Below are positions 1 through 64,000 of a DNA stretch of 64,000 nt, piece after piece; position 1 is the stretch's first letter, and each line of letters opens with the position of its first letter. Below the pieces are notes generated by a model. The model worked only from the letters and a program-made list of their open reading frames with translations. It had not been told where the DNA came from and ran no database searches. Position numbers and translations under genes: made by a program. The DNA comes from Candidatus Obscuribacter sp. Its GTDB lineage: Bacteria > Cyanobacteriota > Vampirovibrionia > Obscuribacterales > Obscuribacteraceae. Location of the stretch: assembly GCA_021772135.1 (NCBI GenBank), contig JADYXQ010000001.1, forward strand, positions 1 to 64,000. The letters are read 5' to 3'.

Positions 1-1
1 A

Positions 2-2326
2 GTCAAGGCCAAACCGGCACCGGCACCAGCACCAGCTGCTGTCGTAAAAGAAGTAGAGAAGAAAGCTGAGGTCAAAGAAGAAAAAGCTCTGCTTTTCGAA
101 CCAGACACAGCACTCATCAGTGTGCTCAAAGATCTTAATCGCACACTTAAAGAGCCGGAAGAACAAAATAAAATTGAAGACGTCAATCAACGCATGATTG
201 TCTCACTGGCTTCAGACGTGCTCAACAAAGCACTGAGTGAGCCAAGTTTGGCCTTCAATCGTATCTTAGCCAAAGAACAAGAAAACAAAGCCCGCACCCG
301 AATGGCAGCCGAGGCATGGTCATCCGGTGACGTGGCAGTCAATGATAAATTCCACGGCTCCATTGCTACTGTCTGGGCCAAACGAATAGACGGTCTAGTG
401 ACAGTCACCATCGCCGGTGATTGTCATGATCGCAGAGCTAAAGACGGCAGTGATATCGGTGAGTTTCTGGTTGTGGTTACAGCCAAGTCTCCTGTTGAAA
501 CCGGCTTTGATATTCAGAGCCAGGCAAACGTCAATTTCTGGATGGGCAAACTGAGCAACATCCTCGTAGAAGCGGACTGCATCGCCAAACAAGCTGAAGG
601 CGAAAAAGTGGAAGGCGAAGAAAAATCAGATCGCGAGCGCAAAGTCGATTTAGACAAAAAGAGCGACGGAGACCTGCAAAAAAAAAAGTCACTAGCAGCG
701 CTGCCACCGCTGCTGACCAATAGGTATCGTAGCTACTACGAAATGATTGTCCTCAAAGACAATCGCCGCCGCTTAATCGCTCAGCAATTAGCCGAAATAG
801 ATTTTGTAGCCAAACCAGCCGCTGCCGACAAGAAATCCGATGAAGAGACAAAAGCTGACGACATTGTCGCTGGCGATAGTAGCGACAAAGCTGGCTCCGC
901 CAAAATCGGCGACGAGAAAAAGCCTGCCACCACCAAGCTTGAGAAGGTCGAGAAAATCGATAAGATCGATAAGATCGATAAAGTTGCTGTAGTCGATAAA
1001 AAAAGCGACGACAAAACTGAAAAAGTCCAAGTCGCTAGCGAAAAAACTGTCGTAGAAAAAACTAGCATCGAAAGAACTAGTATCGAAAAAGCTAGTGCAG
1101 AAAAAACTGCAGCAGAACAGACAGCCACTGAAAAATCTGACAGTAGCGCAAAAAATAAAGTTGTAGCCGTGGTGGAGAAAGAGCCGGTAGTAGGTGGTGA
1201 CGACGCTGTCAACAATGTGGACGACGAAGCCAATGTAATCGTGCACACAAAACCATCCGCAAGCTCTCGACCAGCAGTGACCACCGCCACTAAACCACCT
1301 CTCACCAGTACCACTAGTGCTGTGACTGATGGCACTCTCAGTGGTTCCAGTGCACCTAATATAGCCATGGTGACTACCAGTGTAAGTCCCACTGCGAGAG
1401 GCAGTCAGCCTGTCGTCAGCACTAACACTAATAACACCATCACTAATTTTGACAGCAGAACCCAGGCCAGCACCAGACCCCACGGCAAGCAAGGAAACGA
1501 GACGGCCTACGCTGGTGCCGCAGCTTCCATGGAACGGGTGACCGGGCTCGATTTACCGGCTCTCAAACAACCTAAAAACTTCACTATGCTTTTACCAGAT
1601 AGAGCACTGGCCGGCCAACCGCTCACTGTAGCCTTCGTAGACGATCAGTCAAATCCAGAAAGCAATGTGGAACTTAGCTTCAACGGCGTTACCCTTTCGA
1701 CTGATCAAAATGGTCAAGCGCAATACATGGTTCCTGAAGACGAAACACCGGGCCGTTCACTCAATGTTGCATTGCTCTCGCGACCGTATGAAATGCCATC
1801 AGTTGTAGAAGTACTGCAGCCGCTCAATACACCGGAAAGCGCGCAAGCACCTAAAGTCGATAAGGCCAGCCACCTTGTGAGCCGCCGCAGCCATCTTGTC
1901 ATTGACGGCCACAATTTCGATGGCGTGGCCCAAAACAATCGCGTCATTATCGACGGCATGACCGAGGCAACCATCGCCGCGGCATCTCCCGTGCAATTAA
2001 AAGTGAATCTGCCAAAGGCGTTAAGACCAGGCCCTCACTCGCTTTGCGTCAGTACCGAAGGTATGCGCAGCAACCCCATCGGCTTCGAACTGGCGCAACT
2101 GGAAGTAGCATGCGACCCGAACTCGAATCGCGTTATTGTAAGAGTCGTTGGCACCACCAGTAAGGTCAATGTCAAACTGGTTAACTTGAGCCCAGAACTG
2201 ATTAAGCTGACTAAAGGCGACGATACAAAATTAGTGAGCAGCGGTGGACCCGACAATACTGCCAGCGTTGCTGTGCAGCGCATCAAAAAGGGCAACACTC
2301 GCGTCGAAGCCTGGATTGAACTTTGA
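2..2326 (+). CDS. Large low-complexity protein with C-terminal IPT/TIG-like region; 5' end beyond window
   Basis: The reading frame stays open upstream of the listed GTG (122) to base 2 (VKAKPAPAPAPAPAAVVKEVEKKAEVKEEK...), so the listed start is probably internal. Lys/Glu/Thr-rich middle; C-terminal 'RRSHLVIDGHNFDGVAQNNRVIIDG' resembles IPT/TIG. Confidence 0.7.
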   Translation, partial: VKAKPAPAPAPAAVVKEVEKKAEVKEEKALLFEPDTALISVLKDLNRTLKEPEEQNKIEDVNQRMIVSLASDVLNKALSEPSLAFNRILAKEQENKARTRMAAEAWSSGDVAVNDKFHGSIATVWAKRIDGLVTVTIAGDCHDRRAKDGSDIGEFLVVVTAKSPVETGFDIQSQANVNFWMGKLSNILVEADCIAKQAEGEKVEGEEKSDRERKVDLDKKSDGDLQKKKSLAALPPLLTNRYRSYYEMIVLKDNRRRLIAQQLAEIDFVAKPAAADKKSDEETKADDIVAGDSSDKAGSAKIGDEKKPATTKLEKVEKIDKIDKIDKVAVVDKKSDDKTEKVQVASEKTVVEKTSIERTSIEKASAEKTAAEQTATEKSDSSAKNKVVAVVEKEPVVGGDDAVNNVDDEANVIVHTKPSASSRPAVTTATKPPLTSTTSAVTDGTLSGSSAPNIAMVTTSVSPTARGSQPVVSTNTNNTITNFDSRTQASTRPHGKQGNETAYAGAAASMERVTGLDLPALKQPKNFTMLLPDRALAGQPLTVAFVDDQSNPESNVELSFNGVTLSTDQNGQAQYMVPEDETPGRSLNVALLSRPYEMPSVVEVLQPLNTPESAQAPKVDKASHLVSRRSHLVIDGHNFDGVAQNNRVIIDGMTEATIAAASPVQLKVNLPKALRPGPHSLCVSTEGMRSNPIGFELAQLEVACDPNSNRVIVRVVGTTSKVNVKLVNLSPELIKLTKGDDTKLVSSGGPDNTASVAVQRIKKGNTRVEAWIEL
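955..981 (+). repeat. 9-bp tandem repeat x3 (ATCGATAAG) encoding IDK repeats
   Basis: atcgataag atcgataag atcgataaa; protein KIDKIDKIDK. Confidence 0.9.
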
Positions 2327-3606
2327 ACCTTGTCAGCACTCGTTACGCCCAATCAATTGCCCACGCCAGGCGCATCGCCGAAGTAATACCCGGCGGCGTG
2401 GATAGCCCGTTCCGAGCCTTCCACGAAGTGGGGGGCGACACTGTTTTTTTTGATAGAGCCAAAGGCTCGAAGCTTTATGACTTGGACGGCAATTGCTATA
2501 TCGATTATTTAGGCGCATGGGGCCCGGCCATTCTTGGTCATTGCCCCGAAGCTGTAGTAACTAAATGCCAGGAGACTTTAGCAAAAGGCCCTGTTTTTGG
2601 TGCCCCTCACGTTTATGAAATGCAAATGGCCGAGCTGGTAATTGCCGCGGTGCCATCTGTAGAAAAGATTCGTTTCGTCAATTCAGGCACTGAAGCTGTG
2701 ATGAGCGCCATTCGCCTGGCCAGGGGTTTTACCGGTAAAGAAACAATCATCATGTTCGAAGGTTGTTATCACGGTCACAGCGATGCCACATTAGCCAGCG
2801 ACGGCCACCAGTCTTCTAGTGGTATTCCTGGTGGTGCGCGGGCGGCCACGAGTTTGGCGAGATTCAATAATTTGAATTCGGTAGAAAGTCTTTTTCAAAC
2901 GCAGAAAGATCAAATCGCCGCCATCATAGTCGAGCCGGTGGCAGGCTCAATGGGCGTTATTGCCCCTGATCCGAATTTTCTCTCCGGTTTGCGCAGCCTC
3001 TGCAATGAGTATGGCGCCGTATTTATCATGGACGAAGTCTTGACTGGTTTTCGCGTGGCATTTGGCGGTGCTCAAAATCTCTACAAAGTTGATGCCGACA
3101 TTACTTGCTTCGGCAAGGCACTGGGAGGCGGCATGGCCATCGGAGCTTACGGCGGCCGCAAACACATTATGGACAAACTGCAACCGGAAGGTGATGTTTA
3201 TCAGGCCGGCACATTTTCTGGCAACCCACTCACCATGGCGGGTGGCATCGCCACCCTTAAGCTTTTAGCCGATAACCGGGTCTATGAGACACTAGAGGCC
3301 CGTACAGCTCAGCTCTTTGCCGGCCTGCGCCGGATAGTTGAAGCACACCAGTATCCAGTTCAACTGCCCCGCGTCGGTTCGATGTTTTCTCTAGTCTTCG
3401 CACCAGAGCCCGTGCAGAATTTTCAAGATTCGCTGACCATTGACGCGCAAACTTTCGCCAAATTTTTCCATTATTTGCTAGACAACGGTATTTATCTACC
3501 ACCTTCATCGGTAGACGCAGCCTGCCTCTCGACAGAACACAGCGAAGCAGAAATCGATGCCACCATTGACATAATGACTGACGCTTTTAAGCACTGCTTT
3601 AATTAG
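2323..3606 (+). CDS. hemL: Glutamate-1-semialdehyde 2,1-aminomutase
   Basis: IPGGVDSPFRAF..., NSGTEAVMSAIRLARGFTGK, CFGKALGGGMAIGAYGGR (PLP lysine). TTG start overlaps the upstream stop. Confidence 0.93.
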   Translation: MNLVSTRYAQSIAHARRIAEVIPGGVDSPFRAFHEVGGDTVFFDRAKGSKLYDLDGNCYIDYLGAWGPAILGHCPEAVVTKCQETLAKGPVFGAPHVYEMQMAELVIAAVPSVEKIRFVNSGTEAVMSAIRLARGFTGKETIIMFEGCYHGHSDATLASDGHQSSSGIPGGARAATSLARFNNLNSVESLFQTQKDQIAAIIVEPVAGSMGVIAPDPNFLSGLRSLCNEYGAVFIMDEVLTGFRVAFGGAQNLYKVDADITCFGKALGGGMAIGAYGGRKHIMDKLQPEGDVYQAGTFSGNPLTMAGGIATLKLLADNRVYETLEARTAQLFAGLRRIVEAHQYPVQLPRVGSMFSLVFAPEPVQNFQDSLTIDAQTFAKFFHYLLDNGIYLPPSSVDAACLSTEHSEAEIDATIDIMTDAFKHCFN

Positions 3607-4613
3607 CCGCCGCCAATATCAAGCAATTCCGGATCTTTGGCCGCCAACCATTGCTTGCGAATTCTTAAAGCCTCGGCTCGCAGCGGTGTAATTGCCGCCC
3701 GTTCTTCAGCAGTTTTTTCCGGCCCTTGCCTGAGCACGTCGGCAATGGCAAGATTGACTCTAGCTCTTGCCAGTTGCTCTTCTGCTTGCTCCGAATGGCT
3801 CAAGTTTGTTTGTGCTTTAGAGGCAGCGCATTCTGCTTCTTTAAATTCGCCACTCATCAAATAAGCTTTACTCAGCTCGGCTAAAACGCTGGCTTTATAG
3901 CGATCCGGCGGTGTTTCTTCGCCACGTAAATCTAAAGACAGGTGCAAAAGAGTAATGGCGTCATCAGCCTGGCCGGTGATATTGAGAGTACGGGCCAGCT
4001 CATAATATGAACTGGCCAGAGCGCGGTTAACAACCTCTTGTTGTCCGGCGCCAGCCGCAGCAGACAATTCATTTTTCCTTTGCTCTAGCAGTTCGCAACC
4101 TTTCTTGCCGGCTTTCAGAGCTTCAGAATATTTTCCCTGGTCTCGCAAAACCGATCCCAGCAGTTCATAAATCAAGCCTTCCGCTTCTACTCTCTGGTAC
4201 TTAGTCTTCTTGCTGAGATTTTGATCTGAATTATATAGATCGATAGCCTGGCGCACCGTCGCTTCAGCTTCGGCAAAACGCGCCTGGCCCCGCAAAACTT
4301 CGGCGAAAAGGGCCAGCTGGAAAGCCGTTTCGGGTGATCCCGGTGAGAACACTTCATGCAGGTTCAGAGAAAAATGCGCAATTTTCTCTGCCATTAAAAG
4401 CCTGCGATTTAAACCATATATAGTGACGAAAACAGGCAAGGCCGGATAAACAAAAAAAGCAATGGCCCCGCCCATAATCAATATTAAGAGGGGCGCCAGC
4501 CACTTGAGCGGCAAGGGACAGAGAAACCAGACTGCGGTGGCCAATAACAGCCAAAGCAGGACGTAGCCGCCGAGGAAAACAATGGTTTCACGGGCAAGAT
4601 TCTTAGTTTGCAT
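3603..4613 (-). CDS. Membrane-anchored TPR protein
   Basis: N-terminal TM segments followed by TPR-like repeats (AEATVRQAIDLY, YSEALKAGKKG). Confidence 0.7.
   Translation of the reverse strand: MQTKNLARETIVFLGGYVLLWLLLATAVWFLCPLPLKWLAPLLILIMGGAIAFFVYPALPVFVTIYGLNRRLLMAEKIAHFSLNLHEVFSPGSPETAFQLALFAEVLRGQARFAEAEATVRQAIDLYNSDQNLSKKTKYQRVEAEGLIYELLGSVLRDQGKYSEALKAGKKGCELLEQRKNELSAAAGAGQQEVVNRALASSYYELARTLNITGQADDAITLLHLSLDLRGEETPPDRYKASVLAELSKAYLMSGEFKEAECAASKAQTNLSHSEQAEEQLARARVNLAIADVLRQGPEKTAEERAAITPLRAEALRIRKQWLAAKDPELLDIGGG
4365..4400. repeat. Dispersed palindromic repeat copy D, inside TPR coding sequence
   Basis: CAGAGAAAAATGCGCAATTTTCTCTGCCATTAAAAG; compare 51662 copy CAGAGAAACTTGCGCAAAATTCTCTGCTAATTAAAAG. 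Confidence 0.6.
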
Positions 4614-4619
4614 GCGATT

Positions 4620-5354
4620 TTAGAAGGTAGAACGCATTTTGACGAGATCCGAGAATGTCTCCCAAATCACTGAGAATTTTCCGCCGGAAGCACCTTGAGT
4701 GGTGCGGGGCAAATGCTCAATGGGAATTTCAATCACCTTGAAGCCGGCTCTTTCTGCACGAATACAAAGTTCAGCATCGACAAAGGGTGATTTCGAAAGC
4801 AATTCAACTTTGTCGAGAATCGCTCTTCTGAACAATTTGATTGAGTTGACGTCTTTATGCTTGTGGCCATAGAAGGTGCGAAGCATCAAGTTATAAACCT
4901 TAGACTGCATTTTTCGACGAGGTGGATCGTTGCGGTTAACCCGCAAGCCGATGACAAAATCATGATCTTTTAGCCCTTTCGCCATTTGCAAAAGTTCTTT
5001 AGGAGCATATTGATAATCGCCAGGCAGCGAGAACACCAGATCCTTGGTGCCGCAAGTGTAGAGCTCACGAATGGTGAAACCAAAACCTTTGTTGACTTCA
5101 TGATTGATCAGTCTGACATTTGGATTGACACTACTACGCTCTTGAATCACAGCTAGAGTGCCATCTTTACTGCCGTCATTGACCACCACGATTTCGTAAT
5201 CGCTGCAAATCTCTGCGAGTAATTTATCAGAATCATCTATCAACCTGCCGATGGTTTCTTCATCGTTATAGGCAGGAATGATCAGAGTGACCGGGTCCAA
5301 TTTGATTTTGGCATCGGCGGAATTTTGGCGCTGTCTGGATTGAGTGTTATTCAT
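4620..5354 (-). CDS. Family 2 glycosyltransferase (dolichol-phosphate mannosyltransferase-like)
   Basis: VTLIIPAYNDEETIGRLIDD...YEIVVVNDGSKDGTLAVI; GT-A signature. Confidence 0.87.
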   Translation of the reverse strand: MNNTQSRQRQNSADAKIKLDPVTLIIPAYNDEETIGRLIDDSDKLLAEICSDYEIVVVNDGSKDGTLAVIQERSSVNPNVRLINHEVNKGFGFTIRELYTCGTKDLVFSLPGDYQYAPKELLQMAKGLKDHDFVIGLRVNRNDPPRRKMQSKVYNLMLRTFYGHKHKDVNSIKLFRRAILDKVELLSKSPFVDAELCIRAERAGFKVIEIPIEHLPRTTQGASGGKFSVIWETFSDLVKMRSTF

Positions 5355-5386
5355 TGTTAGTCCAATTGGTGGTTCTAATGACTGTA

Positions 5387-6550
5387 TTAGACAGTTTGAC
5401 CGTCAGCAAAAACAGAAGTGGCGGTTTGCACGTGACCTTCGGTGACACCACGCTCTGCATAGAAAGCCTTGATGCCGTCAATAACTTGGTCAACTTGTTC
5501 GCTGGTCATTTCGGGGAACATCGGCAAACTCAAAATGCGATTGACGATATGTTCGGTGGTGGGCAGACTGCCTTCGCCGTAGCCAAGGAATTGATAAGCC
5601 TGCTGGCGGTGAGCGGGAATAGGATAGTGAATCAAGCACTGCACGCCGCGTTCCAGCAAGTAAGCCTGCAACTCGTCGCGATCAGGAGTTTGAATTACAT
5701 ATAAATGATAGACATGCTTGAAGCCGGACACTTCCACTGGTGTCACCACCAGATCTTTCAAGCCTTCGGTGTAGCGAGCTGCAATCTGGCGGCGCTGCTC
5801 ATTCCACTGATGCACATAAGGAAGTTGAGCTGAAAGAATAGCGCATTGAATTTCGTCAAGGCGGCTGTTAATGCCGAGAGTGTCATGATAATAGCGCTTC
5901 GACTGACCGTAGTTGCGCAACATTTTGAGCTTCTTGAATTTCTCTTCTGAATTGGTAGAAACTGCTCCACCATCACCAAAAGCACCCAGATTTTTGCTGG
6001 GATAGAAGCTGAAAGCACCGTAATCGCCGATACTTCCGGCCACAGCACCACGATAGGTGGCGCCCGTTGCTTGAGCTACATCTTCCATAACTTTGATTTT
6101 GTGTTTGGCAGCGATTTTCATGATCGCTTCCATTTCAGCCATGTGGCCATAAATATGTACAGGCACAATCATCTTTGTCCGAGCAGTGATTTTTGACTCA
6201 AGCTCGGTTTCGCGCATCACATAGGTAGAGGCTTTGATGTCGACGAATACCGGAGTGGCACCGGTCATAGAAATTGCGGAAATGGTGGGTACGGCTGTGT
6301 GAGCCACAACCAGCACTTCATCGCCAGGTCCGATATCTTCAGCGGCGAGAGCAAGATAGATGGCTTCAGTTCCGGAGGCACAGCCAACTACATATTTGGC
6401 ACCAACGAACTGGGCAAACTCGGCTTCGAACTTGTCTAATTCCGGTCCAAGAATGTAATAGCCGCTGGCCAAAACACGGGCAACAGCCTCGTCGATTTGC
6501 GCCTTATAGGCTTGATAGTGCACTTGCATGTTGCCGAATGGAACGTTCAA
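5387..6550 (-). CDS. DegT/DnrJ/EryC1/StrS family aminotransferase
   Basis: VGCASGTEAIYLALAAEDIGPGDEVLV, EDVAQATGATYRG, FYPSKNLGAFGDGG. TTG at 6550 (MNVPFGNMQVHYQAYK) fits the family N-terminus better than the listed ATG at 6649. Confidence 0.9.
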   Translation of the reverse strand: MNVPFGNMQVHYQAYKAQIDEAVARVLASGYYILGPELDKFEAEFAQFVGAKYVVGCASGTEAIYLALAAEDIGPGDEVLVVAHTAVPTISAISMTGATPVFVDIKASTYVMRETELESKITARTKMIVPVHIYGHMAEMEAIMKIAAKHKIKVMEDVAQATGATYRGAVAGSIGDYGAFSFYPSKNLGAFGDGGAVSTNSEEKFKKLKMLRNYGQSKRYYHDTLGINSRLDEIQCAILSAQLPYVHQWNEQRRQIAARYTEGLKDLVVTPVEVSGFKHVYHLYVIQTPDRDELQAYLLERGVQCLIHYPIPAHRQQAYQFLGYGEGSLPTTEHIVNRILSLPMFPEMTSEQVDQVIDGIKAFYAERGVTEGHVQTATSVFADGQTV

Positions 6551-6852
6551 CGTATTTGCCTCGCTAAAACCGCAGCACCTGAATCTAGTCTCGCCAATTC
6601 TAGTAGAAAAGAGCATGATTCGAATTAACCCTGCTTTAGTTGACAACATCCCAGACCCGAAACTGACGCTTACAACGAGTCCCCGCCTGCTATCACAATT
6701 CTAAAGAGAGGCGGTTGGCCAACACTTAAGGCTGTAACACCGTGTTAGAATCGAGCGGAAGTGAGACATGATCAAGTATTTAGTGAATTTCATAGAACTT
6801 GTTCATAGTTTCAGAGTAAATGTACTTTGGCATTCTGAGCGGAATTTAAGAT

Positions 6853-7920
6853 ATGAGCCAGGCAGTGGAAACAGCTTTCAAAGGCAAAACAGCATTAATT
6901 ACAGGCGGCATGGGCTTCATTGGTTCGAACCTGGCCATTCGTCTGGCAAATCTCGGCGCCAAAGTAACAGTTCTGGATTCAATGATTCCAGATTACGGCG
7001 GCAACGAGTTCAATCTTGCCCCCGTTAAAGATCGAGTGCGCATCAACTATTGCGATATTCGCGATGAGTCAGCCCTCGACTATTTAGTGCGCGGCCAGGA
7101 TTATGTCTTCCATCTGGCCGGACAGGTCTGTCATTTGATGAGCCTTTCCAATCCTTTTCCAGATATTCAAATCAATATCACCGGTACCGCCGTATTAATG
7201 GAAGCACTGCGCAAATATAATCCCAATGCCATTTGCGTATATACGGGGACGCGGGGCCAATACGGTTCTTCAGTCTCACTACCTGTAAATGAAGAAGCGC
7301 CGACCAATCCTAAAGGCATTTACGAGATCTCCAATCTCACTGCCGAAAAAATCATCAAAGTCTATAACGACGTACACGGCATTCGCTCCGTACTGCTCAG
7401 ACTGAGCAACATATACGGACCACGCTCACAAATGAAACACTCGCGCTTCGGCGTCTGCAACTGGTTTGTGCGACTGGCCATGGATAACGATGCCATTCAA
7501 GTTTATGGCGACGGCAGCATCTTGCGCGATTTTTGCTATGTAGACGACACTGTTGAAGCAATCATCAAATCAGCTGTTACCCCTAAAGCTTATGGCGAAA
7601 TCTTCAACGTTGGCTCAGACATACCAGTGAGTTTCCTCGAGCTGGTCAAGACAATTGTCGATGTGGCAAAAATGGGCAGCTGGGAATATGCTGAATTTTC
7701 CGCTGAGCGTAAGGCGCAAGAACCGGGCGACTTCTACTCTGACATTACCAAAATGAAAGAGATCGTGGGCTGGCATCCAACCACTACTCTTGAGCAAGGT
7801 CTGGAAAAAACCTGCGATTACTATCGCAAGAATCGCGAATATTACTGGTCAAAGGCTCCCGCCGAAAGATCCCTAAAAGATATACCTTCTGCTAAAGAAG
7901 TCACAGCAACTAAGGTATGA
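6853..7920 (+). CDS. NAD-dependent epimerase/dehydratase (extended SDR)
   Basis: [29 protein letters not shown] Rossmann motif; nucleotide-sugar epimerase/dehydratase pattern. Confidence 0.88.
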
Positions 7921-7927
7921 ACGCAAT

Positions 7928-8320
7928 ATGAATGAAGGCGCTCGCACTAATGTCGCCAGCGGTACACCGTGGGAGCCAATTGTCGGCTACTCGCGCGCTG
8001 TCAAAGTGGGTAACTTTATCGCCGTGTCAGGCACAACCGCCACTGGCGAGGACGGAAAGATTGTGGGACCGGGCGACGTTTACGCTCAGACCATTCAAGC
8101 AATTAAAAATATCGAAAGTGCTCTTAAGCAGGCCAAAGCCGACTTGAAGCATGTGGTGCGCACTCGCATCTTTGTCACCGACATCAAAAACTGGGAGCTG
8201 GTGGGCAAAGCCCATGGTGAATTTTTCTCAGAAATTCGCCCGGCCACCAGCATGGTGGAAGTCTCTCGCCTGATCTCACCGGACATGCTTGTAGAAATTG
8301 AAGCCGACGCTGTTATCTAA
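7928..8320 (+). CDS. RidA (YjgF/YER057c/UK114) family protein
   Basis: [41 protein letters not shown]...RIFVTDI...[10 protein letters not shown]. Confidence 0.9.
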
Positions 8321-8330
8321 CTGGCGCTGG

Positions 8331-8777
8331 CTAGTGGCGATAAGCGTCAACCCAGTTCAATTTGAGCCCATGAGCCTCGACATTCAAAGGCAACAGTTCC
8401 ACAGTAAAAGTGCGGCGTTTCGGCCCTGACCCGGGCTCAAGCAAGTCAATTTTGGTGCCACCGCTGGCGGTGAAGCCTTCGAGCGAGTTGAAATCAAAGA
8501 AGCGCACTTGGGCCGTATCGGGCCACTGCGCTTCTTTGAGTTTGATTACAGCTTCGCCAATACCGTTTTTATGACGTACCTCTATATAGAGTCTTTTCTT
8601 TCTGGCCACTGCGCTGACCTCATCTCCACCTCTCAGCCCGGTGGTAGATACTGTATATGTGGTCGCAGTCTCCTCTCCCGCCGCATGCACCGGGGCCATG
8701 GCGGCGGCCAACAAACAAAAGAGTGCAGCAATCGCACTAGCAAAAATGGAGCGGCGAGGGAGAGCGGTTAATTTCAA
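8331..8777 (-). CDS. Small secreted hypothetical protein
   Basis: N-terminal signal peptide (FASAIAALFCLLAAAMAPVHAAG); no family recognised. Confidence 0.6.
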   Translation of the reverse strand: MKLTALPRRSIFASAIAALFCLLAAAMAPVHAAGEETATTYTVSTTGLRGGDEVSAVARKKRLYIEVRHKNGIGEAVIKLKEAQWPDTAQVRFFDFNSLEGFTASGGTKIDLLEPGSGPKRRTFTVELLPLNVEAHGLKLNWVDAYRH

Positions 8778-8866
8778 TCTAAATGCCTTTTGCTGGTGAA
8801 CTACTAACTACTAGGATCCTGACCGATTTTTTGAGATACTGAGTTTTTCGAATACATAGAGATCAG

Positions 8867-9127
8867 ATGAACAATAAGTTATTCGTTGGCAATCTTTCCT
8901 TCAAAATTGAAGAAGCCGAGCTGCAGGAAGTTTTTTCTCAGACCGGTTCGGTTTTGTCCGTGTCGATTCCTACAGACAAATATACCGGTAAAAAACGGGG
9001 ATTCGGTTTTGTCGAAATGGGTTCGGAAGAAGATGCCGAGCAAGCAATCAAAGCGCTAAACGGCCGTGCACTGGCTGGTCGCGAGATGTCTGTCAATCTG
9101 GCCCGGCCTAAAACTCGTCAGCCTTAA
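8867..9127 (+). CDS. Single-RRM RNA-binding protein (cyanobacterial Rbp-like)
   Basis: RNP2 LFVGNL and RNP1 KRGFGFVEM in an 86-aa protein. Confidence 0.93.
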   Translation: MNNKLFVGNLSFKIEEAELQEVFSQTGSVLSVSIPTDKYTGKKRGFGFVEMGSEEDAEQAIKALNGRALAGREMSVNLARPKTRQP

Positions 9128-9233
9128 AAAATGAGTCTTTAATAACGATAAGCTATGGCCGATGATGGGCGTGTGGCCCTTCGGAAAGAGCGGCTCTTGC
9201 TATAATTTGGGCTTGTCAAGCAAGTGGTATTAG

Positions 9234-10511
9234 ATGCTTAGCACTGAGCCCAAAGAAGTAGCTCCAGTACAGACTATTCAACCTGAGCGCCCGGCCCCCA
9301 CTTTTGCCGCTCGCCTGGGTTCTGTTTTTAAAATTACAGCCAGCAGCAAAGCAGCACAGGCAGCGCTTCTGGTTATTCTGGCCAATTGGGCACTAGTTGT
9401 CACCAACCCTTTTAAAAATGTCGATCCAGACAGTTTGCCCACGCTTAAATCATGGGTGTGGTGGACGACTCAGGATTACCGCCAGCTGAAAGAGTCTCCC
9501 AGCGTGGTGCTTTTAGGATCATCATTGTTGATGAACTCAGTCTGGATGCAAGAAGCAGAGCATTTACAGCAAAATGTCGATATCGTCGTCAATCGTCGTA
9601 CCCGTTATCTAGAGAGCATGCTCAGTAAATACCTGCCAGGTAGCAAAGGTATTTGCTTTAACTTTGGTTTGCCCGGCAGCATGGTTTCAGATGATTACAT
9701 GATTGCCCGCACATTGTTTGACAAAGAGCACACACCTAAAATCGTGGTGCTCTGCTTAGGTCCCAGAGACTTGATGGATACCAGCTTTAGTTGTGCCGGA
9801 GCCACCAGCGCTTTTAGATACCTCGAACGCTTTACAGACACAAAAGACTTGCTCGATATTGCCTACACCAGCACCTGGCCAAAAATCAATTTCATGCTGC
9901 GCGAATTTATCTATTTCGTCGATAAAAAGCACCACTCGCAATCGGTTCTGGGAGAACAGGCCAAAAGCGCCTTGAATCCTGTCTACCAGGGCGTTACCGG
10001 CCCAAGCAAATTCAACGTCAAAACCGATTTCGATAAACAATTTGCTTTTTATCGCTCGGAAGTAGAGAAAGGTGTCTTCATCGCCAAGCCCAACGTGCAG
10101 ACAGATTCATTTTACGACAACGGCAAAGACTGGAAAAAACGCTTTAAAAATTCAAACGATGAGATGTTCGACAATCAAAAAATCTGGTTAAACAAAACAC
10201 TGGCTGAGGCCAAAGCCAAAGGCATTGTGCCTGTGTTGGTAAACATGCCGGTTTCAGAGCTTGGTATCAAATATATTCCGCCACAGGTCTACAAGAGACA
10301 CGTGGATACCTTAGTTGAAATGGCGGCAAAATATGATTGCCCATATGTCGACACTATGAAAGAAGGTCAATTCGATATGAAAGACTTTTCTGATTATGGT
10401 CATATGGACGCCAGTGGCGGCAGAAAAATTGTGGATATCGTCGCTCAGTTTCTCGCCAGCGATAGCCGCACCCGCAGCCGCCTAATCGACGGAAACGGGG
10501 GAGGCCTCTAA
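9234..10511 (+). CDS. Membrane-anchored SGNH/AlgX-like protein, partner of the MBOAT acyltransferase
   Basis: VVLLGSSLLMNS, FNFGLPGSM, C-terminal DYGHMDASGGRKI; stop/start overlap (TAATG) with the MBOAT gene. Confidence 0.72.
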   Translation: MLSTEPKEVAPVQTIQPERPAPTFAARLGSVFKITASSKAAQAALLVILANWALVVTNPFKNVDPDSLPTLKSWVWWTTQDYRQLKESPSVVLLGSSLLMNSVWMQEAEHLQQNVDIVVNRRTRYLESMLSKYLPGSKGICFNFGLPGSMVSDDYMIARTLFDKEHTPKIVVLCLGPRDLMDTSFSCAGATSAFRYLERFTDTKDLLDIAYTSTWPKINFMLREFIYFVDKKHHSQSVLGEQAKSALNPVYQGVTGPSKFNVKTDFDKQFAFYRSEVEKGVFIAKPNVQTDSFYDNGKDWKKRFKNSNDEMFDNQKIWLNKTLAEAKAKGIVPVLVNMPVSELGIKYIPPQVYKRHVDTLVEMAAKYDCPYVDTMKEGQFDMKDFSDYGHMDASGGRKIVDIVAQFLASDSRTRSRLIDGNGGGL

Positions 10512-11974
10512 TGCTCTTCAACAGCGCCGCGTATCTAGTTTTCCTGCCCATAGTAGTAGCAATTTACTGGTTGATACCATTTAAATACCGCACGGCTTTT
10601 TTACTTGTCGCCAGCTACTTTTTCTACATGACCTGGAAGCCAATTTATATCGTGCTGATTGTGGCGCTTACTGCCTTCAATTATTTTGCCGGTATCATCA
10701 TCGAAAAAGAAAAAGTCAGACGCAAACTTTACCTGATTGGCGCACTGGTAGCCAATATCGCCACCCTGGCATATTTCAAATATGCTTATTTCGCCATCGA
10801 TTCTGCCAACGGCGTGCTGGCTATTGCCGGGCGCAAAATTTCTTATCCACTGCACGATATCATTCTGCCCCTGGGCATTTCCTTTTTCGTTTTTGAGTTC
10901 ATTCATTATTTGGTAGACGTTTATAAGGGCAGTCCGGCGGTGAAAGCGCCTCTAGAGTTCGCTCTTTTCCCCAGCTTCTTTCCTACGCAAATAGCTGGGC
11001 CTATCAAGCGTTTTCAAGATTTTGTGCCTCAATTGCATTTGCCCGCCAAAATCAATTTGAAAGATATTGATGAAGGCGTAGAACTTATTTTGTGGGGCCT
11101 ATTCAAAAAAGTAATTGTGGCTGACAGCCTGGCCATAGTAATAGACAAATGCATGCCGCATCCGGAGATGCTCACTACCATCGACTGCTGGATGCTGCTC
11201 TGGGCGTTCGCCATTCAGGTCTATTTCGATTTTTCCGGTTACACCGATATTGCTCGAGGCTCGGCAGCCTTACTTGGTTTCAAGGTGCCGCTTAATTTTG
11301 ATCTGCCATTTTTAGCCGGTTCGATTACCGAATACTGGCGCCGCTGGCACATCTCTTTGTCTTTGTGGTTGCGCGACTATTTGTTCTTTCCATTGGGTGG
11401 AAGCAAACACGGCACACTTGCCACCATTCGCAATGTCATGATTACATTCACTATCGCCGGCCTCTGGCATGGTGCCGGACTCAACTATATTATTTTCGGA
11501 GCGATGCACGGCCTCTGGCTTAACTGCAATCGAGTCTGGAGGCTGATTGTCGACAAGAGCCCAGCATTGACTACGCTGACTGAAACGAAAATCTTTCATG
11601 TCTTTGGCGTGCTGCTTACTTTTAATGCTCTGGCTGTCACTCTGGTGACTTTCCGCTTGCCCAATCTCGAATTATCCGGACGCTATTTCCAGAAATTACT
11701 GGTTCTCACACCGGAAGCGGCTTCAAACCCGATCTCTCTGACTATTCCTTCAATAGAAGGCGCGGCCAACTTTGCCCTTTTCCCAGTATTTTTATTGGCA
11801 ATAGTGATTGGTCACCTGATCTCCAATCAACTTAGAGGCAAAACCGCTCCTGGAATTCTGCCTCTACCCAAGTCTATGCAAATACTGAAACCGGCATATC
11901 TAGCGGCTCTAGCCATACTGCTGCTGCTCTTCGCGCCTGATGGCACGCCGAGCTTCGTTTATTTCCAGTTCTAA
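10511..11974 (+). CDS. MBOAT family O-acyltransferase (AlgI-like)
   Basis: MLFNSAAYLVFLPIVVAIYWLIP...FFPTQIAGPIKRFQDF...TEYWRRWHISLSLWLRDYLFFPLGGS...AGLWHGAG. Confidence 0.95.
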   Translation: MLFNSAAYLVFLPIVVAIYWLIPFKYRTAFLLVASYFFYMTWKPIYIVLIVALTAFNYFAGIIIEKEKVRRKLYLIGALVANIATLAYFKYAYFAIDSANGVLAIAGRKISYPLHDIILPLGISFFVFEFIHYLVDVYKGSPAVKAPLEFALFPSFFPTQIAGPIKRFQDFVPQLHLPAKINLKDIDEGVELILWGLFKKVIVADSLAIVIDKCMPHPEMLTTIDCWMLLWAFAIQVYFDFSGYTDIARGSAALLGFKVPLNFDLPFLAGSITEYWRRWHISLSLWLRDYLFFPLGGSKHGTLATIRNVMITFTIAGLWHGAGLNYIIFGAMHGLWLNCNRVWRLIVDKSPALTTLTETKIFHVFGVLLTFNALAVTLVTFRLPNLELSGRYFQKLLVLTPEAASNPISLTIPSIEGAANFALFPVFLLAIVIGHLISNQLRGKTAPGILPLPKSMQILKPAYLAALAILLLLFAPDGTPSFVYFQF

Positions 11975-12609
11975 GATCTGATGGCAGCCAGAGTCATCTT
12001 TAGACATGAGTCAATGTGAGCTTGACACATGTTGTTCGACAATAAATCGGTGCCTTCGGGCCAGAGACTTTTTAAATTGTCGCGAGCAATAACATAAAAA
12101 ACGCACATGCCCACGATATTGGCGGCCACGTGCACGGCGTCGCCCTGTGCAAATTCGCCGGTTTGCATACCACGCTTCAAGCTTTCAATTAGTGGGCCAT
12201 AAAGGGTGCCCACCGCAGCTTCCATATAATAGCGGCCTTCGTTCTGCAAAGCTTCAAGCAACATCAAGCTGCCGACATTGGGATTTTGAATAATGTGAGC
12301 GAGAAAATTGCGCACCACAATTGATACTGCATCAGTTGGCGAAAGATCATCGACATGCAAAGAATCAAGGTCAGCTCTGCGTTTAAGTATTAATCTCTCC
12401 ATCACTGCTTTGTAGAGATTTTCTTTGTTCTCAAAATAATAGTGAATCATAGCCTTAGTCACACCTGTGCGCGCGGCAATAGATTCTGTACGAGCACCCC
12501 AGAGACCGACCTTAGCAAATTCTTGTTCGGCTGCATCTAAAATGCTGTTTCGAGTAGCTTCGGCATCACGTGTTGGCGCTTTTGCACCGGGCTTGGCAAT
12601 TTTTTCCAT
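11971..12609 (-). CDS. TetR family transcriptional regulator
   Basis: ILDAAEQEFAKVGLWGARTESIAARTGVTKAMIHYYFENKENLYKAV. Confidence 0.9.
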   Translation of the reverse strand: MEKIAKPGAKAPTRDAEATRNSILDAAEQEFAKVGLWGARTESIAARTGVTKAMIHYYFENKENLYKAVMERLILKRRADLDSLHVDDLSPTDAVSIVVRNFLAHIIQNPNVGSLMLLEALQNEGRYYMEAAVGTLYGPLIESLKRGMQTGEFAQGDAVHVAANIVGMCVFYVIARDNLKSLWPEGTDLLSNNMCQAHIDSCLKMTLAAIRS

Positions 12610-12869
12610 TAATCAATCCACATTCTGTGCTTACAATTGTACTCTGGACAAAGGGATCCAATTCGTCTCTGGACATTGATTTTCTCTGAAGGGTTGCCTG
12701 GTTTAATAATTCCCTCTTTTATAGAGAAACCACACTTTCAAGAACAACAGATCGCCAATCGAAAAAAAATATTTTGACCAATAACTTGCAATCGCGCTCG
12801 CAGCAAGAAGGACCGGCATAATACCAGTCCTTCTCATATTTTTACTTGTTGTGAAAAATACACGTCAAG

Positions 12870-13478
12870 TTAGTTTTTGCTTGATGGTGCTGCCAGAAAA
12901 GTGAATGTCAAATCGACAAATGTCTCGAGTGGCTTCACTGTGCGGGTAGACTTAGCGCGTAAAATTGCCCCTTCCCAACCACTGAGGAATAAGTCGGCCA
13001 GTGCGGGCGCTTCGAAATCTCTGCGAATCTCGCCTTTCTTCTGACCCTCTTCCATACAAGCGGCAAAAACATCCGTCCAGCGCTGAAAAACTTTTTCCAA
13101 CTCTTCTCGAAGCACTTCACTCTGGCCGGCCATCTCTTGACTGAGATTACCAATAAGGCAGCCCCGTGTGCATTTGCGTTCTTCAATACGCTGTCTGTGA
13201 ATGGCGCAATATGATTTCAAACGTTCAGTAGGTGAGAGATTGTTCTCACGCAAACTTGATAACATCTGCTCCGTATAACCTTGATCAAAGTGGCGAATAA
13301 TCTGTAAGGCAAAATCTTCTTTACTCTCAAAATAGTGATAGAAAGAACCTTTGGGCACACCCACAGACTCAAGCACTTCCTGCAAACCACAGTTGCTGTA
13401 ACCTTTTTCAAGCATCAGCCTGGTGCCGGCTTCGAGCAGCTCCAGCTTGGTACCTTCTTTTTGTAATACTTTTGCCAT
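12870..13478 (-). CDS. TetR family regulator (AcuR/NemR-like)
   Basis: LLEAGTRLMLEKGYSNCGLQEVLESVGVPKGSFYHYFESKEDFAL; CTRGCLIGNLSQEM motif of the NemR/AcuR group. Confidence 0.9.
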   Translation of the reverse strand: MAKVLQKEGTKLELLEAGTRLMLEKGYSNCGLQEVLESVGVPKGSFYHYFESKEDFALQIIRHFDQGYTEQMLSSLRENNLSPTERLKSYCAIHRQRIEERKCTRGCLIGNLSQEMAGQSEVLREELEKVFQRWTDVFAACMEEGQKKGEIRRDFEAPALADLFLSGWEGAILRAKSTRTVKPLETFVDLTFTFLAAPSSKN

Positions 13479-13524
13479 TTCAACTATCCATCTTTCTTAT
13501 GTAGAATCAGCTTTCTGGTTATAC

Positions 13525-13537
13525 GACCGGTCATCTA
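13525..13537 (-). promoter_or_regulatory. Candidate TetR operator 1, upstream of the 12870-13478 gene
   Basis: GACCGGTCATCTA; 11/13 match to the 13705 site; on the minus strand followed by the -10-like TATAAC. Confidence 0.5.
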
Positions 13538-13698
13538 GACTGATTGAAGAGAAGCAGAAAAAGTCGATCATGTTCCGCACATCACCCGGACTTCAAACAG
13601 CAGCACAAAGATTTTAATTCAAAGTGACACCACCGGTAGTGAGCCTGATTTACTGCTGAGCTAATCACTTTTGACCTATTTCCTTAAACCATACCCGC

Positions 13699-13727
13699 AT
13701 AATAGACCAGTCGTCTACAAACGTCAA
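13699..13727 (-). promoter_or_regulatory. Candidate sigma70 promoter with TetR operator in the spacer
   Basis: Minus strand TTGACG-17 bp-TATTAT; inverted repeat TAGAC-N5-GTCTA (13703-13717) covers the spacer and touches the -10. Confidence 0.55.
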
Positions 13728-13814
13728 GCCCTTATAGCAACCAGCTTAACTTTGCGGCCGACAATGAAGCCCAGCATTAAATATGCCGGGCTGCATAATC
13801 AGAAGAAGCGCAAA

Positions 13815-13943
13815 TTACTTTCTGCGGCGCTCTTCAACTTTAATTGGAATAGGTGCAGGTTGTGCAGTCGGGCCGATTAGCCAGTTGCGTACGATATCCC
13901 ACATCTCTTGCCAGAATGACCGCTGCAAGATTGACGGTTTCAT
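13815..13943 (-). CDS. Candidate 42-aa small protein (not in ORF track)
   Basis: MKPSILQRSFWQEMWDIVRNWLIGPTAQPAPIPIKVEERRRK; GGAGG Shine-Dalgarno 7 nt before ATG; hairpin downstream at 13768-13792. Confidence 0.5.
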   Translation of the reverse strand: MKPSILQRSFWQEMWDIVRNWLIGPTAQPAPIPIKVEERRRK

Positions 13944-14074
13944 CAACGATCCTCCGTACCTTCTTTATTCACCATAGCAGATTAGTTGAAAAATGGAGAG
14001 TTGCCACCGCGGTTTTTCCCATTCAGAAGACAATTTTGCAATTAAGTCTTAAATTTTGAGGGCATAGAAAATCT

Positions 14075-16774
14075 ATGAAGAGCAACGAAGAACAAAGACG
14101 ACTGGCTGTAGACCAGGCCAGGGGGGCCAACTGGAAGCGCTGGGGCCCTTACCTTTCGGAAAGACAATGGGGCACGGTAAGGGAAGATTATTCGCCCAAC
14201 GGCACCAACTGGGAATATTTTGACCACGAACAATCGCGCAGCCGCGCTTATCGCTGGGGTGAAGACGGCCTTTTAGGTATCTCAGACCGCGAATGCCGAC
14301 TGTGCTTCAGTGTGGCGCTATGGAACGGCGCCGACAGCATCTTGAAAGAGCGGCTCTTCGGTGTCACCAATCACCAGGGCAACCACGGTGAAGACGTCAA
14401 AGAACAATATTTCTATCTCGACTCAACACCTACCCACTCCTATCTCAAAGCCCTCTACAAATATCCGCAACGGGCCTTTCCTTATGAACAGCTGCTAGCT
14501 GAAAACGCTCGCCGCTCAAGAGACCAGGGCGAATTCGAGTTAGTCGACACTGGTGCATTCGATCAGTCGCGTTATTTCGATGTGCAGGTTGAATACGCCA
14601 AAGCCACCCCCGACGACATTTTAATTAAGCTCACAGTAACCAACCATGGGCCCGACCAGGCATTCTTGCATTTGCTGCCCACCCTCTGGTTTCGCAATAC
14701 CTGGTCGTGGGGCAGGTCAGGCGACGGCTACTGGAACGAGCCGCAGATTAAACAGCTCAATGGCTTTGCCCGGGCCAGCCACGAGAGCCTCGGTAATTTC
14801 AATTTTGTTTGTGAAAACCCAGATTTTGAACCGCTTTACACCAATAACGAAACCAACAACGAGAAACTTTTTCAAAGTAAAAACAAAAGTGATTTCGTCA
14901 AAGATGCTTTTCACCAGTATGTGGTGGAGAGCAAAAGTGAAGCGGTCAATCCTGAGCTTTGCGGTACTAAGGCAGCTTTTTACAGCCGGTTGAGCCTGTC
15001 TGCCGGCGCCAGTATGACTTTTAAATATCGCCTGCAAATTGATGACAGGCAACCACTGGGCGCATCGAGCGCATTAGACGAACAATTTGGTGACGAGTTC
15101 GATTCAATTTTCAGCGCACGCATAGGCGAAGCCAATCAGTTTTACAACAATGTTCTACCGGCCGCACTTACGCCAGAACAGGCCACAGTCAGCCGGCAAG
15201 CGTATGCCGGCTTGCTCTGGAGCAAACAGTTTTATCACTATATAGTCAGCCAGTGGTTAGAAGGCGATCCCGGTAATCCGCCGCAGCAAAGGCAAACTGC
15301 TCTCAACCAAAAATGGAAAAATATTTTCAATCGCGACATTATTTCCATGCCCGACAAATGGGAGTATCCCTGGTATGCCATATGGGATGTGGCTTTCCAC
15401 ATGATCGTTATGGCTCAAGTCGATGCAACTTTTGCCAAAGAGCAGCTCATTCTTTTTTTGCGCGAATGGTACATGCGCCAAGACGGCCAATTGCCGGCTT
15501 ATGAATTTGATTTTGCTGATCTCAATCCGCCGGTGCATGCCTGGGCCGCTTTTCGCGTTTATAAAATGACTGCTCCGCGAGGGATGCGCGACTTGCCCTT
15601 TTTAGAGCGAGTCTTTCAGAAGCTACTGATCAATTTTACCTGGTGGGTCAATCGCAAAGACGTGGACGGCAATGATCTATTCGGCGGTGGATTTCTCGGC
15701 CTTGATAATATTGGTATTTTTGATCGCTCAAAAGGCGTGATTCCTTTCAATGGAGTTTTGCAACAGGCCGACGGCACAGCCTGGATGAGTTTTTACTGCA
15801 CAACCATGTTGGCTATTGCGCTGGAGCTGGCGGAAAAACGTCCGGCTCATGAAGACATAGCCTCAAAATTTTTCGAACATTTTGTCCAGATTTCAGATGC
15901 TATTCACAAGGACGACGGATCCGGCCTGTGGTGCGAAGAAGACGGCTTTTACTATGACCATCTACATATAACGGAGCATCATACTCAAAGCAATATCCCC
16001 TTGCGCGTTCGTTCGATCGTAGGGCTAATCCCATTATTAGCGGTCGAAGTTCTGGAAGAGCCGCTGATTAAAAGCCTGCCGGGGTTTTACAAAAGGATGA
16101 TGTGGTTCATTAAAAACAGAAGCGACCTCGACCAGAATATCTCCCTGACCCGCACCACAAGTAGGGGCGAAAGTCGATTGCTCTCCCTGCTTTCCAGTGA
16201 CCGACTGAAAAGAGTACTGGCCTACATGCTGGATGAAAACGAGTTTCTATCGCCTTATGGTATTCGTTCACTTTCAAAAATATATGAAGAAAACCCGCTT
16301 GTTTTCAGTGGTGACGGAGAAACCTACGAAGTTAAATATGCACCGGGCGAGAGCGACACTGCCGCATTTGGCGGTAACTCCAACTGGCGAGGGCCAATCT
16401 GGTTTCCGCTCAATTATCTAATTATCGAAGCGCTCGAGCGCTATCACAGCTTCTATGGCGAAGACTTTAAGGTTGAATGCCCTACGGCATCAGGCAATTT
16501 CATCAGCCTCAAGGCCGTAGCGCAAGAATTGGCTCGCCGTCTCAGTAGTATTTTTCTAGCAGACGGGCAGACACAAGTGCGGCCCTGGCAAAAAGATACA
16601 GAAGAACTGTTCGCGCGAGCCGACTGGCAAGACTTACATTTGTTTTACGAATATTTTCACGCCGAAAGCGGACGCGGCCTCGGCGCCAGTCACCAGACCG
16701 GCTGGACGGCTCTGATTACCAGATTATTCAGCAAATGCAACGAAAATTCGCCAGGCGAAAACGAAAATTCGTAA
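14075..16774 (+). CDS. GH63/MGH1-like glycoside hydrolase
   Basis: Long protein with KWEYPWYAIWDVAFHMI..., AWAAFRVY, GGNSNWRGPIWFPLNYLIIEAL; (alpha/alpha)6 GH63-like motifs. Confidence 0.82.
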   Translation: MKSNEEQRRLAVDQARGANWKRWGPYLSERQWGTVREDYSPNGTNWEYFDHEQSRSRAYRWGEDGLLGISDRECRLCFSVALWNGADSILKERLFGVTNHQGNHGEDVKEQYFYLDSTPTHSYLKALYKYPQRAFPYEQLLAENARRSRDQGEFELVDTGAFDQSRYFDVQVEYAKATPDDILIKLTVTNHGPDQAFLHLLPTLWFRNTWSWGRSGDGYWNEPQIKQLNGFARASHESLGNFNFVCENPDFEPLYTNNETNNEKLFQSKNKSDFVKDAFHQYVVESKSEAVNPELCGTKAAFYSRLSLSAGASMTFKYRLQIDDRQPLGASSALDEQFGDEFDSIFSARIGEANQFYNNVLPAALTPEQATVSRQAYAGLLWSKQFYHYIVSQWLEGDPGNPPQQRQTALNQKWKNIFNRDIISMPDKWEYPWYAIWDVAFHMIVMAQVDATFAKEQLILFLREWYMRQDGQLPAYEFDFADLNPPVHAWAAFRVYKMTAPRGMRDLPFLERVFQKLLINFTWWVNRKDVDGNDLFGGGFLGLDNIGIFDRSKGVIPFNGVLQQADGTAWMSFYCTTMLAIALELAEKRPAHEDIASKFFEHFVQISDAIHKDDGSGLWCEEDGFYYDHLHITEHHTQSNIPLRVRSIVGLIPLLAVEVLEEPLIKSLPGFYKRMMWFIKNRSDLDQNISLTRTTSRGESRLLSLLSSDRLKRVLAYMLDENEFLSPYGIRSLSKIYEENPLVFSGDGETYEVKYAPGESDTAAFGGNSNWRGPIWFPLNYLIIEALERYHSFYGEDFKVECPTASGNFISLKAVAQELARRLSSIFLADGQTQVRPWQKDTEELFARADWQDLHLFYEYFHAESGRGLGASHQTGWTALITRLFSKCNENSPGENENS

Positions 16775-16883
16775 AGCAAAGTTATCTCAAAAACCCACTG
16801 AGGCAGGCTCCGGGACACTGCGCTGCTATACTAAGCGAAATCTTTAGCCGCATCACGCACTCACGCCAGCACGGAGTACAGCA

Positions 16884-18071
16884 GTGTCTCAATCAGAACC
16901 ACAAATCGTTCAACTTCAGGCCGACTCTAAAGATGCACAAGGCAAAAAAGTTTTAAAAGACAAATTGAAAGTCGGCATTGTCGGCGCTACCGGTATGGTG
17001 GGCCAGCAATTAATTCGCATGCTCAAAGACAATCCCTGGTTTGAAATTACCAAGTTAGCGGCGTCAGCAGGCTCGGCCGGCAAGACGTACCTTGATTCAG
17101 TGGCCGGGCGCTGGTTTATGGACTTCGCTGTGCCGCCTGCCGTAGGCGCGCTGACGGTTGTCGACGCCGATAATCTTGATCTGGTAGTGGAAGGCGTAGA
17201 CATTGTCTTTTGCGCCGTCAGCCTTGATAAAGCCAGTGTGCTCAAACTCGAAGACGAACTGGCTAAACGCGGCGTTTTCGTCACCTCATGCAACTCAGCC
17301 AACCGCATGGACCCACTGGTACCAATGATGATACCAGCAGCCAACGCCAACCACTTGAAAGTAATGGAGCAGCAGCGTCGAGCACGTGGCTATACCACCG
17401 GCGCTATTATCGTCAAAAGCAACTGTTCGATACAAAGTTATGTCATCGCTCTGACGCCCTTAAAAGAATTTGGCATCAAACAAATTTTTGTCCATAGCGA
17501 GCAGGCCTTATCTGGTGCCGGCAAAACTTTTACTACCTGGCCTGAAATGGTAGAGAACGTTATTCCGTATATCGGCGGCGAAGAACAAAAATCGGAACAA
17601 GAGCCGCTTAAAGTCTGGGGCGATATTGGCGCCAGCGGAATCAGTCATGCCTCTCTGCCGAAAATTCATGCCAAATGCGTTCGAGTGGCCGTTGCCGATG
17701 GGCACACGGCTTACGTGAGCGCCCAGTTAGAAAATGCAATTGACAGTGCCACCATATTGAAGGCCTGGCAGGAATTTAAAGGAGTGTCCGGCGACCTGAG
17801 CACATTACCGTCGGCTCCGGAGCAAATTATTCACTTTCAGCAAGCAGCGGATCGGCCGCAGCCAAAGCTTGATGTGATGACAGAAAACGGTATGGCGGTA
17901 ACTACCGGCCAACTTAGCGTAAACGAAGACTGGGTCAGATTTACCGCCCTGGCTCACAACGCCATACTTGGCGCCGCCGGTGGTGCAGTACTGGCCACCG
18001 AACTGGCTGTCGCTCAGGGCTGCGTCTATCGTCGCGTTGCCGCTAAAACTCCAGCGGTCAGCGTCGGTTAA
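16884..18071 (+). CDS. asd: Aspartate-semialdehyde dehydrogenase (archaeal/fungal-type)
   Basis: KVGIVGATGMVGQQLIRML, catalytic SNCS, SEQALSGAGK, NVIPYIGGEEQKSEQEPLKVWG, IHAKCVRVAVADGHTAYVS. Confidence 0.88.
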   Translation: MSQSEPQIVQLQADSKDAQGKKVLKDKLKVGIVGATGMVGQQLIRMLKDNPWFEITKLAASAGSAGKTYLDSVAGRWFMDFAVPPAVGALTVVDADNLDLVVEGVDIVFCAVSLDKASVLKLEDELAKRGVFVTSCNSANRMDPLVPMMIPAANANHLKVMEQQRRARGYTTGAIIVKSNCSIQSYVIALTPLKEFGIKQIFVHSEQALSGAGKTFTTWPEMVENVIPYIGGEEQKSEQEPLKVWGDIGASGISHASLPKIHAKCVRVAVADGHTAYVSAQLENAIDSATILKAWQEFKGVSGDLSTLPSAPEQIIHFQQAADRPQPKLDVMTENGMAVTTGQLSVNEDWVRFTALAHNAILGAAGGAVLATELAVAQGCVYRRVAAKTPAVSVG

Positions 18072-18919
18072 TCTGGTTCTACCATATCCGCTTCTACATC
18101 AAATTGTCTGAATGTGTCAGCGAAATGCTTGATTGACTCAAGCATGGCGGGAGTGTCACTTTCGCTCATCATGTCGCCGCGAGCAGGATCGGTAATTTGT
18201 CCGTGGCCTTTGCGTCTAAGCAACTGTTCAATGCACCAGGTGCCGTAATTTTCGGCCGAGTCTGCAAATTTGCATTCAGCGTCGGTCAAACCAATAGCGA
18301 GAAACAATCCGAAGCCGCCGGAAGGCAGAGGATACCAGGCATCAGGCGCTTCATCGGCATACCAGATAATCGCTGAATTGAGCAAAGAATCAGAATTAGG
18401 TTTAATCGGTGCACCAAGGGCGATGCGCTTGCCCGGGCTCAAAGTGCCGGCATGATTGAAAATATAAAATGCCATGGTGCGCAAGAGTTGTGGTGCCCAG
18501 GGGCTGTCTACCGGGCTTTTGACAATCAGCTCACAGCCAAATCCTGAAACTTCCAGCGGCTCACTCTGCACCCAGGGGCTGGCCAGACCGGCCGTAACGT
18601 ATGTCCAGTAGGGTTTAAACGGATCAGGACCATAAGCCAGCACCGCCAGTTGTTGCTCGCTGCCGGCACCATCAGGCGGTCTTGAAGTGTCATTGCTTTC
18701 CAACCGACTCTTGCGCTTTTTCGGTGCGGAAGGAGCATCTGTAAATACAGGAGGCCCATAATTGGTCGGCGATACATAAGAAGGTTCGCCAAAAATTTCT
18801 TTGTAGAGATTATCTCTGGCAATCCATGTTTGGCGCAAAAGCTCACGTCGGGCCAGTTCGCTCTCCCTTTCGAAATCGGGATCGTCTTTGCCCCGGAGAT
18901 TGTCTTCTTGCTTACCCAT
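18068..18919 (-). CDS. Suppressor-of-fused (SUFU) domain protein
   Basis: ELIVKSPVDSPWAPQLLRTMAFYIFNHAGTLSPGKRIALGAPI...FGLFLAIGLTDAECKFA resembles bacterial SUFU domains. Confidence 0.75.
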   Translation of the reverse strand: MGKQEDNLRGKDDPDFERESELARRELLRQTWIARDNLYKEIFGEPSYVSPTNYGPPVFTDAPSAPKKRKSRLESNDTSRPPDGAGSEQQLAVLAYGPDPFKPYWTYVTAGLASPWVQSEPLEVSGFGCELIVKSPVDSPWAPQLLRTMAFYIFNHAGTLSPGKRIALGAPIKPNSDSLLNSAIIWYADEAPDAWYPLPSGGFGLFLAIGLTDAECKFADSAENYGTWCIEQLLRRKGHGQITDPARGDMMSESDTPAMLESIKHFADTFRQFDVEADMVEPD

Positions 18920-18936
18920 GGTTATCTCAAAAAACT

Positions 18937-20736
18937 TTAGTCGTCGATCTTTAGCAAGGCCATGAACGCTTCTTGCGGAATCTCCACTCTTCCCACAGAC
19001 TTCATGCGCTTCTTGCCTTCCTTCTGTTTATCGAGCAGTTTGCGTTTACGGCTGATGTCACCGCCATAACATTTTGCCAGCACGTTTTTACGCACGGCTG
19101 AAATAGTTTCACGAGCAACAATTTTGCCGCCGATAGCAGCTTGAATCGGCACCTCAAACATTTGCCGAGGAATCAGCTTTTTCAATTTTTCTGAAATTGC
19201 CCGACCGGCTGTATGGGCTCTATCGTAGTGAACAATGGCTGAGAGGGCGTCAACTTTATCGCCGCCAATGAGGATATCTATTTTGACCAGACGCTCTTCT
19301 CTAAACTCTTTGAAAAGATAATCAAGACTGGCGTACCCGCGCGAACGACTCTTCAGCTGATCAAAGAAATCGGTGATAATTTCAGCCAGGGGCAAATCGT
19401 AAACCAGCATGGCCCGCCGAGCGTCCAGGTGTTTCATATCGACATAGACACCGCGACGCTGCTGGCAAAGTTCCATCAGCGTTCCGGTATATTCGGTCGG
19501 TGTGATGATATTGGCGGTAACAAAAGGTTCTTCAATAAACAGTCTGTAGGTAGGATCAGGCAGCAAGGCTGGGTTTTCTACCATCACAACAGAGTTGTCT
19601 GTCTTAGTGACGCGATACACCACTGACGGTGCAGTGGTAATTAAGTTGAGATTATATTCTCGCTCAAGACGCTCCTGAATAATTTCCATATGCAGCAGAC
19701 CCAAAAATCCGCAGCGGAAGCCAAAACCAAGAGCTTCAGAAGTTTCAGGTTCGAAAAAGAGAGATGAGTCGTTCAGTTTAAGTTTATCGAGAGCTTCACG
19801 CAAATCGGGATACTGATCATTATCAACGGGGTAAATTCCGGCATAGACCATCGGTTTTGCCGGCCTGTAACCCGGCAGTGCTTCAACTGCCGGGTTGCTC
19901 ACTAGAGTAATGGTGTCGCCCACAAGAGTCTCTACATCTTTAATTTGAGCGGCCAGGTAACCCACTTCGCCGGGACCAAGGCGGTCGACTTTTACTTGCG
20001 CCGGACGCAATACACCTAGCTCAGCGATATCGAAAACTTTGTCATTAGCCATGAAGCGAATCTTGTCGCCCACTTTGACTTCGCCGTCTTTAACGCGGAA
20101 ATAAACAATAATGCCGCGATAACTATCGAAATAGCTGTCAAATATGAGCGCCCGCAGAGGTTCGTTTTGAGTATTGCGCGGTGGCGGCACGAATTTGACA
20201 ATGGCCTCGAGCACATCTTTGACGCCGATATTATTCTTAGCGCTGGCTAGAATTGCCTCGTCGGCCGGAATGCCGATAACGTCTTCAATTTCGGCGCGAA
20301 TACGTTCAGGCTCGGCGCTCGGTAAATCAATTTTGTTTATAACCACCACTATTTCAAGATTGTTCTCCGAAGCCAGGTGAACATTGGCCAGAGTCTGAGC
20401 TTCGACACCCTGAGTGGCGTCCACAATCAAGAGTGCGCCCTCGCAAGCGGCCAAACTGCGCGAAACTTCGTAACCAAAGTCTACGTGGCCGGGTGTATCA
20501 ATTAAGTTGAGAATGTAAGTCTTGCCGTCGTCGGCAATATAATCCATGCGCGCCGCTTGCGCTTTGATTGTGATACCGCGCTCACGTTCGATATCCATAG
20601 AATCGAGCACTTGAGCCTGCATATGGCGCTTGGCGATGGTGTTGGTCATCTCCAGCAAGCGGTCTGCCAGAGTAGACTTGCCATGGTCGATATGGGCAAT
20701 AATTGAAAAGTTTCTGATTAAATTGGGGTCGGTCAC
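18937..20736 (-). CDS. lepA: Elongation factor 4
   Basis: [21 protein letters not shown]...[29 protein letters not shown]...[24 protein letters not shown]. Confidence 0.98.
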
Positions 20737-20862
20737 TGAGAACCCTTTGCTAAAATCTGGCCACCGAGTACGGTTTATGGATGCAAGGTATATTAGCAGG
20801 AGTTACGGCTTCCGAAATCGCGATTAGTTACTACTCAGCTCCTACAGGCGCCAGACTATCTC

Positions 20863-22884
20863 ATGTCAAATTCACCGAGCCCTTTTTTAAATACCCTTAA
20901 AGAACGGCCATTGCTGGCAGACGGCGGCATCGGCACCCTTTTGTATTCAAGGGGAGCGTCCACCGATGCTTGTTTTGAACATCTGAACATTACGCGTCAA
21001 GAAACAATTCAACAACTTCACGTTGATTACATCAACGCCGGAGCTGAGATTATTGAAACAAACTCTTTTTCCGGTAACAGAATTAAACTTGCCAACAATG
21101 GCCTGGAAAATGATGTCTGGAAAATCAATGTCTGGGCGGCAAAAATCGCCCGTAACGCCCGGGAAATAGCAGGTCAACCGATTTTTGTGGCCGGATCCGT
21201 CGGACCAACTGGTAAACTCCTGCCGCCCCTGGGCGACACGGCCTTAGACGAACTCGACTGTGCCTTCAAAGAACAGATGGAAGCATTACTTGCCGGCGGC
21301 GTCGATCTGTTCATGATTGAAACCATGTCGAGTTTAGAAGAAACGGCCATTGCCGTGCGCGCCGCCCGCAGCTTGTCGAAACTACCTGTGGTGGCACAAC
21401 TGTCCTTCTCTGTGGAAGGGCACACATTACTTGGTGCTACACCTGAAGATGTGGCCAGATTGATTCGCGATTTGGGCGACGATATGCCCGATGTGATTGG
21501 TATTAACTGCGGTGCTGGACCGGGGCCGGTATTCGACTCTTTAATCAGACTGACAGCGGCTATACGCACCCTTGAAATTGATCCTGAGCGCCTCACATTT
21601 TCATGCTTGCCCAATGCCGGTCAACCGTCGTTGATTGGCGGCAGACCAATCTTTATGAGCAAACCGCACTATTGCGCTTCTTATATTGAGCCATATCTGC
21701 GAGCCGGTGCCAGAATTGTCGGCGGCTGCTGCGGCACCACACCTGAGCACATTAAAGAAATGCGCAAGAGTCTCGATTCTTACCTGGCTATGTCGGTGCA
21801 ACAACAAGCCGCGTCATCATCATCGTCATCATCATTATCTTCGTCGCAAACTACTGTGCTCTTTCATCCTGAATCTTTAGACTATCAAGATGACAGCCGC
21901 ACCCGCGAATCACAAGAAGACAAGACTATCTTATCAGCCTCCACACCAGCCTCCGCATCCGGCTCCGCTATTAACTTGAGCGATAGACTGAAAGCAATTA
22001 TGAAAGGCGAGGCTGATGATTTTTATATTTCAGTCGAATTAGATCCCCCTAAAGGTGCCGGCACCAAGAAAATTTTAGCGGCAGCCGACTTGCTTTATAG
22101 AGCCGGTGCCGATGCCATCAATGTGGGCGACAGCCCCATGGCCCGCGTTCGCATGTCGTCCCTGGCCACCTGTCAGCTTATCAGTCAACAAGTCGGTGTT
22201 GATACAATCATCCATTTCACCACCCGCGATCGCAACTTGATGGGTATGCAAGCAGATCTGCTTGGCTGCCAGGCACTGGGTCTGAAAAATATTCTTGCCC
22301 TCACCGGTGACCCACCGGCGCTGGGCAATTACGCGCATGCTACGGCAGTCTACGACGTCGACTCAATCGGTTTGATCAAAATCATTGCGCAACTGAATGC
22401 CGGCCAGGACATCGCCGGTAATACCATCGGCACCCCTCTCAATTTATCCATCGGTTGCGCTCTTAATCCTACTGCCCAGAACCGGGCCATGGAAATTGAA
22501 CGCTTCACTCGCAAAATAGAGGCTGGGGCTCACTTTGTCATGACTCAACCAATTTATCAGCTCAGTGATTTAACTGATTTCCTCGATGAATTCGGCACCC
22601 TTCACCTGCCGCTGCTTGTGGGCATCATGCCTTTGCACTCGAGCAAACATGCCGAATATCTGCACAATGAAGTGCCGGGTATTTCCATTCCTGAAAATAT
22701 TCGACAAGCTATGGCCGAGGCCGGCGAGCAAGGTTCACAAATGGGTCTGGAACTGGCAGAGCAGCTTCTTGAGCAGGTGCGCCACATTTGTCAGGGCACC
22801 TATCTGGTACCTTCATTCGGCCGATATGATGACATGGCTGCTCTTGTCACCAGACTGAAAAGCAAGCACGTGCAAAAAGTATAA
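20863..22884 (+). CDS. Bifunctional homocysteine S-methyltransferase / methylenetetrahydrofolate reductase (YitJ-like)
   Basis: N-terminal homocysteine methyltransferase domain (GGCCGTTPEHI zinc site), Ser-rich linker, C-terminal MTHFR domain (ALTGDPP, FVMTQPIYQ). Confidence 0.92.
   Translation: MSNSPSPFLNTLKERPLLADGGIGTLLYSRGASTDACFEHLNITRQETIQQLHVDYINAGAEIIETNSFSGNRIKLANNGLENDVWKINVWAAKIARNAREIAGQPIFVAGSVGPTGKLLPPLGDTALDELDCAFKEQMEALLAGGVDLFMIETMSSLEETAIAVRAARSLSKLPVVAQLSFSVEGHTLLGATPEDVARLIRDLGDDMPDVIGINCGAGPGPVFDSLIRLTAAIRTLEIDPERLTFSCLPNAGQPSLIGGRPIFMSKPHYCASYIEPYLRAGARIVGGCCGTTPEHIKEMRKSLDSYLAMSVQQQAASSSSSSSLSSSQTTVLFHPESLDYQDDSRTRESQEDKTILSASTPASASGSAINLSDRLKAIMKGEADDFYISVELDPPKGAGTKKILAAADLLYRAGADAINVGDSPMARVRMSSLATCQLISQQVGVDTIIHFTTRDRNLMGMQADLLGCQALGLKNILALTGDPPALGNYAHATAVYDVDSIGLIKIIAQLNAGQDIAGNTIGTPLNLSIGCALNPTAQNRAMEIERFTRKIEAGAHFVMTQPIYQLSDLTDFLDEFGTLHLPLLVGIMPLHSSKHAEYLHNEVPGISIPENIRQAMAEAGEQGSQMGLELAEQLLEQVRHICQGTYLVPSFGRYDDMAALVTRLKSKHVQKV
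21812..21847 (+). repeat. TCA/TCG trinucleotide repeat encoding a poly-Ser linker
   Basis: gcg tca tca tca tcg tca tca tca tta tct tcg tcg, giving ASSSSSSSLSSS. Confidence 0.9.
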
Positions 22885-23826
22885 TTACTGGCTAAAAATT
22901 GCTTGACTGCGCACCGCGCGCACATGAGTCTCTAACTCATGGGCTTGACCACTGCGGTTGGTTTTGCGCAAAAGCTTGGCATACTGCTCTTCTACATCGG
23001 CGAAGCGCTGATGATCTTTGCCGTAAATTTTTTGTCTCACTGCCAGTGCTCGTTTAAAATATGGTTCGGATAATTCAAAACGTTCCTGGAAATAATAGAG
23101 ACGGGCCAGATTTTTCAAAGAGGTGGAGACAAGCGGATGCTCGCCACCAAGCGATTTTTCACGAATTTGTAGAGCTTCAACTAAGAGTGGTTCCATTTCA
23201 CGATAAAGTTTGCGACGGCAATAATGATCGGCCAGCTTAGTCAACAAATCAGCCACGTGAGGGTGATCTTTTCCCATCATCTGGCGCACTGAGGCCACTT
23301 CCACTTCAGCATCTTTAACCTGGTCTTGCTCATCGGGAAAACCTGAGGGCCAGCCCAGGGCCATAGATGCAGGAATGGCATCTAATGACGTAGATGAATC
23401 TGTCAGTGACTGTTTCCATTCGCAAGCGGGACGCCGATAAATTGCCGTAGGCATCGGTGACGGGGTGCTTTTCTGACGAACGGTCAGGACTTTCTCAAGA
23501 CACTTTTTTGTATCGACAACTTCCGGACGGTAAGGTCCGAGAGTTCTTTCCATAATCTCCAGCGCCCGTCTATAAAGTGCTTCGGCATCTTCGAGCATAC
23601 CTTTATGGAAATAGAGATCCGCCAACTTTGATACAGTGGCCGCTACTTCAGGACTGTTTTGTCCCAGCGCTTGCTCCTGGATGGTGAGGAATTTCTCTAG
23701 TTCGGGGATCGTTTCACACTTCATGACTGCCTCTGATTGCTCTTTCTGTCGCCAGGTTTCCCGGTATAAAGCGGAAGTGGTTCGACGTCGATAAACATTG
23801 GTAAGTGGTTCCGCGGTGGTCGTCAA
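22885..23826 (-). CDS. TPR protein (kinesin light-chain-like repeats)
   Basis: EDAEALYRRALEIMERTLGPYRPEVVDTKKCL; LSEPYFKRALAVRQKIYGKDHQRFADV. Confidence 0.82.
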   Translation of the reverse strand: MTTTAEPLTNVYRRRTTSALYRETWRQKEQSEAVMKCETIPELEKFLTIQEQALGQNSPEVAATVSKLADLYFHKGMLEDAEALYRRALEIMERTLGPYRPEVVDTKKCLEKVLTVRQKSTPSPMPTAIYRRPACEWKQSLTDSSTSLDAIPASMALGWPSGFPDEQDQVKDAEVEVASVRQMMGKDHPHVADLLTKLADHYCRRKLYREMEPLLVEALQIREKSLGGEHPLVSTSLKNLARLYYFQERFELSEPYFKRALAVRQKIYGKDHQRFADVEEQYAKLLRKTNRSGQAHELETHVRAVRSQAIFSQ

Positions 23827-24156
23827 TGAAAGTCAAAAAATTCGGCTCTCGCTATCATTCTTACCCGGATGACCGGTCGGTTGATAGCCAGTTACCCTAT
23901 AACTTTGTACGGGATTCGTATAACTCTCCAAATTGTTGGCGACCAAAGTTCGAACAGAGCGCCAATACGTATGTTTGCGCCTCGGCCAAGCTAAGCCTAT
24001 AGGGTAGCCGCTACAGAAATACGGTCAAGCCCATACGTGGCCACTGCGGTACTGAGCTAGCATCAATATAGATAGGAGTTTCGTCGGCACTAACACTAGC
24101 AGGCGTGAACTGGCAGCCAGTTATCTGAAGAGGCATAAGTGGGGTTGAATTGGGGG

Positions 24157-25713
24157 ATGGCATCCTTTAAAGATACGATTATTCGGCTGTTGAAAAACAT
24201 AGTCGAACAAGCCGAGCGCGAGAAAAAGGCAGCAGAATTAAAAACCTTATCTAGCCAAACTAAAGATCTTCCGCCTGTTGCTGCAGCTGAAGTTGAACTC
24301 GTGTCGCCCGCCTGCCCTGAAGCAACAGCTGAAGTTATAACTGAGGCCGTAACTACTAGTGCTACCAATGACAGTGCTTCTTTGCACAATCTTCTGCACA
24401 AAGGCAAAGACAGTCTATCTACTCGCTTTCTAGCGGGCTCCTGCATCGAATTTGCTCTGCCGCCATTGACCTTAGCTGTGAGTGATAACCATAAACAGAT
24501 AAGAGATCCTAATTATGCTGGTGCCGAGCTCGACTCGACCTGGCATCATCTTGAGCCTGCTGAGTCAGCAAATGCGGCAGAACCAGCGCTTCTTGTTGAT
24601 CCTGCTAATGCTCTTCTGCCGGAGCAAAGCGCCGCCGACAAAGTCGCCAGAGCGGCGCGCATTATTACCCGCGACAATCAAACGCGCCTCTATTCAGGCT
24701 CTTCTGAAGGGGAGCCCAATTTGCTGGCTGCGCAATGGCAGTGCACTCCCGACCATACACTGGCAAGCGAGTCTTCTCCCAATGAAGAATCATTTAAAAA
24801 TGCGGCGGAAAATATCTCTACTTCCCCTGCCACTCTCGCCTGGCTATCATCTCTGGTATCACCGGAAGTGCGCGCCTCGGTGGCGTCCAACGAAAAAACT
24901 CCACCAGAGACATTGCGAAAACTGGCCAACGATGTAGATAGCAGCGTGCGTCTGTCCGTAGCCTCCAATCTGTCAACGCCCATAGATGTTCTGCGCACGC
25001 TGACGCGAGACACAAGTAAACTGGCCGCTTCTGAGGCACAGTCGGCACTGAGCGCTCGAGGTGATGTGGTGGAAGCCCAGCGCAACAGCCATAACTTGCT
25101 CTTCAACAATCGCTTCAATCCGACATCGAATCAAATCACAGCGTCTTACACGACCCTTGACGCCGTGGCCCCAGGCGGGTTAAACGACGGTAGCAAAGCC
25201 GACAGCGAGTGGCAATCGCTCAATACAGACGGCGCCAAGCAAGCGTACATTCAACAGAAAGACACAGTCAAAGACCTCAAATTCAATGCCAGCGTCAATA
25301 GCAATGGTCCGCGCAAGCCACTGCCAAGCTATCATGCGGCTTTCGACAAACCGCCGGAAGGGGCGTCGCCTGCTGAAGTTAATGCCTTTTATAAAATGGT
25401 GGCTACGCGCTTAAGCACACCGCCGGGCAAACTGCTTGAATTAGCTGCCAGTGAAAGTGTGGAAGTGCGGGCGGCAGTGGCTGAAAATCTCAACGCTCCC
25501 ATGGAAGCATTCATACTGTTAGCTAAAGACAGTCAGGCACAAGTAAAATTGCGCGTGATCGACAACTGCAATTGCCCGTCACAAGTGCTGGAAGATTTAA
25601 AAGAGGACCAGGATCCATATGTAGGCTACGAGGCAAAAAACCAGCTAAAGCGTTTGCAAAATATCGCCACGCAAGAGCGGTCCGCCAACCATAGCCTGGA
25701 AGGTCTGCTTTAA
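24157..25713 (+). CDS. Leucine-rich repeat variant (LRV)/HEAT-like repeat protein
   Basis: SPEVRASVASNEKTPPETLRKLANDVDSSVRLSVASNLSTPIDVLRTL; ATG at 24157 preferred to GTG at 24139. Confidence 0.78.
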   Translation: MASFKDTIIRLLKNIVEQAEREKKAAELKTLSSQTKDLPPVAAAEVELVSPACPEATAEVITEAVTTSATNDSASLHNLLHKGKDSLSTRFLAGSCIEFALPPLTLAVSDNHKQIRDPNYAGAELDSTWHHLEPAESANAAEPALLVDPANALLPEQSAADKVARAARIITRDNQTRLYSGSSEGEPNLLAAQWQCTPDHTLASESSPNEESFKNAAENISTSPATLAWLSSLVSPEVRASVASNEKTPPETLRKLANDVDSSVRLSVASNLSTPIDVLRTLTRDTSKLAASEAQSALSARGDVVEAQRNSHNLLFNNRFNPTSNQITASYTTLDAVAPGGLNDGSKADSEWQSLNTDGAKQAYIQQKDTVKDLKFNASVNSNGPRKPLPSYHAAFDKPPEGASPAEVNAFYKMVATRLSTPPGKLLELAASESVEVRAAVAENLNAPMEAFILLAKDSQAQVKLRVIDNCNCPSQVLEDLKEDQDPYVGYEAKNQLKRLQNIATQERSANHSLEGLL

Positions 25714-25722
25714 ATATCGGCT

Positions 25723-27078
25723 TTAAGTCAGGGCCGGCTGTAGCTTCGACACCACTGCAATTGATTCTTCGAGGGCTTTGAGGAATATGTCAATTTGTTC
25801 GTAAGAGATAACCAGTGGTGGTTCCACCCGCAAAACTCTGGCATTGATGTACGTACCAGAAATAAGAATGTTCCTGGCGAAAAGTTCTTTCGCTACTGAA
25901 TATCCGGTTTCATTGCTTGTGAATTCCATGCCGATCATCAGGCCCACACCGCGTATAACCGAGAGCACATTAGGATAACGCTTGGCCAGTTGATTCATTT
26001 TGGGAATCATATATTCGCCTTTTTCTTTAGCTTGCTTGGGCAAATCTTCATCAAGCAAAACTGAAATGGTAGCGATAGCCGCTGCGCAAGCCAGCGGATT
26101 GCCACCAAAAGTGGTGGTATGTAAAAATGGATTCTCTACATATTTGGCCCACACTTTTTCAGTACCCACTACAGCGCCAATAGGCATCACACCGCCGCCA
26201 AAAGCCTTACCCAGAGCCATCAAATCGGGAACGACACCCTCATAATCGCAATAGAACATTTTGCCGGTGCGACCCATGCCGCTTTGAATTTCATCGAAGA
26301 CCAGTACAGCGCCATATTTATCGCACAATTCGCGGGCCGCTTTTAAGTATCCTGGCGGTGCTACGTTGATGCCGCCTTCACCCTGTACCGGTTCCACCAC
26401 AAAAGCGGCAACCCGGTCGCCATTAAAATCAGCGCAGCTGAGTGCTGTTTCTAAGGCCTTAACATCACCAAATGGAATATGGCTCCAGCGCAAAAGAGGC
26501 ATGAAAGGTTCGCGGAACATGGCCTTTGACGTACCACCAAGAGAACCTAGTGTCTTGCCGTGAAAGGCACCAACTGTGCCAACAAAATGTTTACGGCCGG
26601 TGGCTAACATAGCCATTTTCATGCATCCTTCCACTGATTCCGTACCAGAATTGGAAAAGAATGAATAGTTGAGATCTCCGGGAGTAATCAGTGACACCAG
26701 GTGTGCCAGATAAGTACGCAATGGATCAATCAATTCTTGCGAGTGAATGGCCTGGCGCTGAAGCTGCTCGGTCACAGCTTTTAAGACGGTAGGATGACGG
26801 TGGCCGACGTTGTAGACGCCGAAGCCGCCCAACATATCGATGAACTCTTTTCCATTGATGTCGCGGAAGACAGCCCCGTTATCTTCCCATTCCACAGCAG
26901 TATAATCGGTACTGACAGACTTGCGGTATTTGAGAAAACCAGCGTTGACGTGGTCGGTCCAGTAGCGCACCGACTCTTCAATGACTTTATCGCGTTCGTC
27001 CTGGGTCAGCTCTTTCTTGCTGATCAGTTCCAGAACTTCCCTGGATTTCGCCTTAGCTTTTTCCAGATCTTGAGTCAT
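25723..27078 (-). CDS. Class III aminotransferase (putrescine aminotransferase-like)
   Basis: FSNSGTESVEGCMKMAMLATGRKHFVGTVGAFHGKTLGSLGGT...VFDEIQSGMGRTGKMFYCDYEGVVPDLMALGKAFGGG. Confidence 0.9.
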   Translation of the reverse strand: MTQDLEKAKAKSREVLELISKKELTQDERDKVIEESVRYWTDHVNAGFLKYRKSVSTDYTAVEWEDNGAVFRDINGKEFIDMLGGFGVYNVGHRHPTVLKAVTEQLQRQAIHSQELIDPLRTYLAHLVSLITPGDLNYSFFSNSGTESVEGCMKMAMLATGRKHFVGTVGAFHGKTLGSLGGTSKAMFREPFMPLLRWSHIPFGDVKALETALSCADFNGDRVAAFVVEPVQGEGGINVAPPGYLKAARELCDKYGAVLVFDEIQSGMGRTGKMFYCDYEGVVPDLMALGKAFGGGVMPIGAVVGTEKVWAKYVENPFLHTTTFGGNPLACAAAIATISVLLDEDLPKQAKEKGEYMIPKMNQLAKRYPNVLSVIRGVGLMIGMEFTSNETGYSVAKELFARNILISGTYINARVLRVEPPLVISYEQIDIFLKALEESIAVVSKLQPALT

Positions 27079-27197
27079 TTTCTTACTCCCTTACTAGTTA
27101 GCGCCTACGCTCTTTACGACAACGCCATATTCTACGCCTGTAGGACTTTTTTATCTATTGCAGTATGGTCTCACAGTAATATTGGCCAAATTGAGGC

Positions 27198-27725
27198 TCA
27201 GGGTAAAACGCCCCGGCTCCACTTCGAATTTTCGTTATCGAGAAATTTATACATGCGCACGCAGCTCATTTCTCGGCCGCCGGGCAAGGGGTGTCGGCCC
27301 AGCCCGTCGGTGACAAAACCATTGGCCAGATAAAAAGACTCGGCGTTAAGTGACGCATTGAGATTAAGCCAATCACCACCGGCTTGTTGCGCCTGACGCT
27401 CCAGTTCGGAAAGCAAAGCGCGGCCGATACCCTGCCTACCGAGACGCGGCAGCACATAACAAGCTCGCAGCTCATTGAAGCGCGGCACTATCACTCCGAA
27501 ACCGACCACACCACTATCCATCTCGGCAACAAGCACCACTTCGTCGTCTTGTTGCGGCCGACTGAGATAATTCGCGACACGCTCACTGTCTACAACCGGC
27601 GACCAGTCATCGAGAATATCTTCTTCATAATAATCCACCGGTTCACCGTGGACGGCTGCATAGTGCACGTCCAGGATGCCCCTTGCATCTTCCTCTGTGG
27701 CCAGGGATTTGCGAATGATCAACAT
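27198..27725 (-). CDS. GNAT family N-acetyltransferase
   Basis: YVLPRLGRQGIGRALLSELERQAQQAGGDWLNLNASLNAESFYLANGF. Confidence 0.85.
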   Translation of the reverse strand: MLIIRKSLATEEDARGILDVHYAAVHGEPVDYYEEDILDDWSPVVDSERVANYLSRPQQDDEVVLVAEMDSGVVGFGVIVPRFNELRACYVLPRLGRQGIGRALLSELERQAQQAGGDWLNLNASLNAESFYLANGFVTDGLGRHPLPGGREMSCVRMYKFLDNENSKWSRGVLP

Positions 27726-27758
27726 AGAGAGAAATTATACAGTTCTCAAACGAGCTTA

Positions 27759-28565
27759 TTAATAGCCGTTGACTGAGAGGCGACCATTAGCGTTTAAAAC
27801 CACACTGGTAGGAGGGGCAAATAGGTCGCGCACCTGTGGATCGTAAGTGACTAGAGGCTTGAGTGGGCGCGCCTTGAGGTTCAAATCTTCCAGGCGGGCG
27901 AAAGGTTTTAAAAATGACATTAAGGCGTCGACATTAGCTGAATTGACCCCACGATCAAAATAAAAGGAACTGAACAGTTTAGCGCGGCCATGGAGAGCAG
28001 GAGCGCCTGTGATATTGACCAGCGTGCCACCGTTAGTGAGGGAGCACAAATTCACTGTCAGATAATTAGTGGCCGATTCGCTTTCTTGCAGCTCTAGAAG
28101 CAAATGTCCCGAGTCGACGTCGGCCAGAAGAATTTCATAGCCGTCTAACTCAGCCAGGGCAAAGCCCACCAGGTCGCAGGCTTCAGAAAATGACTGGGGC
28201 AACTGAATAGAACGACGGCCGAAAGGTTTGCCGAAATGGCCAAGCTGCCAGGTGCGCACGAAGCTCAAAAATGACAGCAGTACTGCCGAGGCGATGGAAC
28301 CGCAGACCAGACTCGATAATATCCACTGAACGACCAGGTGATGATCGCCCGCCGACCAGAAGGTTTTGCCGGTGACCACAGCCACGGGAAACGCCAGGGC
28401 AATAGGCACGAAGAACACGGCACTGAAAGCAATAGCAGCAATCAAGCCAATCAGCAAACTTTGAATGAAGAACGGTGCTCCGTCAAGATCACCTATGGCG
28501 CGCTCAAGATCTACTATTTTGCGACTTTGCTCTAAAGATGAGCGCACTTTTTTAGAAGTATGCAT
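27759..28565 (-). CDS. Hypothetical membrane protein
   Basis: 268-aa ORF with two hydrophobic segments; no family recognised. Confidence 0.6.
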   Translation of the reverse strand: MHTSKKVRSSLEQSRKIVDLERAIGDLDGAPFFIQSLLIGLIAAIAFSAVFFVPIALAFPVAVVTGKTFWSAGDHHLVVQWILSSLVCGSIASAVLLSFLSFVRTWQLGHFGKPFGRRSIQLPQSFSEACDLVGFALAELDGYEILLADVDSGHLLLELQESESATNYLTVNLCSLTNGGTLVNITGAPALHGRAKLFSSFYFDRGVNSANVDALMSFLKPFARLEDLNLKARPLKPLVTYDPQVRDLFAPPTSVVLNANGRLSVNGY

Positions 28566-28654
28566 GCAAAACCTATGGGGGGTGACTTAGTAAATGCCGA
28601 CCTATCCAGTTTACGGGCGACTACGTGGCAAATACGTGACAACCGCGACAAAAA

Positions 28655-29221
28655 CTACAAAACTGCTGCTTGCTTACGTTCTATGTTGAAATATTTGGCT
28701 TGTGGGTGCACAACTACGATTGCCGAGGTGCTCTGCTCGGGCACCAGCTGAAATTCTTCAGACAGACTGACATCGATACGTTCCGGCTTGAGCAAAGTGA
28801 ACAACTGGCTCTGGTCTTCTAAATTGGGGCAGGCCGGATAACCGAAGCTGTATCTGGTGCCGCGATAACCCTGCTGGAAAAATTTCCGGCGGTCAGCTTC
28901 GTCAAATTGGCCATAACCGAGTTCAGCTCGAATTTGTTTATGCACCAACTCCGCCAGCGCTTCTGCCGACTCTACCGACAAACCATGGAAATAAAGGTAG
29001 TCAGAATAATGATTGCCCGCAAACAAGGCGGCGGCATGTGTACTGGCCACCTCGCCCATAGTGACTATCTGCGCTGGTAAAACGTCATATTCGCCTTGCT
29101 CGCCGCTGGCGAAGAAATCAGCAATGCAAAGTCTGCGACCAAATTGTTGGCGGGGAAAATCAAATCGCACCCACTCTTTTAACACGCCAAGCTCAGTAGG
29201 CGGAGTAGCCGGCTCGATCAA
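28655..29221 (-). CDS. metH: C-terminal part of MetH activation domain (same frame as the upstream metH ORF, after an in-frame TAA)
   Basis: VRFDFPRQQFGRRLCIADFF...QQGYRGTRYSFGYPACPNLEDQSQLFTLL...ADO-Met-binding activation-domain motifs; frame continuous with 29231-32251. Confidence 0.85.
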   Translation of the reverse strand: MIEPATPPTELGVLKEWVRFDFPRQQFGRRLCIADFFASGEQGEYDVLPAQIVTMGEVASTHAAALFAGNHYSDYLYFHGLSVESAEALAELVHKQIRAELGYGQFDEADRRKFFQQGYRGTRYSFGYPACPNLEDQSQLFTLLKPERIDVSLSEEFQLVPEQSTSAIVVVHPQAKYFNIERKQAAVL

Positions 29222-29230
29222 ATTTTCAGC

Positions 29231-32200
29231 TTAGCCACCGGCAGCGGCACCACATTGATAGACGACTACCTGGTTACCTTGCGAGCGGCAGGGGAAATAA
29301 CCGTAAACCGCTTTAGGCTGCAGCAAACTTTCAGCAATGCAACGAGCTTTCATATTTTCCAGCATCGGTGTAATTTTTTCCGCCAGCATTGCCTGATATT
29401 CGGTGTCACTGGTGGATCCCTGACGCACACGGAACTGGCCGCGAATCAGGGCGTTTTCGTTCAGGTATGAAAAAACTTCCCTCAAATCAAAATCACTCTG
29501 GGCTTTCGAACCCCAGAATGGCGGGGTAGCAATGGCCAGATCTCCCTGGCCTGAGCGCAAAACTTCTGAACGCAGCTGGGCTACCGCTAATTTCTCACTA
29601 CCATTCGCACTAGGATTGTCACTTTTTTTGTCGTCGTCTTCAGCAGTTTTACCGAATCTGATTTCATCAATGTCTTCCTCTTCATCGAGATCTTCGCACT
29701 CCACTGCCGGCGGCTTGGGCAGAAGCGACTGATCACCAGAGGCGATGGCTTCCATAATATGAAGGTCATCAAAAGCGTCTTGCCCATAATAAAGAGTGCC
29801 TTGATAAACTTTGCGGCAATCTTCTTCTACATATCTGCGCGTCAAGGCGGCGCCACCTAAAATTACAGGCACCGAAATACCCCGTTGATTGAGAATGGCC
29901 AGGTTCTCTTTCATGATTACCGTAGACTTCACCAGCAGGCCGCTCATACCGATACAATCAGCCTTGTGCTGTTCTGCCGCCGAAATTATATTTTCAATCG
30001 GTTGTTTGATGCCAAGGTTAATCACACGGTATCCGTTGTTTGTCAAAATGATGTCCACAAGATTTTTGCCGATATCATGTACGTCACCTTTGACCGTAGC
30101 CAGAACCATGATACCGCGGGTGGAGCCTTCGACCTTGTCCATAAATGGCTCTAAATAGGACACCGCGGCTTTCATTGTTTCCGCCGACTGCAGCACGAAA
30201 GGCAATTGCATTTTGCCGGAACCGAATAGTTCACCAACAACTTTCATGCCGTCGAGCAAAATCGAATTGATAATTTCCAGTGGCTTGTGCGTTTCCAATG
30301 CCTTATCGAGATCGACACTGAGAGCCACGCGATCGCCGTCAATAATACGCTGCTTCAAAATCTCTTCGACACTGGCATCGGCCTTGCGTTCAACCTTTGC
30401 GCTTGATCCTTTTTTGTCTTTGTAAAAATCAAGCAAGGCAAATAGCGGATCATAATCATTAGTGCGCTGATCAAAAATCAGTTTGTTGTGCATTTCTCTT
30501 TCGCTCTCATCTATTTTATAGAGCGGAAGAATTTTTTGGGCATTGATGATGGCCATATCAAGGCCATATTCCACAGCGTGATGAAGGAAAACAGAATTGA
30601 GAATGCGCCGAATGCGAGCGTCCATGCCAAAACTAATATTGCTCACACCAAGAATAGTGCGCACACCGGGCAAATTCTGCTTAATCAGCTTGATGCCATG
30701 CAAGGTTTCTAAACCAAGTTTTCGGTCATCTTCATTACCGGTAGACAAGGTAAAAGTCAGAGCGTCAAAAATCAGATCGTAAGGCGCCAGGCCGTTGGCC
30801 AGAGCTAAATCATAAATGCGTTTGGCAATGGCTAATTTTTTGTCGGCTGATTTAGCCATGCCCCCTTCGTCAATGGTGAGCGCCACAGCAGCGGCACCAA
30901 AACGTTTGATCAAAGCAATTTTTTGCAACATCTTCGCTTCGCCGTCTTCCAGATTAATGGAATTGACGATAGGTTTGCCGGCAATCAGAGCAAGAGACGC
31001 TTCCAGTACAGGATATTCGGTACTGTCCACCATGATGGGAATTTGTAATTCGGTGTTGAGCCGCTTGATGAATTGGCCCATGTCGGCCACTTCATCGCGA
31101 CCGACGTAGGCGGTGCAGACATCAAGAATGTGAGCGCCTTCGCGTTCTTGTTCGCGAGCCATGGCCACCATGCCGTCTAAATCACCGGCTTGCAAAAGGT
31201 CTTTAAATTTCTTACTGCCGTTGGTATTGGTGCGCTCACCGACAATCAAAGGCGGCTGATCGATATCAAAAGCCACCGACGTATAGATGCTGGCGGCAGC
31301 TGGAATAAACAGGGGGCGGCGCTCTTTGGGCGCTGTCTCGCCTACTCGCTTCACTACTTCAGCGAGATGGGCAGGAGTGGTACCGCAACAACCGCCGATG
31401 ATATTTACACCCTGGTCGCGCACAAAACCCAAAAGCGAGTCGGCCAACTCTGAGGGCGTGAGCTTGTAAACAGTCTGACCATCTACGTTTTCAGGCAAGC
31501 CGGCATTGGGCAGAACCGACACCGCCCGCAGTGCGTTCTGGCAGAGGTATTGCACCGGATCGATCATTTCTCTAGGACCGGTAGCGCAATTTATACCGAT
31601 TACATCAACCGGATAGGCCATTAAAGTGGTCAGGGCTGCCGAGATGTCTGTGCCCACAAGCATTGTGCCCAGCGGCGGAGCTTCCAGAGTAACCTGAGTG
31701 ATAATGGGAATGCGCCGGCCAATTACTTTGAAATAGTCTTCCATGGCAATGATTGCGCATTTGGCTTGCAGCAAATCCTGGCCGGTTTCAAATTGTAGAA
31801 CGTCCACTCCGCCATCAACTAGACCACGCACCTGCTCATAGTAAGAGGCGCGCATTTGCTCAAAGGCAATGTGGCCTAAAGAGGGAATTTTAGTAGTGGG
31901 GCCGATGGAACCGGAGACGAAGCGCGGCTTATCTTTGCTGTAGGCGCTGGCTACACATCTAGCCACTTCAGCAGCTTTTTTATTCAGTTCGTAAGTGCGT
32001 TCGGCCAGGCCAAACTCGGCCAGAACAATAGTAGAGCCGCCAAATGTGCAGGTTTCAACCACATCGCAGCCCACTTTGAAAAACGACTCATGGATTTCTG
32101 CAATTACATCCGGCCGGCTGGACACCAGTATTTCAGGGCAATTCTCACAGCCTTCATAATCATCTAAAGTGAGATCATAAGTGTGAACCGATGTGCCCAT

Positions 32201-32251
32201 AGCACCATCGAAGATCAACACTTTTTCCTTTAATGCCTGAAGAAAATTCAC
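29231..32251 (-). CDS. metH: Cobalamin-dependent methionine synthase, ending mid activation domain
   Basis: Hcy domain (GGCCGTTPAHL), pterin domain (VGERTNTNGSKKFKDLL), B12 motif (DVHDIGKN); terminates ...AVYGYFPCRSQGNQVVVYQCGAAAGG-TAA. Confidence 0.95.
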   Translation of the reverse strand: MNFLQALKEKVLIFDGAMGTSVHTYDLTLDDYEGCENCPEILVSSRPDVIAEIHESFFKVGCDVVETCTFGGSTIVLAEFGLAERTYELNKKAAEVARCVASAYSKDKPRFVSGSIGPTTKIPSLGHIAFEQMRASYYEQVRGLVDGGVDVLQFETGQDLLQAKCAIIAMEDYFKVIGRRIPIITQVTLEAPPLGTMLVGTDISAALTTLMAYPVDVIGINCATGPREMIDPVQYLCQNALRAVSVLPNAGLPENVDGQTVYKLTPSELADSLLGFVRDQGVNIIGGCCGTTPAHLAEVVKRVGETAPKERRPLFIPAAASIYTSVAFDIDQPPLIVGERTNTNGSKKFKDLLQAGDLDGMVAMAREQEREGAHILDVCTAYVGRDEVADMGQFIKRLNTELQIPIMVDSTEYPVLEASLALIAGKPIVNSINLEDGEAKMLQKIALIKRFGAAAVALTIDEGGMAKSADKKLAIAKRIYDLALANGLAPYDLIFDALTFTLSTGNEDDRKLGLETLHGIKLIKQNLPGVRTILGVSNISFGMDARIRRILNSVFLHHAVEYGLDMAIINAQKILPLYKIDESEREMHNKLIFDQRTNDYDPLFALLDFYKDKKGSSAKVERKADASVEEILKQRIIDGDRVALSVDLDKALETHKPLEIINSILLDGMKVVGELFGSGKMQLPFVLQSAETMKAAVSYLEPFMDKVEGSTRGIMVLATVKGDVHDIGKNLVDIILTNNGYRVINLGIKQPIENIISAAEQHKADCIGMSGLLVKSTVIMKENLAILNQRGISVPVILGGAALTRRYVEEDCRKVYQGTLYYGQDAFDDLHIMEAIASGDQSLLPKPPAVECEDLDEEEDIDEIRFGKTAEDDDKKSDNPSANGSEKLAVAQLRSEVLRSGQGDLAIATPPFWGSKAQSDFDLREVFSYLNENALIRGQFRVRQGSTSDTEYQAMLAEKITPMLENMKARCIAESLLQPKAVYGYFPCRSQGNQVVVYQCGAAAGG

Positions 32252-32286
32252 GGGTAATCCTTATTGAATCGCTCACGATTTTGCCG

Positions 32287-33237
32287 CTATCGAGCGGGCA
32301 TGAAGCCCATTGAACTGACAGCTTTCTGCCCGTCAGGGCCCAGGCAATAATCGACAAACTTTTTCACCCGAGCTTCGTTGGCGGCGCTGTAGTACAAATA
32401 AAGCGGCCGGGAAAGCGGATAGTCGCTGCCGGAAAGCGCTCCACCTTGCGCTGAAGCCGGTGAAGCATTAGTCAATTTCAACTGTAATACTCGAACTTTA
32501 TCAGTGGCCATCTCAGCTTGAGCCATACCGACAAAACCAATGGCCAGGCGGTTTCCCATAATGGCACCCATCATTGCTTCTGAAGAGGGCATCACTTTTA
32601 CAACCGTGCCAAAAGGCTTTCCTTTAAGTACGTGTTCCTGAAAATAGTCGGAGGTACCGCTGGATGTTTCGCGGCCAAAGACGCGAATAGGCTCTTTGGC
32701 AAATGACTTATCCAGCTGATCCCATGAGACGAGCTCGCCCAGGTATATTTTTTCCAGATCGCCCAGATCTATTGTTTTTAACTTGTTCTGCGGATTGACG
32801 ACAACGGCAACGGCATCACGTGCCACCATCAAGCGCTTGAGACGAACAGGGGTATCGTGAGCGAGTTTTTGTTCGGCCGCATTCATTTCACGAGAGGCAG
32901 TGGCCAGATCGATTTTTCCGCGTAGCAAATCAGCGACACCAGATCCGGTATCGCCGGGTTGAACACTAATTTGGATACCGGTATTTTTAGCCATGTAATT
33001 GCGAGCCCATTGCTCCATCAGATTTTCCATGGTGTCTGAGCCCTGCACCATAATCGCCGTGCCTGATTTTGCCCCCGGTTCGCCTCTCACTCCACCCGAT
33101 CCGTCGGAGCCGCCCTGGCAAGCTGCCAGGCCCAAGCATGCAGCGCTCAAAAACAAGCTACCAATCACGTTCGCAATTGGTTTTCTAATCGGCTTAATAA
33201 GCGTTTTATTGGTCAATTTCGCCATCACCTGGTACAT
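32287..33237 (-). CDS. pstS: Phosphate ABC transporter substrate-binding lipoprotein
   Basis: SAACLGLAAC lipobox; VQGSDTMENLMEQWARNYMAKNTGIQISVQPGDTGSG; PstS-like. An alternative ATG at 33225 is possible. Confidence 0.88.
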   Translation of the reverse strand: MYQVMAKLTNKTLIKPIRKPIANVIGSLFLSAACLGLAACQGGSDGSGGVRGEPGAKSGTAIMVQGSDTMENLMEQWARNYMAKNTGIQISVQPGDTGSGVADLLRGKIDLATASREMNAAEQKLAHDTPVRLKRLMVARDAVAVVVNPQNKLKTIDLGDLEKIYLGELVSWDQLDKSFAKEPIRVFGRETSSGTSDYFQEHVLKGKPFGTVVKVMPSSEAMMGAIMGNRLAIGFVGMAQAEMATDKVRVLQLKLTNASPASAQGGALSGSDYPLSRPLYLYYSAANEARVKKFVDYCLGPDGQKAVSSMGFMPAR

Positions 33238-33268
33238 CCATCCATTGATCCATCGATTGATCCATCCT
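33238..33268. repeat. 12-bp direct repeat at the 5' end of pstS
   Basis: atccatcc attgatccatcg attgatccatcc; ~2.7 units. Confidence 0.8.
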
Positions 33269-33365
33269 AACCGGCGCTACAATCGATAGAACCTTATTTT
33301 CTGCCTTTGTCACTTTTAAAACATCAATATTGGCGCAATATTTACCTTTATATGTGATTGGTTTT

Positions 33366-34994
33366 TCATGCAAGATTTTCCAAATCGCGCAAAAGGTGAC
33401 CGGCTGAGGCATAACGGTCGGCCAGATCAAGGGCGGTAGCTCTGGCGATGATTTCAGCGAATGCCGGAGATACAACCCTAGCGGGGCTCAAGGCGGAAAG
33501 TCGTGAGACCGCCAAGGGCTCGGGCTCCTGGCCGGTCAACAGATAAAAAAGAGTGGCTCCCAGGGCGTAGATATCGCTCTGGGGGCAGGGCCGTCCGCGA
33601 AACTGTTCCGGCGGAATATAGGCATGCTTGCCTACAACCGTCGCTCCACTGGCATTTTCCAGCTGCCTGGCGACATTAAAATCGACTACTTTCACAGCTC
33701 CTGAGCTGTCGAGCATGATGTTGTCTGGCGTCAAGTCACGGTGGACGATGGCCGGATAAAAATCGTGCAAATAGACAAGCACGCGACACAATTGCTGAGC
33801 CAGGCCCCGAACCGAGGTCTCATCCTGAGCGCCCTCACTTTGCACCAGCTCCTTAAGCGAACGACCTTCGACAAATTCCAGCACCAGATAGCCGCGGTAG
33901 TCTTCTACAAAACAATCAAATAATTTGACCACGCCAGGATGAGCCAGACGCCCTAAAATCTCTGCTTCTTGATGAAGCTTGGCCGTCAGCCTGGCCAGGA
34001 CCGAACTGCCTTGATAAACCGGCATAATATATTCTTTGAGGACGACTAGGTCACCGTCTGTAGTGTCGCTCAAAGTATTGCTTACACTATCACCTTGCGT
34101 CTGGCTCTTTGCCAGATAAGCGTTGCCCTGCCCGCCTCCGCCCAGCACCCCGAGTACGACATAGCAGCCGTTTTTTAAAGCGTTTCCGCTCTCCAGCAAA
34201 CCGACTTTCTGGCGAATATTGGCCGTTGAAAACTGGTGCAGCCAGAGTTCGGTAAACTGCGGTGCCTGGTGCAAGTCTTTCTTTTCATTTACTAAAGCAG
34301 ACGTTCTTACTGTCGAAGAAAAGCTCAGCAAAGAATTGCGCGCTTGCGGAGCCCAGGTATTGACGGCATTGAGAAAAGAAGCCTCGGAATTGTCAACCAG
34401 CAGATCGTCATAGCGCAGGCTGTAAGTGCTTCCCAGTGCTGTTTTAATCACTATATAAAAATCTTTCTCGGGAGTAAAGCGCCGCAGTCTTTTCAGTTCT
34501 ATTGTATCTATCGTGTTCCAGGGAATAGCCACCTCCGCAAACAGTTCGTCTGTCAATTGCATACGCAGCACCATTTGTGATGGCAAAATTTTCAAACGCT
34601 TTGGCTTTTCCAAAAGCCATAAGCCTAAAGTGAGCATCACAAGCAGACCGGTGAATGTCAAAATAGCCGGCAGGCATGCTCCCAGCAAAACCGGTCCGAG
34701 CCAGACTTGCGCCAGACGCTCTGGTGATGAACAGGTGTGATAAGTGCAGTAAAAAACCAGCAAAGTCAAAAAAATCAGATTAGTTCTAAGAAAAGTACCG
34801 ACAAATACCGACGGTTGTCCAAGCAGGCGATAAATACGAATGGCACCGGCTCTAAGGCACATTTCGGCGTCAGCCTCACCGGCGAAAGCCGAAACATTGG
34901 CTGATTGCGAAGCTGATAAAAGTGAGCCCAGTTCAGCGAAAACTCTTTTATGCTTTGAAAGAAATTGAGGCTTTAAAGATTCGCCGTCTTTCAT
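33366..34994 (-). CDS. Membrane Ser/Thr protein kinase, C-terminal kinase domain
   Basis: LGGGGQGNAYLAK, VVLKEY, HRDLTPDNIML, VVDFNVARQL, IPPEQFRGRPCPQSDIYALGATLF. ATG at 34994 overlaps the upstream stop (ATGA). Confidence 0.88.
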   Translation of the reverse strand: MKDGESLKPQFLSKHKRVFAELGSLLSASQSANVSAFAGEADAEMCLRAGAIRIYRLLGQPSVFVGTFLRTNLIFLTLLVFYCTYHTCSSPERLAQVWLGPVLLGACLPAILTFTGLLVMLTLGLWLLEKPKRLKILPSQMVLRMQLTDELFAEVAIPWNTIDTIELKRLRRFTPEKDFYIVIKTALGSTYSLRYDDLLVDNSEASFLNAVNTWAPQARNSLLSFSSTVRTSALVNEKKDLHQAPQFTELWLHQFSTANIRQKVGLLESGNALKNGCYVVLGVLGGGGQGNAYLAKSQTQGDSVSNTLSDTTDGDLVVLKEYIMPVYQGSSVLARLTAKLHQEAEILGRLAHPGVVKLFDCFVEDYRGYLVLEFVEGRSLKELVQSEGAQDETSVRGLAQQLCRVLVYLHDFYPAIVHRDLTPDNIMLDSSGAVKVVDFNVARQLENASGATVVGKHAYIPPEQFRGRPCPQSDIYALGATLFYLLTGQEPEPLAVSRLSALSPARVVSPAFAEIIARATALDLADRYASAGHLLRDLENLA

Positions 34995-36472
34995 GAGCCT
35001 CCACATTCTTTTGCTCGCTCGAGCAATTGATCGAGGCTGCCGATACGGTCGGCTTGCTCCTGGGCGGTGCAAAGGGCAATGAGCTGATCTAAGGACGCTG
35101 GAATTTCGGTCAGGGTACCCGGATGCAGCGTGGTCAACGGCTCAGGGTCAGAGCCGGTCAGGGCAAAAAAGATGGTGGCGGCAAGTGAATAAATATCGGA
35201 AGAAAAATTGGCCTTGCCACGAAATTGTTCTGGTGCGATATACGATTGTTTGCCCACTAAGGTACCGGTGGCGGTGCCTACTAGAGAATTGGCGGCGCCG
35301 AAATCTATCAGTGTCAGGCGCCCATCGCGGGCCAGCACCAGATTATCAGGAGTAACGTCTCGGTGAATCACAGGCGGCTCTTGCCCGTGCAGATACTGAA
35401 GAATATTGACAGTCTCCATTAGCCAGCGCAGTGCTACAGCCGCCTCTTGTTTGCCGTTTTCTTTGACAAACCGGCGCAAGTCTACCCCTTCGACATGCTC
35501 AAGCAAAATATAGTTGCGGCCAGATACGACAAAAAAATCGATTACTTTAGCAATGCGCGGATGGTTAAGTGAACTGAGCAAACGCGATTCACGCTCAAAC
35601 ATTTCCAGCGCTTTCTGCTTCAGGCCATCATCAGAATTGACGGGCAGCACCGCTTCTTTCAAAACGAAAAGTGGCTGCGTTCCGTCCGACTGATTGTCAC
35701 TTTCGCGACTGACGAGATAAACAGCCGTCAGTCCGCCGAACGACAATTGGCCTTGAATTTTCAATGATAATCCACCCTCGCGGGTGAGAATTTGGCCCGG
35801 TTCCAGTGGCACAAATATTGTCGAACCAAAGCGGTTGTCCAGCTCTTCTTCCCAGAGCTGGGTGAATGATGCGGGTAGACTTTGCGAGGGCGCATAACTG
35901 CCAAAATTAAGATTGACGTCGGCCAGTGCCGGATTAAAAACTGTTTGCGGAGCAAAAGTTTGAGTCGCTAATATAAATTCTTTAAGATCGGCACGGCTCA
36001 GGCCTTTGAATACAAGTGTGACCCGTGCGTCATCGTTAAAGACGAGAACAATTTTGTCGGGAAACTTTTGCTCAAGGCGCCTTTGATCAACTTCGAAATT
36101 GACCGATTGCAACGATTGCCATGGTCTATCAAGGCAGAATTTTGCGTCAAAGAGAAATTGCCAGGGCAAGCGAATTGATTTACTGCTGATGGCTAATTTG
36201 CTGTCGGCGCAGACTTTAACAGCCAGGCAGCCAATCGTGATTAAAGCGCCATAGAAAAATATAGGCAGGATATAAATTAGACTTTGCGCCTGCATAAAAT
36301 TGCGAAAAAATTCAGCCCCCATGTTGAACAGGGCAAAGAGAGACCAGCATAACCAGATGGGAGAAAGGGCAATAAGCAGTGCCAGTGCCGTAAAGCTGAC
36401 GCGATAGCGCAGCAATTGCTCACATTCACTGTGAGGCCAATTATTACCTTCAGTCAGTGTAGAACCAGACAT
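34991..36472 (-). CDS. Membrane Ser/Thr protein kinase (paralogue of neighbour)
   Basis: FVLKEAVLP, HRDVTPDNLVLARDGRLTLIDFGAANSL, IAPEQFRGKANFSSDIYSLAATIFF. Confidence 0.9.
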   Translation of the reverse strand: MSGSTLTEGNNWPHSECEQLLRYRVSFTALALLIALSPIWLCWSLFALFNMGAEFFRNFMQAQSLIYILPIFFYGALITIGCLAVKVCADSKLAISSKSIRLPWQFLFDAKFCLDRPWQSLQSVNFEVDQRRLEQKFPDKIVLVFNDDARVTLVFKGLSRADLKEFILATQTFAPQTVFNPALADVNLNFGSYAPSQSLPASFTQLWEEELDNRFGSTIFVPLEPGQILTREGGLSLKIQGQLSFGGLTAVYLVSRESDNQSDGTQPLFVLKEAVLPVNSDDGLKQKALEMFERESRLLSSLNHPRIAKVIDFFVVSGRNYILLEHVEGVDLRRFVKENGKQEAAVALRWLMETVNILQYLHGQEPPVIHRDVTPDNLVLARDGRLTLIDFGAANSLVGTATGTLVGKQSYIAPEQFRGKANFSSDIYSLAATIFFALTGSDPEPLTTLHPGTLTEIPASLDQLIALCTAQEQADRIGSLDQLLERAKECGGS

Positions 36473-36516
36473 ATCATGCTCAACGAACTGCTTTAACTAT
36501 CTGCCCATTCAAACAA

Positions 36517-36549
36517 AAAACTCCTCCGCCACCGGGGCGAAGGAGTTTT
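36517..36549 (-). terminator. Intrinsic terminator between small acidic ORF and kinase genes
   Basis: aaaactcctccgcc / ggcgaaggagtttt stem, 5-nt loop; T-run on the minus strand. Confidence 0.75.
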
Positions 36550-36568
36550 AATGACACTGAAGACCGAT

Positions 36569-36778
36569 TTATTCTTCGTCGAACTCTTCCATGTCGCCAT
36601 ACTCGCTGAATTCTTCTGCAGATTCACTGGTGGCCAGGAGAATTTCGGTAGTTAGTGTGGCAGCGCAGTCTGGTGAAACACCGACCGAAGTCAAGGTCTT
36701 CACCCAATGCACTACTTCGTCCAACAAAGCTGTGTCCATCACTGTCTCTTTCTCTGTAGCTGTTGCTGTTTGCGACAT
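36569..36778 (-). CDS. Small acidic hypothetical protein (69 aa)
   Basis: MSQTATATEKETVMDTALLDEVVHWVKTL...SEYGDMEEFDEE; AGAGGAAT Shine-Dalgarno upstream; followed by a terminator. Confidence 0.65.
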   Translation of the reverse strand: MSQTATATEKETVMDTALLDEVVHWVKTLTSVGVSPDCAATLTTEILLATSESAEEFSEYGDMEEFDEE

Positions 36779-36924
36779 TACTATTCCTCTAATTCCTTAA
36801 TAGGTCGGTTAAATGGTACTGAAATCAACTCAGTAATGGCACATGCTACTCCACTAAAGCGGGCTTGTGTACTGGCTTTTAATTTAATTCTGGCAAAATG
36901 CATGAACTTTTAAGCAATGCCGCA

Positions 36925-37923
36925 TTATTCGTCCAGTTGCCATTCCAGGGCAATGCGGTCGGCGCACTCCATGCCCTCAAGAGCTGCCTGCACTTCGTGA
37001 CCCTCATAGCCGGCATCTTCGCCCGGTTGTCTGTAGGCCTTTACCATAGCCTGGGTGCCAAGCTCAGCAGCACCGGCATCCATTGTCAGCACTTTTTCAA
37101 ACAAGTCGTAAGCCAGGCGCGTGCCGGGAAGTTGCCCATGGGGCGGCACATTCTCAAAAACCAGGCGCAAATCTTTGAGCATATGTTTCATGGCAAAGGC
37201 CGGTTGCAGGTCATCGGCCACAATGCGTGGTCCGAGATTACTGAGAGCCCAGGAGCCGCCGGCCCCCTTTTCCAGCACTTCCACCACTAACTTTTTGTCC
37301 AGTCCTAAATCTTCTACCATGCGCATCGCTTCACAAACACCGACAAGATTAAGGGCGCAAAGGGCTTGATTAGCTAATTTGAGGGCCTGACCGGAGCCGA
37401 TTGGCCCACAGTAGCGCACAGTTTTTCCCATTGTCAGCAAATAAGGCTCGATTTCACGGAAAGCCGACTCAGGCCCGCCCACCATAATGGTTAAAGTTGC
37501 TTCTCTGGCACCAACATCGCCACCGGTGACAGGCGCGTCCAAGAAAACCATTTTTGCCGCTGCCAGCCTGGCTTCAAGAGCACGAGCCGCCGCCGGGCCG
37601 ATGGTGCTGAAATCAACCACAATGGCACCCGGGGCAGCTAGCTGGCAAACACCGGACGTCCCCGTCAGGACAGCTTCTACATCAGCAACATCACCGAGAC
37701 AACTAAACACCAGTTGCGCCCCATCAATGGCATCGGCGAGCTTTGGACAAACTTCCGCCCCTGCAGCTCTCGCAATTTCTATGCCCGGACGTTCGGGGGA
37801 GCGGTTCCAGACTTTGACATTAACGTTCTTCCGGGAGAGATTAGCGGCCATGGCCGATCCCATGATGCCCATACCAAGGAAACTAACGTTTCTGGTCAGA
37901 TCAGGCTTATTTTCTAACGGCAA
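36925..37923 (-). CDS. NAD(P)-dependent beta-hydroxyacid dehydrogenase (3-hydroxyisobutyrate dehydrogenase family)
   Basis: VSFLGMGIMGSAMAANLSRKNVNVKVWNR; DAPVTGGDVGAREATLTIMVGG; GSGQALKLANQ. Confidence 0.92.
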   Translation of the reverse strand: MPLENKPDLTRNVSFLGMGIMGSAMAANLSRKNVNVKVWNRSPERPGIEIARAAGAEVCPKLADAIDGAQLVFSCLGDVADVEAVLTGTSGVCQLAAPGAIVVDFSTIGPAAARALEARLAAAKMVFLDAPVTGGDVGAREATLTIMVGGPESAFREIEPYLLTMGKTVRYCGPIGSGQALKLANQALCALNLVGVCEAMRMVEDLGLDKKLVVEVLEKGAGGSWALSNLGPRIVADDLQPAFAMKHMLKDLRLVFENVPPHGQLPGTRLAYDLFEKVLTMDAGAAELGTQAMVKAYRQPGEDAGYEGHEVQAALEGMECADRIALEWQLDE

Positions 37924-37998
37924 AGTAAATCCCTCCAGCAGAATGTCGATTGTACTCGGGTATAAGCCTTTGTGTAGGGTTAAAGGCGCGCTTTATTT

Positions 37999-38544
37999 AT
38001 GACCGAAAACAAAGCTTTCGAGAAATTAAAAGGGACGCACTCATGCCATGACTCAGGGCTGAAATGCGTGGATTGCAACGCTCAGGTCTGTCCAAAATGC
38101 ATGGTGCAATGCGCGGTGGGCAATCGTTGCAAGAAATGCACCACGCGCTTTACTTCACATGTTTTGCTGGTAACGCCCAAAGTGCTAGTCAAGTTGCTTG
38201 CGGTGAACATGGCTCTTGGATTCGGCTGGGGATACATTCAACCATCTCTCGGCATAATGGGCTTCTACGGATATTTTATTCAGTTTTTCGCCGCCTTGTT
38301 TTTAGGCAAAACAATCCTCCACCGCGCCGCATCATACAAACTCGGCCCGCGAGTCACCGGTGTGGCCTTGCTCGGTCTACTGCTCGGACTGGCTTTAGGA
38401 CCAGTGCAGCAAGATTTCCTCAATGCTCTGGCAATGTATCGACTGCCGGTTGAAGACGGTGGTGATCAATCGGAGTTGGGGCGGGTAATTGTGTCAACGG
38501 CAATATTTTTAGTAGGGTCACTAATGCCATTTTTGCGCAAATAA
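37999..38544 (+). CDS. Membrane protein with N-terminal Cys-rich (zinc-binding-like) region
   Basis: CVDCNAQVCPKCMVQCAVGNRCKKC followed by several TM helices. Confidence 0.7.
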   Translation: MTENKAFEKLKGTHSCHDSGLKCVDCNAQVCPKCMVQCAVGNRCKKCTTRFTSHVLLVTPKVLVKLLAVNMALGFGWGYIQPSLGIMGFYGYFIQFFAALFLGKTILHRAASYKLGPRVTGVALLGLLLGLALGPVQQDFLNALAMYRLPVEDGGDQSELGRVIVSTAIFLVGSLMPFLRK

Positions 38545-38617
38545 CAGTGTGTGCAGAAAATATAAGTGAATGGCAACTCTAAATCAGGTAATCTTAAATC
38601 CTCTGCAATGAAGCGCG

Positions 38618-40810
38618 ATGGATACCGAACGCAAAGTTTGTCCTACCTGCAAAAAAGAATTTTTTACGGACATCGACAAATGTCCGGACGACGGCAGCAG
38701 CCTGGCGCCGCCGGTTAGAGACCCCCTTGTAGGCACGGTCTTCGCCGAAAAGTACGAAATTCTTTCGGTGATTGGTTCCGGCGGCATGAGCGTCATTTAT
38801 AAAGCGCGCCACAAGTATATGGAACGACTATGCGCCGTAAAACTTTTGCATCCGTTTCTATTGTCTGATGATTCTTTGTTTCAGCGTTTTCAATACGAAG
38901 CGAAGGCAGCAAGTACTTTGTCACACGTCAACGTGGTGGCTATGCACGACTTCGGTATTACCGGCGATGGCAGAGCATATCTGGTTATGGACTTTCTCGA
39001 CGGCGAAGACTTATCAACGGTACTAGATCGCGATGTCTATTTGACCGAAGCCCAGGCCAGACCGATTTTTCGCCAAATATTGGCCGGGCTGGCTCACGCC
39101 CACTTTAAAGGCGTAATTCACCGCGATCTAAAACCGAGCAATATCTTTCTCATTCCTCAGGCAGGCACGCTGCTTGTAAAACTTGTGGACTTTGGCATCG
39201 CCAAAATCAATACCCCCGAAAATGTCAATCAAGCACTGACAAGAACGGGCGAAGTGTTCGGCTCACCGCTCTACATGAGCCCAGAGCAATGCGCCGGTAA
39301 AAGTCTCGATGCTCGCTCAGACATTTACTCGCTCGGTTGTTTGATGTACGAAACTCTCAGTGGTCTCAGGCCACTTGTTGGTGAATCGGCCTTAGAAACA
39401 ATGCACATGCATCTAAAAGAAATGCCGCTCACTCTCTCCCAGGCAGCTCCCAAGGCTGACATTTCACCAGTGCTGGAAGAAGCGGTGATGAGATGTTTGT
39501 GCAAACGAGCTCTTGACCGTTTTCAAAGCGTAGCCGATCTTTATCAGGAAATTTTCGACCAGGCTTTACCGAATATCAGCAACGATTTTATAACCGCCGG
39601 CATACCTGTTCATTCAGGCAAAGGAGTATCAATAAACACCGGCCGCACAAAAAGTTCAGGGGAGACCGGTGGCACTCTATCAGATAACGAGTCACCAATT
39701 GCCGTCGATAAAAAAACGACTACTAAAACAGCGACTAGCGTGTCACCGGAGGCTGCAAGCACCAGCACCAACTCCAAAGCTTCGATACCGCTGGTGGCGG
39801 CACTGCTTCTCAGCGGATTAGCGGTAAGCGCCGGTCTCTACTGGATAATTGCCATCTGGCCCGGACCGGAAAGCGATCGAGGCACTTTATTAAATCGCAT
39901 AATTTTCGCCGGCTGGATTTCACGAGCAGAGCAGCTCGTTAATCAATCTCATTACAGCGAAGCAGAAGATGCCTACAATCAAGCTGAAAAAATCGCTGAT
40001 GGATTCGGGGATGGATCCGGGCGATCAATGAATGTAATGAGAGCCAAACTAAAACTGTTCGAGCTTTCCGATCAACCTAAACGCAGCGAGGCTGTTTTGA
40101 AAGAAATGGCTCTGGTTAATCGCAACCGCGCGCTAACCGATTGCGACGTCGTGCTAAGAGAAATTGAAAGAATTAGAAAGCAGTACGAGAAAGTGAAGTT
40201 AACCAGCCAGGATCGTGGCATTAATAGCGAACGCGAACTGGCCTTGCAAATGGGCACCAAAATCGCTGCAATCATTGCTGTTTCGCAGAGATTACGCGCA
40301 GTGAATGCTTATGATGATCAAGAAAATTTGCTTCAGAAAGCTACCGATTTATACAATCAATTGGTGAGCAACGACGATCCGCAATTAGCCGATTTGAAAA
40401 CCGCCCTGGCGTACAGTCACTGGGATCAAGATGAAATTGTTTATGTCCGTCCGCTTCTGGCGCAGGCCCTAGCCATTACAATAAATGCCAACAAAAGAGA
40501 TGCCCGACAGGCAAGTGCACTCGATGTCGCTGAGAGCTGGCTCAGACTGGGGCAATGCGATCGCGATCGCAGCGCTTACGCCGATGCTGATAAAGAATTG
40601 GGCACGGCTCTATCAATTTTGCGCGCTTATTCAAAGCTTGACAAAAACGACCCTGAATCAGCAAGGGGTTACAAACTTTTGATTGAATGTCTCAACGCTA
40701 CCGCCGACTACAAAGTTCAAGTGCATAAAGACGCAGAAGCACTTGTTTTGCGAAATCAGGTCGCTGCGATGAAGAAAGTAAAATTAGACTATCAACCTTT
40801 GCCGCAATAA
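38618..40810 (+). CDS. Ser/Thr protein kinase with N-terminal zinc ribbon and C-terminal TPR-like region
   Basis: CPTCKKEFFTDIDKCPDDG; IGSGGMSVIYKARHKYMERLCAVKLL; HRDLKPSNIFL; DFGIAKI; TM segment at AALLLSGLAVSAGLYWIIAI. Confidence 0.93.
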   Translation: MDTERKVCPTCKKEFFTDIDKCPDDGSSLAPPVRDPLVGTVFAEKYEILSVIGSGGMSVIYKARHKYMERLCAVKLLHPFLLSDDSLFQRFQYEAKAASTLSHVNVVAMHDFGITGDGRAYLVMDFLDGEDLSTVLDRDVYLTEAQARPIFRQILAGLAHAHFKGVIHRDLKPSNIFLIPQAGTLLVKLVDFGIAKINTPENVNQALTRTGEVFGSPLYMSPEQCAGKSLDARSDIYSLGCLMYETLSGLRPLVGESALETMHMHLKEMPLTLSQAAPKADISPVLEEAVMRCLCKRALDRFQSVADLYQEIFDQALPNISNDFITAGIPVHSGKGVSINTGRTKSSGETGGTLSDNESPIAVDKKTTTKTATSVSPEAASTSTNSKASIPLVAALLLSGLAVSAGLYWIIAIWPGPESDRGTLLNRIIFAGWISRAEQLVNQSHYSEAEDAYNQAEKIADGFGDGSGRSMNVMRAKLKLFELSDQPKRSEAVLKEMALVNRNRALTDCDVVLREIERIRKQYEKVKLTSQDRGINSERELALQMGTKIAAIIAVSQRLRAVNAYDDQENLLQKATDLYNQLVSNDDPQLADLKTALAYSHWDQDEIVYVRPLLAQALAITINANKRDARQASALDVAESWLRLGQCDRDRSAYADADKELGTALSILRAYSKLDKNDPESARGYKLLIECLNATADYKVQVHKDAEALVLRNQVAAMKKVKLDYQPLPQ

Positions 40811-40871
40811 ATTTTGAATTTTTTTACTGCCGGAAAATTGGCGGTTGTTGGCAGCCTTTAAAATTTGTTGT

Positions 40872-40917
40872 TGTAAGTGAGCAGAGAAATTTGCGCAAAT
40901 TTCTCTGCTCACTTACA
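40872..40917. repeat. Perfect 46-bp palindrome, dispersed repeat copy A
   Basis: TGTAAGTGAGCAGAGAAATTTGC|GCAAATTTCTCTGCTCACTTACA, no mismatch and no spacer. Confidence 0.95.
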
Positions 40918-41060
40918 GCCATGCTCTGAGCGAATCCCGAACAACAGTCACAAACACACTTGACGAATTTAAGAGCAAAATTTGTGCAAAAAACTGAACT
41001 TTAATCGCCCTCCAAACGTATCTATTAATACAGCAGATGCTGACTAATGGAGGGAATCCC

Positions 41061-41731
41061 ATGAGCTGTGCAATGTTGATCAGAACACACATCGGGCTAC
41101 TTAAACCTGGCGAAATTTTTACGTCCCGCGATTTTATCAATTACGGAACGCGGACCGCCATCGACCAGTTTTTGTGGAAGCTCGTAAAAACTAAAGAAAT
41201 TAATAGGCTAACTAACGGAGTATTTGTTGATAGTTATAAGCGCCGCGCTGCTTACACAAGTACAGAAATCGCTCAAGTGAAGGCCAATGCTTTCGCTAAG
41301 AAAAAGTTTGAACATGATTCAATACTGGCCGAGGAACGCGCACTGCCTGTGAGTGATGCAGCTAAGTACGTTTATGCCGTCAATAGATCAACAACATCCA
41401 TGAGACAGGTGGAGATTGGCAGTCGTCTTATTTACGCGGCGCCAGTGGCAGAAAAGAGCACCTTGCGAATCACAAATTTGGTGACATTATTCGCGCACTG
41501 TGGCAGATCGGTGAAAAAAACTGCGAACTGGAACATGTGAAAAAAGTCACTGCCCAGTGGGACCGTGAGCAAGCCAGAATTCTTCTCGAAAATGGCCGGT
41601 GGATGCCAGCCTGGTTGCTCAAAATGTTCAGGGAAATCTTCGGCAGCTTCTGGTTGAAAGTTGCTTTTCAAACGCTAGAAGCTCGTGCGGCGATATCCCG
41701 AAATGATCAACCGGAAGATACAAATTTTTGA
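41061..41731 (+). pseudogene. DUF6088 / AbiEi-antitoxin-like gene with internal frameshift
   Basis: Frame 1: MSCAMLIRTHIGLLKPGEIFTSRDFINYG...GSRLIYAAPV. It continues in another frame: GRKEHLANHKFGDIIRALWQIGEKNCELEHVKKVTAQWDREQARILLENGRW. Needs a 1-nt correction near 41447. Confidence 0.65.
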
Positions 41732-41740
41732 GATTCAAAT

Positions 41741-42907
41741 TTACTTGGCGGCTGTAGCCATGACGGTTACTTTGGCCAGGCCAGCTTCGAGATCTTTCAC
41801 CAGATCATCTATGTCTTCGATGCCGACTGACAAACGAACCAGCGCGTCTACCACGCCTCTAGCGTCACGCTCGGCCTTTGGTATTGAGCCGTGCGTCATC
41901 GACACAGGGTGACAAACCAGCGATTCAACACCACCCAAACTTTCAGCCAGGGCGAACAATTTTGTTGAACCGAGGAACTGCCGTGCGCTTTCCAGCCCAC
42001 CTTTAAGCACGAATGAGACCATGCCTCCGTAACCATTCATTTGCTCTTTGGCAAGAGAATGTTGAGGGTGGCTGGCTAAACCTGGATACATCACTTTTTC
42101 AACAGCAGGATGTTTTTCTAAATACTGGGCGATGATCATGGCATTTTTTTGATGGGCTTCCATACGCACAGCTAAGGTTTTTACGCCGCGCATGACCAGC
42201 CAGCAATCCCATGGGCCAGGCACGGCTCCCACAGCGTTTTGATGAAATTTGAGAGTTTCATAGAGGTCATCTCTGGAAGTGATCACGGCACCACCGATGA
42301 CATCACTGTGCCCACCTAGATATTTCGTCACAGAATGAACGACGATATCGGCACCCAACGCTAGCGGATTCTGCAAGTAAGGACTGGCGAAAGTATTATC
42401 GACAACAGTTACTAACTTTTTCTCTTGCGCCACAGCGGCAATGGCTTTGATGTCGCAAAGCCTGAGCAGTGGATTCGTTGGTGTCTCCACCCAGATCATT
42501 TTTGTATTTGGCTGTATAGCAGCTTTTACTTTGCTGGCGTCGCTGGCATCGACATAAGTAAAAGTGAGGCCATAACGCTTCCATACTTTTTCAAATAATC
42601 TGTACGTGCCACCATAAACATCATCGCCGCAGATAACGTGATCGCCGCTGGACAGCAGATTCATGATGTTGCCTTCGGCGGCCAATCCGGACCCAAAGCA
42701 AAGGCCGTATTTGCCGCCTTCCAGAGAAGCGAGGCACTCTTCTAAAGCAAAACGCGTCGGGTTTTGAGTGCGGGCGTATTCAAAGCCTTTATGTTGATTC
42801 AAGCCTTCCTGTACATAAGTGGAAGTTTGATAAACAGGCGTGATAATAGCGCCGGTTGTAGGATCCGGTTCTTGTCCTACGTGAATTGCCTTAGTCGAGA
42901 ACTTCAT
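41741..42907 (-). CDS. metB: Trans-sulfuration PLP enzyme (cystathionine gamma-synthase/lyase)
   Basis: MKFSTKAIHVGQEPDPTTGAIITPVYQTSTYVQEG...YARTQNPTR; HSVTKYLGGHSDVIGG. Confidence 0.88.
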   Translation of the reverse strand: MKFSTKAIHVGQEPDPTTGAIITPVYQTSTYVQEGLNQHKGFEYARTQNPTRFALEECLASLEGGKYGLCFGSGLAAEGNIMNLLSSGDHVICGDDVYGGTYRLFEKVWKRYGLTFTYVDASDASKVKAAIQPNTKMIWVETPTNPLLRLCDIKAIAAVAQEKKLVTVVDNTFASPYLQNPLALGADIVVHSVTKYLGGHSDVIGGAVITSRDDLYETLKFHQNAVGAVPGPWDCWLVMRGVKTLAVRMEAHQKNAMIIAQYLEKHPAVEKVMYPGLASHPQHSLAKEQMNGYGGMVSFVLKGGLESARQFLGSTKLFALAESLGGVESLVCHPVSMTHGSIPKAERDARGVVDALVRLSVGIEDIDDLVKDLEAGLAKVTVMATAAK

Positions 42908-42926
42908 GATTTTTTCCTCAATTTAA

Positions 42927-44354
42927 TTAGACAGAGATTTTTGCAGATTTTTCTCTGTCTTTTTTTCCACTCAATTCTTCGGTGTTGATTCCGCCGGCGG
43001 CCCGCAGGTGCGAAACAATGTCAAATTTCGTCAACACACCACAAGCTTTGCCTTCTTTCGTCAAAAGCACCATGTTGCTGCCAAGCTTAAATTGCTTGTA
43101 AACACAATCGATTTCACTATCCACATCAACTTGCGGGAAAGGTCTGCCCATTACCGACGAAACAGTTGTTGTCTCAGGATGCTTACGTTCGTAAACAATT
43201 TGCATTGTGATCAAATCGTTGATGTGACCAACGTTCTGACCAGCGGCAGTGACAACGGGCAATTGATCGATCTGATACTTTTGCATAATTTCGATAGCGG
43301 TTTGCACAGTCTCGTCAGGCTGAATTGTAATCATGCCTGGCACCTTGCCGTTAATTGCTTTACCTTCCAGCAAATCGCTGGCGAAGAAACTTACGCCTTC
43401 GGCTTGCAAGAAACCATATTCGCGCATCCACTCGTCAGAATAAATTTTGCTGAGATAGCCTCTGCCACCATCGGGCAAAATCACGACAATAACGTCATTT
43501 TCGTCCATGGTCGCGGCGACACGCAAAGCGGCAACTGTAGCCGTACCGCAAGATCCGCCTACGAGCAGACCTTCCTCGCGAGCCAGACGTCTGGCCATGA
43601 TAAAGGAATCCTTGTCGGCTACGCGTTCGAAATGATCGACGATTTTCAAATCAGCGTTGCGTGGAATAAAGTCTTCGCCGATGCCTTCAACTTTATAAGA
43701 TCCTGGGGTGTCACCTGAATAAATGGAACCTTCAGGATCAGCGCCGACAATTTTGATTTTCGGATTTTTCTCTTTGAGATAACGGGCAGTACCGGATATG
43801 GTGCCACCAGTGCCGGCCCCGGCCACAAGACAGGTAATCTTTCCTGAGGTCTGCTCCCAGATTTCAGGACCAGTGGTCTCATAGTGAGAGTCGGGATTAT
43901 TGCTGTTGGCAAACTGATTCGGTTGGAAAGAACCGGGAATTTCCATTGTTAGTCGGTTGGCTACAGAATAATAACTTTCGGGAGAACTGGCAGAAACGGT
44001 GGATGGCACCATGACTACTTCCGCCCCATAAGCCTTGAGCAAGTTTATTTTCTCTGGAGCGACCTTGTCAGGACATATCAAAATACATTTATAGCCTTTC
44101 ACTGCGGCAATCTGTGCCAGCCCAGTGCCGGTATTACCTGAGGTAGGCTCGATAATTGTGCCGCCGGGTTTGAGTAAACCGGCCTTTTCGGCTTCTTCAA
44201 TCATCTTTAAAGAAGGTCTATCTTTAATTGATCCGCCTGGGTTAAAGACCTCCATCTTGGCCAAAATTGTCGGTTTGAGGCCTTTTGAGACCTTGCTCAA
44301 CTTCACAAGAGGAGTTTCGCCGATTGTTTCCAGAATGTTCTCGCAGTACTTCAC
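42927..44354 (-). CDS. Cystathionine beta-synthase with C-terminal CBS domains
   Basis: ETPLVKL..., GGSIKDRP, EPTSGNTGTGLA, PLP fold plus two CBS motifs. GTG at 44354 preferred because GGAGG Shine-Dalgarno overlaps the listed ATG (44369). Confidence 0.88.
   Translation of the reverse strand: MKYCENILETIGETPLVKLSKVSKGLKPTILAKMEVFNPGGSIKDRPSLKMIEEAEKAGLLKPGGTIIEPTSGNTGTGLAQIAAVKGYKCILICPDKVAPEKINLLKAYGAEVVMVPSTVSASSPESYYSVANRLTMEIPGSFQPNQFANSNNPDSHYETTGPEIWEQTSGKITCLVAGAGTGGTISGTARYLKEKNPKIKIVGADPEGSIYSGDTPGSYKVEGIGEDFIPRNADLKIVDHFERVADKDSFIMARRLAREEGLLVGGSCGTATVAALRVAATMDENDVIVVILPDGGRGYLSKIYSDEWMREYGFLQAEGVSFFASDLLEGKAINGKVPGMITIQPDETVQTAIEIMQKYQIDQLPVVTAAGQNVGHINDLITMQIVYERKHPETTTVSSVMGRPFPQVDVDSEIDCVYKQFKLGSNMVLLTKEGKACGVLTKFDIVSHLRAAGGINTEELSGKKDREKSAKISV
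42929..42967. repeat. Dispersed palindromic repeat copy B (3' end of CBS gene)
   Basis: Minus strand AAGACAGAGAAAAATCTGCAAAAATCTCTGTCT; 9-bp arms; alignable with the 51656 copy including the flanking CTAATTAAA. Confidence 0.7.
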
Positions 44355-44409
44355 AAGGAAGTCCTCCATTACAATATGTATGAGAAAGAATAGGTTTAAT
44401 TATACGGCG

Positions 44410-45969
44410 ATGACAGACAACAAAGACTGCTTCAAACCTGAGGATCTCTCTGATTTTAATTGGGAAAAAGAGCTCGGCGCGCCTGGCGCTTATCCTTTCA
44501 CCCGCGGAATCTACCCGGATATGTACCGTTCCCGCAAATGGACAATGCGTCAGTATGCGGGTTTTGGTAACGCCGACGAAACTAACAAGAGATTTAGATA
44601 TCTCTTAGGTAACGGCCAAACCGGACTTTCGGTAGCTTTTGACCTGCCCACGCAAATGGGTCTTGATTCCGACGATCCGATGGCTCTTGGCGAAGTGGGA
44701 CGCACTGGGGTTTCTATTGACACCCTCAAAGACATGGAAAGATTGTTCAATGAAATTGACCTGGGCAAGGTTTCCACCTCCATGACAATCAATGCCACCA
44801 GCGCCATTTTGCTGGCCATGTACCGTGCTGTCGGCATAAGGCAGGGCGTCAAGGCTGAACATCTCTCCGGCACCATTCAAAACGATATTCTCAAGGAGTA
44901 CGAAGCGCGAAACACCTATATTTTTCCGCCCAAAGGCTCTATGCGCCTGATTACCGATATTTTTAGTTTCTGCCACAGCGATATGCCCAAGTGGAATACA
45001 ATCTCGATTTCGGGCTATCACATCCGTGAAGCGGGAGCCACGGCCGTTCAAGAGCTGGCATTTACTTTCGCCAACGCCATCGAATACGTGCGGGCGGCGC
45101 AGACATCAGGTCTGGCTATTGATGACTTCGCTCCACAACTGTCATTCTTTTTTGTCGCCCAAATGAATTTCTTCGAAGAAATTGCCAAATTTCGGGCTGC
45201 CCGGCGCATCTGGGCAAAAATCATGAGAGATCAGTTCGGCGCCAAGAGCGTCAAGTCGCAAACTTTGCGTTTCCATGTGCAAACGGCGGGCTCCAGCCTG
45301 ACTCTGCAACAACCGGACAACAACATTGTTCGCACTACTCTGGAGGCCCTGGCCGCCGCCCTGGGAGGTTGCCAGTCGCTGCACACCAATTCCAAAGATG
45401 AAGCCATTGCGCTGCCCACTGAAGCTTCAGCCCTCACAGCCCTGCGCACGCAGCAAATTATCGCCTTTGAAACCGGCGTGGCTAATGTTGCCGATCCCCT
45501 GGGCGGATCGTTCTATATAGAAGATTTGACCAATCAAATCGAAGCGCAAGTGGAAGTATATTTGCAACGCATTGAAGAAATGGGCGGCGCCATCAAGGCT
45601 GTGGAAAGCGGCTACATTCAAAAAGAGATTCAAGATTCAGCCTACGAAGATCATCAAGAAGTAGCGCGCAAGGCCAAACTGGTGGTAGGAGTCAACTCGT
45701 TCATTGACGAGCATACTGAAGAAATCAACGTGCAGCGCATTGACCCTGCCCTGGAAGGTCAGCAAGTGGAATCCCTGCAGCGCATCAAAGCCGAGCGCGA
45801 TCAAGAGAAAGTAGCCGCGGCGTTATCCAAATTACATCTTGCGGCCGCTGGTAGCGAGAATCTGGTGCCCTTCATCTGCGAAGCCGTGGAGTGTTATGCC
45901 ACCGTTGGTGAGATCAGCGGCACATTGAAAAAATCCTTCGGCAAATTCAGGCCGATGGTGACCATTTAG
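44410..45969 (+). CDS. Methylmalonyl-CoA mutase large subunit (no B12-binding domain)
   Basis: YPFTRGIYPDMYRSRKWTMRQYAGFG...GLSVAFDLPTQMGLDSD...RFHVQTAGSSLTLQQPDNNIVRT. The N-terminal part of the listed ORF (44125 on) is antisense to CBS. Confidence 0.95.
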   Translation: MTDNKDCFKPEDLSDFNWEKELGAPGAYPFTRGIYPDMYRSRKWTMRQYAGFGNADETNKRFRYLLGNGQTGLSVAFDLPTQMGLDSDDPMALGEVGRTGVSIDTLKDMERLFNEIDLGKVSTSMTINATSAILLAMYRAVGIRQGVKAEHLSGTIQNDILKEYEARNTYIFPPKGSMRLITDIFSFCHSDMPKWNTISISGYHIREAGATAVQELAFTFANAIEYVRAAQTSGLAIDDFAPQLSFFFVAQMNFFEEIAKFRAARRIWAKIMRDQFGAKSVKSQTLRFHVQTAGSSLTLQQPDNNIVRTTLEALAAALGGCQSLHTNSKDEAIALPTEASALTALRTQQIIAFETGVANVADPLGGSFYIEDLTNQIEAQVEVYLQRIEEMGGAIKAVESGYIQKEIQDSAYEDHQEVARKAKLVVGVNSFIDEHTEEINVQRIDPALEGQQVESLQRIKAERDQEKVAAALSKLHLAAAGSENLVPFICEAVECYATVGEISGTLKKSFGKFRPMVTI

Positions 45970-46080
45970 CGCCCCTGCCAAGCGGCTCGGCAAAACTGCA
46001 ACAATTTCTGCGCACAAATTGCTGAAATACTACTGGTGCCGATGTGACAGCCTGGTGTATGCTGCCATGTAGACGCGCGT

Positions 46081-46100
46081 TTTGACAGTCACTTGTCAAA
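46081..46100 (+). promoter_or_regulatory. Candidate promoter/operator upstream of the epimerase gene
   Basis: Inverted repeat TTTGACA-N6-TGTCAAA overlapping a -35-like TTGACA. Confidence 0.35.
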
Positions 46101-46219
46101 TGCTAGCTATCAGCGTTGCTCTCGTCAAGAAATCAGTGAATTGATTGCTTGCTTCCATCTGGCAGATTCTGTTCTTCAGGCGCTGAATTTCTAATTCAAT
46201 TAAAGGGTATCTGGGACGC

Positions 46220-47236
46220 ATGGTTCAAAAGGCTGGTCCGAAAAAAATTCTGGTCACGGGTGGAAGTGGCATGATTGGCCGCGCCATCGTCGCCCGTCTG
46301 GTGGCAACTAAACAATGCATCGTCAAATCGCAAGTACGCAACAGGCTTGATGCCAGAAAAAAAGTCGGCGATAGCGTTGATCTGACCATGGTAGAAATGC
46401 TGCAAGCAGACTTCACCAGAGTAGGCGATCAAGAAATGCGCGCTCTGACAAAAGATTGCGATTTCGTTATTCATGCCGCCGGCTTAGTGCACCAGGAAAA
46501 CGCTTCTTATCAGGAATACGAAGTGGTAAACGTGCGCGCCACCCAGCAATTAGCTGAAGCCTGCGTCGCCAACGGCGTGCACACTCTGGTATTTTTCAGC
46601 ACCTCTGCTATCTACGGCAAAGGGCCATTTAAAAATATTTCCGAGGCCGGTCCTTTCGCCGCCAAGACACCATATGCGGTGTCGAAGATTACCAGCGAAA
46701 ATTATCTACAAACCCTCAGTGGAAAAATTCCTCGCATAATTATTCTCAGACCTTCTCTGGTTTTCGGTGAAGGTGACAGAGGCAACATGCTCTCTTTAAT
46801 CAGGCAGATTAAAGAAGAGAAGTATATTCATATCGGCGGTGGTGTCACTCCTAAAAGTTTGATCTACTCGAAAGATTTGGCCAATGCAGTGCATCTGTGT
46901 TTGCAAAAAGTACCGCCCGGCTACCATATTTTCAATGTGGCTAATCCCAGTCCTGTAGCCATGAAAGATCTGGCTGAGAATATTGCCGCCACTCTCAATG
47001 TGACAAAGAAATTTAGTTCGATGCCTGAAGGGCTGCTTAAAATGGGGCTCAAAGCAGCTCAAGCGTTCATGCCCGGAAAAATTGCCGTTACTCCTGAGCA
47101 AGTGGAAAAACTGGCCACTGAAACTACTTGCTCAGTTGACAGTCTTGTAGGCGCCACCGGTTTTGCACCGGCCGCTGATCTTAAATCAGGTATCAAGGCC
47201 GAAGTGGATTGGGCCACTGCCAACCAGCTACTCTAG
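46220..47236 (+). CDS. NAD-dependent epimerase/dehydratase (extended SDR)
   Basis: KILVTGGSGMIGRAIVARLV; FVIHAAGLVH; STSAIYG...TPYAVSKITSE. Confidence 0.88.
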   Translation: MVQKAGPKKILVTGGSGMIGRAIVARLVATKQCIVKSQVRNRLDARKKVGDSVDLTMVEMLQADFTRVGDQEMRALTKDCDFVIHAAGLVHQENASYQEYEVVNVRATQQLAEACVANGVHTLVFFSTSAIYGKGPFKNISEAGPFAAKTPYAVSKITSENYLQTLSGKIPRIIILRPSLVFGEGDRGNMLSLIRQIKEEKYIHIGGGVTPKSLIYSKDLANAVHLCLQKVPPGYHIFNVANPSPVAMKDLAENIAATLNVTKKFSSMPEGLLKMGLKAAQAFMPGKIAVTPEQVEKLATETTCSVDSLVGATGFAPAADLKSGIKAEVDWATANQLL

Positions 47237-47256
47237 CCAGTTGATAGTCGCAGCCA

Positions 47257-48630
47257 TTGCTAGATCAATATTTCAAATTAACTGAGCGCGGCACCACAAT
47301 TCGAACAGAATTTCTGGGCGGCTGCACTACTTTTTTGACTATGGCTTACATTATCGTCGTCAATCCTGCAATTCTTGCTTTTGCTGGCATTCCACAGGGT
47401 CCTTCGACTGTAGCTACAATTGTGACAGCGGTTTTCGGTTGTTTAGCTATGGGACTATTTGCTAACCGACCTCTGGCAGTAGCACCATATATGGGTGAAA
47501 ATGCCTTTATCGCTTTCGGTCTGGCGGCCTTGGGAATTAGTTGGCAACTACGACTGGGTGCGGTTTTTGTCAGCGGATTAGCTTTTCTTGCCATGTCGCT
47601 ATTGAAAATCCGACCATGGCTTGCCAATTCCATTTCGAACAGCATGAAACACAGCTTTGCCGCCGGCATTGGTATGTTTCTCACCTTAATCGGTTTGTAT
47701 GAAACCGGTTTGATTGAAAGCGCCGTGCAGGGCATGCCGGCCAAATTACTGCTGGTCGGCGATGGTATTACCCTTGGTGCGCCGGCCGTTCCTCTTAAAC
47801 TTGGTAATTTGCACGATATCAAAGTTTTACTGACGATCTTCGGTACTCTGACCACTGCAGCTCTTCTGGCCAGAAGAGTGCGGGGAGCGATTTTAATAGG
47901 CATTGTGCTTACCGCTATTTTAGGTTTTGCCTGCGGCGTGGGCGAGATGCCTAAAGCCATTTTTTCAGTGCCTTTTCAAGGCGAATATAGCCTGACACCA
48001 ATCCTCTTCAAGCTCGATATCGCCTCCACATTGAAATTAAGTTTCCTGCCAATTTTGCTCACTCTTTTTCTCATGAGCTTCCTCGACACCTTGAGCACAT
48101 TGGTTGGTGTGGGTGCTAATTGCGGCATGGTAGACGAAAATGGCAATCTTAGCGATATCGAAAAGCCGATGATTGTCGACGCATGCTCTTGCATTTTTTC
48201 AGCTCTAATTGGCTCGTCAACTAGTGGTGCCTTTATTGAATCGGCTGCCGGCATTCGCGAAGGTGCACGCACCGGGCTGGCATCGGTCACCTGTGCGCTG
48301 TTCTTTTTTATCGCCCTCTTTTTTATTCCTCTGCTGCAACCGCTGCAGCATCTCAAATACGCTTACGGACCGGCCTTGATTTGTGTAGGTTTACTGATGT
48401 GCAGTTCGCTGAAAAAAATTGAAGTGGAAGATCTGACTGAAGCTTTTCCATCATTTGCCACCATTGCCATGATGATTTTTACTTACAGCATTGCCAACGG
48501 TCTTACCGCCGGTCTAGTACTTTACGCTCTAATTAAAACTTTGACCGGACGCATCAAAGAAGTGACGCCGGGCGCGTGGATATTGGCCGCCATGTGCCTG
48601 ACCTATTTTCTTTTTGGCTTGCCCCATTAG
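47257..48630 (+). CDS. NCS2 family (AzgA-like) purine permease
   Basis: GTTIRTEFLGGCTTFLTMAYIIVVNPAILAFAGIP...GIGMFLTLIGL...SFLDTLSTLVGVG; TTG start. Confidence 0.92.
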   Translation: MLDQYFKLTERGTTIRTEFLGGCTTFLTMAYIIVVNPAILAFAGIPQGPSTVATIVTAVFGCLAMGLFANRPLAVAPYMGENAFIAFGLAALGISWQLRLGAVFVSGLAFLAMSLLKIRPWLANSISNSMKHSFAAGIGMFLTLIGLYETGLIESAVQGMPAKLLLVGDGITLGAPAVPLKLGNLHDIKVLLTIFGTLTTAALLARRVRGAILIGIVLTAILGFACGVGEMPKAIFSVPFQGEYSLTPILFKLDIASTLKLSFLPILLTLFLMSFLDTLSTLVGVGANCGMVDENGNLSDIEKPMIVDACSCIFSALIGSSTSGAFIESAAGIREGARTGLASVTCALFFFIALFFIPLLQPLQHLKYAYGPALICVGLLMCSSLKKIEVEDLTEAFPSFATIAMMIFTYSIANGLTAGLVLYALIKTLTGRIKEVTPGAWILAAMCLTYFLFGLPH

Positions 48631-48667
48631 TTTGCAACAGGCAGACAGCTCGGCTTAGATTAAGCCA

Positions 48668-49036
48668 TTACATTCGGGCAAAATAATGAACAAGATCAGA
48701 ACGAGAAATTCCGACTATGTCATTACGCGAAATACCGGCATGATTGGGGCCGTCATGATCGTCATGATCGTCATGAGCAAGAGCAATGCGATCTACGTTT
48801 TTAAGTAAAAAGCGTACATAATTTTTCTGACGCCGATCTAAGTCTCGATGCTGATAGGCATATTCAAGCTCTGTGGCCGAAAGAAAACCATTTTGGTCGA
48901 CATCGATCATGTCGAAAGTATCGAGAGCAAAGGCCTTTATTTCGCTCAGCAAATCAGTCAGGTTAATGCCATCGTGCGTTGCCGGCCGGGGCCAAAAATC
49001 GCGCATATCTTTGACGCTGGGAATGCTGTTCGTCAT
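48668..49036 (-). CDS. EF-hand domain protein
   Basis: FDMIDVDQNGFLSATELEYAY canonical EF-hand loop; DDHDDHDG repeat. Confidence 0.85.
   Translation of the reverse strand: MTNSIPSVKDMRDFWPRPATHDGINLTDLLSEIKAFALDTFDMIDVDQNGFLSATELEYAYQHRDLDRRQKNYVRFLLKNVDRIALAHDDHDDHDGPNHAGISRNDIVGISRSDLVHYFARM
48751..48777. repeat. 9-bp tandem repeat x3 (CGTCATGAT) in the EF-hand gene
   Basis: cgtcatgat cgtcatgat cgtcatgag, encoding the HDDHDDHDG region. Confidence 0.9.
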
Positions 49037-49045
49037 ATCGATATT

Positions 49046-50788
49046 TTACATGATCAGCCCAGTGCTGAGCAACTGCGCTTCTTTGGCCTCTTCGGCAGTG
49101 AGGTGGCCGGAGCCGGCCAGAGCAGCCAGTCGCATCTGTAAATCAAGCAAAAATTGGCTGTCGTAAGTATTGGGCGGCGCGCTGGTTGCCGCTTTTCTAT
49201 AAGCCGACAGGGCCACACTGTAGTCTCCTCGCCCTTCAGCCAGACCACCCTCTATAATTCCTAAAGGCAAGGCATAAGAGCTCAAGGCCGACATATTTTT
49301 GATACTTCTGGCTCTTTGCATGAGAAATTCGGTGTGCTCATACTTCTTCAAAGCCAGACTGATTAATGCCGCTTGTAAGAGCACTTCTTGATTATACGGC
49401 TGGCGGCCCAGCGCTTTGCTTATGTGCGCGTCAGCTTGCTCATATTGTCTTTGGGCGAAGAGAATGCGAGCGCGAGTCATGAGCAGATAGGTGATGTCTT
49501 CACCGTGGTGAAAGGTTTGCGGATCTGATGAATACTGTGCGATCGCACTTTGGGCACCGGCGATATCTCCGGCCAGCAACTTGGCTTGCGCCATCAGGCA
49601 CCTGGCTTTAAAAATGTATTCCGGATTCTGCGTACCCGTTATTCCTTCGCTCAGCAGTAAGCGCGCTTCTTTTTGGGCCAATCTGTAGTTACCGGAATAT
49701 AAATCCAATTCTGCTTTTTCCAAAAGCACCAGACCGTCGTCGGGAGCCAGTTTCAAGGCATGTTCGAGCAAATCTTTAGCAGCCTTAAACTTGCGCTGGT
49801 AGAAGTAAACCCGCACTATGTTCAAGCGCGGCTCGACAAAATCTAGCTTGAGAAAAATTGCTCGTTCCCAGTCGCGCACAGCTACACTGAAGTCACTTTG
49901 TTGTTGTTCGGCCAGACGAAATTCTGACTGTCCCAGGCCGTTCCAACCGGCAGCGAAAGTGGGTTCAAGCTTAACCGACCAGCGATAGTAATCACGAGCC
50001 GTCTCGAAGTGACCTTGTGCTGCCGCTTTGCCTGCGCTGTTGAAACAATAATAAACCATGGCTTTGCGACCGAGAAAAATCAATAGACTGAAAAAAACAA
50101 TGGTGCCAACCAAAATTTTTTGTTTAGCAAGCCATTGATGGGTTCGTTTGACACTACGCCATTCTTCATCGGTGGCACCGGTAGTGGCAAGCACTGCGAA
50201 ATCATTTTCCAGGTATTGAGGCAATGCGGCGGCAGGCAGTGCATTGCTGCGTTCAAACACAGTTCTAATTAGGCGGTCAAAAGTCTCTTTGCTGAAGAAA
50301 AAAGAGGGCACATAATTTGGAAAAAGAAGCTGCGAAAGTAATTTGTTTTTGATTTGAAAGTGAAAAAGTATAGTCAGCCTGCGGGCAGTCTCTTTTAAAG
50401 AAAATAGTCTGGTGAAGAAAAAATTGGGTTCGACTGAAACGGCGCTGACGGATCGCCACGGCACAATGCGATCAAAGCGCGAAAGTTTGATGCCTTTGTC
50501 AGAAACCCAGACGCCGCGACTGACAAAACGCAATAACTGAGTAATGGCTAGAAAACCAAGAAACCAGATCACGGCGGCGATTATCCAGTCGCCCACCACG
50601 CGTAAAAAAAGTGCGGTGACGGAACTGGCATTCGGTATAAGAGGAATGACATCGGTAATGGCCAATACTGAGGCGATAAAAAAGGATGATCCTGCTGCCA
50701 GCTGTGTCAGAGCCTGCGAATCGAAAGCAAAAAGCTCGGAGCCTGGATCTGTATTCACCTCTTGGCCAGGTAATTTTGAATTTTTCAA
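49046..50788 (-). CDS. Membrane TPR protein
   Basis: Two N-terminal TM segments, later TPRs (ETARDYYRWSVKLEPTFAAGWNGLGQSEFRLA). Confidence 0.82.
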   Translation of the reverse strand: MKNSKLPGQEVNTDPGSELFAFDSQALTQLAAGSSFFIASVLAITDVIPLIPNASSVTALFLRVVGDWIIAAVIWFLGFLAITQLLRFVSRGVWVSDKGIKLSRFDRIVPWRSVSAVSVEPNFFFTRLFSLKETARRLTILFHFQIKNKLLSQLLFPNYVPSFFFSKETFDRLIRTVFERSNALPAAALPQYLENDFAVLATTGATDEEWRSVKRTHQWLAKQKILVGTIVFFSLLIFLGRKAMVYYCFNSAGKAAAQGHFETARDYYRWSVKLEPTFAAGWNGLGQSEFRLAEQQQSDFSVAVRDWERAIFLKLDFVEPRLNIVRVYFYQRKFKAAKDLLEHALKLAPDDGLVLLEKAELDLYSGNYRLAQKEARLLLSEGITGTQNPEYIFKARCLMAQAKLLAGDIAGAQSAIAQYSSDPQTFHHGEDITYLLMTRARILFAQRQYEQADAHISKALGRQPYNQEVLLQAALISLALKKYEHTEFLMQRARSIKNMSALSSYALPLGIIEGGLAEGRGDYSVALSAYRKAATSAPPNTYDSQFLLDLQMRLAALAGSGHLTAEEAKEAQLLSTGLIM

Positions 50789-50938
50789 GTAATTTGTGCT
50801 ACGTCTTACGCAATTTGTTTGGCAATTTTTCCTGCAACATCGGTGCTGTCTATCTTAGACCCTGCTTGGCTTTCCACACTCCATGTAACGAATCTAAAAA
50901 GTTGGACAAAAACATTAGACCATGACATATTGAACAAG

Positions 50939-50952
50939 GGTTAATATTAACC
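50939..50952. promoter_or_regulatory. Perfect 14-bp palindrome upstream of response regulator
   Basis: GGTTAATATTAACC, ~32 bp before the TTG start. Confidence 0.4.
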
Positions 50953-50981
50953 GTGACGAATGCATGCGAGAGGTATGTCCT

Positions 50982-51656
50982 TTGAAAATCCTGATCATTG
51001 AAGACGACGTAAATATCGCGCGTCTCATCGAACTTGAGCTCGGCTATGAAGGTTATCAAGTTTCCGTGGCTCACGATGGCAATCAAGGTCTTGATCTTTT
51101 CAAGAAAGACCAGCCCGAACTGGTTCTTCTGGACGTCATGCTCCCTGGCCTTGACGGGATTGAAGTTTGTAAGCGCTTGCGCTCGATGTCTAAAGTTCCA
51201 GTAATCATGCTCACTGCTAAAGACGGCGTGCAAGATAGGGTAAGCGGACTTGATAGCGGTGCAGATGATTATCTGACTAAGCCATTTGCCACAGAAGAGC
51301 TCCTGGCCAGAATTAGAGCTGTTATGCGGAGAAAACCAGCAGAAGGCATTCTTACTTATGCCGACTTGTGGATGGATCAGCTCAATCGAGTTGTAAAAAG
51401 AGGCGAGCGCCAACTAGACCTGCGCGCTAAAGAGTTCGATTTGCTGAGATTGTTCATGCAATATCCAGAACAAGTACTTTCTCGCGAATTCATTTTCGAC
51501 AAAGTCTGGGGCTATGACTTCATCGGCGAATCAAATGTCATCGAAGTCTACATTCGTTATTTGCGCTCTAAGCTTGAAGACGCCACTTCTAAGCGTTTGA
51601 TTCAAACAGTGCGCGGCGAAGGCTACGTATTGCGAGAAGAAGAACCTTCAAGATAA
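50982..51656 (+). CDS. OmpR/PhoB-family response regulator (orphan here)
   Basis: LKILIIEDDVNIARLIELELG...VLLDVMLPGLDG...KPFATEELLARI; winged helix with VEVYIRYLRSKL..TVRGEGYVL. The start is in this vicinity, at the TTG before AAAATCCTG (listed ORF starts at 50964). Confidence 0.93.
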   Translation: MKILIIEDDVNIARLIELELGYEGYQVSVAHDGNQGLDLFKKDQPELVLLDVMLPGLDGIEVCKRLRSMSKVPVIMLTAKDGVQDRVSGLDSGADDYLTKPFATEELLARIRAVMRRKPAEGILTYADLWMDQLNRVVKRGERQLDLRAKEFDLLRLFMQYPEQVLSREFIFDKVWGYDFIGESNVIEVYIRYLRSKLEDATSKRLIQTVRGEGYVLREEEPSR

Positions 51657-51696
51657 AAGACAGAGAAACTTGCGCAAAATTCTCTGCTAATTAAAA
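51657..51696. repeat. Dispersed palindromic repeat copy C (immediately after response regulator stop)
   Basis: AAGACAGAGAAACTTGCGCAAAATTCTCTGCTAATTAAA. Confidence 0.75.
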
Positions 51697-51707
51697 GTGA
51701 TTGAAAA

Positions 51708-51740
51708 AAAGGCCGCAACACCCAACAGGTTGCGGCCTTT
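51708..51740. terminator. Bidirectional intrinsic terminator
   Basis: AAAGGCCGCAAC-N9-GTTGCGGCCTTT, perfect 12-bp stem flanked by A/T runs, between convergent genes. Confidence 0.9.
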
Positions 51741-51759
51741 TGCTATCTATATATAGGCT

Positions 51760-52326
51760 CTAAGGAGCGTCGGATAATTTCTCAAAAGGCGGGCTGAGTA
51801 AGAGTTTTAGCCTGGCCTGCAGATCTGGAGCAAGCATCTGCAAGGTTTTAAGTGACCGGCAGCGCACATATGGATTTTCATCGTGAGCCAGTTCCGCCAG
51901 GATCTCTTCGGGCATGTGAGGGCTTTCAGCCACGCCATAACGCACGTCAACATTCTCGTCTTTAGCCAGCATCGCTAAAATCTCTGCCGGACTGTTTTTG
52001 TTCTCAGCCACCGCCATTCTCACTTCGGCATTGTGATCAAAAACCAGCTTCTTCAAAACATCGATGGGAGTGCGGGGATTTTCGGCCACCGCCCGTCTTA
52101 CAGAAACGTTGGCATCGTCAGCCAGACGCATTAGAACCTGCCTGGGAGTGTTGGGATTGCCGGCCACCACGCGTCTTACTTGCAGGATTTCAGCGTCCAA
52201 CTCCAAACCATCATTGGTTGACTGTACCGATGTAGCCTGGTTTTCCAGGGATAGGGATAGATTGAGCTTCTCTTTGCGCATTTCACTGCTCCGGGCCGTA
52301 TGAACCAGTACTATGCCCGTTGTCAA
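51760..52326 (-). CDS. LRV/HEAT-like repeat protein
   Basis: VSVRRAVAENPRTPIDVLKKLVFDHNAEVRMAVAENKNSPAEILAMLAKDENVDVRYGVAESPHMPEEIL. Confidence 0.82.
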   Translation of the reverse strand: MTTGIVLVHTARSSEMRKEKLNLSLSLENQATSVQSTNDGLELDAEILQVRRVVAGNPNTPRQVLMRLADDANVSVRRAVAENPRTPIDVLKKLVFDHNAEVRMAVAENKNSPAEILAMLAKDENVDVRYGVAESPHMPEEILAELAHDENPYVRCRSLKTLQMLAPDLQARLKLLLSPPFEKLSDAP

Positions 52327-52614
52327 GAATTATCAACCAACTGTCAGTGCCCGACGCCACTGCAACTCTCCCGTAGCATGGTAATGAAATGTTAAGAAGG
52401 CTTGTAACAGAAAATTGGTCAAAATCGGGCTTTCCCCAATGGGTTAGGGGATTCTCCCCTGATTAGGCGCAAGTTTTGCGTGAAGCCCCCATGCAAGTAA
52501 AAAAGGCTGACATGTTGCGGGTTTTACGGCTTGTAAAAAAACATGTCGTAACGTTATGATAACTGGCATATAGTTTAGGTATCTCACAGGTTCGCTGCCA
52601 AAGGAATTACCCAA

Positions 52615-52950
52615 ATGGCGTTTCGCGTCAGCAGCCCTTGCCAAGACCAAGGTAACATCATGAATACATTACAGACACGCTACAAACCAACTTACTCCGG
52701 GCCCACCACTTCTGATGGCATTGAGCAGCTTCTGTCTGTGGCAGAAAACGGCAATTTTGTTTTGAGCTTGCCGCCCACACTCAAAGATTATCAACAAGAA
52801 CTCGAGCGTTTGCTCGGTAAATGCTTTAGAGGCAAAGCCACATCGGCCGACAGCCTGGCCCTGGCTCGTCAGATGTCGATTAACTGGTGCTTGTCTAAAT
52901 GCAAACAAACAGGCCAGTCTATCGACCAGTGCATGAACGAACTTTCTTAA
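52615..52950 (+). CDS. Small hypothetical protein (start 52615 or 52660)
   Basis: Shine-Dalgarno-like AAGGA/AAGG before both ATGs; isolated unit followed by a strong terminator. Confidence 0.65.
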   Translation: MAFRVSSPCQDQGNIMNTLQTRYKPTYSGPTTSDGIEQLLSVAENGNFVLSLPPTLKDYQQELERLLGKCFRGKATSADSLALARQMSINWCLSKCKQTGQSIDQCMNELS

Positions 52951-52986
52951 TCAGTCTCAAAGCTGACTGAATTAGTAGCGAAATTG

Positions 52987-53019
52987 AAAAGTCGCAGTAA
53001 CGTATTTACTGCGACTTTT
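52987..53019. terminator. Bidirectional intrinsic terminator
   Basis: AAAAGTCGCAGTAA-CGTAT-TTACTGCGACTTTT, perfect 14-bp stem between convergent genes. Confidence 0.92.
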
Positions 53020-53044
53020 TTTGCTTATCGAATGAATGAGGAGA

Positions 53045-55585
53045 TCAGGAAGTGGCTTCGCCTCCTTCCATATCTTTTTCATCTTCCAGAGAAGATTCAA
53101 GAATCGGAGTGACTGAAACAACCACGTCGTCTTCGCCCACTTGTTGCATTCTCACGCCTGTTGCCATGCGTCCTTGGATACTGATAGCGTCAGCTTGCTG
53201 ACGCACCACTACACCATTGGCAGTGGCAATGATCATTTCGTCCCCTGGCCTGACTACACGCAAGCTGGCCAGACGTGAGCTGGCATTCTTGAATTTGGTA
53301 CCAATCAAACCTATGCCGCCGCGTCCTTGCTGTCTGAATTCTTCCAGCCTGATACGTTTGCCGAAGCCGTCATTGGTGACCACAAGCAAGTAAGTGTCGT
53401 CGAATGTTTCCAGAGCGTCGAAGCCGACAATGCGATCGCCCTCACGCAGAGTAATCGCTCTGACACCACGGGCGGAGCGCCCGAGAGGTCGCAATTCTTC
53501 TTCGCTGTAGCGAATGCACATGCCGTCGCCTGTGCCGATGATGATGTCGCTCTTGCCTTGAGACGGTCTGACCCAGCCGAGTTCATCGCCGTCATTGAGT
53601 GTAATGGCGATGATGCCGCTCTTTCTGATGTTGGCAAATTCAGACATTTGCACTTTCTTGATGTAAGCCTGGTGAGTGAGCATGATCAAATAGCTGTCAG
53701 GATCAAAGCTCGATACAGGAATAACTGTAGTAACAGTTTCGTCAGGACGAATCTGCAACAGGTTAACGAGAGCCAGACCGCGAGCGGTGCGGCCGCCTTC
53801 CGGCACATCCATGACTTCCAGCGGATAAATCTGTCCACGGTTGGTGAAGACTAGCAAACGATCGTGCATGCTGGCGGCAAAGAAGTGCTGCAAGTCATCT
53901 TCATCACGAGTTTTCACACCAGATACACCACGGGTATTGCGGCGTTGTTTGCGGAAACTATCGAGCGAAATGCGTTTGATGTAATCTTGCTTGGTAATAA
54001 ACACCGCCATAGGCTCGTTAGGCGTCAAGTCTTTGGAAGACAATTCGCTTTCTGAACCACTGGCTTCGATTATTGTGCGTCGCGCATCTTTCTGACCGTT
54101 CGCATCCTTGTAATTGTCGCGAATTTCAATCAATTCTTTTTTGATGATCTCATCAACCAGCTTACGATCGGCCAGAATGCGCTTGTACTCAGCGATTTTT
54201 TCTAGCAGTTCGGAGTGCTCTTTTTCGACCTTAGCTCGCTCTAAGCCTGTCAATCGGCGCAATTGCATCTCTAAAATTGAAGATGCTTGAGCGTCAGAAA
54301 GCTCGAATTTAGCCATTAATTCTTGTTTGGCTTGATCGGTGGAATCAGCTGCGCGAATAAGGCGAATCACTTCGTCGATATTGCTCATGGCTTTAAGTAA
54401 GCCTTCGAGAATATGAGCGCGATCTTCGGCTTTGCGCAAGAAATAACGTGTGCGCCTGGTGATTACATCGACACGGTGATCAATAAATTCTGAAAGCATG
54501 TCAGCGAGACACAAAGTCACCGGTTTATTTTTTACCAGAGCCAGAGTGTTTACCGGGAAAGAACCTTGAAGCTGAGTGAATTTATAGACGTTGTTCAATA
54601 CCACCTGAGCATTGGCATCGCGCTTCAGCTCAATCACAACTCGCATACCAGACCGATCTGTTTCGTCATTAACGTCAGAGATACCGGTCAATTTCTCGTC
54701 GCGCACAAGTTCTGCAACGCGCTTGGTGAAAGCTTCAGGACCAACCATATAAGGAAGTGCCGTAACGACAATGCCCATTTTCGGCTGGCGGCCGCCGGAA
54801 GATGACAGTTGTTCGATTGTGGCCGTTCCGCGAGTAGGAATAGAACCGCGGCCGGTGGTGAAGGCTTCGATGATGCCGTCGCTACCTAAGATGCTGCCGC
54901 CGCCTGGAAAATCCGGTCCTTTGATCCACTGCATTAATGCGCGTGAATCAAGCTCGGGATTATCGATTTTAGCAATGGTGCCGTTTACAACTTCAGTTAA
55001 ATTGTGTGGTGGAATATTGGTGGCCATACCAACGGCGATACCAGAGGATCCGTTCAGTAAAAGCACCGGCACCCTTGATGGCAACACTGTTGGTTCTTTT
55101 AAAGATTCGTCGAAGTTAGGGCGCGTATCGACGGTTTCGGCTTCAATGTCGGCGAGAGTTTCCATTGCCAGCGCGTGCAATTTGCACTCGGTATAACGCA
55201 TGGCAGCCGGTGGATTATCGAGGTCACCAAAGTTGCCGTGGCCATTAATAAGCACGTAACGGCTGGCCGAAGGTTGAGCCATGCGCACGAGTGCTTCGTA
55301 AATTGATGAGTCACCGTGAGGGTGATATTTACCCATAACGTCGCCCACTACCCGGGCCGACTTCTTAAACTTCTCACTGGGAGCCAGACCGAGCTCGTAC
55401 ATGCCGTAAATAATTCTTCGGTGAACTGGTTTTAAACCGTCCCTCACATCAGGAATAGCTCGGCTGACGATCACTGACATGGCATAGTCGATAAACGACT
55501 TTTTCATCTCATCGCGCAGTTCCACCGAAACGATTCGCTGCCCGCCAGTACCGCCGGTACCGCCTGAAGAATTTGCTTCAACCAC
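53045..55585 (-). CDS. gyrA: DNA gyrase subunit A
   Basis: [37 protein letters not shown]...[18 protein letters not shown]...[10 protein letters not shown]. Confidence 0.97.
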
Positions 55586-55852
55586 CGAGAACTACCTCTT
55601 AACTGCCCAACTGATGCCAACCGAAACAGAGCAGATCGCCTCAGCGGATATAGAGAACATATCCATTCCGCGGCGCTTGATTTGCTCGTTTGCAGAGACA
55701 AATTATAACACGCAGCCCAAGCTCGCTTGCGATGCCAGTTTCAGTAACAAATTTGGGGTATTACCGGCGGAGGCCGGGGCGCGCGAGCACATTGATATTA
55801 AAATAGAAAGCTCACATCAAACAGAAAATCAGATCAAACCAGGTATAAGCTC

Positions 55853-57436
55853 GTGAACAAAGGCACTATTGGGAGCGACGAAATCAAGATGTCGGCAGTA
55901 TCCAACTCCACCCCAGGTTCAGCCGATGACGGCCATGACGGCGGTGAAAATGCTGAAGCCAGCAAACTAAAAGCCGACCGCCTGCGCAAGCTCGCCGCCT
56001 TCAAGGAACAGGGCGTTAATCCCTATCCTTACAAATACGTGCGCACTCACAAAGCCGCCCAGTTGCAAGAACAATATAAAGACCTGGCCGCTGAAGTCGA
56101 AACTGAAGACGTGGTGCAGGTTTGCGGCAGAATTATGAACAGCCGCAACAGCTGGATGTTTATCGATCTATTTGACGACTCGGGAAAAATTCAACTTTTT
56201 TGCCACAAGCAAAACCTGCCGGAAGAAAAACTCGCCCAGCTCAAGCTGCTTGACAAAGGCGATTACATGGGCGCCACAGGTACCATCCGTCGCACCAAAC
56301 AAGGCGAACTTTCAGTCAAAGTGACCGACTGGCAAATCCTTTCTAAATCACTTTTGCCCTTGCCTGATAGCTGGGAAGGTTTTAAGGATGTAGAAGCGCG
56401 ATACCGCCACCGTTACGTCGACATGATTATGAATGAAAGCGTGCGCGACAATTTGCGCAAACGCTCTTTAATCATTCGCCACATGCGCAATTTTCTCGAT
56501 CAACACGATTATTTAGAAGTGGAAACACCGACTCTGCAAGTAGAAGCAGGAGGTGCTGACGCACGGCCATTCATCACCCATCACAACACCCTTGGTCTCG
56601 ATCTTTATTTGCGTATCGCTACCGAGCTGCATTTAAAGAGATTGATCATCGGCGGCATGGAAAAAGTTTATGAAATCGGCCGCATTTTCCGAAACGAAGG
56701 CATGAGCACAAGACACAATCCTGAATTCACTATGCTCGAGATGTATTGCGCTTATGGCGACTACAACGATCTTATGACTTTTACAGAAAAAATGTTGCGC
56801 ACTGTAGCTGAAAATACCCTTGGCACTGCTGATTTTCATTATCAAGGCCAGGATATTTCTTTTGCCAAACCATTCCGCAAATTGCGCATGAACGATGCCA
56901 TAAAAGAAATCACCGGCCTTGATGTCAGTTCACTGAAAAGCTTCGAAGAAGCTAAACACGCGGCTCTAGGGCTCGGTGTCAAGCTGGATAAACACGATAG
57001 CCGCGGTAGTGTAATCAATGCAATTTTTGAAAACAAAGTAGAACACACCTTAATTCAGCCTACTTTCATCATTGATTATCCAGTGGAAATTTCACCCCTT
57101 ACAAAAGCGCACCGCGATCATGCCGGTGAGGTGGAACGTTTTGAAATGTTTGTCTTCGGGCGTGAACTGGCCAATGGTTATTCAGAGTTGACCGATCCTC
57201 ACGATCAAAGAACTCGCCTGGAAGAGCAAGGTCGTAAAAAAGCAGCCGGCGACGTCGAAGCCATGCCCCTTGATCTTGATTTTATTATGGCGATGGAATA
57301 TGGCATGCCGCCCACCATGGGCATCGGCATTGGTATCGATCGTCTGGTGATGCTGCTCACCGACTCAGCTTCCATTCGCGATGTCATTGCTTTCCCCACT
57401 ATGAAACCGCTGGGCAAGCAAAAAGAGTCGCAATAA
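55853..57436 (+). CDS. lysS: Class II lysyl-tRNA synthetase
   Basis: YRHRYVDMIMNESVRDNLRKRSLIIRHMRNFLDQHDYLEVETPTLQVEAGGADARPFITHHN; IGIGIDRLVMLLTDSASIRDVIAFP. Confidence 0.97.
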   Translation: MNKGTIGSDEIKMSAVSNSTPGSADDGHDGGENAEASKLKADRLRKLAAFKEQGVNPYPYKYVRTHKAAQLQEQYKDLAAEVETEDVVQVCGRIMNSRNSWMFIDLFDDSGKIQLFCHKQNLPEEKLAQLKLLDKGDYMGATGTIRRTKQGELSVKVTDWQILSKSLLPLPDSWEGFKDVEARYRHRYVDMIMNESVRDNLRKRSLIIRHMRNFLDQHDYLEVETPTLQVEAGGADARPFITHHNTLGLDLYLRIATELHLKRLIIGGMEKVYEIGRIFRNEGMSTRHNPEFTMLEMYCAYGDYNDLMTFTEKMLRTVAENTLGTADFHYQGQDISFAKPFRKLRMNDAIKEITGLDVSSLKSFEEAKHAALGLGVKLDKHDSRGSVINAIFENKVEHTLIQPTFIIDYPVEISPLTKAHRDHAGEVERFEMFVFGRELANGYSELTDPHDQRTRLEEQGRKKAAGDVEAMPLDLDFIMAMEYGMPPTMGIGIGIDRLVMLLTDSASIRDVIAFPTMKPLGKQKESQ

Positions 57437-57463
57437 AGTTTGCATTAAAAGGAGTATTGACAC

Positions 57464-57970
57464 ATGAATATGATCAAAATCTACCTCTATGCACCGACCA
57501 AAAAAGTACTACTGCCTACGGTGGCGGAAACCGAGGCCGGCGTTTTTGTGGAAGGCGAGCCTTTGCACATTTTCGATCATCTGCAAGTAGATTTATGGAA
57601 AGGCGAAATCTTCAAAGCGCTCAATCGCGAAATGCTTACGGTTAAGACACCAGAAGGCCAGCTCGAGCCGGGATCGCAATTGCTTGAGGCTTTGCATTTA
57701 AATTCTTGGGCAGCTTTTGAAAAAGAAGCTGTGCTGTTTACAGTGCACAAAGGTGCTCGCTACATCACAATTTATACCACCGGATTTGGCGACGACGGCA
57801 TGTGGTCTGCCACTCAAATGACTGAAAGAAAGTTTCACAGTCGCGCACCACAAGAGGTAATTGTGGACGCGATCGCCAAAGAAATCATGTGTCATCCGCG
57901 AGCGCACAAAGGCACTAAAGTAGCGGCTGTACCTCTGATGATCGGCATGAGTGCGCCGAAGAATAACTAG
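57464..57970 (+). CDS. Conserved-looking hypothetical protein
   Basis: 168-aa ORF with AAGGAG Shine-Dalgarno; no family recognised. Confidence 0.65.
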   Translation: MNMIKIYLYAPTKKVLLPTVAETEAGVFVEGEPLHIFDHLQVDLWKGEIFKALNREMLTVKTPEGQLEPGSQLLEALHLNSWAAFEKEAVLFTVHKGARYITIYTTGFGDDGMWSATQMTERKFHSRAPQEVIVDAIAKEIMCHPRAHKGTKVAAVPLMIGMSAPKNN

Positions 57971-58019
57971 TAGAATTCGCTAAAGTCTGCCGGAGCATAG
58001 CTGGCAAGATAATTGCTGA

Positions 58020-58043
58020 AAAAATACGTCCGGACGTATTTTT
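58020..58043. terminator. Palindromic bidirectional terminator
   Basis: AAAAATACGTCC|GGACGTATTTTT, perfect 24-bp palindrome between convergent genes. Confidence 0.75.
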
Positions 58044-58056
58044 CTTGCTGACCTGA

Positions 58057-58380
58057 TTACTGACCCGATTCCATAGCGGCGCGCTCGGCTTCAACTTTTT
58101 CTTCTACGAAAGCTCTTACTTTCTCGAACTCTTCGTCGGAATCAATTGTCTGGAAAACATAATCGTTGCCGCGGTGGAAGAAGCGCATAATCACCAGGGT
58201 CTGGTCTTCTTCTTCCAATTCTTCTTCAGCACCTTCTTCAGCAATTTTTAAAAGAAGGGCATATTCATTTTCTTCAAAAACAAAACGATCAAGCATTTCG
58301 CAATCGTAAGAATGGCCGTCTTCACTTTCGAGAGTGATTACAGCAATTTCTTGTTCTTCCGAATTAGGCGCTTCTGTCAC
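58057..58380 (-). CDS. DUF1292-like acidic protein
   Basis: VITLESEDGHSYDCEMLDRFVFEENEYALLLKI...FHRGNDYVFQTIDSDEEFEKVRAFVEE. Confidence 0.75.
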   Translation of the reverse strand: MTEAPNSEEQEIAVITLESEDGHSYDCEMLDRFVFEENEYALLLKIAEEGAEEELEEEDQTLVIMRFFHRGNDYVFQTIDSDEEFEKVRAFVEEKVEAERAAMESGQ

Positions 58381-58394
58381 TGTACTTACCTCAA

Positions 58395-59498
58395 TTAAAT
58401 CCGAACATCGGAAAGCTCGACCAATTTATTCAACTGCTGCTCTGTACCCAGAGCAATTAAATCATCGCCTTCCCGGAAAATCAGGTCAGGCGAAGGATTG
58501 GATATCAGCTTACCATTTTGGTTAACGGCCAGGATCATGGCCCCGGAAGTCTGCTTAATGTTTGCATCTTTCAAAGCCTGACCGATTAATTTAGAGGCTT
58601 TACCAAGCCTGACCTGCTCCATGCGCAAGTCATATTCAGGAGTAGACATGACAACATCGAGAAACTGTGTCACCAGCGGGTGAGTGACGGCTGTTGCCAT
58701 GCGCTTGCCGCAAATGACATACGGTGAGATCACCATACTGGCACCAGCTCGACGCATCTTGGCTTCTGTACCGGGATTGGCTGCACGTGAGACAATTTTG
58801 ATATTTTCGTTAAGACCTTTGGCCGAGAGAGCAATAAAAGTATTGGAAGTGTCGTCATCAAGTGCACAGACAATTCCTTTGGCCGTTTCTATCTGTGCAT
58901 TAAGCAGCACTTCATCAGAACTGGCATCACCCTGCAAGACAAGATGTCCGGCTTCAGCGGCCAGCTTGGCCCTTTCATGGTCCACTTCGATTAAGACAAA
59001 ATCGATTTTGTTGTGATTGAAGTGCGTGATTACTTCCTGGCCGGTACGGCCATAACCGCAAACAATCTGGTGATCTCTAAGTTTGGCAATTTTCTGTCGC
59101 ATACGCCGGGCTCCCAGATTGAAACGGAGAAAAATATCCACCATGTCGCTAAGTACAGATAGCACTACACCGGCGCCAATCAAAATCAATAATATGGTGT
59201 AAAGCTTTCCTGCGGTGGAAAGCGGGTGAGTTTCACCGTATCCGACCGTAGTCAAGGTTATGACGGTCATGAAGAGCGAGTCTAAAAAATTCCAGTGCTC
59301 CACCAGCATAAAACCCAGTGCTCCGAAGAGCACGAAGCCCACCAGCCGGGCTAAATCCAGTAAAAATCTCCTGGCAACCGCATCTTTCAACTGTACTGAA
59401 CACCTATCTATGAACGCCAGGTAATGAGCATTTGTGCTGAAACAATAAAATAGAACGAAAACTATCATAAACGAGTTGGGGAAACTCCCCGCTAGCAT
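58395..59498 (-). CDS. Potassium channel with TrkA-N (RCK) domain
   Basis: TLTTVGYGETHPLS selectivity filter; HQIVCGYGRTGQEVITHF Rossmann; TrkA-C region. Confidence 0.93.
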   Translation of the reverse strand: MLAGSFPNSFMIVFVLFYCFSTNAHYLAFIDRCSVQLKDAVARRFLLDLARLVGFVLFGALGFMLVEHWNFLDSLFMTVITLTTVGYGETHPLSTAGKLYTILLILIGAGVVLSVLSDMVDIFLRFNLGARRMRQKIAKLRDHQIVCGYGRTGQEVITHFNHNKIDFVLIEVDHERAKLAAEAGHLVLQGDASSDEVLLNAQIETAKGIVCALDDDTSNTFIALSAKGLNENIKIVSRAANPGTEAKMRRAGASMVISPYVICGKRMATAVTHPLVTQFLDVVMSTPEYDLRMEQVRLGKASKLIGQALKDANIKQTSGAMILAVNQNGKLISNPSPDLIFREGDDLIALGTEQQLNKLVELSDVRI

Positions 59499-59539
59499 CT
59501 ATCATTTGCTTTGCTGAGAGGCATAACATAGACCAGTAG

Positions 59540-60987
<1,448 letters not shown>

Positions 60988-60988
<1 letters not shown>

Positions 60989-61677
60989 TGAAGAAGAAGC
61001 ATCAGACCGAATCAGTAGCTGAAATTAAGCCATTGAAGGCACCGGAGGAAGCTCCGGTGCCGGCTTCAACGGCGCGCAATATTTTTGTTTGCGGGCGTCT
61101 CGAAAACGAAATTACGTTGCCGACAATCAAAAAATTGCTGCGATTCAATGAGCGCGATCCGAAAAAACCAATCAATATGTATATCAATTCAGCCGGCGGT
61201 AATGGCTACAACGCCGATGGCATCATTGCCGTCATACATTCCATCGAAGCGCCGGTTAATACAATTTGTTTGGGTCACGCTCTGTCCGGTGCTTGTGAAA
61301 TTCTGGCGTCGGGAACCGGCGAGCGCGTCGCTTATGAATTTTCCACTTTGATGTTTCACCAGACGCTCTGGGAAGCGGAAGGTGATATCACCAATTTAGA
61401 AATTCAAGCCACTCAAGGCAGGCGTTTTCGCGAAGCTCAAATTGAACTGCTGCACCGCTGTTCCGGCCAGGACAAAAGCCGCATTGCCAAAGACATTGAG
61501 CGCGATCATTACCTTTCTACGGCCGAAGCGCTTGCATACGGCCTGATTGACCGAATCATCGTCCACAACGGACACCCTGGTTTCAAAGCAGCAAAAGACA
61601 AAAACAAATCAAAGTCTAAGGCGGCTAACCAGCCTTCAGCAAAAAAAGCGACGACCCTGACAAAATCTACAAAATAA
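60988..61677 (+). CDS. ClpP-like serine protease with Lys-rich C-terminal tail
   Basis: RNIFVCGRLENEI...MYINSAGGNGYNADGIIAVIHSI...GHALSGACEILASGTGERVA...MFHQT...ERDHYLSTAEALAYGLIDRI; Ser/His/Asp positions retained. Confidence 0.9.
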
Positions 61678-61710
61678 CAGCACTGAAAAGCTAGAAATTA
61701 GAGAAAGCAA

Positions 61711-62139
61711 ATGGCAAACACAATCAATCTGAAAATCATCACACCAGAAAGAGTAGTATTCGACGATCAAGTCGAGCAGGTCACCGCTGTGGCCAATGAC
61801 GGCGAACTGACCATTCTTCCTGGTCACGAGCCAATCGTTACCACCCTGGCCGTAGATGTTTTACGCTTTAAAGTGAAAGGCGAAGAAGAAACCGCTGCCA
61901 TTATTGGCGGCATCATGAACGTCAACAACACTGAAGTTGAAATCCTTTCCGATATGGCTGAACTGGGCATCGAAATCGACGAAGCTAGGGCCAATCAGGC
62001 TAAATCAAGAGTGGAAGCAGAAAAATCACAGAAGACAGACAAGCTTGATGCGTATGTCAGCGAAATGGCTCTTTCCCGCGCTATGGTTCGCCTTAAAGCG
62101 GCCGAAATGGCTAAGCTGCGCAGGCGCGGCAGAGCCTAA
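61711..62139 (+). CDS. atpC: F1 ATP synthase subunit epsilon
   Basis: LKIITPERVVFDDQVEQVTAVANDGELTILPGHEPIVTTL; alpha-helical C-terminus. Confidence 0.95.
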   Translation: MANTINLKIITPERVVFDDQVEQVTAVANDGELTILPGHEPIVTTLAVDVLRFKVKGEEETAAIIGGIMNVNNTEVEILSDMAELGIEIDEARANQAKSRVEAEKSQKTDKLDAYVSEMALSRAMVRLKAAEMAKLRRRGRA

Positions 62140-62149
62140 TTCAATAGCG

Positions 62150-63109
62150 TTAACGTTCGCTCTGAGTATTTTCGCCAACGACAATGGCCGAGCGCACTCG
62201 TGTTTGCGTTTTGCGCCCAATCAACAGGTCGTACTGCCGCGAGGTTTTGTTGAACTGCACCATAGTTGTTGATGTGCCACCGTCCAGATTAAGAGCTTCA
62301 GTGGCGCCCAGATTTTTCAACAGAGTGGCTAAGTCAGCTAAGTTGAGACCAGACGAAAACTCGTCCTGCCCCTTGCCCGCTACTGTCAAAATCAACATAT
62401 AACCGTCGTTGGTGAGACCAATGGCTGTGCGAGCTGCCGTGCGACCCACGCCGATAGAATCGACTTTCTGCCCGCCCGCTTCAGTGCGAACAAAGGCTTC
62501 GGCTTCGGCGGTAAGTTGCGGTAAAAGCCTTGGTCCGGCCTGCAGTGATGCCGACAGTTCCATACCATCAGGCACAGGCTCGTCATGGCAAGCAATCTTC
62601 AAGGTTGTGGCGCCGCCTCGGCTGCCCTTTTTTTTGAGAAAACGCAATTCACTGCGGTTATAAATTTGAGGCAAAAAAGGCTTCAAGCGAAGGTTTTCAG
62701 TCAGTGCCCGGTTGGTATGGGGATCAGCGCAAACTACGCCGTCCAGCACAACATAGCTGGTACTCTCGCCGTTGCTTAAATTGAAATAGCCACCGTTTAC
62801 CGCCAGTAGCGCGTTTTTATCCAGGGCGATGGCCGCAGTAGTCGCAGTAATATTTTTAGTTACAGAATTTGCCAGAGCCGGCGCCACACGAATATCGGCT
62901 GGGCGAAAAATAATAAGACTGGCCCTGGTTCCGCCGCTAAGGGCAAAAGTTATCACCGACGGCACTTTTGTTCTTTTTGAGGGGGGCAAAGTGACTAAAC
63001 TGCGCCAGCCGCCAATATCTTCCACAGTGAGATTTTCTGCCCCCACCGGCTGTAAGGTAAAAGCGGCACAGAGCAGCGGAAAGGCGAATTTCTCGATAAG
63101 GGCGGCCAC
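62150..63109 (-). CDS. Phosphodiester glycosidase (NAGPA/DUF2233) family protein
   Basis: LLAVNGGYFNLSNGESTSYVV; RTAIGLTNDGYMLIL; LGATEALNLDGGTSTTMV. Confidence 0.9.
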   Translation of the reverse strand: MAALIEKFAFPLLCAAFTLQPVGAENLTVEDIGGWRSLVTLPPSKRTKVPSVITFALSGGTRASLIIFRPADIRVAPALANSVTKNITATTAAIALDKNALLAVNGGYFNLSNGESTSYVVLDGVVCADPHTNRALTENLRLKPFLPQIYNRSELRFLKKKGSRGGATTLKIACHDEPVPDGMELSASLQAGPRLLPQLTAEAEAFVRTEAGGQKVDSIGVGRTAARTAIGLTNDGYMLILTVAGKGQDEFSSGLNLADLATLLKNLGATEALNLDGGTSTTMVQFNKTSRQYDLLIGRKTQTRVRSAIVVGENTQSER

Positions 63110-63290
63110 AGGACCTCAATTTTTTGGATATTTCCAGGCAAACCTATTCTAGCCAAAACTGTAACAACGCGCTTAGCGTGGGTTAGCAGTTTTCAAAAGT
63201 GGCATATAAGTCTTAGCGATTGACATCTGATTTTGCCCAGATTTCACAGCTAGTACCAAATTCAGGTATTGAGAATGGCTAGAACATAGA

Positions 63291-64000
63291 ATGCCAGAGA
63301 TCACGCATTACGACAAACAGTTCTTAGAAACTGCTTTTCAGGACGCCCTGGAACAGTTGCCTGAAAGCGAAGCGCGTTCGTCGTTGCAGCTAATTTTTTC
63401 CATGTTTCAAAAAATGGTCGAGCAAGAAGTGGCACACAGCCACGAAATGGCCCAGCAGCTTGAGATTTTCACCAGGCTGTCAGAAGTAGAAGTGGCGCAG
63501 CGTCTCAGCGAACTGAGCCCGGTGCACGCCGAAGGCGAGCGGGCCAAAGAACAGACAGCTCAAAGCGAGCTTCTCTTTCGCACCATGTGCGAGGCGTCTC
63601 CGGAGCTTATTTGGACAGCCGACAGCAACGGCACGGCGCAATATTTCAATGCGCAATTTTTGCAATTCAGCGGTCTCAGCCCTCAGCAGCTAGCCAATAA
63701 CGGTTGGTTTAATATCATTCATGGCGATGATCGCGACCAGGTGGCCAGTAGCTGGAAAGAGAATGTTCAAAGCGGCGACAAATTCGAAAGTGAAATACGC
63801 ATGAAAAGGTGCGATGGCGAATATCACTGGTTTTTGGTGCGCAGTTTGCCGATTAAAAATGCCGCTGGCGAGGCGAAGAGCTGGTGCGGCTCTTGCACCG
63901 ACATTGACACTCACCGCAGCATGGTATCAGAACTTAAATTAGCAAGAGACCAGGCCGAATCGGCATTGAAAGTAAAAACAGAATTTGTCGCCAATGTCAG
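63291..64000 (+). CDS. PAS-domain sensor histidine kinase, N-terminal part (runs off the window)
   Basis: Open frame from ATG 63291: MPEITHYDKQFLETAFQDALEQ... PAS (ELIWTADSNGTAQYFNAQFLQFSGLSPQQL...) ...ALKVKTEFVANV just before the expected H-box. Absent from ORF track because no stop is in the window. Confidence 0.82.
   Translation, partial: MPEITHYDKQFLETAFQDALEQLPESEARSSLQLIFSMFQKMVEQEVAHSHEMAQQLEIFTRLSEVEVAQRLSELSPVHAEGERAKEQTAQSELLFRTMCEASPELIWTADSNGTAQYFNAQFLQFSGLSPQQLANNGWFNIIHGDDRDQVASSWKENVQSGDKFESEIRMKRCDGEYHWFLVRSLPIKNAAGEAKSWCGSCTDIDTHRSMVSELKLARDQAESALKVKTEFVANV

Follow-up and report, generated by a model that had tools for sequence, protein, structure and literature searches.

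A perfect 46-bp palindrome in Candidatus Obscuribacter as a dispersed dyad and putative operator of a DUF6088 (AbiEi-type) protein

The stretch of Candidatus Obscuribacter sp. DNA analysed here, 64,000 nucleotides long and referred to as the window, carries a 46-bp palindrome, TGTAAGTGAGCAGAGAAATTTGC followed directly by GCAAATTTCTCTGCTCACTTACA, and the question it raises is what such a sequence does between a kinase-like gene and a DUF6088 gene. An earlier, sequence-only reading had described it as perfect and spacer-less, which holds exactly: the two 23-bp arms are 100% complementary with no spacer between them. As that reading also stated, there is no T tract after it. The runner-up perfect spacer-less palindromes of the window have arms of only 12 bp, and a chance origin is negligible at 4^-23 per position. 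Assembly fold-back, which the same reading had raised as a possible artefact, is unlikely, because an orthologous dyad is present in an independent metagenome-assembled genome (MAG) of another species (G003) and the family to which the palindrome belongs is spread over about 30 contigs. In G003 (C131:9170), the dyad lies between the same kinase and cystathionine gamma-synthase genes, which it alone separates, DUF6088 being absent from this site. The features concerned are collected in Table 1.

Table 1. Features of the window that bear on the palindrome
Feature	Coordinates	Strand	Evidence
Perfect palindrome, proposed operator of DUF6088 (AbiEi-type) protein	40872..40917	.	sequence, genome family, DUF6088 linkage
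Conserved 26-bp core CAGAGA-AATT-TGCGCA-AATT-TCTCTG	40882..40907	.	alignment of 32 genomic copies, position frequencies
Serine/threonine kinase-like gene, left neighbour of palindrome	38618..40810	+	
DUF6088 gene, N-terminal wHTH part	41061..41540	+	PF19570 E=3.4e-5, 24.1 bits (cut-off 25); homology to intact L029 protein
Same DUF6088 gene, C-terminal part, other frame	41387..41728	+	hmmsearch 2.7e-16, tblastn
Cystathionine gamma-synthase-like gene, right neighbour	41741..42907	-	
Family member within a gene for a TPR protein (3606-4619, minus strand), coding for AEKIAHFSL	4365..4390	.	
Family member CAGAGATTTTTGCAGATTTTTCTCTG, 3' end of the gene for cystathionine beta-synthase; G003 has the orthologous copy (L027)	42932..42957	.	
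Family member 4 bp past response-regulator stop codon; orthologous in G003 (L023)	51661..51686	.	

The palindrome is one member of a family of about 32 dyads dispersed through the genome (5.9 Mb, 333 contigs). The exact 26-bp core occurs at two sites, C136:10585 and the palindrome itself, and with up to 3 mismatches it is found 3 times in the window versus 0 times in 100 shuffles. The relaxed core CAGAGA-N4-TGCGCA-N4-TCTCTG gives 24 exact matches genome-wide, 29 at ≤1 mismatch and 35 at ≤3, with 0 (≤1) and 1 (≤3) for its reversed control. The 32 copies taken as the reliable set for counts and alignment share the consensus GGTAnnnnGA-CAGAGA-WWWW-TGCGCA-WWWW-TCTCTG-TCnnnnTACC, exactly 46 bp long, whose conserved blocks are spaced about one helical turn apart. 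The half-site CAGAGA-W4-TGC appears 51 times within dyads and 0 times alone (147 kb), and single sites of the uptake-sequence type are ruled out, as half-sites are never solitary. By ORF-based positions, a gene 3' end is the nearest gene feature for 21 of the 29 intergenic copies and lies ≤110 bp away for 19 of the 32; six copies are located between convergent genes. A short palindrome, CCGATATCGG, recurs near several dyads (L005, L024, L026, L097).

Arm pairing ends 23 bp from the centre, and the ten outer pairs covary strongly, with 69 double changes versus 36 expected and none of 500 shuffles as high. The inner W4 blocks fail to pair in roughly one copy in four. Template switching between palindrome arms has been described to homogenise inverted repeats, coding genes included (PMC8604942), and the arm covariation is consistent both with selection for symmetry and with such switching.

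Each related species has its own dialect of the dyad. The exact pattern was found in GTDB contigs only in the MAG 'uncultured cyanobacterium PMM_0089' (the congener G003), a scan that may not have included records of the own genome. In viral contigs the exact dyad is absent, and a phage origin was rejected on this ground and because neither phage records nor viral contigs hold a protein of the type encoded at the DUF6088 locus L029. In relatives of the same bacterial family, AGA-N14-TCT is common to all dyads and the remaining letters are species-specific, with search controls of zero in most genomes. The copies of G003, about 20, are without exception CAGAGA-N14-TCTCTG, less strict in the centre and with CG outside in place of GA; in G004, G002, G001 and G005, the prevailing types are GTC-AGATTTT-N6-AAAATCT-GAC; and the dialects of G016 and G030 are AGATTTTCCCGGGAAAATCT and AGATTTTTGCGCAAAAATCT, respectively. 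The dyad of G009, AGAGATTTTTTCGAAAATATCTCT, forms tandem arrays, at L094 1330-1605 (50-bp period) and at about 850-1035 of L095 (shorter period), the latter preceding a DUF6088 gene. In G016, the dyads at L114, L115, L121, L123 and L124 belong to a near-identical repeat of greater length, located at the ends of contigs, and are therefore part of a larger repeated segment. Beside one G004 dyad, L133 608-744 matches the Rfam poplar-1 RNA (RF03041) above the gathering score.

The gene next to the palindrome encodes a protein of the DUF6088 family. Its ATG, assigned from the alignment of homologues and an upstream ribosome-binding-like GGAGG, lies 143 bp past the palindrome, and its frame changes between 41336 and 41435, which points to gene decay or to an error of assembly. 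DUF6088-like genes stand beside three of the 32 dyads of the own genome (the window, L029 and L038), the L038 gene being likewise broken and the L029 gene, at 697-1368 on the minus strand of that locus, intact. When the fetched loci (about 600 kb) were scanned, homologues were found at dyad sites only, in six genera including the own one, and roughly 150 kb of sequence from elsewhere yielded none; the loci outside the own genome (G000) had been picked by the dyad alone, without regard to DUF6088. The loci of other genera are L115 and L118 (G016), L126 (G030), L129 and L131 (G013), L152 (G032) and L095 (G009), and none of the 23 dyads of G003 adjoins such a gene. Wherever the start codon is clear, the gene runs away from a dyad that precedes it, mostly with 119-153 bp between core and start codon and with 20-22 bp in two cases. 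Against the PF19570 cut-off of 25 bits, the proteins of L129, L131 and L118 score above (35.8, 31.2 and 27.5), those of the window, L029 and L126 below (24.1, 18.2 and 20.9), and the L095 protein has no match; one of the DUF6088 proteins also matches AbiEi_4, and an NCBIfam search with these proteins returned none.

Structure, too, relates DUF6088 to AbiEi. In the predicted model of the L029 protein, residues 1-60 form a winged helix-turn-helix (wHTH) in the order H-E-H-H-E-E with a pLDDT of about 90, the rest being poorly modelled, and the best matches of a fold search of the PDB are chains D and A of AbiEi 6Y8Q (E=3e-4 and 7e-4), with a low whole-chain TM-score of 0.32. When the PDB was searched by sequence, with an alignment of DUF6088 proteins, nothing useful came up; of the two PDB searches, only that by fold was informative. 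An AbiEii (DUF1814) toxin was recognised, judging by eye, neither downstream in the window, where the next gene is cystathionine gamma-synthase, nor at the seven intact DUF6088 loci, where the ORFs that follow are convergent or dissimilar, or where none is present (one locus stops at a contig end).

Proteobacterial plasmids provided an independent test of the linkage between gene and dyad. The 13 plasmid DUF6088 genes came from Agrobacterium, Aminobacter, Mesorhizobium, Ruegeria, Roseovarius, Leisingera, Ensifer, Pseudomonas, Sphingobium, Sinorhizobium and Roseibium, and an AbiEii toxin gene is annotated adjacent to 8 of them. AGA-N14-TCT or AGA-N16-TCT with 4/4 outer pairs occurs directly before the start codon in 10 of the 13, most commonly as TGTCAGA-N14-TCTGACA, whereas at least 3/4 outer pairs were present in 17 of 3,260 control windows (0.5%). 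The motif was read from the first 7 genes, 6 of which have it; of the 6 fetched afterwards, 4 carry it as well.

On this evidence, the palindrome is probably an operator of DUF6088, an AbiEi-type wHTH antitoxin-like repressor, and of the three functions that had been suggested for it (cruciform, site for a dimeric protein, mobile palindrome), the dimeric-protein site is the best supported, with the neighbouring DUF6088 family as the likely binding partner. If AbiEi is a guide, each 23-bp half would take up one monomer, and expression of the downstream DUF6088 gene would be repressed at the dyad. In this bacterial family, the protein would be an orphan that lacks the AbiEii toxin, and its operator would have multiplied, in the own genome to about 32 dyads, the majority close to the 3' ends of genes and bound in trans. 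Binding selection may maintain arm symmetry, probably aided by template-switch copying between arms. The per-species dialects fit sites that track changes in one trans-acting protein, and the lack of solitary half-sites and the change of dialect at 4 of the 11 sites orthologous in G003 also speak for an operator. Effects of DUF6088 beyond its own operon would have a precedent, since expression of 116 genes was altered in an AbiEi mutant of Mesorhizobium (PMC8436566). Several observations count against an operator: a DUF6088 gene adjoins only three of the 32 dyads here and none of the 23 in G003, most of the others being near gene 3' ends rather than promoters; the gene in the window is frameshifted and its Pfam score falls slightly short of the cut-off; the half-site is CAGAGA here versus GTCAGA on plasmids, with only AGA-N14-TCT in common; the 119-153 bp to the start codon exceeds the distance in AbiEi or plasmid genes; and a protein site has no need of covarying outer arms. 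Binding at gene 3' ends might insulate genes or act as a transcription roadblock, or such sites might merely be tolerated.

Spread as a mobile hairpin of the REP/REPIN or small-dispersed-repeat kind, with a trans-acting transposase moving it in single-stranded form and with DUF6088 incidental, is unlikely. It would accommodate dyads that are dispersed, mostly extragenic and species-specific with covarying arms, compensatory changes being known in REPINs as well (PMC3116915). Own genome and G003 share 11 sites with diverged flanks, and at 4 of these the pair beside the core is A-T versus G-C on both sides, each matching the consensus of its own genome. The 12 copies with GGTACC-type arms include none shared with G003, compared with 11 of the other 20, and they may therefore be younger. 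A dyad at L016 1450-1590 lies in a 137-bp spacer that is missing in four congeners, whose genes abut or overlap, and the spacer is bordered by similar copies of GACATaCTaAAG, a possible insertion with duplication. The two genic copies, however, at 4365 of the window (TPR protein) and at L003 (membrane protein), align gap-free with dyad-less sister species, AEKIAHFSL in the former corresponding to AERVAKFCL; they thus arose by substitution, and insertion into these coding genes is ruled out. Neither a target duplication nor a conserved flank past the 46 bp is conspicuous (flank information of 13.1 versus 9.9-10.7 in controls), and a larger mobile element with conserved flanks was set aside, its signal being weak only. 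Nor would a mobile hairpin explain why dyads accompany DUF6088 genes in different genera and phyla. The suggestion that the palindrome is the best-preserved copy of a mobile element is thus borne out as to dispersal and not as to rank, about a dozen other copies being equally or nearly as intact; as to mobility, the genic copies and the shared sites speak against it, and only the GGTACC-arm subset looks newly spread.

A stem-loop acting in RNA at gene 3' ends, as a bidirectional terminator, an RNase III substrate or a stabiliser of mRNA, is improbable. The frequent location near 3' ends and between convergent genes would suit it, the transcript forms a 23-bp hairpin, and A and T tracts flank some dialects of sister species. 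Most copies in the own genome, however, lack a T tract afterwards, and a separate canonical terminator stands beside the copies at 51661 (about 40 bp on), L017 and L031; a simple intrinsic terminator, already doubted on the missing T tract in the sequence-only reading, was discarded for both reasons. With arms oriented by the upstream gene, G-U pairs (8) are no commoner than A-C (9), so that no RNA signature is seen, and the dyads have no Rfam match as an RNA family. Two copies are genic, the inner W4 blocks are unpaired in some copies, and the dyads before DUF6088 genes would be left unexplained. More favourable to an RNA role is that at two convergent sites where the own genome has the 46-bp dyad, G003 has different, terminator-like palindromes. 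These sequences, resembling AAAAAATACCTT(TCGA or TTTA)AAGGTATTTTTT, and the perfect 24-bp palindrome AAAAATACGTCCGGACGTATTTTT at 58020-58043 of the window may belong to a second family, of bidirectional terminators. As for a cruciform, a single strand of the palindrome folds well and such a structure is possible, but nothing indicates it as the function. Finally, a site of another global DNA-binding protein (segregation, nucleoid or division), which DUF6088 genes merely happen to carry, would agree with the number of sequence-specific dyads (about 32 per genome), with a block spacing of about one helical turn and with evolution in place inside genes. A dyad of the same layout, however, also stands before the DUF6088 genes of unrelated phyla, which are not known to have a factor of this kind in common, and the explanation is very improbable.

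If the palindrome is an operator of DUF6088, a further step can be proposed tentatively, namely that a toxin-less AbiEi-type antitoxin was domesticated into a genome-wide DNA-binding factor, whose operators multiplied to dozens of dyads at gene ends, formed de novo by substitution even in coding sequence and drift in dialect with the protein. DUF6088, a family of unknown function, would then gain a DNA recognition code readable from sequence (AGA-N14-TCT dyads), the system would exemplify a phage-defence antitoxin turned solitary many-site regulator, and the species dialects would offer a natural series for co-change of a wHTH protein and its operator. Most remarkable is the genome-wide dispersal of the site, with a separate dialect in each related species.

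Among known systems, REP and REPIN sequences (PMC3116915, PMC8266576) and cyanobacterial small dispersed repeats (cited in PMC3116915) resemble the dyads in being short dispersed palindromes, mostly extragenic and species-specific, with compensatory changes. Unlike them, the present family comprises about 32 copies, includes genic members that arose without insertion and is tied to a putative repressor gene; a REP-type tetranucleotide (GTAG/GGAG) beside the palindrome and a conserved flank outside the 46 bp are both absent. HIP1, DNA uptake sequences and parS-like sites are short dispersed motifs able to arise by substitution in genes. Unlike these, the dyads are 26-46 bp long, occur only in full, have a dialect in each species and are linked to an adjacent putative repressor gene. 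The plasmid DUF6088-AbiEii pairs share with the present locus the AGA-N14/16-TCT dyad preceding the DUF6088 gene, but there the toxin is usually present, the dyad is about 10-40 bp from the start and the half-site is mostly GTCAGA. The closest counterparts are AbiEi of Streptococcus agalactiae, which binds two 23-bp inverted repeats in its own promoter (23-3-23), one monomer being predicted per half (PMC3985639), and Rv2827c of Mycobacterium tuberculosis, which binds inverted repeats of 23 bp situated at -1 to -131 (PMC7319586). The spacing is 0 bp here (23-0-23) versus 3 bp or 13 bp there, the letters differ, and, unlike abiE, a type IV toxin-antitoxin system, this locus has no adjacent AbiEii toxin and is accompanied by dozens of extra genomic dyads. 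Common to all three are 23-bp inverted repeats upstream of a gene for a wHTH repressor (a putative one here), in the present case 23+23 bp at 143 bp before the DUF6088 ATG and with upstream dyads at other DUF6088 loci, and it is AbiEi that the predicted DUF6088 structure matches best.
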